This document shows positions 1 through 64,000 of a stretch of DNA of 64,000 nt, piece by piece. The notes beneath the pieces are model-generated. The model saw nothing but the letters and a program-made list of their open reading frames with translations. It did not search any database and was not told the DNA's origin. The stretch's first letter is position 1. Each line of letters begins with the position of its first letter. The stretch is from Mesorhizobium sp. SARCC-RB16n (GTDB lineage Bacteria; Pseudomonadota; Alphaproteobacteria; Rhizobiales; Rhizobiaceae). Made by a program: the position numbers and the translations under genes. The stretch spans positions 30,129 to 94,128 of the forward strand of contig NZ_ML703297.1 of NCBI RefSeq assembly GCF_008520305.1, in the 5' to 3' direction.

Positions 1-2
1 AT

Positions 3-1193
3 TGGGCACGGAACACGACCTTCGATGACGAGTCAGAATCCCTGGCAAAGCTGGCACGGAATACTGACGCCAGGGGGCCGAGGCGGCGTTTTAGTTTGGC
101 GAGGAGATCGGAAGCGCTTTTTAGCCGCGGATCTCCTTTGAATTTACCGGCGTCGGTGTTTGCGGGTGCCGCCGCTCTTGGGTTTTTATCGTATATCACG
201 GGGATTCACGACGCTACTTACGTCCGGGCGGATGGCCTCGTGAAGCAGGTTGGGTTTCTTTGGGCGCCGAATTGGACATTCCTGTTCATGGTGCTTTTGC
301 CACTGTTTTTTGTGTTCGTGACAGAGCTAGTTGTCTTTTGGAAAACTCAGGGGCGCTTAAAGCTTGTAACGGAGGGCGACCGGATCGGAAACGACGATGC
401 TTGGGCGCACAATGTAGAAGCTTCTTCGTATTCATATTGGTCCGTTTTTCTGATTTGCGTGGTGTTCGCCGGGCTCTTTCAGTGGATCGGCGTATGTTTG
501 ATTCCGTTGATGGAAGGCGCTGGCAATTATGCGACGGATTGGGGCAAGTTAGCGATTGTGCGCCCTGAGGTCATATCCGTGCCGGAAGAGGTCGTATTCA
601 CGGGGCTCGCTTACCTCTATATGTGCCTGTGCTTCTATCTGTTCTTTGTGGGTCTCATTTTGCTTTACACGGTCATCCATGATCTTTGGATAATTCGTGA
701 GGCATCGAAGAGCCGACCGGAGGTGAGTTATCAACATAAGGTCAATGAAGCCGGTCTCAGGGTGATGCGTGGCATTTTTCGATGTACTGTTTTGGGGGTT
801 CTGATCGCCATATGCATGAAGGCTCAAAGCTCTTACCTGACGTCGCGTGGAGAAAATATTGCGGCTTGGTTAGTCGGCGACATGTATTCAGCCTTATATG
901 GGGGCAATGATGTGAGAGACGGGATCGCCTATAGAATGCCGACGCAGTACAGCAGCCTTCTTATCGTTATTTCGACCTGTGTTGTTTTTGTGTATGGCTG
1001 GATCCGTTTGGGTGTCGGAACTCGGTTTCAGGTGGCTTTGTGGAAGATGTTGGCGGTCGTGGCGTTACTCGTTGCTGGCTACTTGCTAATCGATGCATTT
1101 GCTGGCTTTTCAATCCTTCTGGGCGTGGGAGTGCTGCTCGCGATATACGGCCTAATTGATCCCGGATTCGGGAAAGGCGAGCGAGAGAGTTAG
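3..1193 (+). CDS. Polytopic membrane protein, 5' end outside the window
   Basis: The reading frame is open from the first bases of the window, so the gene very probably begins upstream; the first in-window start-like codon (TTG at 96) has no ribosome binding site. About seven or eight hydrophobic segments are visible, for example near codons for LPASVFAGAAALGFLSYITG, FLFMVLLPLFFVFVTEL and the C-terminal MLAVVALLVAGYLLIDAFAG. The end lies 12 bases before the alpha/beta hydrolase, which suggests an operon. I do not recognise a named family and propose no function beyond a membrane role coupled to the hydrolase. Confidence 0.6.
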   Translation, partial: WARNTTFDDESESLAKLARNTDARGPRRRFSLARRSEALFSRGSPLNLPASVFAGAAALGFLSYITGIHDATYVRADGLVKQVGFLWAPNWTFLFMVLLPLFFVFVTELVVFWKTQGRLKLVTEGDRIGNDDAWAHNVEASSYSYWSVFLICVVFAGLFQWIGVCLIPLMEGAGNYATDWGKLAIVRPEVISVPEEVVFTGLAYLYMCLCFYLFFVGLILLYTVIHDLWIIREASKSRPEVSYQHKVNEAGLRVMRGIFRCTVLGVLIAICMKAQSSYLTSRGENIAAWLVGDMYSALYGGNDVRDGIAYRMPTQYSSLLIVISTCVVFVYGWIRLGVGTRFQVALWKMLAVVALLVAGYLLIDAFAGFSILLGVGVLLAIYGLIDPGFGKGERES

Positions 1194-1205
1194 GAAACAA
1201 TCAGA

Positions 1206-2243
1206 ATGTATCATAGTTGGCTTGATCGTTGGGATGAGCGGCGGGCGCGGCGCGGCGAGGAAGGGAAAAAGACAACGCATCTCATCCTTGACGCGGACCG
1301 CGCCTTTCCGGGAGCGAGGAAGATTGCGAGCATCGAGGAGTTTTGTGCGCTTGCGGACCAGGCCGTCGCTGATCCAGCCTTTTTCGAGGAGCCGAGTGAG
1401 AGCGATCAGGGTTTTGAAAGGAGGGATGGGTGGCTAAAATTTCCATCGGACATTGCGACTGATATTGCAGCGAACAATGTCGTGTGGGCGAAAATCACGG
1501 AAAGCGGGTCCTTCGACCAGGCAATGGTGATCTTTCACCATTGGAATGCAGGCGCGCGGAACCGTCAGATTGCCAAATTTTTCTCGCGGCGTGGTATCAC
1601 GGTAGTCGAGATCGCTATGCCTTATCACTTCGAGCGCAGCCGCCCCGGCTCCGTCCACGCCGATTATATGCTTAGCCCCAATCTCGGGCGAACGATCCAG
1701 TCTATAAGGCAGGGAGTACTGGATGGGCGAAAGCTCATACGTTGGTTGAGGAGCGAAGGCTATAGAGAGATTTCGGTTCTTGGTATGAGCTTGGGTTCCT
1801 GGGTCGCGGGGTTGATTGCCGCGCGCGACAATGCCGTCTCAAAAGCCTCGCTGTTCCTGACGGCGGGGAGTCTGGCGGACATGGTCTGGACGGGCCGCGC
1901 GACACGATCGATACGCGATAGCCTTGAGGCTGAGATTGAGCTGACCGATCTCAGAAGGGCCTGGGGTCCGCTTAACCTGGAGAATTATGCACATTGTCTG
2001 GCACGGCCTGATCTCGATCTTCACGTTGTGTTGGCCAAGAGAGACAAAGTGGTGCTGCCGGCACTGTCAGAGAGGTTCATGCAGAGGCTCAAGGACGCCG
2101 GAGCCAGACCGACTGTTTTGGAGTTGAACTGTGGTCACTATTCGCTGGCCGTGCCGCCTTACATCTTGTTGGCCGGTTTGAGCTTGAAACGGTTTCTGTC
2201 GTGTGCGGACAACTCTCCCTTGGATTGGCGGCGGAAGCGGTAG
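1206..2243 (+). CDS. Alpha/beta hydrolase, ABHD18-like
   Basis: A 345-residue protein with an alpha/beta-hydrolase core. The nucleophile elbow is G-M-S-L-G near residue 198, an acidic residue lies in AKRDKVVLP (around residue 278), and the likely catalytic His is in CGHYSLA (around residue 310). The HHWNAGARNRQIAKFF and ERSRPGSVHADYM stretches resemble the ABHD18/DUF2048 type. The substrate is unknown. It follows the membrane protein by 12 bases. The last 28 codons run antisense to the decayed pRiA4b ORF-3-like gene, so the native C-terminus may have been altered by the neighbouring rearrangement. Confidence 0.7.
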   Translation: MYHSWLDRWDERRARRGEEGKKTTHLILDADRAFPGARKIASIEEFCALADQAVADPAFFEEPSESDQGFERRDGWLKFPSDIATDIAANNVVWAKITESGSFDQAMVIFHHWNAGARNRQIAKFFSRRGITVVEIAMPYHFERSRPGSVHADYMLSPNLGRTIQSIRQGVLDGRKLIRWLRSEGYREISVLGMSLGSWVAGLIAARDNAVSKASLFLTAGSLADMVWTGRATRSIRDSLEAEIELTDLRRAWGPLNLENYAHCLARPDLDLHVVLAKRDKVVLPALSERFMQRLKDAGARPTVLELNCGHYSLAVPPYILLAGLSLKRFLSCADNSPLDWRRKR

Positions 2244-2882
2244 TTTCCTCGTGCGGCGCGCACTGCCTTGGCGATCGCGTTGTTTATGGCGTCGAGGTCA
2301 CAGTTCGGGATGAAATTTGCGGCCGGCCCACCGGCGCATGGCCTTATGCTCTTCGTGACCGCTGTCGCGCCATGCTTCGAGGAACTCGGCATAGCCGTGC
2401 GGGCCGCCGACGTCCTCTGGCGGCCCTGACCGGCCAGCTGCAATGCAGCGAGGATAATTGACGCCTGCCTCGCCCGGAAGGCGTTCCAGACGGAGCAGAT
2501 GGCGCCAGTTGTCGCCGAAGTCGTACTCATAGAGGATCGTGATGGGCTGCTCGTCGGGATCCTAGGAAAAAACGAAATCGACCATCCGTAACTCGGTTGC
2601 CTCGGAGATGCGATTGGCGCTGAAGCCGTCCTCGTCGAACTCCGGCGCGCCATAGATGAGGCCGCCGATGTTGAACTGGCGCAAATGGCTGTCGGTCCAA
2701 CCAAAGGAGGCCTGGAGCACCTTGTGGAATTGGGCAAGGTTGAGCGCCATCGCCAGCTCGAGGGCACCGCTAATCCTCGGTTCAATTCCGATAATGTGGG
2801 CCTCTGCGCGCACGAGTTTAGCTGTCGGGAGCGAAAGGGTCGAGCATGTGGCAAGCATGCCGCGCGTGAATGGCGTGGGCAA
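2159..2882 (-). pseudogene. Decayed plasmid pRiA4b ORF-3-like protein
   Basis: On the minus strand the N-terminal half reads LAQFHKVLQASFGWTDSHL followed by RQFNIGGLIYG, typical of the pRiA4b ORF-3-like family found on rhizobial plasmids and islands. A TAG stop at 2562-2564 interrupts the frame, which then continues in phase through DPDEQPITILYEYDFGDNWR. A frameshift near 2310-2340 moves the C-terminal part (NCDLDAINNAIAKAVRAARG) into another frame. With a nonsense codon and a frameshift the gene is not expected to work. The function of the family is not established. Confidence 0.75.
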
Positions 2883-3120
2883 GGGGGCGGCAATTTCGGC
2901 GCGACGAATGTGGCGATGGATGCGACGACATTTCGCCGGTAGGAACGCCGCCGCGAAAACAACTCCGATTGTTGATCGGCCGGCCGTCCCACCTTATTCA
3001 TAAGGGCGCAACGCCTCCCTCCTACGTCAGCCGAGAGAACATGAGCAGGTACAAAGACCATCGCAAGCCGCGGCGGCATCGAGATGACGACGAGCCGTTT
3101 TCTTTCCGGAAAAGTCTATC

Positions 3121-3411
3121 GTGCCCAGCTTCTTTCAGCGGCCACCGCCGGCGGTCGCGGCACCAGTCGACGCCCAGGTGAAGTGGTTCAACGCAAGCAA
3201 GAGGTTTGGGTTCGTCAAAGCCTCAGACGGCACAGAGGCCTATTTGCCCTTGCGCGTGTTGGAGGCGATTAGAAGCCACGGTGGCGCCGAAGGACCGCAT
3301 CTCAAGGTCACGTTAGAGGAAACGAAAAAGGGACATCAGGTAGCGCAAGTACTGGAAAGTCTGGGAATACATTTCCGAAGAGGCTTTGCGCCAATCGCCA
3401 ATGTCCGGTAA
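3121..3411 (+). CDS. Cold-shock-domain protein, suspected 5' frameshift
   Basis: The protein holds a CspA-type nucleic-acid-binding domain: VKWFNASKRFGFVKASDG is the RNP1-containing start of the fold. The in-frame start here is only a GTG at 3121. An ATG at 3041 in another frame encodes MSRYKDHRKPRRHRDDDEP, which looks like the basic N-terminus of rhizobial cold-shock-like proteins, so a frameshift near 3100-3125 has probably split the gene. The second RNA-binding motif is poorly preserved and the C-terminus is short. It may be a remnant rather than a functional protein. Confidence 0.6.
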   Translation: MPSFFQRPPPAVAAPVDAQVKWFNASKRFGFVKASDGTEAYLPLRVLEAIRSHGGAEGPHLKVTLEETKKGHQVAQVLESLGIHFRRGFAPIANVR

Positions 3412-3562
3412 ATGACTTTTCCGTACATTGGCCGGAAATCGGGCACGTTGGGCCATATCGGTCAAAAACACCGGCAAAATGATCCGTACATTTCAGCACT
3501 GATATCGAAATGGCGACCAACGGTATGCTCTATGACCGTATAGCTGGTAGTGTTCAAAGGCT

Positions 3563-3727
3563 GGACGGGAGAGATCGGCATCTGCCGACGCCGACGGAGC
3601 AACCCCCCAAGGAAACTCTCAGGCAAAAGTGACCGCACCGCCGAACGATCTGGAGAGAGACGCCTCGAGCGTCCACCGAAGGGGAAAGCCGGCAAGTCCG
3701 GTTAAGCTCTCAGGTACCCGAGACAGA
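3563..3727 (+). promoter_or_regulatory. Tandem glycine riboswitch (gcvT element)
   Basis: Two glycine aptamers lie in series. The first has GGACGGGAGAGA, then GCCGACGGAGCAAC and GGAAACTCTCAGGCAAAAG (3563-3632). The second begins with CTGGAGAGAG at 3650 and carries CACCGAAGGGGAAAG and CTCTCAGGTACCCGAGACAGA up to 3726. These are the conserved pieces of the class. It ends 57 bases before the DadA-like gene, so it most likely controls that gene and perhaps the next ones. In known cases glycine binding turns on glycine-degrading genes. Confidence 0.93.
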
Positions 3728-3783
3728 TTTGGGGATTCGCCGCGGGCCAGTCTCGCACCCCATTGTAGTGTTCGGAGTTCAGA

Positions 3784-5022
3784 ATGCCCAAAATCATTGT
3801 AATTGGCGCCGGAATTGCCGGTGTGTCGACGGCCTATGCTTTGTTGGAGCAAGGCTACGACGTCACTGTGGTCGAGCGGCGCCGCTATGCCGCGATGGAA
3901 ACGTCGTTCGCCAACGGCGGCCAGCTGTCCGCGAGCAATGCCGAAGTCTGGAATCACTGGTCAACCGTCCTCAAGGGCATCAAGTGGATGCTTCGGCGGG
4001 ACGCACCGCTCCTCATGAACCCTACCCCGTCGTGGCACAAGTACAGCTGGCTGATGGAATTCGTATCCAATATTTCGCGATATCGCGAGAACACGATTGA
4101 AACGACCCGCCTGGCTATCGCGGCCCGTAAGTACCTCTTCGAGATCGCTGACCGTGAAGGCATCGACTTTGATCACGTCCGTCGCGGTATCCTGCATGTT
4201 TACTGGGATAAAACCGGCTTCGACCATGCGTTGAAAGTGAATGAGATGCTGAACGAGGGCGGCCTCGACCGGCGATCGGTGACGCCCGGCGAATTTGCCG
4301 GGATTGAACCCGCCTTGCATGGCAATTTTTATGGAGGGTTTTACACCCCGTCGGATTCGACCGGCGACATCCACAAATATTGCGCGGGTTTGGCGAAGGC
4401 CTGCACAAAGCGCGGCGCCCAATTCATCTATGACGCTGCGGTGATCCGGATTGAACGCCGGGATCGCTTTAACCTCGTTTGCACAACTGATGGCGCCGAT
4501 CTGACGCTGGTGGCCGATGGCATTGTAGTATGTGCGGGAACAAATAGCCGCGATATCGCTGCGATGTTCGGGGATCGCATCAATATTTATCCGGTGAAAG
4601 GCTATTCAATTACGGTGGAGTTGGAGGGGTCTACGGCAGATTCCTCGGCGCCTTGGGTAAGCATTCTGGACGACCGCGCGAAAATCGTGACCAGCCGCCT
4701 CGGCGCAGCGCGCCTGCGCGTGGCAGGTACCGCGGAGTTCAACGGCGTCAATTTCGACATCCGTGAAGATCGCATCAGACCTTTGATCGACTGGACCCGG
4801 ATGATGTTCCCGAAAGTGGTAACTGAACACGTTGTGCCGTGGGCAGGGCTGCGACCCATGATGCCGAACATGATGCCCCGGGTCGGCAAAGGCCGGGTTC
4901 CGGGTGTCTTCTACAATACGGGACACGGGCATCTAGGGTGGACGCTTTCTGCTGCAACATCGGCCATGCTGGCCACGGTTGTGGCTGCCGATCTTCCGGT
5001 CGATGCTCGTATCGCGGCATAG
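3784..5022 (+). CDS. FAD-dependent D-amino acid dehydrogenase / glycine oxidase-like (DadA family)
   Basis: A 412-residue flavoprotein of the DAO superfamily. The N-terminal dinucleotide-binding motif is IIVIGAGIAGVSTAYALLEQ and is followed by the FANGGQLSASNAEVW segment typical of DadA. The C-terminus has GLRPMMPNMMPRVGKG and the FAD-contacting NTGHGHLGWTLS. DadA enzymes oxidatively deaminate D-amino acids at the membrane. The tandem glycine riboswitch in the leader suggests that glycine is a substrate or a signal, so glycine oxidation is an inference. ATG 3784 has GGAG about ten bases upstream. The GlcG-like gene follows after 45 bases. Confidence 0.9.
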   Translation: MPKIIVIGAGIAGVSTAYALLEQGYDVTVVERRRYAAMETSFANGGQLSASNAEVWNHWSTVLKGIKWMLRRDAPLLMNPTPSWHKYSWLMEFVSNISRYRENTIETTRLAIAARKYLFEIADREGIDFDHVRRGILHVYWDKTGFDHALKVNEMLNEGGLDRRSVTPGEFAGIEPALHGNFYGGFYTPSDSTGDIHKYCAGLAKACTKRGAQFIYDAAVIRIERRDRFNLVCTTDGADLTLVADGIVVCAGTNSRDIAAMFGDRINIYPVKGYSITVELEGSTADSSAPWVSILDDRAKIVTSRLGAARLRVAGTAEFNGVNFDIREDRIRPLIDWTRMMFPKVVTEHVVPWAGLRPMMPNMMPRVGKGRVPGVFYNTGHGHLGWTLSAATSAMLATVVAADLPVDARIAA

Positions 5023-5067
5023 AAGAATAGAAGACGCCCAGCTAACAAGCTCAAGGGAAAATCCAAT

Positions 5068-5499
5068 ATGACCAAGCTGACATTGGAAGTTGCCAATTCC
5101 ATCATTAATCGGGCTTGCTCTACAGCAAGCGGGAAGGGTCTTAAGGCATTGAGCGTTGCGGTCCTGGATGCTGGCGGCCACTTGGTCGCGTTTCAGAAGC
5201 AGGACGGGGCTTCAATGCTCCGCTTTGAAATTGCATTCGGCAAGGCTTACGGAGCTTTGGCCGTCGGTTTCGGTTCGCGCTGGCTCGACAAAGCATCAGC
5301 CGACCGACCTCACTTTGTAGCCGGCCTGACCACTATACCAGGCGGCAAGATTGTTCCCGTCCCCGGGGGCGTCCTAGTGCGAGACCAGGCCGGTCGGTTG
5401 CTTGGTGCGGTAGGGATTACCGGAGATACATCCGACAACGATGAAGCAGTGGCCGTGGAAGCAATCGAGATAGGCGGTTTGAATGCTCAGGCGGCCTGA
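5068..5499 (+). CDS. GlcG/HbpS family (DUF336) protein
   Basis: A 143-residue protein matching the GlcG/HbpS fold: VAVLDAGGHLVAFQKQDGA at the start and the glycine-rich IPGGKIVPVPGGVLVRDQ followed by LLGAVGITGDTSDNDEAVA. Members occur in glycolate and other oxidative catabolic operons, and some bind haem; the molecular role is often unknown. AAGGGA lies about nine bases before the ATG. It sits directly behind the DadA-like gene and is probably co-transcribed under the glycine riboswitch. Confidence 0.87.
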   Translation: MTKLTLEVANSIINRACSTASGKGLKALSVAVLDAGGHLVAFQKQDGASMLRFEIAFGKAYGALAVGFGSRWLDKASADRPHFVAGLTTIPGGKIVPVPGGVLVRDQAGRLLGAVGITGDTSDNDEAVAVEAIEIGGLNAQAA

Positions 5500-5692
5500 T
5501 TGAGGCCACCCACTCGAAGCGCCTCGTGCTCGTCGGGCGAGAGACGCAAATCTGGCGAGCGATCAGGCACATTTGAAATAGCGTCTGCGCCGCCGGCGCG
5601 ATTTTGGCATCTTTCGTGCGCTGAGCGCCGTTAGGATGGTGGGCAGATGCAGCCGCCAGGGTCCAGAACGTTTGGATAGACAGGATTATCGA

Positions 5693-6862
5693 ATGGATCA
5701 GCAAGCCTCCTACGGATTTGCGCCGTCTGAGTTCGAAGAGCGTGTCGCCAGGGCTCAGCGGTTGATGGGTCAACATCGCCTGGACGGCTTGTTGCTCACT
5801 TCAATGGACAATATCCGGTACTTCATCGGTGTCGATTCCACATTCTGGGAGAGTTACACCCGACCTTGGTTTGTATTAGTGCCTGCTATCGGGGCGCCCC
5901 TTGCGATCATTCCCGAAATTGGAAGGGCTATTATCGAGAAGACGTGGATCACGGAAATCAGATCCTGGCCGTCGCCTCGGCCCGAAGACGAAGGCACCTC
6001 TCTTGTTGTCTCTGCGATATCCGACCTGCCCCAGCGACACGGACGGGTCGGAGCTGAGCTTGGTTTCGAACTGCGACTGGGAATGCCGGTAACGCAATTG
6101 AATGCGATCATCGGTGACCTGAAAAGCGTCGAGATTGTCGATGGCGCAAGCCTCATTTGGCAGCTCCGCATGATCAAGAGCGCGGCCGAGGTCAGTAAAA
6201 TCAAAAAGGCTGTCGACATCGCGGGCGCCGTATACGCCCAAGTGCCCGATTTCGTTATAATCGGCGATACTGAACGTACGATCCTTCGGGAATTCCGCGG
6301 TCGCCTCAATATGGGCGGCGCCGGCGCTATCCCGACCCTCATTTGCAGATCCGACGTCGGCGGGCCTTTCGAGATTACGGGCGGTCCAAGGGACCGGCCA
6401 ATCGCTGATGGCGATCTGCTCTTCATTGACACGGGCACGACCTTCGACGGGTATTTCTGCGACTACGATCGCAACTACCAGGTTGGCAGGGCTACGGATG
6501 CCCTGCGGTATGCTCACGACAAGGTGTGGGAAGCGCACGAGGTTGGGCTTCAAACAGTAACAGCAGGGGTTACGGCCGGATATGTGTTTGAACAGATGGC
6601 CAAGGCGCTTTCTTCCGGTGGGACGGATCTCAACAGCAACGGGCGCATGGGCCACGGGCTTGGGCTCCGGCTGACCGAACCGCCGTCCATTCGACTGGAG
6701 GACAATACGGTGTTGCAGCCAGGCATGGTGCTCTGCATTGAGCCTGCCTTGGAGTACGAGCCCGGTAAAATCGTCCTGCATGAGGAAACAGTCGTGGTCA
6801 CTGAAGGAAAGGCCCAACTGCTTACCCTTCGGGCGCCGAAGCAGCTAGCCCAGATAGGCTGA
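5693..6862 (+). CDS. M24 family metallopeptidase (Xaa-Pro aminopeptidase / creatinase-like)
   Basis: A 389-residue protein with an N-terminal creatinase domain (DGLLLTSMDNIRYFIGV) and a C-terminal pita-bread M24 domain. Metal-ligand motifs are visible: LFIDTGTTFDGYFCDYDR (two Asp), MGHGLGLRLTEPP (His), CIEPALEYEPG (Glu) and LHEETVVVTEG (Glu). Such enzymes cleave Xaa-Pro peptides or act on small substrates such as creatine or ectoine derivatives. The start at 5693 is preferred because the extra 19 residues from ATG 5636 look unlike the family. It is in line with the DadA-like and GlcG-like genes after a gap of about 190 bases. Confidence 0.85.
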   Translation: MDQQASYGFAPSEFEERVARAQRLMGQHRLDGLLLTSMDNIRYFIGVDSTFWESYTRPWFVLVPAIGAPLAIIPEIGRAIIEKTWITEIRSWPSPRPEDEGTSLVVSAISDLPQRHGRVGAELGFELRLGMPVTQLNAIIGDLKSVEIVDGASLIWQLRMIKSAAEVSKIKKAVDIAGAVYAQVPDFVIIGDTERTILREFRGRLNMGGAGAIPTLICRSDVGGPFEITGGPRDRPIADGDLLFIDTGTTFDGYFCDYDRNYQVGRATDALRYAHDKVWEAHEVGLQTVTAGVTAGYVFEQMAKALSSGGTDLNSNGRMGHGLGLRLTEPPSIRLEDNTVLQPGMVLCIEPALEYEPGKIVLHEETVVVTEGKAQLLTLRAPKQLAQIG

Positions 6863-6920
6863 TGGGGTAGAAGGCTCTCGCCCGAACCTCCTATTTGCGG
6901 CCGGTATTAGAGACCGCGGG

Positions 6921-8105
6921 TCATATAATCGAAAGTTCCCTTGCTACCTCCGCAAACGCCTCGACCGCGCGGTCGATGTCGGTGCAGGAATGCGCCGCCG
7001 ACATCTGCGTGCGGATGCGCGCCTGGCCTTTCGGTACGACAGGGAATGAAAAGCCGATGACATAGATGCCGCGCTTCAGCATGCGCGCCGCCATTTCTTG
7101 CGCCAGCGTGGCATCGCCCAGCATCACCGGGATGATCGGGTGATCGGCGCCGGCCAGCGTGAAACCCAACTTGCCCATCTGAGACCGAAAGCGTTCTGCG
7201 TTGGCATATAGGCGCTGGCGCAGCGCGTCGCCATGGCGGATCAGGTCGAACACTTTGATCGAGGCGCCGGCGATTGCCGGCATCAGCGTGTTGGAGAAGA
7301 GATAGGGGCGCGAGCGCTGGCGCAGCCAGTCGACTACCTGGCTCTTGCCCGACGTGTAGCCGCCGGAAGCGCCGCCGAGCGCCTTGCCGAGGGTGCCGGT
7401 GATGATGTCCACCCTGCCCTCGACGCCGCAATGCTCGGCCGAGCCGCGGCCATTCTTACCGACGAAGCCGACCGCATGGCTGTCGTCGACCATGACCAGG
7501 GCGTCGTATTTGTCGGCAAGGTCGCAGACGCCCTTGAGGTTGGCGATGATGCCGTCCATCGAGAACACGCCGTCCGTCGCGATCAGCCGGAAGCGGCAAT
7601 CCTTCGCCTCCTTCAGCCGCGCCTCGAGATCGGCCATGTCGTTGTTGGCATAGCGGAAGCGCTTGGCCTTCGACAGCCTGACCCCGTCGATGATCGAGGC
7701 ATGGTTCAGCGCGTCCGAGATGATAGCGTCCTCCTCGCCGAGCAGCGTCTCGAACAGGCCGCCATTGGCGTCGAAGCAGGAGCCGTAGAGGATGGTGTCC
7801 TCCAGGCCGAGGAAGGATGAAATCGTCGCCTCGAGCTGCTTGTGCTCTTCCTGAGTGCCGCAGATGAAGCGCACCGAGGCCATGCCGTAGCCATAACGGT
7901 CGAGCGCCTGGCTGGCCGCCGCGCGCAGGTCGGCGCTGTCGGCGAGGCCGAGATAGTTGTTGGCGCAGAAATTGAGCACCTTCTGCCCGCCGACCTCGAT
8001 CTCGGCTGACTGCATCGAGGATATGACCTGTTCGGATTTGTAGAGGCCGGCAGACTTCAGACCGGCGAGCTCATTCGAGAGATGAGAAATGAAGGCGTCG
8101 GTCAT
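6921..8105 (-). CDS. kbl: Glycine C-acetyltransferase (2-amino-3-ketobutyrate CoA ligase)
   Basis: A 394-residue fold-type I PLP enzyme of the alpha-oxoamine synthase family, close to the 398 residues of E. coli Kbl. Characteristic stretches are [45 protein letters not shown] and the PLP-lysine region [18 protein letters not shown]. It interconverts glycine plus acetyl-CoA with 2-amino-3-ketobutyrate in threonine/glycine metabolism. Its usual partner tdh is not next to it; instead a class IV aminotransferase lies 66 bases upstream on the same strand. A GTG at 8117 is an alternative start. Confidence 0.93.
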
Positions 8106-8171
8106 CGGCAGACTCACGGCAGCACCGCCCTCCCCGCACTGGGGAGGACCTCTCGGTAATATATTGCGGTA

Positions 8172-9131
8172 CTATGCGTAATTTGCCGCGGTCGACCATG
8201 CGGGATCAGCATGCTTCTCCCAATACAAGGCCGTCAGCTGGCGCGTCAGAGCGCCAACCTTGCCGTCGCCTATAATGGTCTCGTCAATCTTGGACACCGG
8301 CATGATCCCGCCTGCTGTAGACGTGATGAAAACCTCATCGGCGCCCTTCAGCTCGTTGCGATCAATGTCGCCGGCGCTGACGGATAGGCCCAGTTCGTCG
8401 CACAGATCAAATACGGTTTGCCTGGTAATGCCCGCAAGGACGCCATAAGCCGGTGTCTTCAAGTGGCCATCCTTCACGGTGAAAACGTTGAAGCCGGGCC
8501 CCTCGGCAATGTTGTCATTGACGTCGACGATCAACGCAGTTTCGGCACCGTAGTCGTACGCATCGAACAGGCCCTTCACCAAATCGAGCCAGTGATAGTT
8601 CTTGATAGTCGGATCGACCGACTTGGGCGGGATCCGAACGGTGTTGCTGATGGCGACATGCAGGCCGCGCTCGAGCTGCTCCTTGTTGGCAACCGACCCG
8701 AAAGGCACAGCGAACGCAATGAACCTATTCTCCGACTCGCGCGGGTCCCGGCTAAAGGTGGGCGAGCCACCGCGCGTGCAGATCATCTCGACATAGGCCG
8801 ATTTGTGCCCGGACAGCGCCACACAAGTCGAAAGGATCTTTTCGATCTCACTGCGGTTGTAGGGAAGCTTCATGCGCAGCTTTTCCATTCCGCGGAAGAA
8901 CCGGTCCAGGTGCAAGTCCAGCCTGAAGAACCTCCCGTCCCAGACATGGACGGTATCGTAGGTGGCATCGGAATGCAGAAAGCCCCAGTCCAGAACGGAT
9001 ACCTTGGCTTCGGACATCGGCAGGTACTGACCATCCATGAAGGCCACGCCGTGAGGATACTGCCGTTGATCCTGGTGCCGTTTTTCTATGGCTGGGAGCG
9101 TCGTTGCAGGTTCGGCTGCAGCAATTGTCAT
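8172..9131 (-). CDS. Class IV aminotransferase (branched-chain / D-amino acid type)
   Basis: A PLP enzyme of fold type IV. MDGQYLPMSEAKVSVLDWGF is the typical N-terminal strand, the catalytic lysine is in TIKNYHWLDLVKG, and the phosphate-binding end is ITRQTVFDLCDELGL with FITSTAGGIMPV. It could act on D-amino acids or branched-chain 2-oxo acids; sequence alone does not decide. ATG 9131 is chosen over 9155 because GGAGG lies just upstream of it. It probably forms an operon with kbl, and a perfect TTGAT-N4-ATCAA palindrome lies 132 bases upstream. Confidence 0.87.
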   Translation of the reverse strand: MTIAAAEPATTLPAIEKRHQDQRQYPHGVAFMDGQYLPMSEAKVSVLDWGFLHSDATYDTVHVWDGRFFRLDLHLDRFFRGMEKLRMKLPYNRSEIEKILSTCVALSGHKSAYVEMICTRGGSPTFSRDPRESENRFIAFAVPFGSVANKEQLERGLHVAISNTVRIPPKSVDPTIKNYHWLDLVKGLFDAYDYGAETALIVDVNDNIAEGPGFNVFTVKDGHLKTPAYGVLAGITRQTVFDLCDELGLSVSAGDIDRNELKGADEVFITSTAGGIMPVSKIDETIIGDGKVGALTRQLTALYWEKHADPAWSTAANYA

Positions 9132-9262
9132 TCCTGAGTCCTCCAATTCTTGCAATCTCGCATAAGCGCATCGCCGCCGCTGCGGCTCCAGACCAGCAGC
9201 ACACCGGGCGTGGCCGCCTTTGGTACGGCCGCCGGAACAATTAAATCGCAGACTTCGATGGA

Positions 9263-9276
9263 TTGATTGCGATCAA
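9263..9276 (-). promoter_or_regulatory. Candidate FixK/FNR-type box
   Basis: The sequence TTGATTGCGATCAA is a perfect match to the FNR/FixK consensus TTGAT-N4-ATCAA. It lies between the Lrp-type regulator and the class IV aminotransferase, 132 bases upstream of the aminotransferase start. In rhizobia FixK activates genes under microoxic conditions. Whether this site is used is inference. Confidence 0.45.
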
Positions 9277-9339
9277 AGTAGCGGCTCCGCCGCAATGAAC
9301 GCTTCAAAAAGTGGATGGAAGTGAGGGAAACGCTGGGGC

Positions 9340-9795
9340 TTACACTAGCACCCGTGGCTCAAACTTTACCCGGTCCAACGCAATCATGCTCTTGAATTTG
9401 CGGACATTGGGATTTGTATAGAGCTTGGTTTTCACAAAAACGTCAAAGTCCTCGACGTCTTCCACTCCTACAATAAGAACGAAGTCAGCATCACCTGTCA
9501 CCATATAGCATTGAGTAACTTCTTTCGCCGCCCTCATCGCTCGCTTGAAGTCGTCGACAAGATCCAGACGCTCACGATCGAGCTCCACCGTTACGACCAC
9601 CGTCAGAGACTTCCCGAGCGCTTTGGGGTCCACCAGGGAGATATCAGCGGTGATAACACCGTCGGCCCGTAACTTATTCACGCGGCGCATGCATGAGGCA
9701 GCTGAGGATCCCACCAGGTCAGCTAACTCGGCGAACGACAACCGGTTGTTCTTTTGCAGGGCTCCAAGTATGCGCCGGTCAAGGTCATCCATCAT
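9340..9795 (-). CDS. Lrp/AsnC family transcriptional regulator
   Basis: A 151-residue regulator with an N-terminal winged helix (DLDRRILGALQKNNRLSFAE, then SSAASCMRRVNKLRADGVI) and a C-terminal RAM ligand-binding domain (QCYMVTGDADFVLIVGVEDV). The family senses amino acids. It is divergent from the M20 amidohydrolase across a 247-base intergenic region, so it probably controls that gene and perhaps the amino-acid genes on either side. The M-M start offers ATG 9795 or 9792. Confidence 0.9.
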   Translation of the reverse strand: MMDDLDRRILGALQKNNRLSFAELADLVGSSAASCMRRVNKLRADGVITADISLVDPKALGKSLTVVVTVELDRERLDLVDDFKRAMRAAKEVTQCYMVTGDADFVLIVGVEDVEDFDVFVKTKLYTNPNVRKFKSMIALDRVKFEPRVLV

Positions 9796-10042
9796 TTTAA
9801 TACCCTAGAGGCGAATCCACGATTGCGCAAAGCGATCCGAAACGCTCGTTGCAGGATCTGACGCTCGATGAAACGTTACCCCACTTAAAAGGTGTCACTA
9901 TTGCAATCGTCGCGGAAATGCGACGGTTCATTTCACAGGGACGCAAATTTCGCCCAAACCATTTCAAACGCTTAGGGCATTCTGCACATGGTACAAACCA
10001 GCGCCATATGATGGGCGCCAGACTTTGCTGAAGGGAGCCAGC

Positions 10043-11254
10043 ATGCACTCAGTCGACGAGTTTTATCACCTGGCCGACGAGGTCACAGCCTGGCGCCGGC
10101 ATCTTCATCAAAACCCCGAACTCGACTTTGCCGTGCACGAGACGGCACGGTTTGTTGCGGACAAGCTGGCGTCATTTGGGATCAACCACATTGAAACTGG
10201 CATAGCCGGCACCGGCATCGTCGCTTTGATCCAGGGTGAGGGTGGCGAAGGACCGACTATCGGCCTGCGTGCCGATATGGACGCATTGCCGATCCATGAA
10301 ACGCCGGGAAAGGATTGGGCCTCGAAGACCCCCGGGAAGATGCACGCCTGCGGTCATGACGGCCACACGTCGATGCTGCTTGGTGCTGCGAAGTACCTCG
10401 CTGGGAAACGGGATTTCAGGGGCACCGTCGCGCTTATCTTCCAGCCGGCCGAGGAGGTCGAATTGCCCTCGGGCGGGTTAAAGATGGTCGAGGACGGTTT
10501 TTTAGACCGTTTTCAAATCTCCCAGGTCTTCGGCATGCACAACTGGCCAGGGATCGATATCGGTAAGTTCGCCATTTGCGCAGGCCCTATGATGGCCTCC
10601 CAGGATGATTTTGACATCGTTGTACAGGGTCGCGGCGGGCACGCTGCAGCCCCGCACTTGACAGTTGATCCCGTCGTTATCGCCGCTCAGGTCATTATTG
10701 GCCTGCAGGCTCTAGTGTCGCGCAGCACCGATCCAATCGAGTCGCTGGTGATCTCCGTCACGAAACTCCGCGCTTCGAATGCTTATAATGTGATTGCCGA
10801 CGAAGTCGAACTTGCAGGAACAGTCCGCGCGTTGGCCGCTGTCCTGCGCGACTTCGCTGAGACCCAGTTGGAGACGACGGCTCGGAAAATCGCACAAGCT
10901 TTCGGAGGCGACATTTCTTACCGCTACCGCCGATCGGTTCCAGCCACTGTGAACGACACCGCAGCCACCGCCCTTGCCATTCGTGCGGCGGGAGGCACCG
11001 GCGCGACCGCAGTAGACGCGAAGTTGAAGCCGGTCATGGGCGCCGAGGATTTCGCTTACATGTTGCAGGCGCGCCCAGGGGCCCTCATCTTCATCGGAAA
11101 TGGTCCTTCGGCTGCGGTGCATAATGCCGGTTACGATTTTGACGACGCAGCAATCCCGTATGGGGTGGCCTATTGGGCCAACGTCGTAGAGGCTACGCTT
11201 GGTGTTGGCGGGGTTAACCGGCCGGGGCCGACCAGACGCCCCAGCACCAGCTAG
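10043..11254 (+). CDS. M20 family amidohydrolase (hippurate hydrolase / N-acyl-amino acid amidohydrolase-like)
   Basis: A 403-residue zinc hydrolase of the M20D type. Motifs in order are WRRHLHQNPELDF, LRADMDALPIHE, KMHACGHDGHTSMLLGAAKY (metal His/Asp), FQPAEEVELPSGG (catalytic Glu pair) and MGAEDFAYML with the last ligand nearby. These enzymes release amino acids from N-acyl, N-carbamoyl or peptide conjugates. The start at 10043 follows GAAGGGA by six bases. It is divergent from the Lrp-type regulator and is followed by a D-2-hydroxyacid dehydrogenase. Confidence 0.9.
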   Translation: MHSVDEFYHLADEVTAWRRHLHQNPELDFAVHETARFVADKLASFGINHIETGIAGTGIVALIQGEGGEGPTIGLRADMDALPIHETPGKDWASKTPGKMHACGHDGHTSMLLGAAKYLAGKRDFRGTVALIFQPAEEVELPSGGLKMVEDGFLDRFQISQVFGMHNWPGIDIGKFAICAGPMMASQDDFDIVVQGRGGHAAAPHLTVDPVVIAAQVIIGLQALVSRSTDPIESLVISVTKLRASNAYNVIADEVELAGTVRALAAVLRDFAETQLETTARKIAQAFGGDISYRYRRSVPATVNDTAATALAIRAAGGTGATAVDAKLKPVMGAEDFAYMLQARPGALIFIGNGPSAAVHNAGYDFDDAAIPYGVAYWANVVEATLGVGGVNRPGPTRRPSTS

Positions 11255-11402
11255 GCAACACGGCATTTTGGAGGGCCTCATTGCAAACCCCTGCCACTTG
11301 TGCACGATACGTTTCATGTCGTCTGAAGTTTTGGTCAATTGGACGCGGCCATTTACTCCATGATCCTGCAGTAATCAACTAACGACAAGCCGGGGCGTTG
11401 TA

Positions 11403-12419
11403 ATGAAGATACTTGTTGGATGGCACGCGACCGATGCCGAGCTGGCTCGGTTTCGAACGGCGGTTCCTGGAGCCACCGTTGTAGGCCCCCGTCCTGAACC
11501 TCACCTTTCTCGGTTCGATCTGACACTCGAGTCGATTTCAAATGACATCAGTGACGCAGATTGCTTCGTTGGATGGGTCATGCCCGACGGTGCACTGGAC
11601 ATCGCCAAGAAGCTGAAATTGATATGTTGGATGCATACGGGTTGCGACGAGCTTGACCTCGCTCGCCTTAAAACGCTCGGTGTCCAGGTCACCAATCTAC
11701 GTGGAGCCAACAGTATTCCGGTGGCAGAGCAGGCCATGGCGATTTTGCTGGGTTTGGCCAAGCGATTGCTTTTTAAGCACCAAGCTGTCGTCAATGGCGA
11801 CCCCCTGCGGGTTTTTGCCAACGAGACGCGGTCGGCCATGCTGAATGATCGAACTGTCGGAATAATCGGCCTGGGGCAGATCGGGTCGGCTATCGCCAAG
11901 CGTGCCAAAGCCTTCGATATGAAGATATTGGGAGTTCGTCTTCATCCGGAGCTTGGAGCCGGCGTAGCGGATGAGGTGTTCGGAATCGACAAGTTGCATC
12001 ATGTGCTGGCGCAGAGTGATTACGTAGTACTGTCGACGCCAATCACAAAAAAAACAGAGGCTTTCATTGGCGCCGCCGAGATTGCAGCGATGAAACATGG
12101 TGTTGTCTTAGTGAACGTCGCACGTGGCAATCTCATCCAGGAGAAACCTCTTTATGATGCGCTGCAGGCCGGCAAGATCTTTGGCTATGGTGCGGATGTC
12201 TGGTGGAACTATAAAAATGCGTATCCTGCGACGTACCATTTTCCAGCCCCGTCAAGAACCGGGATACAGCGGCTTCCAAACGTCATAGCCTCAGGCGATC
12301 AGGCCGTGAATGCGGACGGTGTTCTTGATGGAAACATCGATCGATGCGTGGAGAGTCTGGTTCAGTTTTCCAACAACAAGCCACTTACTTGGAAGATAGA
12401 TCTTGACCTTGGATACTAG
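11403..12419 (+). CDS. D-2-hydroxyacid dehydrogenase (NAD-dependent)
   Basis: A 338-residue protein with the split D-2-hydroxyacid dehydrogenase fold. The NAD motif is VGIIGLGQIGSAIAKRAKAF near residue 153, NVARGNLIQEKPLYDAL carries the catalytic Arg, and the usual hinge ICWMHTGCDELDL is present. The expected catalytic Glu/His region is atypical (GYGADVWWNYKNAYPATYHF in place of a canonical LDVFxxEP), so the substrate may be unusual. It lies between the M20 amidohydrolase and the racemase-like gene and may reduce a 2-oxo acid from the same pathway. Confidence 0.85.
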   Translation: MKILVGWHATDAELARFRTAVPGATVVGPRPEPHLSRFDLTLESISNDISDADCFVGWVMPDGALDIAKKLKLICWMHTGCDELDLARLKTLGVQVTNLRGANSIPVAEQAMAILLGLAKRLLFKHQAVVNGDPLRVFANETRSAMLNDRTVGIIGLGQIGSAIAKRAKAFDMKILGVRLHPELGAGVADEVFGIDKLHHVLAQSDYVVLSTPITKKTEAFIGAAEIAAMKHGVVLVNVARGNLIQEKPLYDALQAGKIFGYGADVWWNYKNAYPATYHFPAPSRTGIQRLPNVIASGDQAVNADGVLDGNIDRCVESLVQFSNNKPLTWKIDLDLGY

Positions 12420-12924
12420 GCCGCAGCCGGCTAGGCGTCAGCCTCTTTGCGGACCGGTGCTCACGTGGGCGTGGCGGAGCGTTCTGCGGCCCCTCGGCTG
12501 CTTCCCAACCGCGCGGGTTCGCTTCGGCCCACCCACCCAAGCTTCAAACGAAGAGCGCGGCAAGCTGCCAGTCTCTAGCTTGAGCATGCACTGCGGCCAG
12601 ACTCTGGCTGCATCACTCATTCTCTCAGATAGGTCGCACCCGCTGGCAGGGCTGAGTGCTGCTGGGTAAGCCTTGACCCGGTATTGCTTCAACTGGCGCC
12701 CATGGAGCGCAAACGCGCGGCATCGGCTAGCGGTCGTCTAGCGCGGTATCCCCTCCGGGTCGTACTTGCAACCGCTCCTGGTAGCGCCACCTGCGGAGAA
12801 CACATTTCAAATGCATCTAACTTTGTGCGTCATTCATTTCATGCATCCGGCATCTTTGGCGCAAAGCGGGCTGAGCGTTGCGTCATAGTCTTAGCTGAGG
12901 CAGATCAATTTGTGAGGCTCTGAA
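12420..12924 (+). other. Intergenic stretch, no supported gene
   Basis: About 505 bases without a convincing coding sequence on either strand. Only short open frames with no family resemblance are present. The last 50 bases must hold the promoter and ribosome binding site of the racemase-like gene, but no strong motif stands out. Confidence 0.5.
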
Positions 12925-13617
12925 TTGTCGCTCCCCCGTTCCCTTGGTATTCTCAATCTTGAAAGAGGAGCACTCGCCGGCGAGTCTGCGTCGGACGAGG
13001 CCATCGAAGCTTTTAAGGAGAGGCTTCCTTTTCCAGTCATCGCAGAGACCGTTGAGGGAGCTTGGGCCGACAACGTCATTCAGGGTGACCCAGCGCTGGA
13101 GCCAGCCTACATTGCTGCCGCTCGTCGCCTCGTTGCTCGAGGAGCTGTGGCGATCAGCGCCAACTGTGGTTACTCGGTCCGTCACCAAGCCGCTGTCGCT
13201 GCGGCAGTTAAAGTCCCCGTGGCGGCCACAAGTCTCGTACTGCTTCCATTGCTCCTGAGGCAGTTTCCTGCTCCCGCACGAATTGCGGTGATTGCGGCTG
13301 ATTCGAGCTGCCTCGATGACAAGATGCTCGCCGTTCAAGATTCGGCTGATCGGGAGCGCGTTGTGATCGGCGGTATCGAAGGTGGTGTTATGTGGCAAAA
13401 CGAGATGCAGCGCCCGCCGCCGTATACCGATCCTTCCACTATTGAAGAGGAAGTCTCGGCTTGCCTGAAGGGCTTACGATCGAAACACGCTGACATCCAG
13501 GCGGTCCTGTTCGAATGTACATTGTTCCCCCTGGTCTCTCCGGCCATCCGACGAAGCACCGGATTGCCGGTCTACGACATCACAACCCTCTGTCAGCTCA
13601 CTTATGCGGCCGCGTGA
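12925..13617 (+). CDS. Aspartate/glutamate racemase superfamily protein
   Basis: A 230-residue protein of the Asp/Glu/hydantoin racemase superfamily. The two expected cysteines are in AISANCGYSVRHQAAV (near residue 78) and FECTLFPLVSP (near residue 192), and IAVIAADSSCLDDKML is the central strand. It may racemise an amino acid or hydantoin; the neighbours (DadA-like, aminotransferase, hydroxyacid dehydrogenase, peptide importer) fit D-amino-acid or hydantoin-derived catabolism. The start is a TTG at 12925, with GAGG upstream, since no earlier ATG fits. Confidence 0.75.
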   Translation: MSLPRSLGILNLERGALAGESASDEAIEAFKERLPFPVIAETVEGAWADNVIQGDPALEPAYIAAARRLVARGAVAISANCGYSVRHQAAVAAAVKVPVAATSLVLLPLLLRQFPAPARIAVIAADSSCLDDKMLAVQDSADRERVVIGGIEGGVMWQNEMQRPPPYTDPSTIEEEVSACLKGLRSKHADIQAVLFECTLFPLVSPAIRRSTGLPVYDITTLCQLTYAAA

Positions 13618-13812
13618 CAAATCTTACCGCAATGACATTCGGCGCGCCGATCCGCTCAGGCTCTCGAACCTTGCTCAGCTGCAATTCCACCGAACGGGAT
13701 TTTAGATCAGCGCAGCACCAGAAGTATCATACCGGTATATAGGCCGTCATACAGGTTGATGAAAAGCACACTAAGATAAATAGCCGCAATGGCGTAAAAA
13801 AGGGGAAGTACC

Positions 13813-15396
13813 ATGACAAATGAAATCCGTCATCTAGGCCAACAGGTTGTATCGGGAAGACTATCCCGTCGTGATTTTCTTGGGCGTGCCGCTGCGCTCG
13901 GTCTTAGCGCACCTTTCGCCAACTCGCTGCTTTCCAATGCAGCGCGCGCCGCGCAACCGGTCAAGGGCCGAACACTTAAGGCTGGCCTGCAGGGCGGAGC
14001 GGCTACCGACACTCTCGACACGGCACACTTTTCGACCTCGGTAGATATTGCGTTCGGTCGTGCATGGGGTGAGCAGCTTGTGCAGATCGATCCCAAGGGT
14101 GGACTTCAGCCGGCGCTCGCCGAAGAGTGGGGCTCGTCGAAGGACGCCAAGGTCTGGACCTTCAAAATCCGCAAGGGTGTGCAGTTCCACGATGGCAAGG
14201 AAATGACCCCGGCCGACGTGCTTGCCACTATGGAGCGCCATTCCGACAAGAATTCAAAGTCGGGCGCGCTCGGCATTATGCAGGGCATCGATAAGATTGC
14301 TGTCGACGGCCAAAATGTGGTCTTTACGCTCAAGGACCCCAACGCCGACCTCCCCTACCTAATGGATGACTACCACTTGATCATTCAGCCGAATGGCGGC
14401 AAGGACAACCCGGCCGCAGGGATTGGCACCGGCCCCTATAAGGTTACCGTGAACGAACCCGGCGTCCGTCTCGGCGGCGAAAAGTTTGCCGGCTACTGGC
14501 GCGACGACCGCGGCTTTGCCGACCAGGTCGAAGTCATTGTCATCAATGATCCGACAGCCCGAATGTCCGCCTTGCAGAGCGGCCAGGTGCACATCGTCAA
14601 CTTTGTCCAGCCGAAACTCGTCGATCTCATCAAGCGGGTACCTGGCATGACCATCCGGAACGTGTCAGGGCGTGGCCACTACGTCTTTGTCGCTCGCTGT
14701 AAGACGGCGCCATTCGACAACAACGACCTGCGCTTGGCTCTGAAGTTTGCGATCGACCGCGACGAGATGCTGGACAAAGTGCTGCGCGGCTATGGCACGG
14801 TCGGCAACGACTTCCCGATCAACGCCGCCTACCCGCTGTTCACCGAGGTTGAGCAGCGCAAATACGATCCCGACAAGGCCAAGTTCTATTACAAGAAGTC
14901 CGGCCATGACGGCCCCGTGCTGCTGAGGACGTCGGACGTCGCCTTCCCCGGTGCCGTCGATGCCGCACAGCTGTTCCAGCAAAGTGCTGCCAAGGCTGGC
15001 ATCAAGCTGGAGATTAAGCGCGAACCGGGCGACGGATACTGGTCAGAAGTCTGGCAAAAGCAGCCCTTCTGCGCCTCCTACTGGGGTGGCCGCCCGACCC
15101 AGGATCAGATGTATTCCGTCGGCTACTACTCCAAAGCTGACTGGAACGAATCGCAATTCGCGAACGACAAGTTCGACAAAATGCTTTACCAGGCCCGCGC
15201 CGAGTTGGATCCCGAGAAGCGCAAGAAGATTTACGCGGACATGGGCACAATTGTGAATCAGGAAGGCGGTACCATCGTCCCGATGTTCAATCAGTTCATC
15301 GATGCGACCGGCGCAAAGGTCGAGGGTTGGATCGACGATCCGAACTATGAGCTGTCAGGATACTATGCCCTGTCACGGTGCTGGATTGCCGGTTGA
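13813..15396 (+). CDS. ABC transporter substrate-binding protein, family 5 (peptide type)
   Basis: A 527-residue periplasmic binding protein of the SBP_bac_5 class. The N-terminus has a Tat signal: twin arginine in LSRRDFLGRAAALGLSAPF with a cut after SNAARA. The family body is visible in WTFKIRKGVQFHDGKEMTPADV and PFDNNDLRLALKFAIDRDEML. It delivers peptides or similar oligomers to the permeases encoded directly downstream. GGGGAAG precedes the ATG by five bases. It is the first gene of the transporter operon. Confidence 0.93.
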   Translation: MTNEIRHLGQQVVSGRLSRRDFLGRAAALGLSAPFANSLLSNAARAAQPVKGRTLKAGLQGGAATDTLDTAHFSTSVDIAFGRAWGEQLVQIDPKGGLQPALAEEWGSSKDAKVWTFKIRKGVQFHDGKEMTPADVLATMERHSDKNSKSGALGIMQGIDKIAVDGQNVVFTLKDPNADLPYLMDDYHLIIQPNGGKDNPAAGIGTGPYKVTVNEPGVRLGGEKFAGYWRDDRGFADQVEVIVINDPTARMSALQSGQVHIVNFVQPKLVDLIKRVPGMTIRNVSGRGHYVFVARCKTAPFDNNDLRLALKFAIDRDEMLDKVLRGYGTVGNDFPINAAYPLFTEVEQRKYDPDKAKFYYKKSGHDGPVLLRTSDVAFPGAVDAAQLFQQSAAKAGIKLEIKREPGDGYWSEVWQKQPFCASYWGGRPTQDQMYSVGYYSKADWNESQFANDKFDKMLYQARAELDPEKRKKIYADMGTIVNQEGGTIVPMFNQFIDATGAKVEGWIDDPNYELSGYYALSRCWIAG

Positions 15397-15407
15397 GGAA
15401 CCAGTAG

Positions 15408-16367
15408 ATGTCTTCTTCTATCGTGAAACTTGGTGCCCAGCGGATTGCGCTGGGCATCATGCTGCTGTTGGCCGTCTCGGTCCTGATATTCGCCGGCACC
15501 CAGATCCTGCCCGGCGACGTCGCGCAAGCCATTCTCGGACAGTCAGCGACACCGGAGTCGCTCGCCAATCTGCGCGAGCAGCTCGGGCTCAACCAGCCTG
15601 CCTATGTCAGGTATTTCCACTGGCTAGGGGGTGTGCTCGCCGGTGATCTCGGCACGTCGATGACGAGTGGACAGGGGATCAGCAGCGCTATCAAGGGCCG
15701 GCTGTGGAACACTCTGTTTCTGGCCTTCTGGGCCGCGATCGTGGCCATTCCGCTGGCCATCACGCTTGGGCTGATCGCGGTGCGCTACCGCAATGGCTGG
15801 GTCGACAAGCTGATCTCCGGCTTGGCGCTCGCCTCGACCTCGTTTCCCGAATTCTTCATTGGCTATGTGCTCGTCTATTTCTTTGCCGTGAAGTGGCAGA
15901 TCTTCCCCGGCATCTCGACCGTCTATGACGGCATGCCGTTCCTCGAGCGCATGCAGGCGATCGCCATGCCTGTGACGGCCCTGACGCTGGTGGTGCTGGC
16001 GCACATGATGCGCATGACCCGCGCGGCGATCCTCAACGTCATGCAGTCGGCCTATGTCGAGACGGCCGAGCTGAAGGGCCTGTCGGCCTTCGCCGTCATC
16101 CGCAAGCATGCCTTTCCGAACGCGATCGCTCCGATCATCAACGTCGTCATGCTCAACCTTGCCTATCTCATCGTCGGCGTGGTGGTGGTTGAAGTGATCT
16201 TCGTCTATCCGGGCATGGGACAATATCTAGTCGACCACGTCACCAAGCGTGATGTGCCGGTGGTGCAGGCGGTCGGCCTGATCTTCGCCGCCGTCTATAT
16301 CAGCCTCAACATCATCGCGGACATTGCGGCGATCGTCGCTAATCCGCGCCTCAGACATCCGAAATAG
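15408..16367 (+). CDS. ABC transporter permease, DppB type
   Basis: A 319-residue inner-membrane permease with about six TM segments. The N-terminal ILPGDVAQAILGQSATPESL is typical of DppB/OppB, and the EAA loop is ETAELKGLSAFAVIRKHAFP. It starts 11 bases after the substrate-binding protein and ends 9 bases before the second permease, so the genes form one operon. Confidence 0.93.
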   Translation: MSSSIVKLGAQRIALGIMLLLAVSVLIFAGTQILPGDVAQAILGQSATPESLANLREQLGLNQPAYVRYFHWLGGVLAGDLGTSMTSGQGISSAIKGRLWNTLFLAFWAAIVAIPLAITLGLIAVRYRNGWVDKLISGLALASTSFPEFFIGYVLVYFFAVKWQIFPGISTVYDGMPFLERMQAIAMPVTALTLVVLAHMMRMTRAAILNVMQSAYVETAELKGLSAFAVIRKHAFPNAIAPIINVVMLNLAYLIVGVVVVEVIFVYPGMGQYLVDHVTKRDVPVVQAVGLIFAAVYISLNIIADIAAIVANPRLRHPK

Positions 16368-16376
16368 GCGCCGGGC

Positions 16377-17201
16377 ATGCTCGACATCAAACGCATACCG
16401 ATCCCGGCGCTGATCGGGATCGTGCTGACGGCCATGTTTGTCCTGGCGGCGATCTTCGGCCCGTTGATCGCTCCGCACGGCAATGGCGAGATCATCGGCG
16501 ATGTCTGGGAACCGATGACTGCGGCGCACTGGCTTGGCACCGACAATCTTGGCCGTGATCTGTTGTCCCGCATGATTTACGGCGCCCGCATCACGCTGTT
16601 CATCGCCGTTCTTGCCACGGCGCTGTCGTTCTCGCTCGGCGCCATCCTCGGCTTCTCAGCCGCGGTGTTCGGCGGCTGGTTCGACACGCTCCTGTCGCGC
16701 CTCGTCGACCTGCTGATGTCGATCCCGACACTGATCATGGGCTTGGTCGTGCTCTCGGTGCTGCCCTCCAACCTGGTGACGCTGATCCTGGTCATGGGCA
16801 TTCTCGACTCAACCCGGGTCTACCGGCTGTCGCGGGCGGTCGCCGTGGACATCAACGTGATGGACTATGTCGAGGCCGCCAAGCTGCGCGGCGAAGGCAG
16901 CGGCTGGATCATTTTCCGCGAGATCCTGCCCAACGCGCTGTCGCCGCTGGTGTCCGAACTTGGACTGCGCTTCATCTATGCGGTGCTGTTTTTGTCGACG
17001 CTCTCCTTCCTCGGCCTTGGCGTGCAGCCGCCAGATGCCGACTGGGGCGCCATGGTCAAGGAGAACAAGGACGGCATCGTGTTCGGCATCGGGGCGGCGC
17101 TGATCCCGGCGGCGGCGATCGCCATGCTGGCGATTTCAGTCAATCTCGTCGCCGACTGGGTGCTTAACCGTACGACGAGCCTGAAGGGAGGACGCGGGTG
17201 A
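16377..17201 (+). CDS. ABC transporter permease, DppC type
   Basis: A 274-residue permease with the DppC/OppC layout: an N-terminal TM, the HWLGTDNLGRDLLSRMIYGA motif and the EAA loop VEAAKLRGEGSGWIIFREIL. About five TM segments follow. It pairs with the preceding permease to form the channel. Its stop codon overlaps the start of the ATPase gene, indicating translational coupling. Confidence 0.93.
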   Translation: MLDIKRIPIPALIGIVLTAMFVLAAIFGPLIAPHGNGEIIGDVWEPMTAAHWLGTDNLGRDLLSRMIYGARITLFIAVLATALSFSLGAILGFSAAVFGGWFDTLLSRLVDLLMSIPTLIMGLVVLSVLPSNLVTLILVMGILDSTRVYRLSRAVAVDINVMDYVEAAKLRGEGSGWIIFREILPNALSPLVSELGLRFIYAVLFLSTLSFLGLGVQPPDADWGAMVKENKDGIVFGIGAALIPAAAIAMLAISVNLVADWVLNRTTSLKGGRG

Positions 17202-18856
17202 TGGCCGACAGCAAAGCGAAGCCTGGCCTGCTCCTCGACATCCGCAACTTGCGCATCGAGGCCACGGTCTACCCGCCCGGCGAGCCGCCGAAGAACATCG
17301 TGCTGGTCCACGATGTTTCGCTGACGCTGGAAAAGGGCAAGGTGCTCGGCCTGATCGGCGAGTCCGGCGCCGGCAAGTCGACCATCGGCTTGTCGTCCAT
17401 GGGCTATGGCCGCGGCGGCGTGCGCATCACCGGTGGCGAGGTCATCCTCAATGGCCGCGACATCATGAAAGGCGGCAAGGAAGGCTTCCGCAAGCTTCGC
17501 GGCCGCGAGGTCTGCTATGTCGCGCAATCGGCGGCTGCCGCCTTCAACCCGGCGCACCGCCTGATGGACCAGGTGGTGGAAGCCACACTTCTGCACGGGA
17601 TGGCGACGCGGACGGAGGCCGAGAAGCGCGCCGTGGCACTATTCAAGAAGCTCAGCTTGCCGAACCCAGAAACCATCGGCGAACGGTTTCCGCACCAGGT
17701 TTCCGGCGGCCAGTTGCAGCGCGTGATGACGGCCATGGCGCTGTGTTCGGAGCCCGACCTGATCGTCTTCGACGAGCCGACCACCGCGCTCGACGTGACG
17801 ACGCAGATCGACGTGCTGGCGGCGATCAAGGATGCCATACGCGACACCGGCGTGGCAGCACTCTATATCACCCATGACCTTGCCGTCGTCGCCCAGGTCT
17901 CCGACGAGATCATGGTATTGCGCCACGGCCGGCTGGTCGAATGTGGCGACACGCGACAGATCATCAAGGAACCGCGCCAAGATTATACGCGCGCCCTGGT
18001 CTCCGTGCACGAGATCGAGCACGCTGAGGAGAAGCCTGGCGCAACGCCGTTTCTGTCGGTGAAGAATATCACCGCCGCGTACGGGGGTGGCAACGTCAAG
18101 GTGCTGAGGGACATCTCGGTCGAAATCTATCCGGGCCAGACCTTGGCCGTCGTCGGCGAATCCGGCTCCGGAAAATCGACACTGGCGCGCGCGATCACCG
18201 GGCTTCTACCGCCCGTAGAAGGCACCGTCACCTTCGACGGCAGGCCACTTGCCAACCGGCTTGCCGACCGGCCGAAGGAAGATCTGCGCCAGCTGCAGAT
18301 GATCTACCAGATGGCCGATGTGGCAATGAACCCCCGCCAGACCGTCGGCACCATCATCGGCCGGCCGCTGACTTTCTATTTTGGTCTTAGGGGTGCCGAA
18401 CGCGACAATCGTGTGAAAGAACTGCTCGAAGAGATCGAGATGGGTCAGGGCTTCATCAACCGCTATCCGGCCGAGCTTTCGGGCGGCCAGAAGCAGCGAG
18501 TGTGTATCGCCCGAGCGCTGGCCGGTAAGCCGAAACTCATTATCTGCGACGAGGTGACCTCGGCTCTCGATCCTCTGGTGGCAAATGGCATTCTGAAGCT
18601 TTTGCTTAATCTTCAGCAGATCGAACGGGTCGCCTACCTCTTCATCACACACGACATCGCGACGGTGAAGTCGATCGCCGACTCCATTGCGGTCATGTAT
18701 CGCGGCGAGGTGGTGCGCTACGGTTCCAAAAGCAAGGTGCTAACGCCGCCGTTTGATGACTACACGGACCTGCTCCTGTCGTCGGTGCCGGCAATGGAGA
18801 TCGGGTGGCTCGAGCAGGCCATTGGTGGCAGAAAAATGGCGAGCGCGGGGCATTAG
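17201..18856 (+). CDS. ABC transporter ATP-binding protein with two nucleotide-binding domains
   Basis: A protein of about 551 residues that fuses the DppD and DppF ATPases. Domain 1 has Walker A GESGAGKSTIG, signature VSGGQLQRV and Walker B LIVFDEPTTALD. Domain 2 has GESGSGKSTLARAI, LSGGQKQRVCIARALAG and LIICDEVTSALD. It powers the upstream permeases. ATG 17201 is preceded by GAAGGGAGG, and a GTG at 17198 is an alternative. It is the last gene of the importer operon; the IS66/ISKra4 region follows at once. Confidence 0.93.
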   Translation: MADSKAKPGLLLDIRNLRIEATVYPPGEPPKNIVLVHDVSLTLEKGKVLGLIGESGAGKSTIGLSSMGYGRGGVRITGGEVILNGRDIMKGGKEGFRKLRGREVCYVAQSAAAAFNPAHRLMDQVVEATLLHGMATRTEAEKRAVALFKKLSLPNPETIGERFPHQVSGGQLQRVMTAMALCSEPDLIVFDEPTTALDVTTQIDVLAAIKDAIRDTGVAALYITHDLAVVAQVSDEIMVLRHGRLVECGDTRQIIKEPRQDYTRALVSVHEIEHAEEKPGATPFLSVKNITAAYGGGNVKVLRDISVEIYPGQTLAVVGESGSGKSTLARAITGLLPPVEGTVTFDGRPLANRLADRPKEDLRQLQMIYQMADVAMNPRQTVGTIIGRPLTFYFGLRGAERDNRVKELLEEIEMGQGFINRYPAELSGGQKQRVCIARALAGKPKLIICDEVTSALDPLVANGILKLLLNLQQIERVAYLFITHDIATVKSIADSIAVMYRGEVVRYGSKSKVLTPPFDDYTDLLLSSVPAMEIGWLEQAIGGRKMASAGH

Positions 18857-18887
18857 GCCGAATTCTTAAAGCAAGGTGCCAGGGGTG

Positions 18888-19061
18888 TCATCGCCTCCCG
18901 CTCCCGATCACTCGATTAACCGTCGATTCCACGAACGCGGTCGAGACGACCTCGCCACAGCGATGGCGTTCGGCGTTTGGGCATGAGATCGGCATTGCTG
19001 TCGACATAGCGACATAGCGGCTGAACTCTTCCAGATATCGGCGCAGCTTGCGCACTTCATG
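18888..19061 (-). pseudogene. ISKra4-like transposase remnant, C-terminal piece
   Basis: On the minus strand this reads HEVRKLRRYLEEFSRYV and later GEVVSTAFVESTVNRVIGSG, resembling the C-terminal part of ISKra4-family transposases. It is contiguous with the piece at 22195-22430 once the IS66 element (19062-22194) and one copy of the 7-base direct repeat are removed. The family label is from memory of the AFVESxVNxV motif and is less sure than the continuity itself. Confidence 0.6.
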
Positions 19062-19139
19062 GTAAGCGTTGCACCAAGGCGCCTTTCCTGAATCGTCTTG
19101 ATGGTTGATTAGGTCGCTCGTTGGTTGGTGCGCCGGCGA

Positions 19140-19739
19140 TCACTCGGGGTCGTAGTGGGTGACGTAGTGGAGTTCGCGGAGGGCGGGAATGACGAGGGCG
19201 ATATCTTTGTACGCCTCGTGCTCGATGAGGCGCGCGGTCTCGGGCCCCGGCCTGGGCTTGCCGAGGACAGGCCTTCCCTTTTTGTCGACGCAGTAGATCA
19301 GGATCGGCAGCAGCAGGCCGTGGTTGGGGTTGTTGAGGTCGAGGAGCGATTTCCATTTTTTGATGTTGAGATTCATGGCCGCGTAGAACCCCTGGCACCA
19401 CGGCCGTGGGTCGACGCCGCCGCTGGATTTGGTGGCGAACCGGGGCGCATAATCCTGCGGTCTGTCGAAGAGCGTCTCGTTGATCCGGTTGTGGATCCTG
19501 GCCATGCTGGCAGACACGGCGTGATCGGTTGCAGAGCCTTTGGCCAGGATGTCCCGCGGCAATCCCATGACCGGGCACATCCAGTCTTGCGGGTCCGCGA
19601 ACCGCGGCCCGGTGACCGCCGCCGTTACGAACCCATCCAGCGCCGACATGGTCCGCACCAGCGGGCGGGGGTTGGTCTTGGCGGCCATCCAGGCCTCGAG
19701 CGCCTCATCCGACAGCGCCATGTCGTCGATCGCGCTCAT
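19140..19739 (-). CDS. UPF0149 (YecA/YgfB-like) protein carried by IS66
   Basis: A protein of about 199 residues that starts with MSAIDDMALSDEALEAWMAA and has the MDWMCPVMGLP-like DWMCPVMGLP stretch of the UPF0149 family. The ATG at 19739 overlaps the tnpC stop codon (ATGA), so it is translationally coupled to the transposase gene. Such passengers are common behind tnpC in rhizobial IS66 elements; the function is not known. Its C-terminus does not show an SEC-C type metal motif. Confidence 0.7.
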   Translation of the reverse strand: MSAIDDMALSDEALEAWMAAKTNPRPLVRTMSALDGFVTAAVTGPRFADPQDWMCPVMGLPRDILAKGSATDHAVSASMARIHNRINETLFDRPQDYAPRFATKSSGGVDPRPWCQGFYAAMNLNIKKWKSLLDLNNPNHGLLLPILIYCVDKKGRPVLGKPRPGPETARLIEHEAYKDIALVIPALRELHYVTHYDPE

Positions 19740-21296
19740 GCCGCCAAGGGGAGCGGCATCTCTTGGCGGCGCACCCAGTTCCATGGCATCAGCTCATCCC
19801 AGCGCGAGGCTGGCCAGTCGTTCTGGATGCGCTCGATGACATCGGCCATGTAGGCTTCGGCATCGACGCTGCAGAGCTTGCAGGTCTCGATGATGCTGAG
19901 CACGACCGCGGATCGCTCGGCCGCGGTGAAGTTGCCCGAGAAAACCCAATTGCGCCCGCCGACCGTAAATCCACGAATCGCCCGCTCCGCAATCAGGTTG
20001 TCTGGCTCGAGCTTGCCGTCGTAGAGGAAGCGATTGAACGCGCGCCATCGCTTGGTGCCATAAGCGAAGGCCTTCGCGATATCGGCATGGCGCGACAAAC
20101 CGTTGGCCTGGCGCGTGAGCTGTCGTCGCAGCGCCCGAACCAGGGGTCGGGTCCGTCTTCGTCGTGCGGCCAATCGCTCGGCGGGCGGGAGCCCCCGTAT
20201 CTCTTCCTCGATCCGGTAGATCGCCTGGATACCGGCCATGGCCGTCGTGCTGAGCTCGGTCGGCTGACTGTCGTGAACGTCGAATATCTTGCGACGCAGA
20301 TGGGCCAGGCAGGCAGCTTCCCGAATGGCGCCGCCTTTGTAGATCTGGTTGTAGCCACTGAATCCGTCGGCCTGGAGTGTGCCGGCAAATCCGGCGAGCT
20401 CGCTCATCACGCTCTCGCCGGCGCGGCCCATGGTGGCGCGATACCAGGCGATCGGCGGCTCCTGCGAACCCGAGTTGCGGTCGTCGGCGACGTAAACCCA
20501 GAGCGCGCCCTTGTGCGTCTTGCCGGTGCCGGGCGCCAGGATCGGAAGCCGCGTGTCGTCGGTATGCAACTTGGTGCGGGTACGACCGATCTCACGAATG
20601 CGGTTGTAGATCGGATCGAGCAAGGCGGCGGCATAGCCGGCGCTGCGCGCAAGCGTGGATCGCTCGATATCGACGCCCTTGGCGGCCATCATCTGGGTCT
20701 GACGGTAGCACGGCAGGTGATAACCCCACTTCCATGGGCGAGCGCGGCATAGCTGAGCTTGCCGCGTGCAATGGCCTTGGCCGGTGCCGGCGCCTGAACG
20801 ATTTTATCGCAGGTCCGGCAGCTGTACTTGGGTCGAACGGTCTCGATCACCTGCCAGGCCTGGACGACCAGGTCGAGCATCTCGTCGCTATCTTCGCCCA
20901 TGGCGCGCAGAGGGGGCAGCACGCGCAAGACGGCTCGCGAAGGATCCGCTTGCGCGGCAGGTTGGGGTTGAGCTTGCGCACTGGCAGCACCCGGACCTTG
21001 TCGGTGTCGGCGACGATGGGCAGCTCGATATTGGGCACGCCGGCGGCGAAATCGGTCTCGAGATCTTCGAGCTCGAGCAGCATCTGGCCCAGCTTCTCGG
21101 ACGAGCGTCCGAAGGCCTTGCGGTTGAAGCGATCGATCCGCAGCTGCAGGCGCTGGATGCGAAGTGCGGCCTCCGCGCGCTCTCTGCGCAGCTGCTCATC
21201 GCGTTCGGCGATGGTGATGTCACGGGCAGAAACGGCCGCCTACAGAAGCGCGATCCGGGCGAGGAAATCAGCGGTTGAGGGAGCTTGTTCCGACAC
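19736..21296 (-). pseudogene. tnpC: IS66 transposase TnpC, frameshifted
   Basis: The transposase core is readable in order: an N-terminal coiled segment (SARDITIAERDEQLRRERAE), the zinc-finger-like YSCRTCDKIVQAPAPAKAI, and the catalytic part with KLHTDDTRLPILAPGTGKT, FAGTLQADGFSGYNQIYKGG and NLIAERAIRGFTVGGRNW. A TAG stop at 21240-21242 interrupts the N-terminal region after LARIALL, and the frame changes near 20935 and again near 20730. These lesions should abolish activity. Confidence 0.85.
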
Positions 21297-21368
21297 CCAA
21301 ATTACATACCCCAAAGACTTCCGTTACGGAAGCAAAATCGACACAAAATCAATAAGAAACGAGCAAAA

Positions 21369-21719
21369 TTAGCCAGCCAGACGCGGCCGATAAGTCTTGC
21401 TCGGTCGGCGCCAGTCGATCCCTTCTAGAAGCAGCGAAAGCTCCGCCTTGGTAAGCGAAACGGCGACCTGATCCTTTGTGGCTGGCCAGGCAAAACAGCC
21501 ATCGGTCAGTCGCTTTGTGAACATGCAGAACCCCTGGTCGTCATGCGCCAAAATTTTTATGATATGACCCTTGCGTCCCCGGAAGCAGAAGATCGCGCCA
21601 GTGTGCGGATTGAGCGCGAGCACCTGCTGCACCATCCGCGCGAGGCTATTGATCCCGCGGCGCATATCGGTCGCGCCGCAGCACAAGTAAATCTGGTCGG
21701 TCGGCACCACCGTGATCAC
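21369..21719 (-). CDS. tnpB: IS66 accessory protein TnpB
   Basis: A 116-residue protein with the TnpB (IS66 Orf2) signature: IYLCCGATDMRRGINSLARM, FCFRGRKGHIIKILAHDDQG and the C-terminal LLLEGIDWRRP. The GTG at 21719 overlaps the tnpA stop codon, as usual in IS66. It is needed for transposition together with TnpA and TnpC; here it looks intact but its TnpC is broken. Confidence 0.9.
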   Translation of the reverse strand: MITVVPTDQIYLCCGATDMRRGINSLARMVQQVLALNPHTGAIFCFRGRKGHIIKILAHDDQGFCMFTKRLTDGCFAWPATKDQVAVSLTKAELSLLLEGIDWRRPSKTYRPRLAG

Positions 21720-22138
21720 CTGGTCAACTCCGCCAGGACGATGCTCAGCGCTGTCGGATCGACGGTCCCGTCGATCCGCAATCGCGCACCGCTCGGCTTG
21801 CCGGCCGGGTCCGGGCAATAGGCGGCGGGCCGGTCGACCTCAGGCAGATCGTTGACCTCGATCCGTGCGAAGGTCGCCATCGCCTGGTCGGCATCGAGCT
21901 CGCCGCCGGCCATCTGCTTGCGCCACGCATAGAGCTGCGAAGGAGCTACGCCGAACGCTTGCGCGACCTCGGTCACCGAAGACCCCGCCGCGTTCGCAAG
22001 GTCGACCAGCGCGCGCTTCTCCGCGCAACTCCACAGCCTCCGTCGCCGCGCGCGCCCGGGCATCGTTGCACAATCTTCAGCCGCCGCGGCGCCGCTGATC
22101 TCGGCGACTACATCGCCTTCTGCATGTTCCAATGTCAT
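21716..22138 (-). CDS. tnpA: IS66 TnpA (helix-turn-helix protein)
   Basis: A 140-residue protein with an N-terminal HTH of the IS66/IS3 Orf A type: WSCAEKRALVDLANAAGSSV followed by TEVAQAFGVAPSQLYAWRKQ. The C-terminal half is family-variable. It is the first gene of the element, 56 bases inside the inverted repeat at 22194, and overlaps tnpB by four bases. Confidence 0.88.
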   Translation of the reverse strand: MTLEHAEGDVVAEISGAAAAEDCATMPGRARRRRLWSCAEKRALVDLANAAGSSVTEVAQAFGVAPSQLYAWRKQMAGGELDADQAMATFARIEVNDLPEVDRPAAYCPDPAGKPSGARLRIDGTVDPTALSIVLAELTR

Positions 22139-22194
22139 GGCGCGAAAGCTCCATGTTCATCGGCCTATTGCAAGGTGCCTTGATGCATCGCTTA

Positions 22195-22430
22195 CCTTCA
22201 TGTGGCGGATCGCTGATGAGATCAAGCCATCGCCAAAATCCTCCAAAAGCGCCAGGGCCCGATCCGACGTAGGCATGCCAGAGATGACACCTCACGCTTT
22301 CAAGCACGGCGACTGCCGCAGGTGCTGCCGCATTGAACTGCGCAGGCAGGCCTCGCGCCATCTGTTGCAGGACGGTGATGCGCATTGTGATCTGAAAGTA
22401 GTCGAGGACGTGCTCGGCATTAGGACGCAT
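22195..22430 (-). pseudogene. ISKra4-like transposase remnant, upstream piece
   Basis: On the minus strand the frame reads AEHVLDYFQITMRITVLQQM, then LESVRCHLWHAYVGSG and FWRWLDLISDPPHE, matching the DWFHITMR and KWHLWHG elements of ISKra4-type transposases. It continues in phase into 19061-18888 when the IS66 element is removed. Neither a proper start nor the N-terminal half was found, so it was already decayed before or after the IS66 insertion. Confidence 0.6.
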
Positions 22431-22476
22431 GTACCGTTAGAGGTCACTCAGGTAGCAGGCGCCATCTGAGCGCCGA

Positions 22477-22592
22477 TGTCCTGAACCCGACAAAGCACGC
22501 CGACACCTGACAGCGGGCACGCCGGCATTCATGGGTTGATCACCCTCGTTAAAGCATGTGCGACCTCGTTCCGCGAGTGGCACGCCGATTGC
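22477..22592 (+). promoter_or_regulatory. NifA upstream activator site and sigma-54 promoter
   Basis: TGTCCTGAACCCGACA at 22477-22492 is an exact TGT-N10-ACA NifA site. TGGCACGCCGATTGC at 22578-22592 matches the sigma-54 consensus TGGCACG-N4-TTGC exactly. The distance of 85 bases between them is in the normal range for DNA-looping activation. The methyltransferase ATG lies 37 bases after the -12 element. NifA control is therefore a strong inference. Confidence 0.85.
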
Positions 22593-22629
22593 GCGGATAA
22601 TGAGGCAGACGCAATATGGAGATAGACCT

Positions 22630-23430
22630 ATGAAACTCACTTCCGGCTATCAGGCCTTTTGGGATGCCGCCCACGAGAACTATCCCGATCATATAAAACC
22701 AGGCGGACTTCTTGATCAGGGGTGGCAAGATTTCCTTCCTGACTGGCCAGGAATGTGTGACACCATCAGCAACGTCCTGAATGCTGATCATTCTGACCGC
22801 TTTGCGAAGCCGTCCGATCGGGTATGGATGCAGACTCTCTTCCCATGGAGTGCTGACAAGCGCGCCACAAAAGCTGGCGCCTTAGCAAAGACTTATAAAG
22901 GGCTGATACTTCTCAAGCTTCCTTTTGACCTAGCTTTATATCCACGGCTCATTTGGGAACTTCAGCCAAGAACAATTCTAGAACTCGGGTCATATCAGGG
23001 TGGCAGTGGGCTATGGTTTGCTGATAACATGTCGGTGCTCTGTGATATACCCGGTGAAGTTCACTCCTTTGATTTGTATACGAAATGCGTTCATGAAAAC
23101 GCAAAAAAGCATCCATTGCTGACCTTTCATCAAGTAGACATATCTGACGTCGCTAACTTCGATGAAAATTTGCTGGCGAGGCTGCCGCATCCCTGGCTTG
23201 TGGTTGACGATGCGCACGTGAAGATATTCTCAATATTTAGTTACTTGAACAGGTTTATGTCGTCTGGCGATTACTATGTAATAGAGGATAATAGTGCGGT
23301 AGTAAATCACGAGGTTATAGATGGATTTAGATTGATAGAAGAATCAGGTTTCCTGATAGATACCTATTACACCGACGCGTTCGGGATTAATGTTACTTGT
23401 GCGCCAAATGCGTGGCTTCGAAAGTCGTAG
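22630..23430 (+). CDS. CmcI / cephalosporin-hydroxylase-family SAM-dependent methyltransferase
   Basis: A 266-residue protein with the CmcI-like methyltransferase fold. LPFDLALYPRLIWELQP leads into the SAM-binding motif TILELGSYQGGSGLWFADNM, followed by GEVHSFDLYTK and the metal/active-site stretch HPWLVVDDAHVK and GDYYVIEDN. Relatives methylate sugars, hydroxy groups or small metabolites; the acceptor is unknown. The gene is richer in A and T than its neighbours, suggesting separate transfer. ATG 22630 is chosen because an earlier ATG-frame start would lie inside the sigma-54 promoter. NifA/sigma-54 control points to expression in nodules. Confidence 0.8.
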   Translation: MKLTSGYQAFWDAAHENYPDHIKPGGLLDQGWQDFLPDWPGMCDTISNVLNADHSDRFAKPSDRVWMQTLFPWSADKRATKAGALAKTYKGLILLKLPFDLALYPRLIWELQPRTILELGSYQGGSGLWFADNMSVLCDIPGEVHSFDLYTKCVHENAKKHPLLTFHQVDISDVANFDENLLARLPHPWLVVDDAHVKIFSIFSYLNRFMSSGDYYVIEDNSAVVNHEVIDGFRLIEESGFLIDTYYTDAFGINVTCAPNAWLRKS

Positions 23431-23628
23431 CTTGGCTCTGAGAGAGAGCTTCGCTCGTAACCCAGGCAGGACGTAGCTCGACCGGAGTTGCTGTCGACGG
23501 GGCGATCCATAGGGATAGCGCCGTCGGTGATCGCGGCCGGTTAGACGCCATGACCGAGGCGTGAGCGGCGTAGCCGCGCCAGTGAGTTTTGAGGACTCGC
23601 CCTTACTCACGAGTTCGACCCACGCGGG

Positions 23629-23644
23629 TGGCAAGAAATTTGCT
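23629..23644 (+). promoter_or_regulatory. Candidate sigma-54 promoter
   Basis: TGGCAAGAAATTTGCT matches the -24/-12 consensus with one change (A for C at the sixth base) and correct GG-N10-GC spacing. It ends 53 bases before the Ldh-family gene. No TGT-N10-ACA site was found in the 250 bases upstream, so the activator is unclear; the site of the preceding gene is over 1 kb away. Confidence 0.6.
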
Positions 23645-23697
23645 AGGGGTGTTACGCCGCCTGATGGTCGTGATGGGCCTGAATCGAGGAAACGTTC

Positions 23698-24798
23698 ATG
23701 AGTTCAACCGAAGACCTACGGCTGGGTGAACCGCACGAAGGGCGCTTTTTGGTGGTGGAGCCCGACCGTCTCACCCGCATATGCGCGGCGCTGTTGAAAG
23801 CAGCCGGCGCTTCAGAGGACGAAGCGCAAGCAGTCGCCACCGGCTGCGTCAACGCCAACCTGGCTGGCCATGATTCTCATGGAGTGATCGCCATTCCAGG
23901 CTACATCGACAGCCTGAAGGCAGGGGATATCGTGCCGGGTGCAGAGTGGACAATTGTGCGAGAATCCCCCACCACGGCTGTTATCGATGGCAATTGGGGT
24001 TTTGGTTTTCATGTCAACACTAAGGCGATGGCGCTCTTGATCGAAAAAGCAAAGACCGCGAACGTCGCGGCGTGCACAGTCTTCAGGCAGAGCCATGTTG
24101 GACGGCTAGCCGCGTATCCTTTGATGGCGGTAAGCGCCGGCATGATCGGGTTTGCGGTCGCTGGTTCCGGTAGCTTTCCCGATTGTGTCGCGCCCTTCGG
24201 TGGACGTGAGGCGCGGCTTGGAACCAACCCCATCTCGATCGGGGTGCCCTCCAATCTCCAAGCCCCATTTCTGCTCGACATGGCAACCTCAGCCGCTGCC
24301 GCCGGCAAGCTTGAACTGGCGATCGCGCGCCGTGAGAAAATTCCCGAGGGCTGGTTGATCGATGCCGAGGGTCGCCCCACGACCAACCCCCACGACTATC
24401 GCAAGGGCGGGGTGCTACTGCCGCTCGGCGGACCCGAGGGTTACAAGGGCAGCGGCCTCGCTGCAATCGTGGAACTGTTATGCGGACTGCTGCCAGATCC
24501 TGGTTTCGGGCCCCAGTCGAGCGGCCGGGAGAATTTAGGCTGTTTTATGGCTGTCTTCAACGTGGCTGCGTTCTGCCCGCTTAACAAATTCAAACATGAG
24601 GTCGCCGAGTTCGCGCGGTACCTTAAATCGGCGACGCCGTCGGAAGGCTCGCCCGGCGTGTTCTACCCCGGCGAGATCGGATATTTGCGCGCACAGAAGC
24701 GCATGGCAAACGGCATTGAGATAGAGAAAGCGACCTGGGACAAGCTGCGCACGCTGGCGCGTAATTACAGGCTTGCCGGAGAACTTGATCTCGCCTGA
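23698..24798 (+). CDS. Ldh family (malate / L-lactate / sulfolactate type) NAD(P)-dependent dehydrogenase
   Basis: A 366-residue oxidoreductase of the YlbC/MDH-2 fold, unrelated to classical Rossmann malate dehydrogenases. Typical stretches are ANLAGHDSHGVIAIPGYIDS (catalytic His), TVFRQSHVGRLAAYPLMA, LGTNPISIGVPSN, LDMATSAAAAGKLELA and GPEGYKGSGLAAIVELL. Members reduce or oxidise 2-oxo or 2-hydroxy acids, ureidoglycolate, or cyclic imines such as piperideine-2-carboxylate. The substrate here is open. A sigma-54-like promoter precedes it. Confidence 0.88.
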   Translation: MSSTEDLRLGEPHEGRFLVVEPDRLTRICAALLKAAGASEDEAQAVATGCVNANLAGHDSHGVIAIPGYIDSLKAGDIVPGAEWTIVRESPTTAVIDGNWGFGFHVNTKAMALLIEKAKTANVAACTVFRQSHVGRLAAYPLMAVSAGMIGFAVAGSGSFPDCVAPFGGREARLGTNPISIGVPSNLQAPFLLDMATSAAAAGKLELAIARREKIPEGWLIDAEGRPTTNPHDYRKGGVLLPLGGPEGYKGSGLAAIVELLCGLLPDPGFGPQSSGRENLGCFMAVFNVAAFCPLNKFKHEVAEFARYLKSATPSEGSPGVFYPGEIGYLRAQKRMANGIEIEKATWDKLRTLARNYRLAGELDLA

Positions 24799-25234
24799 AA
24801 TGTATGACGTGGCGAAGGATGAAGGTCGGGTTTGACGCACATTGGCGTAATACCAGCGCCGTGCGCGTGTGCGGTAAGAGCCGGCGGAGCGTTCGTCTGC
24901 CGCTGCCCAGGAGGTCGGCGACGCGGCGTTTGACACATAAATCAAGAACGGGCGGCCGATGGTGGTGGAAGATCGGCTGTTCTGCGATCGAAGACGCTCT
25001 ATCGCCCGTTCACGACGTCCTCTTCGATCTCGCATATCGTCGACCGCGCCTTGCGACGGGCCGGCGTCGAGGATCCCCCGCAACAATCCGCTTTCATTGG
25101 TTCGTCCCCAGTCTGACTATGAACAAGACTGCGTATTCCAATGAAACCGGACGGTGATTCCGGGACGAAACCGGACGCGTCCGGCTTTTGATCGGAATGC
25201 CGTCCGATAAATCGTCGGAATCTGCACAAGACCT
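24799..25234 (+). other. Non-coding or decayed stretch
   Basis: No intact gene is supported. Short open frames exist on both strands, but none shows a conserved motif. The CGxCC-rich segment around 25130-25200 contains repeats of CGGGACGAAACCGGACG-like sequence that could be the end of a lost insertion sequence; I could not assign it. Confidence 0.4.
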
Positions 25235-25371
25235 TGTTCTGAATCTAACATTAGCCCCACATTCCTAGTGCTTTGCGGGAAAGTTTTCGCACCATCCTTG
25301 GATGGCTTGAGGAAAGCGATTGTAAATCAGTTACCTAGCTGGACGTTTTCTCCGTCGGCACATCCCTTGCA
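25235..25371 (+). promoter_or_regulatory. NifA upstream activator site and sigma-54 promoter
   Basis: TGTTCTGAATCTAACA at 25235-25250 is an exact TGT-N10-ACA site. CGGCACATCCCTTGCA at 25356-25371 fits the -24/-12 consensus with GG-N10-GC spacing; only the first base and the G after CAC differ. The spacing of 105 bases and the distance of 45 bases to the LLM monooxygenase start match known nif-type promoters. Confidence 0.8.
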
Positions 25372-25416
25372 ATGAGAACAGCATATATATCAAAAGCCAA
25401 ATTGTAGGAGTCCAGA

Positions 25417-26709
25417 ATGTCTCGCCAGATGAAGTTTGTAGCGTTTCTCTTGGCGGGGCCAACTTGCCATCATCATGCCATGTGGCGCCATCCGCAAACA
25501 GAGAATCGGTTTCTCGACCCCGCGTTCTGGGAAACGCTGGGGAGAACGCTCGAGGCCGGCAGATTTGACGGACTATTCTTCGCGGATGTTCTCTCTTTCC
25601 ATAACGAAACCACTATGGCGCGAGGCGGGCAGATGTCGCTGCTTGATCCTGTCCCGCTAGTGGCGATGATGGCGCGGGCGACGTCGCGCATTGGACTCGG
25701 TGTGACATTATCGACGACTTTCCAAGACCCCTATGCGATAGCCCGAGTGCTTTCCTCGCTTGATGTGCTAAGTGGCGGCCGCATCGCCTGGAACATTGTG
25801 ACTTCCTTTAGCGACCTGGATGCGCAGATCTTTGGCGAGGAGGCGCTCCTGCCGCGCAGTGAACGTTACGACCGCGCCGAGGAGGTCCTGAAAGTGTGCC
25901 TCGACTTGTGGACGGGGTGGGCGGACGGCGCGCTCGTCCTTGACAAGGAGAGCGGCGACTTCATTGATGAGGCGAAGGTGCGCCGCACCGAGATCGCCGG
26001 GAAATACGTCGGAGCAAGGGGCGTATTCACCGTCCCACCGAGCCCTCAGGGACACCCGGTCATTATGCAAGCCGGATCGTCACCGCGCGGCCGCGATTTT
26101 GCCGCCAGCCACGCCGAGCTTGTCTTTACGCTTCAGCACTCGTTGCCGGACATGCAGGAATTTTATGCCGAGATGAAGGATCGCGTCGGCAGGGCGGGGC
26201 GAAATCCGGACGATTGCGCCATCCTTGTCTCAGTAGACCCGATCGTCGGCGAAACGAACTCTCTTGCCCGCGAAAAGCAGGCTTACATCAATGACTTGGT
26301 CGACCCTCACGTCGGAATCCCCTTCATGTCTGACCACACCGGGCTCGATTTGTCGCAGTATCCGGTCGACAAGCCAATCATCGACATCCCGGCAGAAACC
26401 GGCTCTCGTGGTTCCTTCGATATCATCCTTCAAGGCACCAAGGCCAACAATCTCACGCTCGGCGAAGCGGCCAAGCATTTCGCCATAAGCGAACTCTGCC
26501 CTCAAGTCGTGGGCACGCCCGAGACCGTGGCCGACCAGCTTCAGGATTTCTTCGAAAATAAGGGCTGTGATGGCTTCATAGTGACGCCCACCGTAATGCC
26601 AGGCTCCTTCGAGGCCTTCACGCGATCGGTCGTCCCGATCCTCCAGAAGCGCGGTCTATTCCGCAAGGAGTATCCGGGCTCCACTCTGAGGGAAACGATC
26701 AAAGCGTAA
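25417..26709 (+). CDS. LLM-class flavin-dependent monooxygenase (NtaA/SnaA/DszA group)
   Basis: A 430-residue protein of the bacterial-luciferase-like superfamily, in the FMN-dependent NtaA/DszA subgroup. Diagnostic parts are FDGLFFADVLSFHN, RIGLGVTLSTTFQDPYAIAR, SGGRIAWNIVTSFSDLDAQI, HPVIMQAGSSPRGRDFAASH and the C-terminal GTPETVADQLQDFFENKGCD. Such enzymes hydroxylate or cleave small organic molecules using reduced FMN from a separate reductase. GGAG precedes the ATG. The gene has a NifA/sigma-54 promoter and lies convergent to a Rieske/reductase pair that could supply electrons in the same pathway. Confidence 0.9.
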   Translation: MSRQMKFVAFLLAGPTCHHHAMWRHPQTENRFLDPAFWETLGRTLEAGRFDGLFFADVLSFHNETTMARGGQMSLLDPVPLVAMMARATSRIGLGVTLSTTFQDPYAIARVLSSLDVLSGGRIAWNIVTSFSDLDAQIFGEEALLPRSERYDRAEEVLKVCLDLWTGWADGALVLDKESGDFIDEAKVRRTEIAGKYVGARGVFTVPPSPQGHPVIMQAGSSPRGRDFAASHAELVFTLQHSLPDMQEFYAEMKDRVGRAGRNPDDCAILVSVDPIVGETNSLAREKQAYINDLVDPHVGIPFMSDHTGLDLSQYPVDKPIIDIPAETGSRGSFDIILQGTKANNLTLGEAAKHFAISELCPQVVGTPETVADQLQDFFENKGCDGFIVTPTVMPGSFEAFTRSVVPILQKRGLFRKEYPGSTLRETIKA

Positions 26710-26774
26710 GCGATCCGATGACGTGACAATTGGAACTACCGAAGCGGCGTTCCGGGTACCGAACTGACCACAGC

Positions 26775-27098
26775 TTAGACGGTCCCTTCGATGAGGACTT
26801 CGACGACATTTTCGCGGATCCTCGTCTCAAAAACGGCAATTGGACAATCGGCAGGTCCTCTGACCACCTGGCCAGTCCTTATGTCGAATTGTGCGCCGTG
26901 CAAAGGACACTCGACCAGTCCATCCTCGAGCCAGCCATCCGTCAATAGAGTATAAGCGTGGCTGCATATGTTATCCGTTGCGTAGACAGCGCCGCTTATT
27001 AAATATATCGCAATTTTCTTTTCCCCAATAACGAATGGATACATCCCATCGGCGTCCAAGTCATCCAGATGGCACAGGCTTACCCAATTCATCGTCAT
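26775..27098 (-). CDS. Rieske-type [2Fe-2S] ferredoxin
   Basis: A 107-residue Rieske ferredoxin, the typical length of dioxygenase electron carriers. The cluster ligands are in NICSHAYTLL (Cys-X-His) and VECPLHGAQFD (Cys-X2-His). It should pass electrons from the adjacent FAD reductase to an oxygenase; no Rieske oxygenase alpha subunit is present in the window, so the partner may be elsewhere. Its ATG overlaps the reductase stop codon (ATGA). Confidence 0.9.
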   Translation of the reverse strand: MTMNWVSLCHLDDLDADGMYPFVIGEKKIAIYLISGAVYATDNICSHAYTLLTDGWLEDGLVECPLHGAQFDIRTGQVVRGPADCPIAVFETRIRENVVEVLIEGTV

Positions 27099-28354
27099 TG
27101 CATCCTCACATTTAGATTGAGGATCGCGGATCCAGCTCCCAAATCACCAACCGTTGAGCAACTCTGTACCAGTATTGAGTCCTTGATGAGCGCCGTTGGA
27201 ATTGGCTCGCCCCTTCGATCGGCGCGCCGAAGTGCCGACATCTCCCGCCCTTTATTAACGCTTTCAGCCCCTACCAAGGATCCGGCATCGTCAACTCCAA
27301 TGCGCAGCCAACTCTCGGAGTTCAGGTCGCCGATCTGGTGGAAACGCGATGCCCTCTTCGGCAATCCGAGGCATTGGATGTTGGAGTCATACTGGTCAGA
27401 CCAGAACCATGGAAGCTCGTTGAACATGCCATCTCTTCCCAACATGCTGGTCGCTGCCACGGTGCCTTGAGCTGAAGCAGAGCTCCATGACTCTGTGCGT
27501 ATATGCACCCCTAGGTGATCGACAGGATAGCTCGTCACCTCGCCAGCAGCAAAAATCCGTTCGTCGGAGGTACGGCATTGCTGATCGACCACGATTCCAT
27601 CAGCGGTGGCTAGTCCGCATTGGAGGGCAAGCTCGATGTTGGGAATAATGCCGACGCCTACCACTAGGATGTCAGATCTGACCTCGCCTTCAGGCCACCT
27701 CAGAACAATATCGTTCCCGTCCTGGAAGGCTTCGCAGATGTTGATGTCAAGGAAAATCCTGACGTCTTGTCGGGAATGCATCTTGCGGGCAAACTCTGCG
27801 AGTGTAGGCGTGGCGCCACGCGACAAGAGTTCCGGCGCGCGTTCCAGCAAGGTGACGGTGCATCCATTGCGCTTTGCTGCCGCGGCTATTTCCAGACCAA
27901 CGAATCCACCTCCAATGATAGCGATACGCAGATGGTTATGCAGGGCCGTCCTTAGTCGTTGGGCATCTAAAATCGTGCGCAGATAGAAGACGCGCGCAGG
28001 GTCGATATTCGGTAGATCCAGACGGCGTAGCCGCGATCCTGTGGCCAACAAGAGCCTATCATATTGAATAGAAGAGCCATCCGATAGCGCTATCGTTTGA
28101 TTGGGGCGATCGATGCTGGTCGCAGTGAGGCCATCCCGCAGTGTCACGTTCGACTTATAGATCTCGGCAGGGCCAAGGTCCGGACGAACTGGCTCTGTTG
28201 TCTTCAGGTATTCTTTTGAGAGGGGAGGCCTGTCATATGGCACCCCTGGTTCTGTCCCGAAAACGTACACAGACTGACTTGGCTCGAGCCGGTGAAGTTC
28301 CGCAGCAGCACGGTGGCCGGCCACACCACTTCCGATAATAACAAAGTCGCCCAT
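27095..28354 (-). CDS. FAD-dependent ferredoxin reductase
   Basis: A 419-residue pyridine-nucleotide-disulphide-type reductase of the dioxygenase ferredoxin-reductase group. FAD motif DFVIIGSGVAGHRAAAELHR, NAD motif RIAIIGGGFVGLEIAAAAKR, and the second FAD motif RIFAAGEVTSYPVDHLG are all present, with a C-terminal reductase domain (WFWSDQYDSNIQCLGLP). It transfers electrons from NAD(P)H to the overlapping Rieske ferredoxin gene product. ATG 28354 is chosen because the upstream 48 codons are unlike the family. Confidence 0.9.
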   Translation of the reverse strand: MGDFVIIGSGVAGHRAAAELHRLEPSQSVYVFGTEPGVPYDRPPLSKEYLKTTEPVRPDLGPAEIYKSNVTLRDGLTATSIDRPNQTIALSDGSSIQYDRLLLATGSRLRRLDLPNIDPARVFYLRTILDAQRLRTALHNHLRIAIIGGGFVGLEIAAAAKRNGCTVTLLERAPELLSRGATPTLAEFARKMHSRQDVRIFLDINICEAFQDGNDIVLRWPEGEVRSDILVVGVGIIPNIELALQCGLATADGIVVDQQCRTSDERIFAAGEVTSYPVDHLGVHIRTESWSSASAQGTVAATSMLGRDGMFNELPWFWSDQYDSNIQCLGLPKRASRFHQIGDLNSESWLRIGVDDAGSLVGAESVNKGREMSALRRADRRGEPIPTALIKDSILVQSCSTVGDLGAGSAILNLNVRMQ

Positions 28355-28515
28355 CAGGTCCGTTCCCGTGTCCGTCTCTAAGCGGTATCTTAGAACGCTT
28401 AACATCAACGGCTGGAACGTTCCTAGATACAGCTGCGCTCGATTTTGATCATCACAATCCGTTCGAGACCGGCTGTCGGTGCGCCGCTCACGGGTCAACG
28501 CGCTGAAAAACTGTC

Positions 28516-29985
28516 ATGGCTCTACGTCCATTAGACAGCGAAGATCAGCACTGTTACGCTGGCATAATGTCCTATCGCTATAATTCTGTTGTCGACCTCA
28601 TTCACAAACAAATAAGCGCTGGCACTCTAAAGGTTGGCGACCGTCTGCCGTCGATCAGGCAGCTCAGCCTCCTGACCGGTTTCAGCACTGTCACGATCCA
28701 CCACGCCTACGAACTGCTTGAAAGCCAGGGGTATTGCAGTGCGCGCCCCCGATCAGGGTTTTACCTGGTGCGTACGCCGCTACAACAAATGGGAGATTTT
28801 CCACATGACGGCGAGAACTCGATCGAACCGGTCTCGATCGTGGACTTCCCACATGCCCTGCTGCTGTCATGGCAAAAGCGGACACTGGATGCCTTCGGCG
28901 CACCTCATCCCAGCGCCGACCTGTTCGATTGCGCTGACGTCGACAGGGTGATGTGTCGCCTTCTAAGGCGGAGAAAGGCGATTGCCGCCAACTCCGTAGG
29001 AGGCGACCCTGAACTCCGCCTCCAAATTGCGAAGCGCGCAGCGCAGCGCGGCGTCGTCACCCGTCCTCAAGACATTGTCATTACCGGTTCAGCGATACAG
29101 GCGTTCAACCTCTGTCTCGATGCCCTTACTGATCCCGGCGATGTCGTCTTGGTCGAAAGTCCGTCGTATTTTCCTGCCTTATCGAGTATTAAGCGGCGAA
29201 ATTTACGTGTGATCGAAATCTATTCACATCCAGTAAATGGCATTGACCCTGACCAGCTGGAGCATTTGGTCAGGCACAATGAAATCCGGGTGGCCGTTTT
29301 AATGGTGAGCAACCACTTTCCGACCGGTATCACCTATAGCGAAGATCGAATGAAAAGGATCGTCTTGGTAGCAAAAAAGAATGACGTTACGATTATAGCA
29401 AATAGTATGCTCGATGATATAACGTATGATAGTGGAACTGATAACTGTTTGCGAAAATTCGACTCTGGTGAAACGGTATTACAATTTAGCAGCTTTGAGT
29501 GCGGTCTATCCCCACAATATGGGCTTGGATGGATTGTCGCCGGAAAACATTCGCAGAGAATATTGGCCGCGTCTTACTTGGGCGACTACGCGCCGAATGA
29601 TCAGCGCATACAGCAGGCCGTAGCGGAGTATCTTTCCAGCCGAAGCCACGACAGGCAGTTGCGACGCATTCGGGAGACTCTTGCATCGCGCATGGAGCGA
29701 GGGCTTCAACTGCTCGCCGACAGCTTGCCGACGGGATGTTCCGTAAGCCGACCAACGGGCGGTTACATGTGTTGGGTTCGTGGTCCACAAAAATTTACGT
29801 CCATGACCGCGGTGCTCCAACTGCACAAGCAGAACGTCAGCATTTTGCCCGGTTCGGTATTTTCCGCCGCAGCCCGGTCATTCGAAAATTTCTTAGCCTT
29901 GAACTTGTCGTTTCCATGGTCAGCAGAAAACGAAGCGAAGATTGGCAGGATCGGCGATTTGATCGCACAAACTGTCGGACGCTGA
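28516..29985 (+). CDS. MocR-like regulator (GntR HTH plus aminotransferase-like domain) lacking the PLP lysine
   Basis: A 489-residue protein: an N-terminal GntR winged helix (SAGTLKVGDRLPSIRQLSLL, then TVTIHHAYELLESQGY) joined to a fold-type I aminotransferase domain (VITGSAIQAFNLCLDALTDP, VESPSYFPALSSIK). In MocR relatives the PLP lysine sits in an SSFSK motif; here the same place reads SSFECGLSPQYGLGW, with Cys near residue 329 instead of Lys. It may sense a ligand without forming a Schiff base. ATG 28567 is an alternative start. It is divergent from the reductase/Rieske operon and precedes the amidohydrolases. Confidence 0.85.
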   Translation: MALRPLDSEDQHCYAGIMSYRYNSVVDLIHKQISAGTLKVGDRLPSIRQLSLLTGFSTVTIHHAYELLESQGYCSARPRSGFYLVRTPLQQMGDFPHDGENSIEPVSIVDFPHALLLSWQKRTLDAFGAPHPSADLFDCADVDRVMCRLLRRRKAIAANSVGGDPELRLQIAKRAAQRGVVTRPQDIVITGSAIQAFNLCLDALTDPGDVVLVESPSYFPALSSIKRRNLRVIEIYSHPVNGIDPDQLEHLVRHNEIRVAVLMVSNHFPTGITYSEDRMKRIVLVAKKNDVTIIANSMLDDITYDSGTDNCLRKFDSGETVLQFSSFECGLSPQYGLGWIVAGKHSQRILAASYLGDYAPNDQRIQQAVAEYLSSRSHDRQLRRIRETLASRMERGLQLLADSLPTGCSVSRPTGGYMCWVRGPQKFTSMTAVLQLHKQNVSILPGSVFSAAARSFENFLALNLSFPWSAENEAKIGRIGDLIAQTVGR

Positions 29986-30275
29986 CTTCTGTGACCTTTG
30001 GGAGACCGCGAGGCATTCCATTTCGAGACGCCGTTCAGGGCCTGGGTCGAGGGCTTCAACTCCCGCGTCCGACTTGCCATAGCCGGCTTGCCGGTGGACT
30101 GCGCGACAAACTGTACTGATGCGCTTTTCAGAAATCTGTACATTGCGTGGCGCCGCAGATTGCGCGAAAACTCCGACATGGGCCTGGTATCAAGACCCCC
30201 AAACCACGCAACACGGCTGCAGTAGTAATGCATTGGTAAGTTACTCCTGCCAAGTCGCCAGACAAAGTGCTGACA

Positions 30276-31340
30276 ATGGTTTCTTCCCCGGCCCGCCCTA
30301 TCGACTGCGACGTCCACGTGGCACTCCCAGACACTCGCGCGCTGCTGCCATATCTTGACGACTACTGGCGGGAGCACGTCATCCGCCGTGGTCTTGATCG
30401 CGAAGACTTCGAGCTCAGTTCGTATCCGCCAAGCCTCCCTCTATCGTGTCGCCCGGACTGGCGTCCCCAACAAGGGCTTCCCGGTTCACAATTCGAGCAA
30501 TTGCGGGATCAGGTACTTGACCCATTTCAGTCACGATTCGCCATTTGCAACGTGCTACATGGCTCGCAGATCATGTTCAGCGAGGACCTATCCGCAGCAC
30601 TTTGTCGCGCCATAAACAACTGGATTAGCGCGGAATGGCTTGATCGCGACCCTCGACTTCGGGCGTCAATTGTCGTGCCTGTGCACAGCCCTGAACTGGC
30701 AGTCGCAGAGATCGAACGTCGCGCTGCCGATCTACGGTTCGTGCAGGTGCTCATGTTGGCTATGGGTGAGATGCCACTTGGCAGGCGACAGAATTGGCCG
30801 ATCTATGCTGCGGCCGAGCGCCACGATTTGCCAATTGGCGTCCATGCGGGAAGTAGTCTTCGCAATCCGCCCAGTCCCTTGGGCTGGTCGTCGCACTATA
30901 TCGATGACTACGTATCACAGGCACCGGGATTCTCTGGGGCTCTCAATAGCTTAGTAGTTGAAGGTGTTTTCAACAAATTTCCGCACCTCAAGGTCGTATT
31001 ACTGGAGTCCGGTGTGACTTGGTTGCCGGCGCATCTATGGCGCGCGAATAAACAATGGCGCGGCGTACGATCTGAAACTCCCTGGCTTACGCGCCCGCCG
31101 TCGGAGATTATTCGCGAGCATGTGCGGCTGACGGTCCAACCTTTCGATGCCCCCCCAACAGACGGCCAGGTCCAGACGATCATCGATCAAATTGGCTCCG
31201 ACGAAATGTTATTGTTCTCCACCGACTATCCGCATTGGCATTTCGACGGAACCGACGCGGTTCCTCAGGGGCTATCACACGAATCACTATCGAAGATGCT
31301 CGTGGACAACGCTTTGGCGACCTATCCCCGCCTGAACTGA
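30276..31340 (+). CDS. Amidohydrolase-2 family protein
   Basis: A 354-residue metal-dependent hydrolase or decarboxylase of the amidohydrolase_2 (ACMSD-like) group. DCDVHVALPDTRALLPYLDD carries the first metal-like Asp/His pair, LPIGVHAGSS an active-site His, VVLLESGVTWLPAHLWR a Glu, and LLFSTDYPHWHFDG the terminal Asp. Members decarboxylate or hydrolyse ring and acyl substrates. It is paralogous to the next gene, 24 bases downstream. The ATG start at 30276 is preferred over GTG 30267; the ribosome binding site is weak. It may work with the LLM monooxygenase in one pathway (inference). Confidence 0.85.
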   Translation: MVSSPARPIDCDVHVALPDTRALLPYLDDYWREHVIRRGLDREDFELSSYPPSLPLSCRPDWRPQQGLPGSQFEQLRDQVLDPFQSRFAICNVLHGSQIMFSEDLSAALCRAINNWISAEWLDRDPRLRASIVVPVHSPELAVAEIERRAADLRFVQVLMLAMGEMPLGRRQNWPIYAAAERHDLPIGVHAGSSLRNPPSPLGWSSHYIDDYVSQAPGFSGALNSLVVEGVFNKFPHLKVVLLESGVTWLPAHLWRANKQWRGVRSETPWLTRPPSEIIREHVRLTVQPFDAPPTDGQVQTIIDQIGSDEMLLFSTDYPHWHFDGTDAVPQGLSHESLSKMLVDNALATYPRLN

Positions 31341-31364
31341 CCAAAGAACAGCGAAGATACCAAC

Positions 31365-32480
31365 ATGGACACAAACGTTCTCAGCCAGAAGCCGAAGGTC
31401 GCCGCTTCGAGCCATACGGGTTTTATTGACTGCGACATCCACGCGACCTGGAACTCGTTGGCCGATTTGGATGAGTTCCTGCCTCAATACTGGCGCGAGC
31501 ATCGCGAAACCATTGGCTCGCGCTGGCGCCAGGGACTGGCGAAGACAATGAACTACCCTCGGATGAGCAAGGGCGGCGGAGTACGGCAGGATGCTTGGCC
31601 ATCGAACGGCTCCGTTCCCGGGGCGGACCTTCCGATGATGCAAAAGCAGCTGCTTGATCTGTTCAATGTCGAATACGGCATCATGGTGCAGCCCATGGAG
31701 CTTAGCAGCGAGCGCAATGTCGAATTCGGCGCGGCCTTGGCGACCGCAGCCAACGAATGGCAACTCGCACGTTGGTGTGATCCGGAACCGCGGTTGAAGG
31801 GCGCGGTGCAAATCAACGTGGAGGATGAAAAGGCGGCCATTGCGGAGATTGAAAGGCGGGCGGGAGATCGGCGTTTTGTGCAGGTGCAGTTTCCGCAGCG
31901 TGGCGTGGAGCCGATCGGGCGTAGGCGGTACTGGCCCATTATGGAGGCCTGCGCGGCTAACGGCTTTCCGATCGCGATCCATATCGGGGGAATAGGGGGG
32001 TACCCGTCCACTGCCGGCGGCTGGCCTTCCTACTATCATGAGGAACATCCCGCCTATGTGCAGGCCATGCAGAATACGGTGATTAGTTTGGTTTGCGAGG
32101 GCGTATTGTCGCACATTCCCAATCTGAAGGTGAACCTGCTGGAATCCGGATTCGGATGGCTGCCCTCTTTATGTTGGCGATTGGATACGGCGTGGAAGCG
32201 TTTGCGCGCAGAGGTGCCACTCTTGCGTCAAAAGCCATCCGAGTATGTCCGCGAGCGCATTTGGCTTACCACCCAACCGGTTGACGAGCCGGAGCGACCT
32301 CAGGATCTGCTGTCCACGATCGAATGGATCGGGGAAGATCGGTTGATGTTTTCGACAGATTACCCCCACTGGGACCAGGACGATCCGCGCTATGCATTCA
32401 AGGCCGCCTTGCCTGAAGCGTGGAAGCGCAAGATTTTCCATGATAATGCACGCACGTTGTATGGGCTGAGCCAATCATGA
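31365..32480 (+). CDS. Amidohydrolase-2 family protein, paralogue
   Basis: A 371-residue relative of the preceding gene. Matching elements are GFIDCDIHATWNSLADLDEF, RRAGDRRFVQVQFPQRGVEP, FPIAIHIGGIGGYPST, VNLLESGFGWLPSLCWRLD and LMFSTDYPHWDQDDPRYAFK. Two paralogous hydrolases in tandem suggest either a heteromer or two steps on related substrates. The stop codon overlaps the ATG of the Rieske-type gene, so translation is coupled. Confidence 0.87.
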   Translation: MDTNVLSQKPKVAASSHTGFIDCDIHATWNSLADLDEFLPQYWREHRETIGSRWRQGLAKTMNYPRMSKGGGVRQDAWPSNGSVPGADLPMMQKQLLDLFNVEYGIMVQPMELSSERNVEFGAALATAANEWQLARWCDPEPRLKGAVQINVEDEKAAIAEIERRAGDRRFVQVQFPQRGVEPIGRRRYWPIMEACAANGFPIAIHIGGIGGYPSTAGGWPSYYHEEHPAYVQAMQNTVISLVCEGVLSHIPNLKVNLLESGFGWLPSLCWRLDTAWKRLRAEVPLLRQKPSEYVRERIWLTTQPVDEPERPQDLLSTIEWIGEDRLMFSTDYPHWDQDDPRYAFKAALPEAWKRKIFHDNARTLYGLSQS

Positions 32481-32890
32481 GCCGCCATGTGGTCGCCACG
32501 GTAGACGAAATTGCATCTGGCACGTGCAAGGTCGTGACGGTCAAAGGACGGGAAATTGGCGTGTTCCGCCTTAAGGACGAGTTCTTTGCTCTAATTAATC
32601 GCTGTCCTCACCAAGGCGCACCGCTTTGCCAAGGCGACTTAGTAAGCAGAGCTGAGTCGCCTTGTCCTGGGGAATATCGCCTCACCCGTCGCGGAGAGAT
32701 CGTGCGTTGCCCTTGGCACGGTTGGGAATTCGACATTCGCACAGGTCAATCCTGGTGCGATCCCGATAGCGTGCAGGCGCGTACTTTTGCCGTCGAAGTC
32801 GAGCCCGGCGAGATTCTGGCCAAAGGTCCTTTGCAGGCAGAAACCGTCGCGGTCAATGTTGACGGAAATTATGTCGTGATCACAGTTTGA
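32477..32890 (+). CDS. Rieske [2Fe-2S] domain protein
   Basis: A 137-residue protein with a Rieske centre: INRCPHQGAPLC and IVRCPWHGWEFDIRTG provide the Cys-His ligands. The spacing between the two ligand boxes is longer than in the ferredoxin at 26775-27098, and the HGWEFD wording resembles oxygenase-type Rieske domains. It overlaps the upstream amidohydrolase by four bases. It is a second Rieske component in this cluster; its electron partner is unknown. Confidence 0.88.
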   Translation: MSRHVVATVDEIASGTCKVVTVKGREIGVFRLKDEFFALINRCPHQGAPLCQGDLVSRAESPCPGEYRLTRRGEIVRCPWHGWEFDIRTGQSWCDPDSVQARTFAVEVEPGEILAKGPLQAETVAVNVDGNYVVITV

Positions 32891-33209
32891 GCCGCACTGG
32901 CGCGACCGAACCGAGCCCTCTCTTCCAACAACGGCTTCGAAGACCAGCGATCCTATTGGCGACTCAGAGTGCCGACGTCCCCGGTGTCCCGGCCGATCTT
33001 CCGGAACCGGAGCGCGCTCTATTCTCGGTCCGCTCGTTGCACGCCGGCTATGCCTCCTCCGCCGACATCGAGAGCGCTCCGCGCAGTAGCAGCTCGGCCA
33101 TACCTCGGTCAAAATGACCGGAAAATAACACCGCCCGCGTGATCGGTTCCTGACCAATCCCACCAATGCGCAAGACGTCGGGCACATGAACGAGGGAAGG
33201 CCTGACGTT
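32891..33209 (+). other. Intergenic stretch, no supported gene
   Basis: About 320 bases between the Rieske gene and the NifA site. Open frames exist on both strands but none has a recognisable motif. I see nothing else that can be supported. Confidence 0.4.
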
Positions 33210-33328
33210 TGTCGCGTCCGCGACACGGTGTTCGATGTCCGTCCCCCCCACCTCACTCTCATGCTCTTGAATTATAGCCCATAAACATCGCACGAAGTCA
33301 TTTCTGCTCAGGTGGCACGGCTGTTGCT
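33210..33328 (+). promoter_or_regulatory. NifA upstream activator site and sigma-54 promoter
   Basis: TGTCGCGTCCGCGACA at 33210-33225 is an exact TGT-N10-ACA site whose whole core is also palindromic. TGGCACGGCTGTTGCT at 33313-33328 matches TGGCACG-N4-TTGCT exactly. Spacing is 87 bases. The GNAT gene is directly downstream, with a leader of about 100 bases before the preferred ATG. Confidence 0.85.
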
Positions 33329-33443
33329 CCCGTCCCTTTGGAGTCGGGAGGAGCTGCCAACCGACATTCGGGTGGAGGTTGAGTTAATCCATTCGTGCTT
33401 CATCAGAGGCTACAACTTCCACCGAAAGGGAGATCTAGCTTGC

Positions 33444-33935
33444 ATGCACGCGACGCTGAAGACTTTATCTCATTTTGATCGAGCTCGCGTCGCCCACTTA
33501 GAACTCGAGCTCGAGCAAGAACGGTTTGTCGACCCGTTGGATTTTGTGTTCTCCGAGCTTCAAGGTAACGCACGCCCCGATCTGGAGCACCCATTTGCAG
33601 TCGATGTCCGCCATCAGATCGTTGGCTTCTTTGTCCTGCGTGAACAAGCGGCCTTGCCTGAATGGGCCCCGCCAGGCGTGATTACCTTGCACAGCTTTCG
33701 CGTGGGTCGAGGATACCAAGGTAACGGATATGGAAAAGCGGCCACCGAACTTGTCTCTCAATGGATTTCCACAAACCGCCCATCTGCCAGCCGCCTCATG
33801 CTTGCCGTTGAAGAAGATAACGTATGGGCTAGACATTTTTATCTGGCGTCCGGGTTTTCTGACACCGGCGCTACTTACTGCGACAAAAAGTTTGGCTTGC
33901 AAAATGTCCTTGAACGCGAGATCGATTCCGTCTGA
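33444..33935 (+). CDS. GNAT family N-acetyltransferase
   Basis: A 163-residue acetyltransferase. The acetyl-CoA binding motif A is FRVGRGYQGNGYGKAATELV (R/Q-x-x-G-x-G/A type), followed by MLAVEEDNVWARHFYLASGF, the usual motif B region. The substrate is unknown. ATG 33444 follows GGGAG by 11 bases; the longer frame from 33312 would start within the sigma-54 promoter and is rejected. The exact NifA/sigma-54 promoter implies expression under nitrogen-fixing conditions. Confidence 0.8.
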   Translation: MHATLKTLSHFDRARVAHLELELEQERFVDPLDFVFSELQGNARPDLEHPFAVDVRHQIVGFFVLREQAALPEWAPPGVITLHSFRVGRGYQGNGYGKAATELVSQWISTNRPSASRLMLAVEEDNVWARHFYLASGFSDTGATYCDKKFGLQNVLEREIDSV

Positions 33936-34001
33936 AGTTGAGATCCAGTACCTCGAGCGTGAAGCGGCGAAGCTGAAGTCGAGGCGCCGGAATTGCGATG
34001 G

Positions 34002-34484
34002 CTAAAGCGGGATCGGATCCGCGGACTTAACCTCTTCCATCATGACGCGAGTTCGGAAGCTCTTCACGTTTCCTTCCTGGAAAAATAATTGGCGTGTGAG
34101 AGACGTATACTCGTCCATCCCCCAGGTATAAATTATGAGGATGAAGTCTGCCTCTCCGGTAACGTGGTAGCATTGCCGCACCTGGGGGCAGTTCAGGAAC
34201 CGTCTTTTCATCCCGTCGAGCAAATCCGGTTTTCCGTTCTTAGCCGTCACCTCGACGATGACCGTCTGAGGACGGCCAACCGCTCTCTCGTTTGAGATGG
34301 ACATGTCCTTTCTGATTATCCCGGTGGACCGAAGCCGTTTTAGGCGTCTCGCTACCGCCGGTGCCGAGAGGCCAACGCGGTCCGAAATTTCGCGCTGCGG
34401 CATGAGGTTGTCGAACTGCACCAATTGAAGGATTTTTATGTCGAAATCGTCGAACCGCGTTTTGCCAGCCTGCATCTGCATCAC
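34002..34484 (-). CDS. Lrp/AsnC family transcriptional regulator
   Basis: A 160-residue regulator with an N-terminal winged helix (FDDFDIKILQLVQFDNLM, then LSAPAVARRLKRLRSTGIIR) and a RAM domain (QCYHVTGEADFILIIYTWGM). It lies between the GNAT gene and the ATP-grasp/lyase operon, so it is the nearest candidate controller for either. It is convergent with GNAT and in the same direction as the biosynthetic operon that ends 440 bases upstream of it. Confidence 0.9.
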   Translation of the reverse strand: MMQMQAGKTRFDDFDIKILQLVQFDNLMPQREISDRVGLSAPAVARRLKRLRSTGIIRKDMSISNERAVGRPQTVIVEVTAKNGKPDLLDGMKRRFLNCPQVRQCYHVTGEADFILIIYTWGMDEYTSLTRQLFFQEGNVKSFRTRVMMEEVKSADPIPL

Positions 34485-34923
34485 CTAGGCACTCCTGATA
34501 TAGGTGGCTCTCAGCGCAAACTCTGCGCCATGATAGTTGTCACGTCGCAGCGTCTGGACGGTAAGGAGCGCTCGAACGACATGAGACTGCTATGTTTTGG
34601 TTCTGAACCACGGGCCGACGAGTGGAAACGACCACTGCTTGGATGGTTCGAGGCGAAGACCCGGTTCGCCGTCGCTTTCATCGTAGGGTTCGTCAGCCAT
34701 GGCGAAACCGGCCTCGCGCAGAGAATTCCTGACAGTCCTGAGAACCGTTGACTTGAACATGGGAGGGAGACCCTGAACCACACGAACCCGGCAACGAACC
34801 GACAACGGATACCTCTCTCTTCACGCCAAGTCAGCGGCGCGTTCAATCCCGAGGTCAGTTCGGACCGCAATCCCTGTCCAGTTCCTAGACACCCGACCAG
34901 ACTTTTCCGCGCACTCCACTCCT
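34485..34923 (-). other. Intergenic stretch, possible small unknown frame
   Basis: No recognised gene. A short minus-strand frame reading MFKSTVLRTVRNSLREAGFA from about 34760 and ending at 34590 could be a small protein of 56 residues, but it lacks a good ribosome binding site and any family resemblance. The stretch should hold the promoter of the Lrp-type gene. Confidence 0.35.
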
Positions 34924-37623
34924 TCAAGTGGATCGGTGTTTATCGATGAGTTCTTTCACCCTCCATTTGCAGTGCGCCTCGGCGTGCGCCCAGCGTTCCG
35001 ATATCTCGGCGCATTTCAGCTCCATGTCTCGAAAAAGCGTTTTTGCTTTGGAAAGCTGGTCATCGGTTGATCGTTTTCCGGGTCCTCCTCCGAACTGCAG
35101 GGCATCTCTGCACTCTTCGAGACTCGCCGGGAACACGCCAGCGAGTTGGCTGGCAAGCTCGCTTCGGCGCTGGGTGGCGCAGCTATCCTGAGACAGGCGC
35201 TGGGCGATCTCGCCAATTTGTGTGTGGGCCTCCCTGAAAGGGATGCCTCGCGAGGCCATCCGTTCGGCGGCGATGGCCGTCATTGACAACCCGTCTTCCA
35301 GATGGTCACGCATCGACCTGACGTTGAACGACATGTACTTCACGATAAGCGATGTGAGGATGATGGCCCTCTGCAGGGACTCTTCTGAAAGCCTGAGAGG
35401 AGAGCAGCCGTAGTTGCTTGCTTCAATCGAGTTGCTAAAAGGCGCTTTGCAGGTAGCCGTTGCCGCAGAAACGTATGCGCCGATTACAGTGCTTGCCGAC
35501 CCCTTGATGTGTTCAAGCAGGAACGGGTTCTTCTTTTGCGGGAGCATGGAAGAGCCGCCGGCAAGATTTCGAGGAACATCGATCAGAGCGAACTCGCGTG
35601 TTGTCCAGACTTGCAGATCCTGGGCCACACGACTGAGCAAGGTCGAGATGCTAGCAAAGACAGAAAGCCCGTGCAGGTGATGGTCGCGGCTCGCGACCGC
35701 ATCAAGAGAGTTGAACGACGGCTCTTCAAATCCTAAAAGACTTGCGGTTTTCAAAGGATCAATCGGCATACTGGTGCCTCCACCGGCACCAGCTCCCATA
35801 GGGCAGTTCCTGATGTCTTCCAGCAGGCTATGGAGGCGCTGGCGCTCGCGCCCCAGAGCGAAGAAAACGCCAAGCAGATAGTGCCCTGGCGATCCGGGGA
35901 GTGCGATCTGGTACTGGCTGTACAGCGGGGCCACAAGGCTTGACGCTTCCTCCACTCGCTGAAGTAGGGCACCTTGTGCAATTCCTATCTGTTGTGAAAT
36001 GGAACATGCAGCCTCCCGAAGAACCAGGAGAGAAATGGTCGCGTTCAAATCGTTACGGGACCTCGCAAGGTGCAGCCAGCCGGCCTTTTCCGGGCCAGCT
36101 CTGGCAGCAAGTTCGGCCTCATAGGCAAGGTAGAGGCCACGAGGGGCATCGCGGCCCTCCAAGGACTGAAAGCCCTCGTCCTGCAGATCCACGATGTGCT
36201 TGAGGAGATCGGCTGCGGCCGCCTGGCTGACCAAGCCCTGGTCCGCAAGCATCACCAGATGTGCTTCATCTATGGCCGCTTGGTGCTGCAAAAGGCGGCC
36301 ATCCCGCGAGATTTCTATAGGCGGGGCGAGCAACTTCATCGCTTCAAGATGCAGGGTCCACATGCCCTCGCTCGACCCAGGGTTTGGCTTGTCCGATTCG
36401 CCAGCAGCCGTCTCGATATCGATCTCAATGGAATCGATCATCCGATCAGCCGCCGCGGCGGCGGCATCGAGTTCATCAGCGACGCCTACGGCGTAGGCTA
36501 CTCTGTCCCTGAAGTCGCCCTTTATTTGAACTTCGCCTCCCTCAGATTTCAGTAGCCCCGCCTCGGGCACGGTCGGGTCTGGATTTCGAGAAAAGCTCAG
36601 GCGTTTGAGTTTACCGGACGTGGGAGCAAGTCGGAAACGGACGGCTCCCGCCCTTGCACTTGCGTGTGGGGGCGTGAACCCTTCTCCCGCGTAAAGTTTG
36701 ATCACCATGGCAAGGATTGACGTTCCCAGGGCGTGGGAGAGCATGACTGGAATCATCCCTCCAGCCAGCCTGGGGTTAACCTCGATGATGACGGGGCCCG
36801 ACTCCGCTATCACGAATTCCACATGAGCCGGCCCGAAATTCAGGCCCAGAGCCGACACCGCGCCCGCGGCAAAAGAGGCCAATTCCCGCTGAGATGGCTC
36901 CGTTAGCGGGGCCGGGAAGTCGTGCCCTACCTCGACGAAGCAGGGAGGCGGCCCCTTGTGCTTGGCAAGAATTCCAAGGCAATGCAGCGTCCCATCGCAC
37001 GCAATTATCTCTGCAGAATATTCCTTACCCTCGACATATTGCTGGATGAGGATGTCGGGACTGGGCAGATCCACTTGATCGAGCAGTGCGCCCCTTGCGC
37101 TCTCAAACGCCTTGATGGCGGCTATGGAACTATCGCACAACCTCACGCCGCTACTGCCGCTTCCGGACACCGGCTTGACGACCACCGGTAGAGTGGCTTG
37201 GGCAAGAATATTCTCGACGTCTCTGACGGAAGTGGCCAATCGTGTTTCAGGGATCGCGATTGATTGCCGCTGCAACTCGGCCGCTTGCTTCCATTTGTTG
37301 CGGCATGTGGCTATAGCCTGCGGATTCGCTGCTGGTAGCCCCATCGCCATCGCCGCACTAGACGCTGCTTCCACAAAATAATCCGAGGACGAGTATATTC
37401 CTGCCAGGCCGCTTAATTTGGCAGCGACCCCGACGAGTTCGTCCGGACTGCGCGTTTCAGCTTCAATCACCTGGGCGACCGCGTCCTTAAGAAACGGATA
37501 GCGCGCAGGATTGCGGGTAACGAGGTAGGTTTCAAAGCCTAGGAGTCGGGCGCGTTTCATCAACAGTTCGCCGGTGCCGGTCGTGTTGCTTTCCACGAAA
37601 AGGAAGCTACCTCGGTTCATCAT
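34924..37623 (-). CDS. ATP-grasp ligase fused to an argininosuccinate-lyase-like domain
   Basis: A protein of about 899 residues with two enzymes in one chain. Residues 1-410 are an ATP-grasp ligase: [40 protein letters not shown] and [18 protein letters not shown]. From about 430 on the fold is that of the fumarase/argininosuccinate lyase family: [34 protein letters not shown] with [13 protein letters not shown], and the signature [12 protein letters not shown] near residue 690. The conserved THLQ catalytic box is changed to SQYQ. The ligase probably joins an amino acid to an amine or acid, and the lyase may release fumarate; both substrates are unknown. ATG 37623 overlaps the stop of the PLP enzyme gene. 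Confidence 0.88.
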
Positions 37624-38678
37624 GATGCGTCCTCCAGAACGTTTAGGACAGCTTCCCGGCTTTTCCGCTTCCAAAGATATCGGTTCCATGGCGGGAGAGC
37701 GGACGAGGGATGCTCTTCGCTAGAGGGAGTGTCCGGAAGAGCACCCTCGTGTAGGCATCCGTTCTGCCTGAGCCACTCGTGGTCGTAAGCAGTTTCTGCG
37801 TAGCGGTGCCCTTCGTCGGGACATATGACGACCACGGATTCTCTCGGACACTGCCGAGCGCGCCAACGCCCCACGATATAGCTCGCTCCGGAGGTCGGTC
37901 CGGCGAAAATAGCGTGCCGCTCGTGGAGGGTTCGCGTTGCAGCAAATGCGAGCGGAGCCGAGATGAGATGCACCTCGTCATAGAGTTCATGCTTCACGTT
38001 CTTGGGGACAAGACTGTTCCCCAGCCCCCGCAGTTTCCGTTCGCCATCCCGTTGGCCAAAAATGACGCTGTTAAAGGTGTCCACGCCAATCAGGCGGGCG
38101 CCAGGGGCCTTTTGCCGGAGGCGCTCTATCGTTCCGCAAGTGGAGCCGCCTGACCCCACAGAACCGACCACAGTTACGTCGGGGCCCAACATCCCCGATA
38201 TTTGATCGGCAAAGAGCTTATAGGCAGCGGGGTTGTCCGGTGTTTCGTATTGCCGGGGCCAGAAACAGGAGTGGCCCAACTGTCTCATCCTAGCCTGCAA
38301 TGCATCGAGGCGGCTTCTTTGATAACCCCCCTCCCTCGCCTTTTCAGTTATGATGCAGACGTCGGCTCCCAAGGAGGTCAACCTGTTTTCCAGACCTTTG
38401 TCCATCACTGGGTCTGTGAAGATTTCGAGCTGGAATCGACGTTCCCGGCAAACGACGGCCAAACCCAGCGCGAAGGTTCCGCTTGAGGTCTCGAGAACTT
38501 TCATGCCGTGCGTCAAAGTCCCTTGAGCCAGCGCTTGCTCAATGATGTACTTCGCTGGGAGAAGCTTCATGAACGCAAACTGCGCGAGATAAAGATTTGT
38601 CTCACACTTAATAATGCAGGGGAGGGCATAGGCTTCGGAATATCCGGCGAATGGCAGGCGTTTGCGAACAGCGTCCAT
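37620..38678 (-). CDS. Cysteine-synthase-like PLP enzyme (fold type II)
   Basis: A 352-residue PLP enzyme of the cysteine synthase / TrpB-beta superfamily. [15 protein letters not shown] carries the probable PLP lysine, [13 protein letters not shown] replaces the usual TSGNTGxxLA substrate loop, and [17 protein letters not shown] binds the phosphate. The C-terminus [12 protein letters not shown] is also family-typical. Such enzymes exchange a beta- or gamma-leaving group of an activated amino acid. With a GHMP kinase encoded 22 bases upstream, a phosphorylated hydroxy-amino acid is the likely substrate (inference). GAGG precedes the ATG. Confidence 0.87.
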
Positions 38679-38700
38679 TGCTTACCTCACCTGCAGCCGG

Positions 38701-39744
38701 TCACATGGTCAGATAGATTTTTGGCGAGTTGTAGAACGGCGCTACACGGGCGAGCACGGACCGAAGCTTCCGTGGAAAGTCAGCCGCCATTCGATCAAGC
38801 AGGATTCCGATCATTGTGCCGCTATGCGCGACGATAACCCCGAGAGCGCTGGTGGCCTCGGATGCTTTCAGCATCGAGTTCAGATGCTTCTTTGGAGTTC
38901 GCTCCTGATGCAAAAGAGCGCTGGATGTGGCTATTTTGCCTATCGTCGCCGCATCACCCTTTGGAATTGCTATCCGGGCGCGGTTCAGGAGTTCTTGATA
39001 TTCGGCTCTTTGATTGGTGGAGATCTCACCTCGCCGTTGATCATAGTCGACGGTTTCGACCGTCCCTCCTTCATCGATACCAACGATTGCTAGCCGAGGC
39101 ATTTGGCCTAGGAAGGAGAGAAGACTACATTCTCGCTGTTGGTACGCAACCACACCCGGGTACATCACCCCGTCGGATGGCTCGATCTCCGCCATTAGCT
39201 TTTCGATGAATGATGTCCGGACTCTACACTTGAAGCAGCCGGCGATAGACCGAGCGGCCGCAACAAGATCTGCAGACGAACTCGCCAGCCCTTTGCCTTC
39301 GGCGAGCTCAGATTGCAAAAGGAGGATTCCTCCTGAGGCGCCGAGCGCAATCACGAGATTCTCAGCCAGTCGCTTTGCCTTCACTTTGTGTGACGGATAA
39401 ACGGTTACGGAACGGGTGCCTGCAATCGGCATGAAGTGAGCTCGCGCAAAAAGCGCGATGGGCATCGTGACCAAGAAGTGAGGGTCCCGGGCAATGGAGC
39501 CGACCGGCAACTGACCTTGCAGCAACTCGCCGAATGTTCCGCAACAAAGAGCGTCGCGAGAATGAACCCTTGGCTGCAGCCCGTCCTTAGCGATGATCTG
39601 GGTCGCATCCGGGCCATCGAACGTCTGGTGAGACATGTATGGCCTCCAAATTTCATCGGCGGCCGCTTCGAGAAGTTCGCTAGACGACATGCCCGCCCCG
39701 TCTCTTGGAGGGTCGATAGGATGCCTGGAATTCTGAATCGCCAT
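38701..39744 (-). CDS. GHMP-family small-molecule kinase (PduX-like)
   Basis: A 347-residue kinase of the GHMP superfamily. LCCGTFGELLQGQLPVGS resembles the GELxQG start of PduX L-threonine kinase, the ATP-binding motif is LAEGKGLASSSADLVAAARS, and the third motif is in GVIVAHSGTMIGILLD. The first 50 residues before this domain look unusual. It probably phosphorylates the hydroxyl of an amino acid such as threonine, serine or homoserine, giving a leaving group for the next enzyme. GGGGGAAG precedes the ATG. It is the first gene of the three-gene operon. Confidence 0.85.
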   Translation of the reverse strand: MAIQNSRHPIDPPRDGAGMSSSELLEAAADEIWRPYMSHQTFDGPDATQIIAKDGLQPRVHSRDALCCGTFGELLQGQLPVGSIARDPHFLVTMPIALFARAHFMPIAGTRSVTVYPSHKVKAKRLAENLVIALGASGGILLLQSELAEGKGLASSSADLVAAARSIAGCFKCRVRTSFIEKLMAEIEPSDGVMYPGVVAYQQRECSLLSFLGQMPRLAIVGIDEGGTVETVDYDQRRGEISTNQRAEYQELLNRARIAIPKGDAATIGKIATSSALLHQERTPKKHLNSMLKASEATSALGVIVAHSGTMIGILLDRMAADFPRKLRSVLARVAPFYNSPKIYLTM

Positions 39745-40059
39745 ATCACTTCCCCCGTCAGGTACATTGAATTGCTAAGGGACCAGACCTGGATCGCAAC
39801 AGGGCTCGGGTTTCAGTTGCATACTTTCAAGTACCTAGGGTGCCAGGTGCCTGACCTCAGACTTTGGGGGTACATACCATTGCCAGGGATTTGCGGACGC
39901 AAAGATTCTGTGAAGTAACTTGAAGGATTTGTTGTCATGTTGATTATCGACCGCGACGCTGAACGCGATTCTTCCGCGCGTTGCGGCGACCTGTGCCGGC
40001 ACTAAGCATGGGGCCCACACGCAACAATCTCGGCGTCGGCTGGCCCATGTCTGCTAAAC
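39745..40059 (-). other. Leader region of the GHMP kinase operon
   Basis: About 315 bases that should contain the promoter of the kinase/PLP/ligase operon. I searched for TGT-N10-ACA and -24/-12 elements on the minus strand and found none, unlike the neighbouring 22-34 kb block. Nothing coding is supported. Confidence 0.4.
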
Positions 40060-40130
40060 GACCGTTTTCCGCACAGCCTTGGCGTCCCCCTTCTAACACG
40101 TGGTTCGGAGGCGTTCTGTGTGCCGAAACT

Positions 40131-40680
40131 AAGCTGGGGCGGCCCGACAGCTCGCGCACGGCCTCGAGTTGTTGCAGGCGTTCGAACAGCCGTCGTGCCG
40201 CAAAACGCGAAAGGTTCTTTGTCACCAGCGAGCCGCTGACAGCATCTTCATTCAGGAGCAAAAAAATCACCTCGGCGGCGCCGTTGGCGCGCAATTTTGG
40301 CGCCACCGCCACGAGCTTTTCGGCACGGCGCGACAGCTCGGCGGCGAGCCGGCAGGCATCGGCCGCGGCCAGCGCTAGGGCAACGCAGACCGCCCGCTCA
40401 AAGCTTTTGTCCTCGGGTCGGATGCGCTTGCCGCCGCCGGCCTCGGTGCGGAATGCCGGAGCAAAAACCTGGGCAATCATGAGCGGCAGCGGCCGCGTGG
40501 CCAGCGCAGGCTCTGCGCCAGCACCAGGTCGGCGAGCCACCAGGCGAAGAGCTCGGAGTCGGGGCGCATGGCGACGACGTGCGCGGCGATTGCCGCCGTG
40601 GCGAATGGCGCCGGCAGCGACGCGCCACCCAACTCTTTGATCTTCGGGCAGAGGTCGGCGAGCGCCTGGCGCGAGCGGCT
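40131..40680 (-). pseudogene. DUF1403 family protein, frameshifted and truncated
   Basis: On the minus strand one frame gives LGGASLPAPFATAAIAAHVV and SELFAWWLADLVLAQSLRWP, and after a frameshift near 40490 another gives LPLMIAQVFAPAFRTEAGGG, FERAVCVALALAAADACRLA and GSLVTKNLSRFAARRLFERL. This is the DUF1403 family, often found near integrases in rhizobia. The usual C-terminal end after SGRPS is replaced by unrelated sequence, so the gene is both frameshifted and cut at its 3' end. Confidence 0.75.
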
Positions 40681-40689
40681 GGCGGGAGG

Positions 40690-40945
40690 TCGAAGTCGGG
40701 CGCGGCTCGTCCGATGCCACCTGCCCGGTTGTCGCGGTGCAGACCTGGCTCAAGCTCGCCCGTATCGCGCACGGACCGCTGTTCCGGCGCGTCACCGACC
40801 AGGGCAAAGCGGTCGGGGCCGATCGGCTCAACGACCAGCAGGTTGCGCGCCTGGTCAAGCGGACCGCCCTGGCGGGAGGCGTGCGCGGCGACCTGCCGGA
40901 AGGCGAACGCCGAAAGCTGTTTTCCGGCCATTCGCCGCAACGTTC
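40690..40945 (+). pseudogene. Tyrosine recombinase (integrase) fragment
   Basis: The plus strand reads CPVVAVQTWLKLARIAHGPL, then GADRLNDQQVARLVKRTALA and EGERRKLFSGHS, a central piece of a phage-type tyrosine recombinase that ends at the first His of the HxxR active-site box. The catalytic Arg and Tyr of the C-terminus are lost because the sequence jumps into a histidine-kinase fragment. It abuts the DUF1403 fragment back to back. Confidence 0.7.
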
Positions 40946-41175
40946 TGTTCCTTGAGGTCGCGGACAACGGCGTCGGCATGACGCCAGAAATCCTGCGCAA
41001 GGCAAAGACGCCCTTCTTTTCGACCCGGGCCAGAAACCACGTCTGCCTCGGCCTCACCGGCTGTTCTCAGATGGTCTCCACGCTCGAAGGGAGGCTCTTC
41101 ATCGACAGCAAACCCGGGGCTGGGACTGTCGTGAAGGTCCAAATTCCAATCGGCAAATGCAGACTGGGCTTATAG
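40945..41175 (+). pseudogene. Histidine-kinase ATPase-domain fragment
   Basis: The frame reads FLEVADNGVGMTPEILRKAK, FFSTRARNHVCLGLTGCSQM and FIDSKPGAGTVVKVQIP, the N, G1 and G2 boxes of a HATPase_c domain. GLGL in the G2 box has decayed to CLGLTG. It has no start, no sensor and no phosphoacceptor domain, and is joined in another frame to the integrase fragment. It is a leftover of a sensor kinase. Confidence 0.7.
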
Positions 41176-41379
41176 ACGGCCTGGCGCTTACCTTCATGCG
41201 GCTCCTATGGGTGGGAAGCGGAAATCAAAGCGGATCTGCAAGCGACGACAACGAACCCCCGTTCCCACCTTCGGGCCCACTGGAACATCCGCTTCCAGCC
41301 GACCGCCGCTGCGCGTCTTAAAAATTCAGCTTTCCAGGTCTTTTCCGATGAGTGCGCGGCAAAGATCCACGACGCCTGA

Positions 41380-41546
41380 TGCCATAGCGGTTGAGCTTCT
41401 TGACGATCATGCCGCCGGCTGACTTTCAGATTGCGTTCCGCCTGGCTTTGGTTCCAGTTCACTTCACGTAACCAGGCCTTGAGCACAAGAGCCTCATGCT
41501 GGCCGACGATCGATTTCAGGTCGCCGTCCGGAATGACGCTCGGCAT
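41380..41546 (-). pseudogene. Fis-type HTH fragment of an NtrC-class response regulator
   Basis: The minus strand reads LKSIVGQHEALVLKAWLREV followed by NWNQSQAERNLKVS, the first helices of the C-terminal Fis-type DNA-binding domain, and then shifts frame inside the recognition helix (remaining words KKLNRYGI appear only in another frame). Its kinase partner may be the neighbouring HATPase fragment. Bases 41176-41379 hold nothing else I can name. Confidence 0.6.
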
Positions 41547-41707
41547 TTGCGGCGATGAGAGCGTATAAGTAATTAGCCGTGCAGGTCATATAACATTCAT
41601 AGTTATCTTCTAAAGTATGTTGTAGTATTCATCGAGGTGCCATGGACGCGCTGCTTTACTGTATATGCCTCTACCTTCGGTCGAAGCAAAATATCAGAGG
41701 ATTTGAC

Positions 41708-42898
41708 ATGCCGCGGCAAACCAAACCAGCACACCAGACATGGATCACCAACCTGCAGCCTGGCGAAACGCGTCCTCGCCCGAACCCCAAGCATTCCCAG
41801 GCCCATCCCGGCGTTAGCCACCTGCATCCGGTCAGCCATCGCAACACCAGCTTTCAGCCACTGCCGCGGCCGCTAGGCTTGGCGCCCTATCACTACGACC
41901 TTGCTGCCAATTTTCCAGCCATATCGGAAGACATCAGCCAGCAGCACGAAATGATTTTTCACGTCGTTGGCGATACTGGAGGTGTTCAGGACGGGGAATT
42001 TCAGAACAACGTCGCTGAGCAAACGATCGAGCACTTGGCGAGTGGAAAAGGTGGTAAGCCGCAGTTTTGCTATCATGTCGGCGATGTCGTCTATTTCACC
42101 GGCATGAGGGATGATTAGTACGCTCAGTTCTATGAGCCATACGCTCACTATGATGTGCCAATCTTCTCCATTCCTGGCAATCACGATGGCGAGGTCGACG
42201 ACCCTACAGCCCAGACATCGCTCGACGGCTGGGTGGATTACTTCATGCAGGCACACCCTGACGTCGATCCAATCTCGAAAGACTCACCCCGGGTTCAGCT
42301 CAATCTGCCCAACGTCTACTGGACTCTGATCACGCCCCTGGCAACAATCATCGGGATGTATACCAATGTGCCGGAGGGCGGGTCGATCGATTCGACACAG
42401 CAACAATGGCTTACCAATGAATTCGCGACGGCCCCTACGGATCGCGCACTCATCTTGGCCTTGCACCACCCGATCTACTCATTTGACGTCTACCACAGTG
42501 GCAGTTCCAAAATGGCAGATGCGCTGGAGAACGCCATCCGCGATACCGGACGCGTGCCCAATCTCGTCTTGTCCGGTCATGTGCACGACTACCAGCGCAT
42601 CGAACAAGCCATTTCGCCTGACGGGCCGACGCCGTTCATTGTCACTGGCAATGGTGGCTACCATAATCTCCATGCAGTCCATTCGAGCCCGGGTGATATA
42701 GCTCCAGACTCTGGCGCTGTCCTGAAATACGCCGACTACAAATCCTGGGGCTTCATGACATTGACGATTGACCAGAACACCATTTCTGGCGTTACCACCC
42801 AGATCGACCGGCAAGGTGTAGCGAGCCAGGGCGACACTTTCAGCTACTCCGCGCATCCCGTCGTCTTGGCGCAGCCGAAATCTGTGCCCACACTCTGA
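41708..42898 (+). pseudogene. Calcineurin-like metallophosphoesterase with an in-frame TAG
   Basis: The frame encodes a metallophosphoesterase with every metal box in order: HVVGDTGG, YHVGDVVYF, IPGNHDGEVDD, LALHHPIYS and SGHVHDYQR. A single TAG at 42116-42118 (codon 137) separates GDVVYFTGMRDD from YAQFYEPYAHYDVP; the frame is otherwise open to the stop at 42898. It is either a recent nonsense mutation, a sequencing error or, less likely, a readthrough stop. The full length would be 396 residues. No signal peptide is visible. Confidence 0.8.
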
Positions 42899-43556
42899 CA
42901 AAGGGCCGACACCGCGCTGGATGAGCTTATGAATGGCGGACGTCGATCCAAACTTCGTTGGATATGTTGAGGCGCCCGCCCCGTTCATGAGGCATTCGGC
43001 TCGGAAAAGGCCCTGAGCCGGCGATGCCAAACTCGATTGACATGCCGGCGATCAAAGCGTCGATTCAAATCGTGACCAGACACAAAATATCATACGCAGG
43101 ATATAAAAAGTTGTGGCACATCTGCGGTCTTTGCCAGGTTTCGGCGACATGCGAATGATAAGAACGCGTCTCATTTGACCCGATCTTGGGCACTACATTG
43201 CGTCTACACCCAGAGCCGGCTTCATCCACCAAGTCCGACGCTGAATTTAACAGCCATGCGGCTTCCAGGCGCAGACATCGATCTGGATGTCAGTGCCTCC
43301 GCGTCGTCCCCGGCGATGGGCGATGGGCTGTCTCGGGCGGAGTGGACGGGGGCAGCATATGATCGGGACAACGTATCCCGAATGGAGCGGCCTGGTCTCG
43401 ATGCCCTGTGGCTGGGCGGCGGCAAAGGGCCTGAGAATCCACAATTTCGATTAGGATTTTATGGATCGCCTTCAGCGAACATTGGGCCTGATCCGGCAGA
43501 ATGTCACGTAACCCGTAGACGTCGAAAGCCAATCCGCAACTATTATAAGAGCAGAA
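42899..43556 (+). other. Intergenic stretch, no supported gene
   Basis: About 660 bases between the metallophosphoesterase and the diguanylate cyclase. A long plus-strand open frame crosses it but shows arginine- and serine-rich low-complexity wording and no conserved motif, and it runs into the cyclase gene out of frame. I see no RNA or repeat. Confidence 0.4.
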
Positions 43557-44768
43557 ATGTTTCAGCCTCCGTCGACAATAGCAATGTCCTTGATAGCGCC
43601 CGGGATGTTTATCATTTTTGCCATCGTCTTCTGCGGCGCGTGGCTCGTCGAGCGGCGGCGCCATTATCTTTTGCTGGTTGCCTGCGCCTGCGTATTTTTT
43701 TGCGCAGGCGCGTCGGTCCAGATTCTGCATCTTCCCGATGCGGCCTATCCCAACGCGGTGATCTCCAGCGCGTTCTACACCTCCGCCGTGCTCGCCGCCG
43801 TCGAAGGAATACTGCGCCGATCGCAAAGGCAGTTCGGACTGCCCGCCGATCTCGCGATACTGACGGCAATGACGGGGTTCATCTGCTACTTCTGCTATGC
43901 CTCACCGGACTTGCTCGCCCGAATCTACATCCAAAATTTTGGCTATGGCGCCATCCTGGCGGTCGCGTCGCTACAATTGATTCCTCGGCCAGGAACAACC
44001 GCGGTCGATCGGGGGCTCTTCTGGATCATGTTCGTGTTTGCGGTCCAGTTCTTTCCGAGGACAGCACTAACCATCGGACCTAACGCGCCGTTCTCGGCGA
44101 ATGCGTTCGGCCAATCCGCTTTTTGGCAGGCGCTGCAGGTTTCTCTCGCGGTCATGGGTGCCGCACTCGCCTTCGCCGTCCTAGCCGCGGCATTCTCCGA
44201 TCTGCTGGACGATTTGCGACGGGAGCGGGATATCGATCCTCTGACCGGCGCGCTCAATCGCCGAGGGCTCGAGGATCGATCAAATATCGTGCTACGCCGG
44301 GTCACGACGGCGCCAATCTCGCTGATCCTTTGTGACCTCGACCATTTCAAATCCATCAACGACACCTACGGCCATCAGGCTGGAGATGACGTTCTGCGGG
44401 GGTTCGGCGCGGCGTTGGCCAGCGAACTCAGATGGTCGGATCTCGTCGGCCGCATCGGCGGCGAGGAGTTCGCCATCCTGATGCCGGATACGCCGGAAGC
44501 GGAAGCTGTGGCCGTGGCCGAGCGAGTTCGGGCTCGGGCCGAAGGCCAATCCTATGAAAAGTTAACCGACGGCCGCCGTGCGACAGCGAGTTTTGGCGTG
44601 ATTGAGCGTCGGACAGGCGAGCGCCTCCAAGACCTGATGGCACGCGCCGATCAACTACTCTACGCAGCCAAGTCCGGTGGCCGGAATCGGATTGCGCGAG
44701 CAGCTGCGGGTGTAACGGAGGCCGACCTCGATGTGCCGGTTTTTTCCGCCGCGACAGCGACGGTCTAA
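43557..44768 (+). CDS. Membrane-anchored diguanylate cyclase (GGDEF)
   Basis: A 403-residue protein with about six N-terminal TM segments (for example LIAPGMFIIFAIVFCGAWLV and FWIMFVFAVQFFPRTAL) followed by a GGDEF domain: DPLTGALNRRGLEDR, ICDLDHFKSINDTYGH-like LCDLDHFKSINDTYGHQAGD, and the active site GRIGGEEFAILMPDT. GGEEF is a catalytically competent variant, so it should make cyclic di-GMP. No RxxD inhibitory site five residues upstream is evident. It stands alone, convergent with the thiamine operon. Confidence 0.9.
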   Translation: MFQPPSTIAMSLIAPGMFIIFAIVFCGAWLVERRRHYLLLVACACVFFCAGASVQILHLPDAAYPNAVISSAFYTSAVLAAVEGILRRSQRQFGLPADLAILTAMTGFICYFCYASPDLLARIYIQNFGYGAILAVASLQLIPRPGTTAVDRGLFWIMFVFAVQFFPRTALTIGPNAPFSANAFGQSAFWQALQVSLAVMGAALAFAVLAAAFSDLLDDLRRERDIDPLTGALNRRGLEDRSNIVLRRVTTAPISLILCDLDHFKSINDTYGHQAGDDVLRGFGAALASELRWSDLVGRIGGEEFAILMPDTPEAEAVAVAERVRARAEGQSYEKLTDGRRATASFGVIERRTGERLQDLMARADQLLYAAKSGGRNRIARAAAGVTEADLDVPVFSAATATV

Positions 44769-44885
44769 GGCCGCGGCTATCAACCAAAGACAGGCCTCGG
44801 ACCGCCGGCGGGTAAACCCACACGCGAATATTGCTGATCTGCAAGTTTGCTTGTCGACCAGCCCGACGGCATTATCTCCTCGATG

Positions 44886-45635
44886 TCATTTTGATCCTGC
44901 GATTGCTTTGAAAACATGTCGCTTGGCAGCCCGCACGCTTTCTTCCAGCGACGCCCCGAGCGCAAGAGAGGCGGCAATGGCGCTGGAGAGCATGCAGCCC
45001 GTCCCGCGCATCTCGCCCGACAGCCGCGGCGCCATGAATCGAAGCGGAGTTCGGTTCGGCTGCACCAAGAGGTCGACTGCATCCCTTCCGGGCGCATGAC
45101 CGCCCTTGACGAGGACGGCGGTCGAGACGGATCTCGACAATTCCTCGCCCTGGCGGCAAGCGGATGCCTCGTCGACTGCGATCGCCGATGCGGTCAACAC
45201 GGCCAATTCGGGCAGGTTCGGCGTAACAATCCGGCAAAGCGGCATGAGATGATCACGCAGCGCGACGACAGCGTCTTCCATGATTAGCGCCCCACCGGAC
45301 GAGGAGGCGAGGACCGGGTCCAGCACCACCGGAATGTCGGGATGATCCTGTATAACCGCAACGGCTTTCGTGATCGCGCTGTGGGTGCCAAGCATTCCGA
45401 TCTTGATGGCCTTCACACTGTTGGCGGCGAGGGCGGCCCGCATCTGGGCCACGACAAGATCCGGCGGCATATGCTCGATCCAGTTGACCGACTGATGCGT
45501 CTGGACGGTCACCGCCGTCACCGCGACGCAAGAGCTGAGACCGAGCGCCGCGATCGTTTCGACGTCGCGCGTCACTCCGGCTCCGCCGCTTGAATCGCTT
45601 CCTGCGACGACCAGCACGTGAGGCCGCGGGTTCAT
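44886..45635 (-). CDS. thiD: Hydroxymethylpyrimidine / phosphomethylpyrimidine kinase
   Basis: A 249-residue ribokinase-fold enzyme that phosphorylates HMP and HMP-P for thiamine synthesis. Motifs are VLVVAGSDSSGGAGVTRDVE, LDPVLASSSGGALI, TPNLPELAVL and ALVKGGHAPG-type VLVKGGHAPGRDAVD, with the catalytic anion hole GTGCMLSSAIAASLA. ATG 45635 overlaps the thiE stop (ATGA). It is the last gene of the thi operon. Confidence 0.93.
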   Translation of the reverse strand: MNPRPHVLVVAGSDSSGGAGVTRDVETIAALGLSSCVAVTAVTVQTHQSVNWIEHMPPDLVVAQMRAALAANSVKAIKIGMLGTHSAITKAVAVIQDHPDIPVVLDPVLASSSGGALIMEDAVVALRDHLMPLCRIVTPNLPELAVLTASAIAVDEASACRQGEELSRSVSTAVLVKGGHAPGRDAVDLLVQPNRTPLRFMAPRLSGEMRGTGCMLSSAIAASLALGASLEESVRAAKRHVFKAIAGSK

Positions 45636-46237
45636 CGCCAAGGCGCCGTTGCCTCGAGCCATTCACGCGTGCGCGTCTCGGGATCGGCAGCGCGGATAAT
45701 GTCGGTAACCACCGCTGCACTTTGGGCGCCATGTCCGAATACACCGGGAAGCCGCTCCAGGTTCAGTCCGCCAATGGCGACGAGCGGCACGGGCGCGACA
45801 CGTCTCCTCCATTCGGCGATGCGTTCAAGGCCCTGAGGCGCCCATTTCATCGCCTTGAGGATGGTGGGGTAAATCGGCCCGAGCGCGATGTAGTCCGGCT
45901 GCGTGAAGAGCGCCGTTTCCAACTCGATGCAATCATGCGTGCTCAGTCCAAGTTTAAGGCCGGCGCGCCGGATCGCTCCGATGTCGGCGCTCTCCAGATC
46001 CTCCTGGCCGAGATGGACAAAGTCGCATTCCTCTTCGATAGCGATGCGCCAGTAATCGTTGACGACGAGCTGGCAGCTGTGTCGCGCACATACCGCCTTC
46101 GAAGCACGAATTTCTCGGCGCAGCGAAGCGTCGTCCTGGTCCTTGATGCGCAGTTGCACCAGCTTGACACCAAGCGGCACCAGACGTTCGATCCATGCAG
46201 CGGAATCGACGATCAGGTAGAACGGATCGAGCTTCAT
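45632..46237 (-). CDS. thiE: Thiamine-phosphate synthase
   Basis: A 201-residue TIM-barrel protein that joins HMP-PP and thiazole phosphate. [15 protein letters not shown]-like [48 protein letters not shown] with [15 protein letters not shown] and [14 protein letters not shown] are all typical. The ATG at 46237 overlaps the thiG stop. It is slightly short for the family but complete. Confidence 0.92.
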
Positions 46238-47007
46238 GAAAATGCCGCCATGCCGATAACAGGAGTGGAGGGAACGGCCATGTCGCGCGGTTCGAGCAGG
46301 CCGGCGCAATAGGCCTCGCGGCCGGCCTCGACCGCTTTGCCGAAGGCCGCGGCCATGGCGACAGGATCGCCTGCCTTGGCTATCGCCGTGTTGAGCAGCA
46401 CCGCGTCGTAGCCGAGTTCCATCACGGCTGCGGCATGCGACGGGCGGCCGATGCCGGCATCGACAATCAGAGGAATATCGGGGAAATGACCGCGCAGGCT
46501 GCGCAGCGCGTCGAGGTTCTGCGGCCCGCGGGCCGAGCCGATCGGCGCGCACCAGGGCATCAACAGCTTGCAACCGGCGTCAAGCAGGCGCTCGGCAACG
46601 ACGAGATCGTCGGTCGTGTAGGGGAAAACCTCGAAGCCTTCCGAGGCAAGAATCCTTGCGGCTTCGACCAATCCGAAGACATCGGGCTGCAGCGTATCGT
46701 GATTGCCGATCACCTCGAGCTTGATCCAGTTCGTGCCGAACACCTCGCGCGCCATGCGCGCCGTCGTGACCGCCTCACTCACCGAATGGCAGCCGGCGGT
46801 GTTGGGCAGGACGCGAACGCCGAGCGATTGGACCAGAGACCAGAACTGACCGCCGGATTTGCCGCCGGAGGTTTCGCGGCGCAGCGACACGGTGACGATC
46901 TCCGTCCCGGACGCTTTCACCGCCTCGGCCATGACGGCAGGCGAGGGATAGAGCGCCGTGCCAAGCAGAAGGCGGGATGAGAGTTTCTGTCCGTAGAGGT
47001 CGAGCAT
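46234..47007 (-). CDS. thiG: Thiazole synthase
   Basis: A 257-residue thiazole synthase. FSSRLLLGT-like [27 protein letters not shown]-like [36 protein letters not shown] and [20 protein letters not shown] are the family boxes; the Schiff-base lysine is in IKLEVIG. It builds the thiazole ring from deoxyxylulose phosphate, ThiS-thiocarboxylate and dehydroglycine from ThiO. It lies four bases behind thiS. Confidence 0.94.
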
Positions 47008-47011
47008 CGGA

Positions 47012-47192
47012 TCAGCCCCCCTTCATCGGGGTGAGGATTTCGATGCGGTCGCCTTCAACAAGCCAGCATTGGTCGCGTTCCCTGGCCGCAACGACCTCGC
47101 CGTTCAGCGCGGTGGCGAGCCAGCCTCCCTGGAAGTCGAGTTCGGTCAGCAACGCGGCGAGCGTCTCGGCCGCGACCTCATGGCTTTGGCCG

Positions 47193-47209
<17 letters not shown>
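47012..47209 (-). CDS. thiS: Sulfur carrier protein ThiS
   Basis: A 65-residue ubiquitin-like protein ending in the required Gly-Gly (ILTPMKGG), which becomes a thiocarboxylate. [20 protein letters not shown] and [15 protein letters not shown] match the family. It overlaps the end of thiO by 17 bases and precedes thiG. Confidence 0.93.
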
Positions 47210-50236
<3,027 letters not shown>

Positions 50237-50330
50237 AGGTTGGACGATGCGACGTCGCCCTGTCAACTCTTGTGAGCGCAGGTGAGTCCTCAAGTGAGAT
50301 TGGAACTGTTCAGCGCCACGTACCTGCCGG

Positions 50331-51293
50331 TCAAAAGCCAACCACCAGCGCACCGCCGGTCAGGCCGGCTCCGGCCGCTGCAAGCCAGGATTTCTCGCCC
50401 GGTCGGAACGGGTTGGCGATGTGGGCAACCGACAGCGACAGAGGGATCGTTGCGGCGGACGAGTTTCCGTAGGCAGCAATGGTTTTGACGATGCGCTCGT
50501 CCTCGATGCCAAGCGACTTTCCGACCGCGCCGAAGATGCGGGCGTTTGCCTGGTGCGGCACAAAGCGGTCAACGTCCGGCGCCGAAAGGCCGGCCGTCAC
50601 CAGCGCCTGCCTGGAGCAGCGGCTCATCATCTCCACCGCCTTCACGAAGACTTCGCGTCCGTTCGCGATCGTCATGCGGGTTTCGGCAATGTCGATCTCT
50701 TGCGCGAAGGAACGGCTGCTACCGCCCGCTGGAATATGGATCAGGCCATAAGCGGAGCCATCCGAGGCAAGCGACGAGCCGAGTATGCCGTGGCCGAGAT
50801 CGGCCGACGGAGCCAGCACCATCGCGCCAGCGGCGTCGGCGAACAGCACGGCGCTCGCCCGCTCGGCCGGATTGATCCTGCGGCTCAATATGTTGGCGGC
50901 AATGACGATGGCTGGCCTGTTGTGCAGGCGCACGAAGCCGTCTGCAAATGTCATCGCGTAGATGAATCCCGCGCAGGCGCCCTGCAAGGTCGACCCCGCC
51001 GGCCTTTTCAAGGCCGAGCCTGTGCGCCACGAACGGTGCGCTCTGCGGCAGCAGATGATCAGGCGTCGACATGGCGAGAGAAGCAAGCCGATCTCCTTGC
51101 GATCAATGCCGGCTGCCTGTGCCGCCAATCCGGAAAGTGTGTCTCCGGGCTCTGCCCAGAAGCGTGAGCGAATGCCGGTGCGGCCCTTGATCCAGCCTGC
51201 TTCCAGCCCGAGGCTTGCCTCAATTTCCGCATTTCCGACCTTGCGCGCCGGGACCTGATGGCCAAGGCCTATGATGCGCGCCGTGCGGTTCAT
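50331..51293 (-). pseudogene. bioZ: BioZ-type ketoacyl-ACP synthase III, damaged by compensating frameshifts
   Basis: The frame is open for 320 codons and most of it is [38 protein letters not shown] (active Cys), [13 protein letters not shown] (His) and [15 protein letters not shown] (Asn). Between about 51075 and 50990 the correct protein ([20 protein letters not shown]) is found only in another frame, and the reading frame is restored by an extra G near 50990; a few residues before IDRKEIG are also missing. About 29 residues are thus scrambled and the enzyme is probably dead. In rhizobia BioZ makes an early biotin precursor. ATG 51293 overlaps the end of bioA. Confidence 0.8.
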
Positions 51294-51552
51294 AGGCTTT
51301 CGCTCGCAAGCTCGGCTGCTTCGTCGATTGCATCATAGAGCTGGTCGAGTTCGCCCGATGTCACGCAATGGGGCGGCAGCACGTAGATGACGTTACCGAG
51401 CGGTCTCACCAGCAACCCGCGCTCAAGGAAGAAGGCGCGCAGTTTTGGGCCGACCTCGGCGAGATAACCTGCATTGCCAACGCGGAGATCAAGGGCAAAG
51501 ATGGTGCCGCAGGTGCGTACATTCTCAAAACGCTCATCCTGGTTGATCTTTC
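51290..51552 (-). pseudogene. bioA: BioA C-terminal fragment
   Basis: The minus strand reads DERFENVRTCGTIFALDLRV, then GYLAEVGPKLRAFFLERGLL and VRPLGNVIYVLPPHCVTSGE, the C-terminus of DAPA aminotransferase BioA. The TGA overlaps the bioZ start codon, which is the native bioA-bioZ arrangement. Upstream of about 51552 the sequence no longer matches BioA, so roughly 80% of the gene is gone. No other bio gene is present. Confidence 0.82.
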
Positions 51553-51955
51553 CGATTCCAAGTCAGTAAAGAGGTTGGTCCCCATACCCTTGAGGCGACT
51601 TTTGGACCGTGTATCCCTAAAGCGCATCGCGCTGGAGGTTGCCAACGAACAGGTGACAGACGGTCCCATAGAAAAAATCTTAAAGTGGTTGCCTGACTGT
51701 TGCGGAGTTCGTTTCGACCGCGCTCAATTTGAGGCTCTGTCTGCCCCGAACAGGCTCGTCAATTCGTTGAGCTCCGGGGCATTTAAAGACCCTTGCCGCT
51801 GAAGTGATCCCATTGAGGACTCTGATTCGGCTGGCTTGGTTCAAGTCCAGGTTTCCCGGCAAACTTCCTTCCTTAATAAAGACAGTCACTTAGCTTACAT
51901 TATAAGTTGCTATGCTAAGTGATACATCGCGGGACGCATAAGGGTTCAAGCGACA
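51553..51955 (+). other. Breakpoint region with a 9-base inverted repeat
   Basis: No supported gene. A plus-strand frame ending at 51802 overlaps the bioA fragment antisense and looks accidental. TCACTTAGC at 51887-51895 and GCTAAGTGA at 51915-51923 form a perfect inverted repeat with a 19-base spacer, 32 bases before the next ATG; it could be an operator. The surroundings are AT-rich. Confidence 0.45.
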
Positions 51956-52534
51956 ATGGGCAAGCCACCACCGACAAAGACCTTCGGCATGAGAGTGCCG
52001 ACCGACCTATATGAGAAACTGCTCTATGACGTCGAGCGGTTGCGTTCGGCCCGCTCATCCGCCGAATCCAAATATGCCGCGTTCGACTGTGCCGTAGATT
52101 CTTGGCATCTTGTGGATTGGACGCTGCACTTCGCAAGCGACGCCGCATATGAGCGACTGTCAGGCCACAAGCGCCACAGTCCGAAGAAAGGCAACGTGAC
52201 GGTGGAGGCGAGCTTTTTGGAAGCTCAAAAGGGCCGGCTTCCCGCGCTAGAGGTCTGCCATACCCTTGCAAACAGCGTGAAGCACCGCGAGGTTCGTAAT
52301 GATCGGATGCCAACGCTTTGGACCGGCCACACGGGAATATTTCTTTGGTCGGAACCTGCCAGCGATACCGGCAAACGGTCGGTGACTGGCGTCAGGCTGC
52401 TCACGTATCTCGAAGCCGATGGCGAGCGACACAATGCTGTCGATCTCTTTGAAGCGATGGCCGCCCAATGGCGGGCTTTTCTCATACAGGAAGAACTCTT
52501 TGAATTCCGCCTGGCACTGCCTGAAGACGAATAA
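51956..52534 (+). CDS. Uncharacterised protein
   Basis: A 192-residue soluble protein that I do not recognise. It starts GKPPPTKTFGMRVPTDLYEK, has YAAFDCAVDSWHLVDWTLHF and VCHTLANSVKHREVRNDR, and ends in an acidic tail. The spaced Cys/His/Asp-Trp pattern and the NSVKHRE segment look conserved rather than random. The inverted repeat upstream suggests its own control. It lies between a decayed bio locus and an IS1634 element, so it is accessory DNA. Confidence 0.6.
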   Translation: MGKPPPTKTFGMRVPTDLYEKLLYDVERLRSARSSAESKYAAFDCAVDSWHLVDWTLHFASDAAYERLSGHKRHSPKKGNVTVEASFLEAQKGRLPALEVCHTLANSVKHREVRNDRMPTLWTGHTGIFLWSEPASDTGKRSVTGVRLLTYLEADGERHNAVDLFEAMAAQWRAFLIQEELFEFRLALPEDE

Positions 52535-52560
52535 GCTTGAGAGTGCCGCGCCGCTCTAGC

Positions 52561-52778
52561 TTAACCCCCTGCATGAGAAGCGCAGAATTCTTGCCCGCTT
52601 TGATCCAGGGTAAATACATAACTCAAATAGGGTATGTCCCATAAGATCATGGCCACCGTTTCGAGGTGGAACATCAGGCCATCAACGCGCTCGACGAGCC
52701 CCGCCCATGCGTCACTGATTAGCCCGAAGTTTTCATTTGTGAGTTTGGCAAGTGCTTGATCCGACTCGGCAATCTTGC
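52561..52778 (-). pseudogene. 3' remnant of an unknown gene cut by IS1634
   Basis: The minus-strand frame ESDQALAKLTNENFGLISDA then LMFHLETVAMILWDIPYLSY runs from the element edge to a stop at 52561. It looks like the C-terminus of a real protein whose 5' part was displaced when the element inserted at 52779. I could not find the missing part on the other side. Confidence 0.4.
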
Positions 52779-54588
52779 TGTCGGGGTTTTCGGTTACTGG
52801 ACACGTGACGGGTCGAGGGCGAGCAGCCGGAAGGCGGCCTCCTGCAGCGCGGTTGGTGTGGAATAGAGGGTGAAGCGGTGCTGAGGGCGCGCTGGCACGC
52901 GCGTGGTGTTGCGGACCAGCGTACCGAGGTCGATGAGGTCGGCGAAGCTCATGACCCGATGGCCGTCGGCCGAGCGCTTGGTGGCTTTCTTGGATTTCAC
53001 GGCCGCGGACGGTTCGGTGGCGGCGACGGGCGAGCTCCGCTGCGTGCTGGCGGTCGCAAGCTCGGTGTCGTGGAACAGCAGCGGCGCCCAGGCCTGTCGC
53101 AGATGCCATTCGACGTGATAGGCGAGCATGCACAGAAAGACATGAGCGCGCACGCGTGGCGCCGTCCAGTGGCGGATCGGCCGGATTTCGAGATCGACGG
53201 TCTTCAAGGATCGGAAGGCCCGTTCGACGCGCGACAAATCCTTGTAGACCTGGACCGTCTCTGCGGCGTCGAGATGCTCGGCCGGCACGCTGGTACGGAT
53301 GACAAAGATGCCGTCGAGGCGAGCCTCTTCTTCGATCTGCCCGATCCGTCGCCGCCAGGTGAGTGCGCCATCGCCGATCTCGACATCGAAGTGCTTGGCC
53401 ATTTTCTTGCTGTTGAGCACGGCGCCGACCGCCATGCCGATCTCAGCGGCGCTGCGCAAGCGAGACCCTTTGCGCCGGACCCGCGCGTCGATGCGGGCCA
53501 GCTCGCACTCGGTAGCAACCAACAAATCCTCACGCTTGCGTGCGCGTTCGGCGGCAAGCTCGCGATTGCGGCACACGATCAGCCGCTCGCCCGGGAACAT
53601 GTCGGGGGCGCTGATTTCGGCCAGATCCCGCTCATCGACCAACGACAGCTGCAACGGCCCGTTCTGCGCCGCCAGCGCCTGGATCACCGGTGCGCGCAGG
53701 CAGGTGATCCAATCCAGGCCCGCCGGCTTGAGATCATCGCGGATACGGACCGCGGTGACCATTCCCCGATCCCCGACCAGCACCAGGCGGCCGATCCCGA
53801 AGCGATCCTTCACCTTCTCGACCTGAGCGCTCAGCGTCGATGGATCGGCCGTGTTGCCGTCGAAGACTTCCACCGCGATCGGCAGCCCCTCGCGCGTGCA
53901 TAACAGCCCGTAGACGATCTGCGGCCGATCGCCCCGGTGATCGCGGCTGTGGCCATAATGCGCCAGCGGACAGCAGCGGCCCTCAAAATAGGATGAGCTG
54001 ACGTCATAGAGCATCAGAACCCCGTCCTCCAGATGCCGCCGCGCCAGGCCATTCTCGATCCGCGTCTGACGCGCGAGCAGCCAGTCCAGCGCCTCGTAGG
54101 CCTCGCGCTCCTTCACCTCGCCCAAGCCCAAAACAGCGCCCAGGCTGGAGGCTGCCGTCTCCTCATCCACCGCCCGCACAAACCCAAGCTTGGAGCGCGG
54201 CGCAATCAGCCGGTCGACCATCATCGCAACCACCAGATCGCAATGACGCCGCGATGCCGCATCCTTCGTCGTGCTCAGAATCAGCCGATCCAGCGCTATT
54301 GTGCGGATCATCCCAAGCGCCGCTGCCACATGGCCATGGGGTAGCGAACGCTCGATCTCCAGCTCGCCCGGCCCGGTGCCGATCACCGTCCCGCCCCTCA
54401 AGATCGCCTTCAGTGCAGCAATCACATCGCCAGGCAGCTTGCTCGCCAAGGTCCGCTTCTGCGCGCGGCCCTGCTCATCGCGATAGCTCTCCCGCAGCAA
54501 CACCGCAGGCGGCGAGTTCCGATTCGGTACCGTCTCCACGAACATCACCGAATCGAATCACATCTCAACCGATTTGGAAAGCCCTACA
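52779..54588 (-). mobile_element. IS1634-family insertion sequence
   Basis: An element of about 1.81 kb with one transposase gene. Imperfect terminal repeats are visible: TGTCGGGGTTTTC at 52779-52791 and, inward from 54588 on the other strand, TGTAGGGCTTTCC (10 of 13 identical). No clear target duplication was found, so the exact ends are tentative. Confidence 0.75.
52794..54548 (-). CDS. IS1634-family (IS4-like DDE) transposase
   Basis: A 584-residue transposase. DDE-type parts are visible: MLYDVSSSYFEGRCCPLAHY, PIAVEVFDGNTADPSTL, RLVLVGDRGMVTAVRIRDDL (Asp) and VYKDLSRVERAFRSLKTVDL (YREK-like Glu box with E). The C-terminus ends close to the inverted repeat. It looks intact, unlike the IS66 and IS256 transposases in this window, so this is probably the most recent arrival together with IS110. 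Confidence 0.9.
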   Translation of the reverse strand: MMFVETVPNRNSPPAVLLRESYRDEQGRAQKRTLASKLPGDVIAALKAILRGGTVIGTGPGELEIERSLPHGHVAAALGMIRTIALDRLILSTTKDAASRRHCDLVVAMMVDRLIAPRSKLGFVRAVDEETAASSLGAVLGLGEVKEREAYEALDWLLARQTRIENGLARRHLEDGVLMLYDVSSSYFEGRCCPLAHYGHSRDHRGDRPQIVYGLLCTREGLPIAVEVFDGNTADPSTLSAQVEKVKDRFGIGRLVLVGDRGMVTAVRIRDDLKPAGLDWITCLRAPVIQALAAQNGPLQLSLVDERDLAEISAPDMFPGERLIVCRNRELAAERARKREDLLVATECELARIDARVRRKGSRLRSAAEIGMAVGAVLNSKKMAKHFDVEIGDGALTWRRRIGQIEEEARLDGIFVIRTSVPAEHLDAAETVQVYKDLSRVERAFRSLKTVDLEIRPIRHWTAPRVRAHVFLCMLAYHVEWHLRQAWAPLLFHDTELATASTQRSSPVAATEPSAAVKSKKATKRSADGHRVMSFADLIDLGTLVRNTTRVPARPQHRFTLYSTPTALQEAAFRLLALDPSRVQ

Positions 54589-54669
54589 TGGACACAAATA
54601 GAAAGCTATCCCGGGCCCAAAGCCCCGCGGTTCCTGGCCTCCCACCGTTTTTAGAGCGCAAACTTCGGA

Positions 54670-54968
54670 TTAGCTCTCTAGCCCAGCAAGGACTCGAAGC
54701 CCGCGCAAGGATGGTGCGAAGAAATAGCCGCCGCCCCTTGGAGTGATGAAATCCGTGACCTGCGGCAGAGCTTGGAAATCACCATGCTGGTTGGCAACCT
54801 GAACCTCGGTGACTCCGAAACCGTCTTGTGGAGCGTGACGGCCGAGCACGGCGTCGCGGCCTCCGCCCGCGCGAGGCGCATCATCACCATTGACCCAGTT
54901 TTGCATCAGGAACTCGAATTGACTCTCAATGGACGCTTGATAGGAAACAAAGACAAGCCTCGCTCCTG
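54670..54968 (-). pseudogene. Dyp-type peroxidase C-terminal fragment
   Basis: The minus strand reads ARLVFVSYQASIESQFEFLM, then QNWVNGDDAPRAGGGRDAVL and FITPRGGGYFFAPSLRGLRV, the haem-proximal C-terminus of Dyp-type peroxidases. Nothing upstream continues the gene, so only the last 100 residues remain, next to the right edge of the IS1634 element. Confidence 0.65.
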
Positions 54969-55104
54969 ACCGTCATCGGCATCGTGTTGCGGATCGGGCG
55001 ATCACCATCGAGCACTGCCCGGCCGCGAGAAGATTTGGGGCAATCCCCCCTCACTTACAATCCTTTGCCCTGTTGAATCACAAGGGAGATACGTTTCTCA
55101 GCAC

Positions 55105-55431
55105 CTATTGATCGTTGCGCCTCAACCATTTGAACGGTACAAAACGATCTATAAAAGCAAGAAAAACTACCAATGCTCCACATATTATAGTTGACGTGTT
55201 AACTATCGAAATAATCTTTAACTGTTCAGATGTTATATAGACGACTATTCCCTTGACCAGATATGGCTCTATGAGGCCCCGGGCCAAATCTGGCGCTCTT
55301 GGATATTCAACATAAGTGCCGTCAAGAATAAAGCTTGCCGCCATACATGAAAGCCACAAGGCGAAAACTGCTATATTTAATATTCGGCTCAATCTAACAA
55401 TCATGCCCTTACCACTATTCGAATGGGTCAT
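55105..55431 (-). CDS. Small two-TM membrane protein, possible immunity protein of the RHS protein
   Basis: A 108-residue protein with two hydrophobic helices (LNIAVFALWLSCMAASFIL and ISIVNTSTIICGALVVFLAF) and a short periplasmic loop. It overlaps the 3' end of the giant RHS gene by 17 bases and is richer in A and T than anything around it. Small membrane proteins directly behind polymorphic toxins are often immunity proteins, so that is the working idea; the family itself is not recognised. ATG 55404 is an alternative start. Confidence 0.6.
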   Translation of the reverse strand: MTHSNSGKGMIVRLSRILNIAVFALWLSCMAASFILDGTYVEYPRAPDLARGLIEPYLVKGIVVYITSEQLKIISIVNTSTIICGALVVFLAFIDRFVPFKWLRRNDQ

Positions 55432-58400
55432 AGACGCTGGTATAAGTCATAGCGCCGGTGAAAGATGCTCCTGCTGCAGCCCCCACCGTTGCACCGCCGC
55501 CAGTCACCGGCCCATGAGGACTATCTCCAGTAAAGTAGTCCATGGAGCCGCCGAGCCCAACCCCACCATGACCAGCAATATTGCCGAACCATCCTCTTAA
55601 GTCACCAATCGTCTGTGCATTTGAGAATTGGATACTGAGGCCTCCTTCTACATTCGCACCGATTTGAACCCCACCGCCTCCATAGGTATAAAATCCAATA
55701 TGGCCTTGACTGTCTATTGCAACGCCGACACCGCTGGGGGATCCGGCAACAGTGGGGATCCAATTGCCGGCGATCCCGATCTGTAACGTGCAAAGACCTG
55801 TTGAATCAGTGCCATTTGGAGGACCATTGCCGGCATACACATAAAGGTTCGTCCCGATGCCGGTCTCGCGGAGAGGATCACGCGAAAGCCAGCGACCTAT
55901 AATTGGATTGTAGGCTCGAAACCAAGTGAGGTACAGTCCGCTCTCCACATTGTTAAATGTCCCGGCATAGCCAAAATCCGTAAGCGGTGCAGTGGCTTGG
56001 AGAGGAACGCCGTATGGGTCGTAGTTATACGCAGGTGCACTAACAGGGCTGGAAAACACCCTTCGGACCGAGCCTATTTGATCCGTCCCGTAATAGTAGG
56101 ATTGCCCTGGCGTCCCAGGAACAAACTCGCCCTCGGCAAAGTATTCACGCGCGGTCGAATTATCTCCGTTTTTTGCCTGACAGGGAAACGCACCGCACCA
56201 GATGTATGATGTTGCCACAGTAGCTCCGCCGCCCGTGGTGATTCTGGTGCGTCGGTTCAAACCGTCGTATGCGAATGCAGTGAAATTGTCAGGCCGACCC
56301 GGATAGCTGATTCCCACCAACCGGTTTTCGGCATCCCAACTGTAATTTCGTTGTCCATCCGACAGAAGATTGCCGTTGGCGTCGTAACTCAACGCTTGCC
56401 CGGACAAATTGGTCAACTGATTGAGATTGTTGTAGCTGGCCGTTTGCGTGCTGACGCTCGGATACACGGCCGAGCTGTCGCTGTTCTCAGCGATGGCTGT
56501 GATAAGGTTCTCAGGGGTGGTTATGTACTGATAGGTCGAAAATTGGCTTGCCGACAATCCGACGTTGTTGATTTGCGCAAGTCGGCGATCACCGGAATTC
56601 GGAAGATAGGTCCAGCTTGTCGACAATGTGGAACTGGCAAGCTGACGGCTCGTCACCTGCTCCGTTTCGCCGAGATAGCTCAGGGTGAACGAGCCGAGGT
56701 CGCTTGTATGAGCATTCATGCGGCCTACCGCATCGTAGCCGAAAGTTTCGGGGCCGGAGCCAGCAACGGTACGGGACGTTGGCCGCCCCGATTCATCATA
56801 GGAATAGACAATAGAACTGCTCGGCGTCGGACTGCCTTCCTGTTGCAGCTGAAGCGCGCCTTGGGAAAAGGGGGCGACATAGCTGTACTGGGTCGGCCCA
56901 TTGCCGTCGGTCATCGAAGCTATACGTGGGAAGAAGGTATCATACGTGAAGCTGACGTTGGGCGTTGGACGGATCGCGTTCAAATAGCTGATTGCTGTCG
57001 GCCTGTTGTCCTGGGCATAGCTGAACTGCTTGGTCTGTCCCAGAGCATCAAGCACCGACTTCAACCGGCTGGTCGTGTTCTCATAGGTATATGCGACGGT
57101 GCTCGAGTCGGCATACTGTTTCGATGCCAGGCGACCCCGCACATCATAGGCCCAGATCGTAACATTTGTCTTCGGGTCGGTCAGACTCGTCAGCTGGTCG
57201 CGTCCATCATAGCCAAACAGGGTTTGGTTCCCGAGCGGGTCGATCGTCTTGGTGCGCCGCCGGTTCGCATCATAGGTATAGCCCCAGACGCGGTTTTCAC
57301 GATCCTTGAACGAGGCGAGATCAAGCTTGTTATAGGTATAGAAATCGGCGGTGCCATCAGGATAGGTGATTTTCGTGACGCGATCGGCGGCGTCGTAGTC
57401 ATAGGTGACAGTCCAGCCCTCAGAATCAGTCAGAGTTCGGACCCGATCAAAGCTGTCATAGGTATAGGTGAGTGCGGTCGCGTTGTTGGCGTTGGTGACC
57501 GAGGTCAGATTGGCGAGCGAATCGTAGTGATAGCTGGTTTTTTCACCCTTCGGATCGGTGGACGATGTCAGCTGGCCCGCGCCATTGTAGGTAAAGCTCG
57601 TCGTTTCGCCGGCGGCATCGATGTAGAACAGTGGCCGGTGATGGCCGTTGTAGCCGTATTGAGCGATTGTGGTCTGGAAGCCGTTCTGTGTGGTCTGGCT
57701 GACTCCGGCAAGATCGATCTGGTTGGCATAAGTGTATGACGTTGTTCGGCCAGTCGGATCTACGGCCTGGGTAAGATTGAAAAAGCCGCTCGCGTCATAG
57801 GAAAATTTGGTGAGCTGCGTAGTGCCGTCGTCGAGCACCCGACCAACCGCGATTGGCTCGTCGTAAGTTCCGCCAAATATACTACTCGATTGGCCAGGGT
57901 ATTCGTACCACACTCGATTTTCGAGTGGGTATTTGACGCTTTCAATGGCCGTACCCTTGATATCCGAGTTCGGCATATGAACAAAATGCCGGATCCGGGC
58001 TTTGCTGTAGTCGCAGCCGCCGGTTGGTGTGCAGCCCGCCGCCACATAGGCGTCCTTATCCCAATGGAAGCTGTCGCGGTATTCCAGATAGAAGTTTGTC
58101 GGGTTCGTCGGCATGCCCTGCGGCACGGTCGCTCCAGGGTCGCTGGTAGGGACTGGGGCGGGCTCAAGCCATTCCTCGCGCTCATGATAGCCAAGCGGAT
58201 CGGTGACTTCGACGAAACGCGGCGGCGTAGTTGTGCCGGGAGCCGTGTAAGCGAATGACGTTGTTCCGTAGGGCGTCATCATCGAGTTGACGAGGGAATT
58301 GGCGTCATAGGTAAAGCTGGACGTCAGGCCGATAATGTCGGTGATCGAATTCAATCGGCCACTTCCATCATAGGTCAGCGTGGCGCTGCGACCGAAAGGG

Positions 58401-60235
58401 TCGGTAATTTTGGTAACAAGCAGGGGGGACCCCGACACGCCATACGTGAATGTGGTTGTGCGACCGGTCGCGTCAGTCAGGGACACAAGCCGCTGTTGGC
58501 TGTCGTAGTTCAGCGTAACTGCATTGCCCTGGGGATCGACCACCTGGCTCAGGAAAATCCTTCGCGGAAAGCTGACGGCGCCGTCGGCCTGCGCGTAAAT
58601 TTCGACGCTGCCGTCACGGAGCAAATGGCGATAGGCAATCGGCGAGCCGGAGGCACGCACCAGGATCGATCCGTCAGTATCCTCGGCGGCGAAGGTGCCA
58701 GTGCTGGCGTTGTAGTTAAGGTAGTAGAATGCGCCGCCGCCTGACATATATCGAGAGACGTTCGCGCCGGGATTGGTTGGATCATCCGTGACATAGCTCA
58801 GCCAGCTGATCGTCCATTTCGGACTGACGTTGAAGAAGCTGAAAACGGCGGGTTGGCTATCTTCTCGCTGATTGTAGCTGATCCCGACCTTCGCGGACGG
58901 CCCAATCGGGGGTGAATAGCCAACGGGGGTGTCTGACAGTGAGACGCTGACGCTCGATTCCTTAATGTTGTAGCTGCAAAGAGGGCACAACCATCTACTT
59001 ATCATTTTACTGATCGTTGGCGGCCCATCAGGACCGTCAGGCCCATTTGGCCCGTTGTGTCCGCCAGGCCCACCACGCGGCCCTCCGCCAGGCCCACCAC
59101 CCATCCCTCCGCCAAGCCCACCACCCATCCCACCGCCGGCCCCTCCGTCGCCAGGCCCCCCGCCGCCGCCATTGGCATTTTTATCCCCAGCATCGCCAGG
59201 CCGGCTATTGAACGTCTCGCCTTTTCCCCAAACGGTCGCCGCCTCGGCCATCTCGACCGCGCGCCATCTTTGATCGAGAGGAACATCGGACGGGACAAGG
59301 AAATAGCCACTGGCCTCGGCGTCGAGCGCGGCCTCGGTCACCCAGAGATCGGGGGTCGGGAAAACGGTGTCCTTGATGTGGAACCGTCCATTGGCTTCCC
59401 CAACGATCGCTGCGAAATGCCCAACCTTCCAGTGCACGACAGACGGCATCGGCACCGGCTGTCCCGGCTGCCGCATGACCAGTCGATAGGAGAGGCCAGC
59501 CTTTTCGGCGAGTTGGCCGACCTCGGCAAGGCTGGTGCCCTTGTCTCCAGCCTTGTACCACTGGAGAAAATCCACCTTCTCGAAACTGGCATTGCGGGCC
59601 AACATCAGCTGTTTCAGAGCCAAAGGCCCGCAAATGAACAGATGCCGCGTCGCCAGTTTCGCTGGCGCGATCTGCTCGCTGGCGGTCTGAATTGCCTCGG
59701 TGACGGAACCCGTTATTGGTCGTTTTCCGATGTCCTTGAGGAGTGCCGTGAGCTGTTCGGTGCGTCCGAGGTTAGCGTCAAGTTGCGCAAGTTCCCCCAC
59801 CGCTCGGTCAACCAGCGCTCTGGCCTGCGGGGCGGTAGCGTCCTTGCCGTCGACCCAGGCCTTTTGCCAGACGTCGATTGCCCGAGAGAAATAGCCATCA
59901 TGCAGGTAGGAAAGGCCGAGATTGGTATTGAGGGCCGGAGCCCAGCCGGAGTGCGGATATTCCTCCAGGAATTTGGTCAAACTGGTTACATCGCCGGGAA
60001 TGGGGCGCTGATTGTATATCGCCAACGCGTCCAGGAGAGCTTGGTCTTCTTCCGCGGACGTGGCAGCTGTCGGGATAAGTGGCTCGGCAAAATGCCCCGC
60101 ACGAATTGCACTGGCGATCGCCTCGGAATTGCTTCCGGCCGCCTGTACGCCTCCCGACGCACACACCAGCGATAGAGAAAGGATGGTGGACCTGATCGCC
60201 ACTCCTGCCAATGCCGACCACGTTGCTGCTTTCAT
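55415..60235 (-). CDS. Secreted RHS/YD-repeat protein with a C39-peptidase-like domain
   Basis: A protein of about 1606 residues. The start at 60235 gives a signal peptide (WSALAGVAIRSTILSLSLV, cut near VQAAG). A helical TPR-like part follows, then near residues 195-330 a C39-like cysteine-protease fold with Cys in LFICGPLALKQL, His in VHWKVGHFAAIVGE and Asp in FHIKDTVFPTPD. A glycine/proline-rich linker (residues about 345-400) leads to dozens of YD repeats and the RHS core WFRAYNPIIGRWLSRDPL with NLYVYAGNGPPNGTDSTGL. The last 125 residues are a glycine-rich, variable tip that may be a toxin. The longer frame from 60280 lacks a signal peptide. Confidence 0.9.
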   Translation of the reverse strand: MKAATWSALAGVAIRSTILSLSLVCASGGVQAAGSNSEAIASAIRAGHFAEPLIPTAATSAEEDQALLDALAIYNQRPIPGDVTSLTKFLEEYPHSGWAPALNTNLGLSYLHDGYFSRAIDVWQKAWVDGKDATAPQARALVDRAVGELAQLDANLGRTEQLTALLKDIGKRPITGSVTEAIQTASEQIAPAKLATRHLFICGPLALKQLMLARNASFEKVDFLQWYKAGDKGTSLAEVGQLAEKAGLSYRLVMRQPGQPVPMPSVVHWKVGHFAAIVGEANGRFHIKDTVFPTPDLWVTEAALDAEASGYFLVPSDVPLDQRWRAVEMAEAATVWGKGETFNSRPGDAGDKNANGGGGGPGDGGAGGGMGGGLGGGMGGGPGGGPRGGPGGHNGPNGPDGPDGPPTISKMISRWLCPLCSYNIKESSVSVSLSDTPVGYSPPIGPSAKVGISYNQREDSQPAVFSFFNVSPKWTISWLSYVTDDPTNPGANVSRYMSGGGAFYYLNYNASTGTFAAEDTDGSILVRASGSPIAYRHLLRDGSVEIYAQADGAVSFPRRIFLSQVVDPQGNAVTLNYDSQQRLVSLTDATGRTTTFTYGVSGSPLLVTKITDPFGRSATLTYDGSGRLNSITDIIGLTSSFTYDANSLVNSMMTPYGTTSFAYTAPGTTTPPRFVEVTDPLGYHEREEWLEPAPVPTSDPGATVPQGMPTNPTNFYLEYRDSFHWDKDAYVAAGCTPTGGCDYSKARIRHFVHMPNSDIKGTAIESVKYPLENRVWYEYPGQSSSIFGGTYDEPIAVGRVLDDGTTQLTKFSYDASGFFNLTQAVDPTGRTTSYTYANQIDLAGVSQTTQNGFQTTIAQYGYNGHHRPLFYIDAAGETTSFTYNGAGQLTSSTDPKGEKTSYHYDSLANLTSVTNANNATALTYTYDSFDRVRTLTDSEGWTVTYDYDAADRVTKITYPDGTADFYTYNKLDLASFKDRENRVWGYTYDANRRRTKTIDPLGNQTLFGYDGRDQLTSLTDPKTNVTIWAYDVRGRLASKQYADSSTVAYTYENTTSRLKSVLDALGQTKQFSYAQDNRPTAISYLNAIRPTPNVSFTYDTFFPRIASMTDGNGPTQYSYVAPFSQGALQLQQEGSPTPSSSIVYSYDESGRPTSRTVAGSGPETFGYDAVGRMNAHTSDLGSFTLSYLGETEQVTSRQLASSTLSTSWTYLPNSGDRRLAQINNVGLSASQFSTYQYITTPENLITAIAENSDSSAVYPSVSTQTASYNNLNQLTNLSGQALSYDANGNLLSDGQRNYSWDAENRLVGISYPGRPDNFTAFAYDGLNRRTRITTGGGATVATSYIWCGAFPCQAKNGDNSTAREYFAEGEFVPGTPGQSYYYGTDQIGSVRRVFSSPVSAPAYNYDPYGVPLQATAPLTDFGYAGTFNNVESGLYLTWFRAYNPIIGRWLSRDPLRETGIGTNLYVYAGNGPPNGTDSTGLCTLQIGIAGNWIPTVAGSPSGVGVAIDSQGHIGFYTYGGGGVQIGANVEGGLSIQFSNAQTIGDLRGWFGNIAGHGGVGLGGSMDYFTGDSPHGPVTGGGATVGAAAGASFTGAMTYTSVYDPFE

Positions 60236-60354
60236 ATCCCGTCTCCCGGAATTGCGGCCTTGGGCGGGTCGGCTCGGCACATTGGGTAGCTGCCGACGCG
60301 CTCGAATCTAGTACTGTGGCGCTTGCGTGCCCCACGACTGACGCCTCGGAATGG

Positions 60355-60621
60355 TCAAGGTGTCCACCTGAAACACCCCCAAACGCCCGATCCCCAGGGA
60401 GCAGCACCGAATGAGTTGGTTTGCGCGGTCCGGTTGCCATTTGCGTCGTAGCTATACGCAATGCAGACGCCATTGTCGTAGAGGACCGAGGTAAGGCGCC
60501 CAAAGCCATCGTAACCATAGCTGGCTGAGCTATTAGCAACGGTCGGAGCCAGGATTATGGCTGTTACAGCCAACATTGACACAACCAAGGCCTTTTCACG
60601 CAAATGTTTCCAGATAGACAT
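60355..60621 (-). CDS. Short secreted YD-repeat protein
   Basis: An 88-residue protein with a signal peptide (EKALVVSMLAVTAIILAPTV, cut near ANSSA) and just one or two YD repeats (YGYDGFGRLTSVLYDNG, YSYDANGNRTAQTNS). It precedes the giant RHS gene by 120 bases on the same strand. It may be a truncated RHS N-terminal cassette or a small partner protein; the tail after AAPWGSG is unlike RHS proteins. Confidence 0.65.
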   Translation of the reverse strand: MSIWKHLREKALVVSMLAVTAIILAPTVANSSASYGYDGFGRLTSVLYDNGVCIAYSYDANGNRTAQTNSFGAAPWGSGVWGCFRWTP

Positions 60622-60818
60622 CGCCTGCTCTTTCAACCCGACGAACGTGCCTTGGAAGCGGCGATGTTATCTACGTGCCACACCGGGAGATCGCCGCCCG
60701 AGGAGACGCTCGAACGCGTGGCCGTCCGCGCTCGGATAGCGTGGCCAACCCTCATTCGTGCTGTGAACAACTTGCATGGCCTGATTGCGCAGGCTGTGGC
60801 TTCGCGCACAGTTTGCAC

Positions 60819-61211
60819 ATGGCGGCAGACGTTGGCCTCGATGCTCTCTTGTTCGAAATGGCGGCCGCAAGCGTTCGGCTGCTGCCCCTGAGCTTTGGTG
60901 ATAAGGCAGCCAGGATAGCCCGCCAGACTTCGGGGCGACTTCTTTTTGAGGTCCGGGTCGATGGTGATCCTCAATTTCAGCGAATTGCAGCCGTCCGCTA
61001 TGTGACCGGCACAACCGGAATCCTCGCCTTGAGCAAGGACGGGCTGGCGGTCGTGTCCTTCACGGCCAATGGCGAACTCGCCAGCTTTATCGATCCATTG
61101 GAAAGCTGGGACAGTCTGCCGCTGCGCGAACAGGCGCGCAGCGACGTCGAGGGACATATTAACCTGCTCCTCGCCGCCCTTCGAAGCGCGGGCTGCATGC
61201 CATACCGCTAG
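60819..61211 (+). CDS. Uncharacterised small protein
   Basis: A protein of about 130 residues (start at 60819 uncertain, with no clear ribosome binding site) that reads as a compact domain: RLLPLSFGDKAARIARQTSG, QRIAAVRYVTGTTGILALSK and SWDSLPLREQARSDVEGHIN. No family recognised. It is divergent from the RHS operon. Confidence 0.5.
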   Translation: MAADVGLDALLFEMAAASVRLLPLSFGDKAARIARQTSGRLLFEVRVDGDPQFQRIAAVRYVTGTTGILALSKDGLAVVSFTANGELASFIDPLESWDSLPLREQARSDVEGHINLLLAALRSAGCMPYR

Positions 61212-61290
61212 ACATTGAATTAAAGGCCGTTGTGGATATTTCCGTTTCGTTTTGTCGGCGCATGTCACGGCTCCCTCGGGGGGCGCCACG

Positions 61291-61485
61291 ATGGAGGCAT
61301 CATTGACGTCAGATTTCGCGGCTGCCTGGTTGCATCTTGATCGAGCCTATCACTATCTCGGGGGTGACGATGACACGAGCCGCAAATCCCGTGCAGCTTT
61401 GGATCTGTTGATCGAGGCCGTTGCTACGGCACAATATTCGCGCCCACGTGGCAAGGTGGTGCAGTTCCCCCGCCGAGGCCATTAG
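61291..61485 (+). CDS. Uncharacterised small protein
   Basis: A 64-residue protein with GGGGGG-like purine sequence before its ATG. AAAWLHLDRAYHYLGGDDDT looks helical and RKSRAALDLLIEAVATAQYS continues it. Size and position behind the previous small gene suggest an operon of two hypothetical genes. Confidence 0.45.
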   Translation: MEASLTSDFAAAWLHLDRAYHYLGGDDDTSRKSRAALDLLIEAVATAQYSRPRGKVVQFPRRGH

Positions 61486-61800
61486 TTTAACTACTTCTTC
61501 CCCACGTTGTCCCGTATCACCGGCTACGCAGGAGGCCTGGTTTCCCTGAACTAACCCCTGACAACGCCAGCGACGCCAGACTGGAATGCCATCTATTCGC
61601 TCTATCGCGGTCCGACAGCCGGTCGGAACATGGTGAGGCCCCGACCTATGCATAGCCCTGCGGACAGGGCTCTCAATCGAGCCTGTGGCCTCCCGTCAAA
61701 AACGATCTGGATCCCATGCGGCCATCTGGGGCTTTCCCGTGTTGGACATTTCGGAATGTCCGCATTCGCGGCAATCTAAAAGGACGGTGACCAAAGCCGT
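61486..61800 (+). other. Non-coding stretch at the edge of the IS256 remnant
   Basis: About 315 bases without a supported gene. GACATTTCGGAATGTC around 61746-61761 is a perfect short palindrome, and the sequence after VVG of the IS256 fragment already diverges here, so the end of IS256 was lost. Confidence 0.4.
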
Positions 61801-61865
61801 CAGCTACTGCCAACAACCTCGGTGCGCCGCTTGATCTCGCCGTTGAGGCGCTCGATCGGGTTGGT
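61801..61865 (-). pseudogene. IS256-family transposase fragment, C-terminal side of the IS110 insertion
   Basis: The minus strand reads TNPIERLNGEIKRRTEVVG, the highly conserved end of the IS256-type DDE domain, then stops at once (SS and TGA). It continues the fragment at 63457-63668, which ends in EHRTKLHST. The IS110 element lies exactly between. Confidence 0.8.
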
Positions 61866-62113
61866 AACCGGTATAAGATTCTTGGTGCCGAAGTCCGGCT
61901 GCGGGTTCTTTTGCCGTGGCGTATGGTGCGACCATCCGGGACAGAGGCACCGGGAGCACGAAGGTGCGGGCAGGCCGATGCACACGATGAGCTGCGAGCT
62001 CGTGTTAGTAGCTGGCCGCCTCTGCGACTCGCCCGGTTGCGCCGAGAGCGCGAATCCGTAGTTGTCGTGTCGCCCGCCGCTCCCGTCATCGAACACTCTG
62101 ACAGGAGGCGCGC
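61866..62113 (+). ncRNA. Probable bridge-RNA region of IS110
   Basis: IS110-group elements encode a structured bridge RNA in the long non-coding left end that pairs with donor and target DNA. Here the left end is 248 bases and free of a coding sequence, the right end only about 100, which fits the IS110 rather than the IS1111 layout. The RNA's exact ends and loops cannot be derived by eye. Confidence 0.45.
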
Positions 62114-63352
62114 ATGCGACGCGTGATTGGAATGGACATCCACCGCACCTTCGGTGAGGTGGTTTACTGGGAACAAGGCAAGCTTCGCCATGGCGGCCGG
62201 GTCGACATGACCCGGACGGCGCTGGAAGGCTTCGGCAAGAGACTTTTGGCAACGGACGAGGTAGTGATCGAGGCGACCGGCAACTGCATGGCGGTGTCAC
62301 GGCTGCTGTCACCTTTCGTGAAGCGGGTGGTGATCGCCAATCCGTTGCAGGTAAAGGCGATTGCTCATGCTCACGTGAAGACCGACAAGGTCGATGCGGG
62401 CACCTTGGCCAGCCTCTATGCGGCTGGCTATCTGCCAGAGATCTGGACACCAGATGCCGCCACCGAGCGGATGCGCAGACTGGTTGCCCGGCGCTACCAG
62501 GTCGTGCGGCATCGCACCCGGATCAAGAACGAGGTGCATGCAATCCTGCACGCTTATCTGATCCCGAAGTGCCCGCATGCCGATCTGTTCAACGGTCGCG
62601 GCCGCGCCTGGCTAATGCGCCAGACGGTGCCCGACGATGAACGTGGTGCGATCGAGCGGCATGTGCGCGAACTCGATCGGCTTGCCGAGGACCTGGCAAT
62701 CCTCGACCGGGAGATTGCCGAGAGCACACTGGATGATCCCGCGATCAGGCGACTTCTGACCATCACAGGTGTCAATCTGACGGTGGCGGCCGGTTTGATG
62801 GCGGCGATCGGCGAGATCATCCGGTTCAAATCCCAGCAGAAGCTGGTCAGCTACTTCGGTCTCAACCCCCGTGTGCGTCAGTCTGGCCTCGGCGCTGCCC
62901 ATCATGGACGCATCAGCAAGGTCGGGCGCAGCCATGCTCGGGCCATGCTTGTCGAGGCGGCCTCGGCGGCGGCGAAGGCCCCCGGACCACTGCATGCCTT
63001 CTTTGTTCGGGTCCGTGCACGGCGCGGTCACCAAGTGGCCGCAGTCGCGGTTGCAAGGAAGCTGACGGTGCTCGTCTGGCATATGCTGACGAAGGAGAAG
63101 GACTACCTGTGGGCGCGGCCCAGCCTGGTGGCTCACAAGGTGCGAGGCATGGAACTGCAAGCCGGAAAGCCACAGAGGAAGGGTAACGCGCGCGGTCCTA
63201 CTTATGCCTATCATGTCAAAGAACTACGCAATCAGGAGATGAACATCGCCAGGAAGGCCCAAGCGAGCTACGAGCACTTTGTTGGAACCTGGCGCCCGCG
63301 CCCGCCCAAGGAAAGGGCGCGCGGGCGCCTCAATCCGGCAAGGCTTGAATAG
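62114..63352 (+). CDS. IS110-family transposase (DEDD recombinase)
   Basis: A 412-residue transposase. The N-terminal RuvC-like DEDD domain has VIGMDIHRTFGEVVYW (Asp), VVIEATGNCMAVSRLL (Glu) and VKTDKVDAGTLASLY (Asp). The C-terminal Tnp_20 domain has LLTITGVNLTVAAGLMAAIG, LVSYFGLNPRVRQSG and GRISKVGRSHARAMLVEAAS (catalytic Ser region). It looks full length and intact. Confidence 0.93.
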   Translation: MRRVIGMDIHRTFGEVVYWEQGKLRHGGRVDMTRTALEGFGKRLLATDEVVIEATGNCMAVSRLLSPFVKRVVIANPLQVKAIAHAHVKTDKVDAGTLASLYAAGYLPEIWTPDAATERMRRLVARRYQVVRHRTRIKNEVHAILHAYLIPKCPHADLFNGRGRAWLMRQTVPDDERGAIERHVRELDRLAEDLAILDREIAESTLDDPAIRRLLTITGVNLTVAAGLMAAIGEIIRFKSQQKLVSYFGLNPRVRQSGLGAAHHGRISKVGRSHARAMLVEAASAAAKAPGPLHAFFVRVRARRGHQVAAVAVARKLTVLVWHMLTKEKDYLWARPSLVAHKVRGMELQAGKPQRKGNARGPTYAYHVKELRNQEMNIARKAQASYEHFVGTWRPRPPKERARGRLNPARLE

Positions 63353-63456
63353 GCTGCCCGGCGGCGCTTCCAGCCGATGCACCGCGCTTCGCCACGAGGT
63401 CGCCCGCGCACAGGAAGAATACCACGATCCGAATAGGGCTTGTCGATCTCATCCGT

Positions 63457-63668
63457 GCTGTGCAGCTTGGTGCGATGCTCCTTCAGGAAGTCATGTAGGC
63501 CAGCACATCCGGCTCGGCCTCGCATGATGGCGGCGAGCTTCGAGACCTTTGGACGGATCTGGTCGGCGACGGCGCGCGCCATTGAGTGCTTGCGGCTTCT
63601 ACGATACGAAACCTGGCTTCCCGAGGAGCGTGGCTTTGCTCGGGCCGGCATAGCCGCATTCGGACCAC
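63457..63668 (-). pseudogene. IS256-family transposase fragment, N-terminal side of the IS110 insertion
   Basis: The minus strand carries EAASTQWRA and EAEPDVLAYMTS in one frame and ARAVADQIRPKVSKLAAIM then FLKEHRTKLHST in another, so the fragment has at least two frameshifts besides the IS110 insertion. The family match is through AVADQIRPKVPKLAxxM and KEHRxKLHSTNPIERLN. Confidence 0.78.
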
Positions 63669-64000
63669 AAGTGATGTCGCTCTGGCCGAATCGTCTCGGC
63701 CATGGACGGCTGCGAAATGCAGGCCGCCGGCATCAGGGTGACGCTACGTTCCGCCACATTTCACTTCACTTCCAACAGGCCTCCATGGCCGTGACAGCGC
63801 GGGTTGAAGGAGCTAGTTTCAAACCTAGCTTCGATACCTCCACGCTCCCGCCGATGAGAGGACGGGACCGACATTCCCGAATCCATCGAGCAGTCCTGGC
63901 GCGCGCTCAGGCTCAACGGCCGGTGCCCTGCAATGCCTCATCACACCGGTCGCCCCGCCATTCAATCGCAACAGAGCCTTCACATGAATTCGCGGAACCT
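63669..64000 (-). other. Decayed stretch at the window edge
   Basis: No supported gene in the last 330 bases. It probably contains more IS256 debris, but the wording is too degraded to assign. Confidence 0.35.

Follow-up and report, generated by a model that had tools for sequence, protein, structure and literature searches.

A conserved rhizobial operon encoding a GHMP-type kinase, a PLP enzyme and an ATP-grasp/lyase fusion, with a possible role in 2,3-diamino acid synthesis

Mesorhizobium sp. SARCC-RB16n carries a compact three-gene operon for a GHMP-type kinase, a PLP-dependent enzyme of the beta-replacement type and a fusion of an ATP-grasp domain with an argininosuccinate-lyase-like domain. 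We judge the chances to be about even that these proteins make up a self-contained pathway from a beta-hydroxy-alpha-amino acid to a 2,3-diamino acid, plus one ATP-dependent amide-forming step. From what was observed, namely the gene set, its kept motifs, co-inheritance and distribution, we infer the substrates, reactions and step order as follows. The kinase would phosphorylate the side-chain hydroxyl of the substrate, most likely L-threonine and possibly serine; the PLP enzyme would eliminate the phosphate and attach aspartate through its amino group to the beta carbon; and the lyase domain would remove fumarate while the beta amine stays, giving 2,3-diaminobutyrate (DABA) from threonine or 2,3-diaminopropionate from serine. 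The least certain part of the scheme is the role of the ATP-grasp domain, which would couple either this product or the aspartyl intermediate before it to a further amino acid or carboxylic acid. The preliminary description of this DNA had put forward the same order of reactions in more general terms; as a proposal it stands, given the largely kept catalytic motifs, although placing the ATP-grasp step last is less well supported.

Operon structure and distribution in rhizobia

The operon was found in a 64,000-nt stretch of DNA (hereafter the window; assembly GCF_008520305.1, contig NZ_ML703297.1, 30,129–94,128 of the forward strand), where it occupies positions 34924–39744, all on the minus strand. 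The first gene (38701–39744; ORF with Pfam match) encodes the kinase of 347 aa, and its stop is separated by a 22-base gap from the start of the gene for the PLP enzyme (37620–38678; 352 aa, ORF with Pfam match). The latter overlaps the start of the fusion gene by four bases (ATGA), given a fusion start at the ATG at 37623. This tight packing, already described from the preliminary look at the sequence, was reproduced, and the three families named there were borne out by profile matches. The ATG at 37623, which is residue 23 of the listed ORF (34924–37689) and leaves a protein of 899 aa (34924–37623), is the most likely start because the alignment of three S. meliloti relatives begins only at this residue and because 4 of the 22 copies compared carry an in-frame stop before it; in-frame stops in two further rows are the normal gene end and were not counted.

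Thirteen plasmid records, every one from rhizobia, conserve the block at the DNA level, and 11 of these cover at least 80% of it, which puts the operon beyond chance. The rhizobial form constitutes a single clade and is found on symbiosis islands or plasmids. In the genus Mesorhizobium, 21 of 146 genomes carry the operon and every one of the 21 has nodA, which is present in 101 of the 146 genomes overall. The preliminary description had asked whether the set is conserved in legume symbionts; its fused form is present in rhizobia. Searches of open-licence literature turned up no account of the fused operon.

No non-ribosomal peptide synthetase (NRPS) gene was seen in six annotated rhizobial neighbourhoods, nor any NRPS-sized ORF in the window other than one of 1621 aa that looks RHS-like by eye; the product could still be consumed by enzymes encoded elsewhere in the genome. 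In Mesorhizobium AR02, a type I PKS gene lies ~4 kb from the operon.

Two candidate modes of regulation were considered and rejected as general features. A profile match identifies an Lrp/AsnC gene (34002–34484, minus strand) downstream of the fusion as a possible regulator. Among 19 rhizobial loci compared, close orthologues adjoin the fusion only in Mesorhizobium japonicum plasmid pMLa and Mesorhizobium AR02, and the Lrp matches at four other loci (~33%) represent a different gene. Control by NifA and RpoN is not general either: when the 800 bases preceding the kinase domain were scanned in the 19 loci, sites turned up in only a few. One locus (L023) has an RpoN site that is perfect and is preceded, 90 bases upstream, by a NifA-type site; L024 has an RpoN site with one mismatch; and RpoN sites with two mismatches occur in the window (two sites), L013 and L019. 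In L019 and L022, NifA-type sites occur but no RpoN site is perfect or within one mismatch. In single-base shuffles, ~0.17 RpoN sites are expected per locus if up to two mismatches are allowed.

Conserved motifs of the encoded enzymes

The proposed hydroxy-amino-acid (Thr/Ser-type) kinase scores 25.3 bits against Pfam GHMP_kinases_N (cut-off 22.3). At 0.001 it matches no NCBIfam model, those for shikimate and mevalonate kinases being the only ones to appear (E ~0.02), and this weak standing counts against the proposed pathway, as do the scores of the PLP enzyme and the lyase domain below the SbnA and ArgH cut-offs; some relatives give weak matches to homoserine kinase models. Residues G72-E73, Q76-G77, S155, S156, D159, E188, D191 and H307-S308-G309 are invariant in an alignment of 36 kinases. 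The copy on pMLa of M. japonicum MAFF 303099 is annotated as a hypothetical protein, and a kinase search of viral contigs returned nothing.

The PLP enzyme scores above the Pfam PALP cut-off, and its best NCBIfam match, below the cut-off (204.5 versus 349.95 bits), is SbnA (TIGR03945), also its nearest solved relative. Lys38, the predicted PLP lysine, Arg123 and Tyr144 align with SbnA residues and are present in all 109 close relatives. In 108 of these, Thr replaces the Asn of the SbnA PLP loop, which weighs against the proposed pathway. SbnA uses O-phosphoserine and glutamate, and the SbnA/SbnB route to 2,3-diaminopropionate likewise combines a phospho-amino acid with an amino acid donor. It differs from the operon in that the latter has its own kinase, and no SbnB-type gene is annotated in the neighbourhoods read; the lyase would replace SbnB.

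The fusion is a full-length member of NCBIfam NF002563 (PRK02186; 1257.1 bits, cut-off 625), and Pfam Lyase_1, ATP-grasp_3 and ATP-grasp_4 are all above their cut-offs. The family is named argininosuccinate lyase, which is probably misleading, as the name is silent on both the ATP-grasp half and the pathway. The ATP-grasp domain (36391–37620, profile envelope) is closest, among solved structures, to an L-amino acid ligase (3vot) and carries the motif expected of such ligases, E281-x-N283-P284-R285 (numbered from the 37623 start), invariant among 26 aligned sequences. It resembles the related DdaF model too, but misses the cut-offs of both DdaF (74 versus 840 bits) and LAL_C2 (23 versus 29.4).

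The lyase domain (34927–36363, profile envelope) retains the SRN motif and the serine loop (12 residues), whereas the Thr-His motif is Ser-Gln in 19 of 19 rhizobial copies. The preliminary description had made its idea depend on catalytic residues, and these are indeed kept: in the PLP enzyme, in the ATP-grasp domain, in the kinase (GHMP motifs) and, within the lyase, in the SRN motif and serine loop, the replacement of Thr-His in the rhizobial clade being the exception. The loss of the histidine could mean an altered reaction, a point against the proposed pathway. Chains 6rx8 and 6g3d, named argininosuccinate lyase in the database, which we take to be EDDS lyase, have Thr-Gln at this position. 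EDDS lyase acts on N-alkyl aspartates, and by analogy the Ser-Gln of the rhizobial enzyme would suit the substrate that the fumarate-releasing step calls for. Fold family, SRN motif and serine loop are shared with both EDDS lyase and argininosuccinate lyase, from which the rhizobial domain is set apart by its fusion, by its own clade and by a score below the ArgH cut-off (TIGR00838; 218.7 versus 279.5 bits). A role in housekeeping arginine synthesis was rejected on the basis of that score and of a separate ArgH-like gene (31–32% identity) in each of five Mesorhizobium carriers (G001–G005).

The gene set in other bacteria and alternative readings

Co-occurrence of the families in other genomes had been set beforehand as one of two refuting tests, and they are indeed found together elsewhere. 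Among the best 80 of 238 loci found by the PLP enzyme alone, kinase, ATP-grasp and lyase genes all lie within 10 kb in 71. Lyase is present in 78 of these 80 and is accompanied by ATP-grasp in 77, the sole exception being a locus whose contig ends inside the lyase gene (L063). The kinase is not universal: it is missing in 7 of the 80 that have lyase or ATP-grasp, and at L044, L048 and L056 it is missing despite ~10 kb on each side, which counts against the proposed pathway, as does L086, where no lyase accompanies kinase, PLP enzyme and ATP-grasp within 10 kb. In favour of the pathway, kinase and PLP enzyme are also associated outside the rhizobial operon. Among 40 Streptomyces stretches (up to 20 kb each) seeded with the kinase and hand-picked from score groups of 142 matches, a PLP relative lies within 1 kb of the kinase in 34 and within 1.4 kb in 39. 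In L190, which has broken frames, it is 6.5 kb away, and in four of the 40 stretches the PLP relative is a distant one, both further points against the pathway.

Pairwise distances of the PLP, ATP-grasp and lyase proteins correlate at 0.93–0.97 across 101 loci, relatedness not being removed. Fusions differ by lineage, ATP-grasp being joined to lyase in rhizobia and to the PLP enzyme in Kitasatospora, S. globosus, L184, L188 and L191; these enzymes should therefore act in one pathway. Some relatives adjoin GntG-type aldolases or TauD-type oxygenases, possible suppliers of beta-hydroxy amino acids.

The near-constant presence of ATP-grasp is unexplained if kinase, PLP enzyme and lyase suffice alone, and this counts against the proposed pathway. 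It would be expected if ATP-grasp and lyase form a single nitrogen-transfer unit of the PurC/PurB type, in which ATP-grasp links the amine of aspartate to a carboxylate and the lyase domain releases fumarate to leave a carboxamide, the PLP enzyme adding some other nucleophile. Amides are leaving groups in the lyase superfamily (SAICAR), ATP-grasp and lyase are nearly inseparable, and the ATP-grasp gene, fused to either neighbour in different lineages, sits between the PLP and lyase genes in Azospirillum, Sulfuriferula and two Streptomyces plasmids. However, other loci have the order PLP–lyase–ATP-grasp, and in 5 of the 40 Streptomyces stretches kinase and PLP enzyme occur with a distant ATP-grasp while lyase is absent. 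It also tells against amidation that amino-acid ligases are the closest solved relatives of the ATP-grasp domain and that the NRPS adenylation domains beside the cassette require a free carboxylate. We regard amidation as a serious but rather unlikely reading.

Synthesis of a metal-chelating aminopolycarboxylate similar to EDDS or aspergillomarasmine, with the PLP enzyme making an aspartate adduct that the lyase adds to or trims, would accord with the EDDS lyase-like Ser-Gln and with a siderophore enzyme as the nearest solved PLP relative; but most unfused lyase relatives retain Thr-His, and the six rhizobial neighbourhoods, whose plasmid gene tables are incomplete, show neither a metal-responsive regulator nor a transporter for metallophores among their annotated genes. 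This makes it improbable. Equally improbable is that kinase and PLP enzyme merely eliminate phosphate to form a dehydro amino acid, with ATP-grasp and lyase on another branch of the same metabolite: neither of the latter is above threshold in 24 of the 40 Streptomyces stretches, but the PLP enzymes there belong to other subfamilies (mostly SGIYA for SGTFA, and Ala for Arg217), and the PLP and lyase distances correlate at 0.97.

Relation to antibiotic clusters and significance

Under the diamino acid pathway, the nearest precedent for the operon would be DABA synthesis for the friulimicin and pacidamycin antibiotics. DABA is made from threonine via cysteine-synthase-like and argininosuccinate-lyase-like genes in the clusters for friulimicin (dabABC), pacidamycin, napsamycin and mureidomycin, and the operon likewise unites such a PLP enzyme and lyase with a kinase. 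PMC12471526 places cysteine synthase and argininosuccinate/adenylosuccinate lyase genes in a cluster with a DABA-containing peptide, and PMC4572928 reports that inactivation of a homologue of npsG, proposed to act in DABA formation, abolished mureidomycin products. Against the likeness, PMC10714638 derives DABA from threonine and ammonia, which is not the aspartate route, and the original gausemycin cluster, according to PMC12471526, is without the cysteine synthase and lyase genes. Methylaspartate mutase lies 2–9 kb from the kinase and PLP genes in Amorphoplanes nipponensis and ~20 kb from them in Actinoplanes TFC3, while none was found in Micromonospora L045; the link to friulimicin is only suggestive, because the parts of these clusters scanned hold few NRPS modules and they are not friulimicin clusters.

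The preliminary description knew of no described pathway with this exact set, and the open-licence literature searched gave none for the fused rhizobial operon. That the set lacks precedent is less well supported, since its unfused relatives adjoin NRPS-sized ORFs in many actinobacterial loci and resemble the DABA genes. What appears new, as far as gene content tells, is that the rhizobial version is fused and stands alone, on symbiosis islands or plasmids and, in the neighbourhoods read, with no NRPS nearby to use its product.

The operon points to a natural-product-like pathway in rhizobia that nodulate, among them M. japonicum MAFF 303099, a reference strain. The four-function cassette is spread over several phyla, and its proposed chemistry, a swap of a beta-hydroxyl for an amine with aspartate as the nitrogen source, is testable in vitro with three proteins; why the ATP-grasp enzyme nearly always accompanies the lyase is a question that it raises. 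A bolder and unlikely suggestion is that the operon's product is a dipeptide or amide of a diamino acid, made without an NRPS and specific to nodules, where it would act as a signal, as an antibiotic or, like a rhizopine, as a shared nutrient. If so, a cassette seen elsewhere in the company of antibiotic-type genes would have an NRPS-free branch in rhizobia, with the ATP-grasp–lyase fusion channelling aspartate-derived nitrogen.

Gene layout and surroundings of the operon

The preliminary description placed a kinase, a PLP enzyme and an ATP-grasp/lyase fusion in one three-gene arrangement (34924–39744), which was borne out, with all ORFs found in their proposed positions on the minus strand. 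The kinase stop is separated by 22 bases from the PLP gene, whose own stop forms an ATGA overlap with the probable fusion start, the ATG at 37623. The listed start at 37689, which gives a longer ORF, is less probable: three Sinorhizobium meliloti relatives align from residue 23 onward only and four of the 22 Mesorhizobium copies have an in-frame stop before that residue. Family names are backed by Pfam and NCBIfam profile matches, the kinase scoring barely above its Pfam cut-off. The fusion belongs to NF002563, a family with an uninformative name; when tested, the PLP enzyme fell outside the SbnA family and the lyase domain outside the ArgH family.

The part of the window from ∼3.4 to 40 kb matches M. 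japonicum plasmid pMLa piecewise at 93–95%. This region encodes a D-amino acid dehydrogenase, a glycine C-acetyltransferase and an M20-type amidohydrolase (above profile cut-offs), and a transaminase, an Xaa-Pro dipeptidase-like protein and a peptide-type ABC binding protein (below cut-offs). Other profile matches are to a Rieske protein, a ferredoxin reductase and two Amidohydro_2 proteins. Outside pMLa and Mesorhizobium strain AR02, few of these neighbouring genes recur close to the operon: L002 has a D-amino acid dehydrogenase, L206 a PRK07475-like protein and five loci an Lrp gene. The neighbouring genes were not counted among the operon parts.

A second Lrp gene of the window (9340–9795) has orthologues (71–96% identity) at most 10 kb away from the operon in L016, L019, L022, L024 and L027. 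Eight of the 18 rhizobial loci outside the window (L002, L012, L018, L020, L023, L024, L025 and L028) contain, no farther than 10 kb from the operon, a second ATP-grasp gene (322–340 bits against a profile built for this analysis), which may encode a further peptide ligase; in S. fredii NXT3, a gene of this kind that is biotin-carboxylase-like occurs ∼7 kb from the operon. In the M. carmichaelinearum locus (L023), a perfect RpoN −24/−12 site precedes the kinase domain by 573 bases, and a NifA-type site is found 90 bases farther upstream. Elsewhere in the window, a thiamine synthesis gene set (44886–50113) resembles sets on other Mesorhizobium plasmids, and a 1621-aa ORF (55415–60280) appears RHS/YD-repeat-like by eye.

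Distribution, phylogeny and fusions of the gene set

At the DNA level, the block is present in 13 plasmid records, all from Mesorhizobium, Sinorhizobium or Rhizobium, with at least 80% covered in 11. About one-third of the fusion is left in two S. meliloti plasmids, inside two annotated ORFs, and one further copy is split into three pieces; thus, the operon can be lost.

A scan of genome contigs seeded with the PLP alignment only yielded 238 relatives, the best 80 of which were retained, with partner genes within 10 kb called by thresholds on profiles built for this analysis. Kinase, ATP-grasp and lyase all lie within 10 kb of the PLP gene in 71 of these 80 loci. Six have ATP-grasp and lyase without the kinase (L044, L048, L053, L056, L062 and L068), and one each has lyase alone (L063), ATP-grasp alone (L067), or ATP-grasp and kinase without lyase (L086). 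Contig ends fall inside the lyase gene in L063 and L067, and L053 and L068 start close to a contig end; in L044, L048 and L056 no kinase was found despite ∼10 kb searched on either side. The hosts include Actinomycetota, Alpha-, Beta- and Gammaproteobacteria, Blastocatellia/Pyrinomonadaceae, a cyanobacterium, Ktedonobacteraceae and one archaeal metagenome bin. Annotated actinobacterial loci adjoin NRPS or adenylation-domain genes; ORFs of more than 900 aa adjoin many actinobacterial loci, although some of these ORFs are not real genes. In Actinoplanes TFC3 (L203–L204), the cassette is clustered with an NRPS-sized ORF, an adenylation protein, a nitric oxide synthase oxygenase domain, a methylaspartate mutase, a P450 and an ornithine-carbamoyltransferase-like gene.

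In the midpoint-rooted tree, the rhizobial loci group in a single long-branched clade (support 1.0), whose sister is L053, from an uncultured proteobacterium. Distance matrices of the PLP, ATP-grasp and lyase components correlate at 0.93–0.97 across 101 loci, a figure that includes near-identical loci and shared ancestry. All 19 rhizobial loci compared (the window counted) encode ATP-grasp and lyase as a single fused protein, as do L053, a Pyrinomonadaceae bin (L034) and, putatively, one Streptomyces ORF (L040), the fragmented stretch L190 being left out of the count. In Kitasatospora, S. globosus, L184, L188 and L191, it is the PLP enzyme that is fused to ATP-grasp. That ATP-grasp can be joined to one neighbour or the other argues for its place in the core pathway.

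Active sites and proposed chemistry

The kinase–PLP pairing is the firmest link of the mechanism. Among 40 kinase-seeded Streptomyces stretches, hand-chosen out of 142 matches, a PLP relative lies within 1 kb of the kinase in 34 and within 1.4 kb in 39; this relative is a distant one in four of the 40, and frames are broken in one (L190). Such pairing fits phosphate as the leaving group, which would be made by the kinase and used by the PLP enzyme. Pairs without ATP-grasp or lyase account for 24 of the 40 stretches (L154–L193), the PLP relative being of intermediate score in 20 (score-group motif SGIYA) and distant in 4; five further stretches combine kinase and PLP enzyme with a distant ATP-grasp relative. 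Plasmids of Paraburkholderia phymatum, Mesorhizobium, Bradyrhizobium japonicum and Bosea also carry PLP relatives (L096, L097, L098, L099 and L015), several accompanied by a GHMP kinase; the one in Bosea is near an acyl-homoserine-lactone synthase.

The GHMP serine loop and HSG motif are retained in the kinase, as is E-x-N-P-R in the ATP-grasp. In the PLP enzyme, Lys38 (the predicted PLP lysine), Arg123 and Tyr144 are found in all 109 close relatives, and Thr68, where SbnA has asparagine, in 108. Arg217, a proline in SbnA, is found in 101 of the 109; this position is alanine in the 25 other kinase-paired PLP enzymes of intermediate score. All 108 lyase-type domains aligned, five ArgH-like controls among them, have SRN and a recognisable serine loop, the second serine of which is alanine in L009 and L188. 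The Thr-His position reads Ser-Gln in all 19 rhizobial sequences, L053 and L056, Thr-Gln in L188 and Thr-His in the other 86. The lyase domain shares its family with chains 6rx8 and 6g3d, which we take to be EDDS lyase; in the 6rx8 alignment, Thr-Gln stands where the rhizobial lyase has Ser-Gln. The substrates of EDDS lyase are N-alkyl aspartates, and an aspartate adduct formed by the PLP enzyme would be of this type. The presence of the lyase fits aspartate as the putative nucleophile, with fumarate released by the lyase.

In the best explanation, which leads from a hydroxy-amino acid to a 2,3-diamino acid, the ATP-grasp step would come last. Alternatively, ATP-grasp may act before the lyase in a PurC/PurB-type amidation. 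The two enzymes keep company in 77 of the 78 lyase loci (among the best 80 of 238 PLP-seeded relatives), which favours neither order strongly. For the 2,3-diamino acid route, threonine rather than serine would be favoured as substrate by two points only, the diaminobutyrate precedent and GntG-type aldolase genes near two loci. 2,3-Diaminobutyrate is made for lipopeptide and uridyl peptide antibiotics, with gene details that the literature supports in part, and its synthesis is probably the nearest described chemistry.

Link with nodulation genes

Within the family of genome G002, the fusion was found in 3 of 394 genomes and a nodA match in 23 (two weak); all three carriers have nodA (hypergeometric chance 0.003, centre genome excluded). 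In the Mesorhizobium genus sample, centred on M. temperatum, the fusion is present in 21 of 146 genomes and nodA in 101, including all 21 carriers (chance 0.0002, uncorrected for relatedness). Fusion and nodA share a contig in 8 of the 21, at distances of 40 kb (G514), 81–88 kb (G426, G427, G429, G473 and G476), 122 kb (G428) and 208 kb (G530, which has a second copy on another contig), and lie on separate contigs in 13. The latter include G421 and G513, in which the match has the same coordinates as in M. japonicum pMLa and in the 353.7-kb plasmid of strain 113-3-3. Fusion and nodA are 26 kb apart in G312, from the family sample, and the G312 coordinates correspond to those on plasmid pSfreNXT3b of S. 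fredii NXT3. On this plasmid, ∼4 kb separate the operon from fdxB, the first nif-type gene, and the operon is on the side that also holds nifX to nifH. Thus, judging from its co-occurrence with nodA and its contig placement, the operon is an accessory set of nodulating strains, neither a universal symbiosis gene nor always located on the nod replicon.
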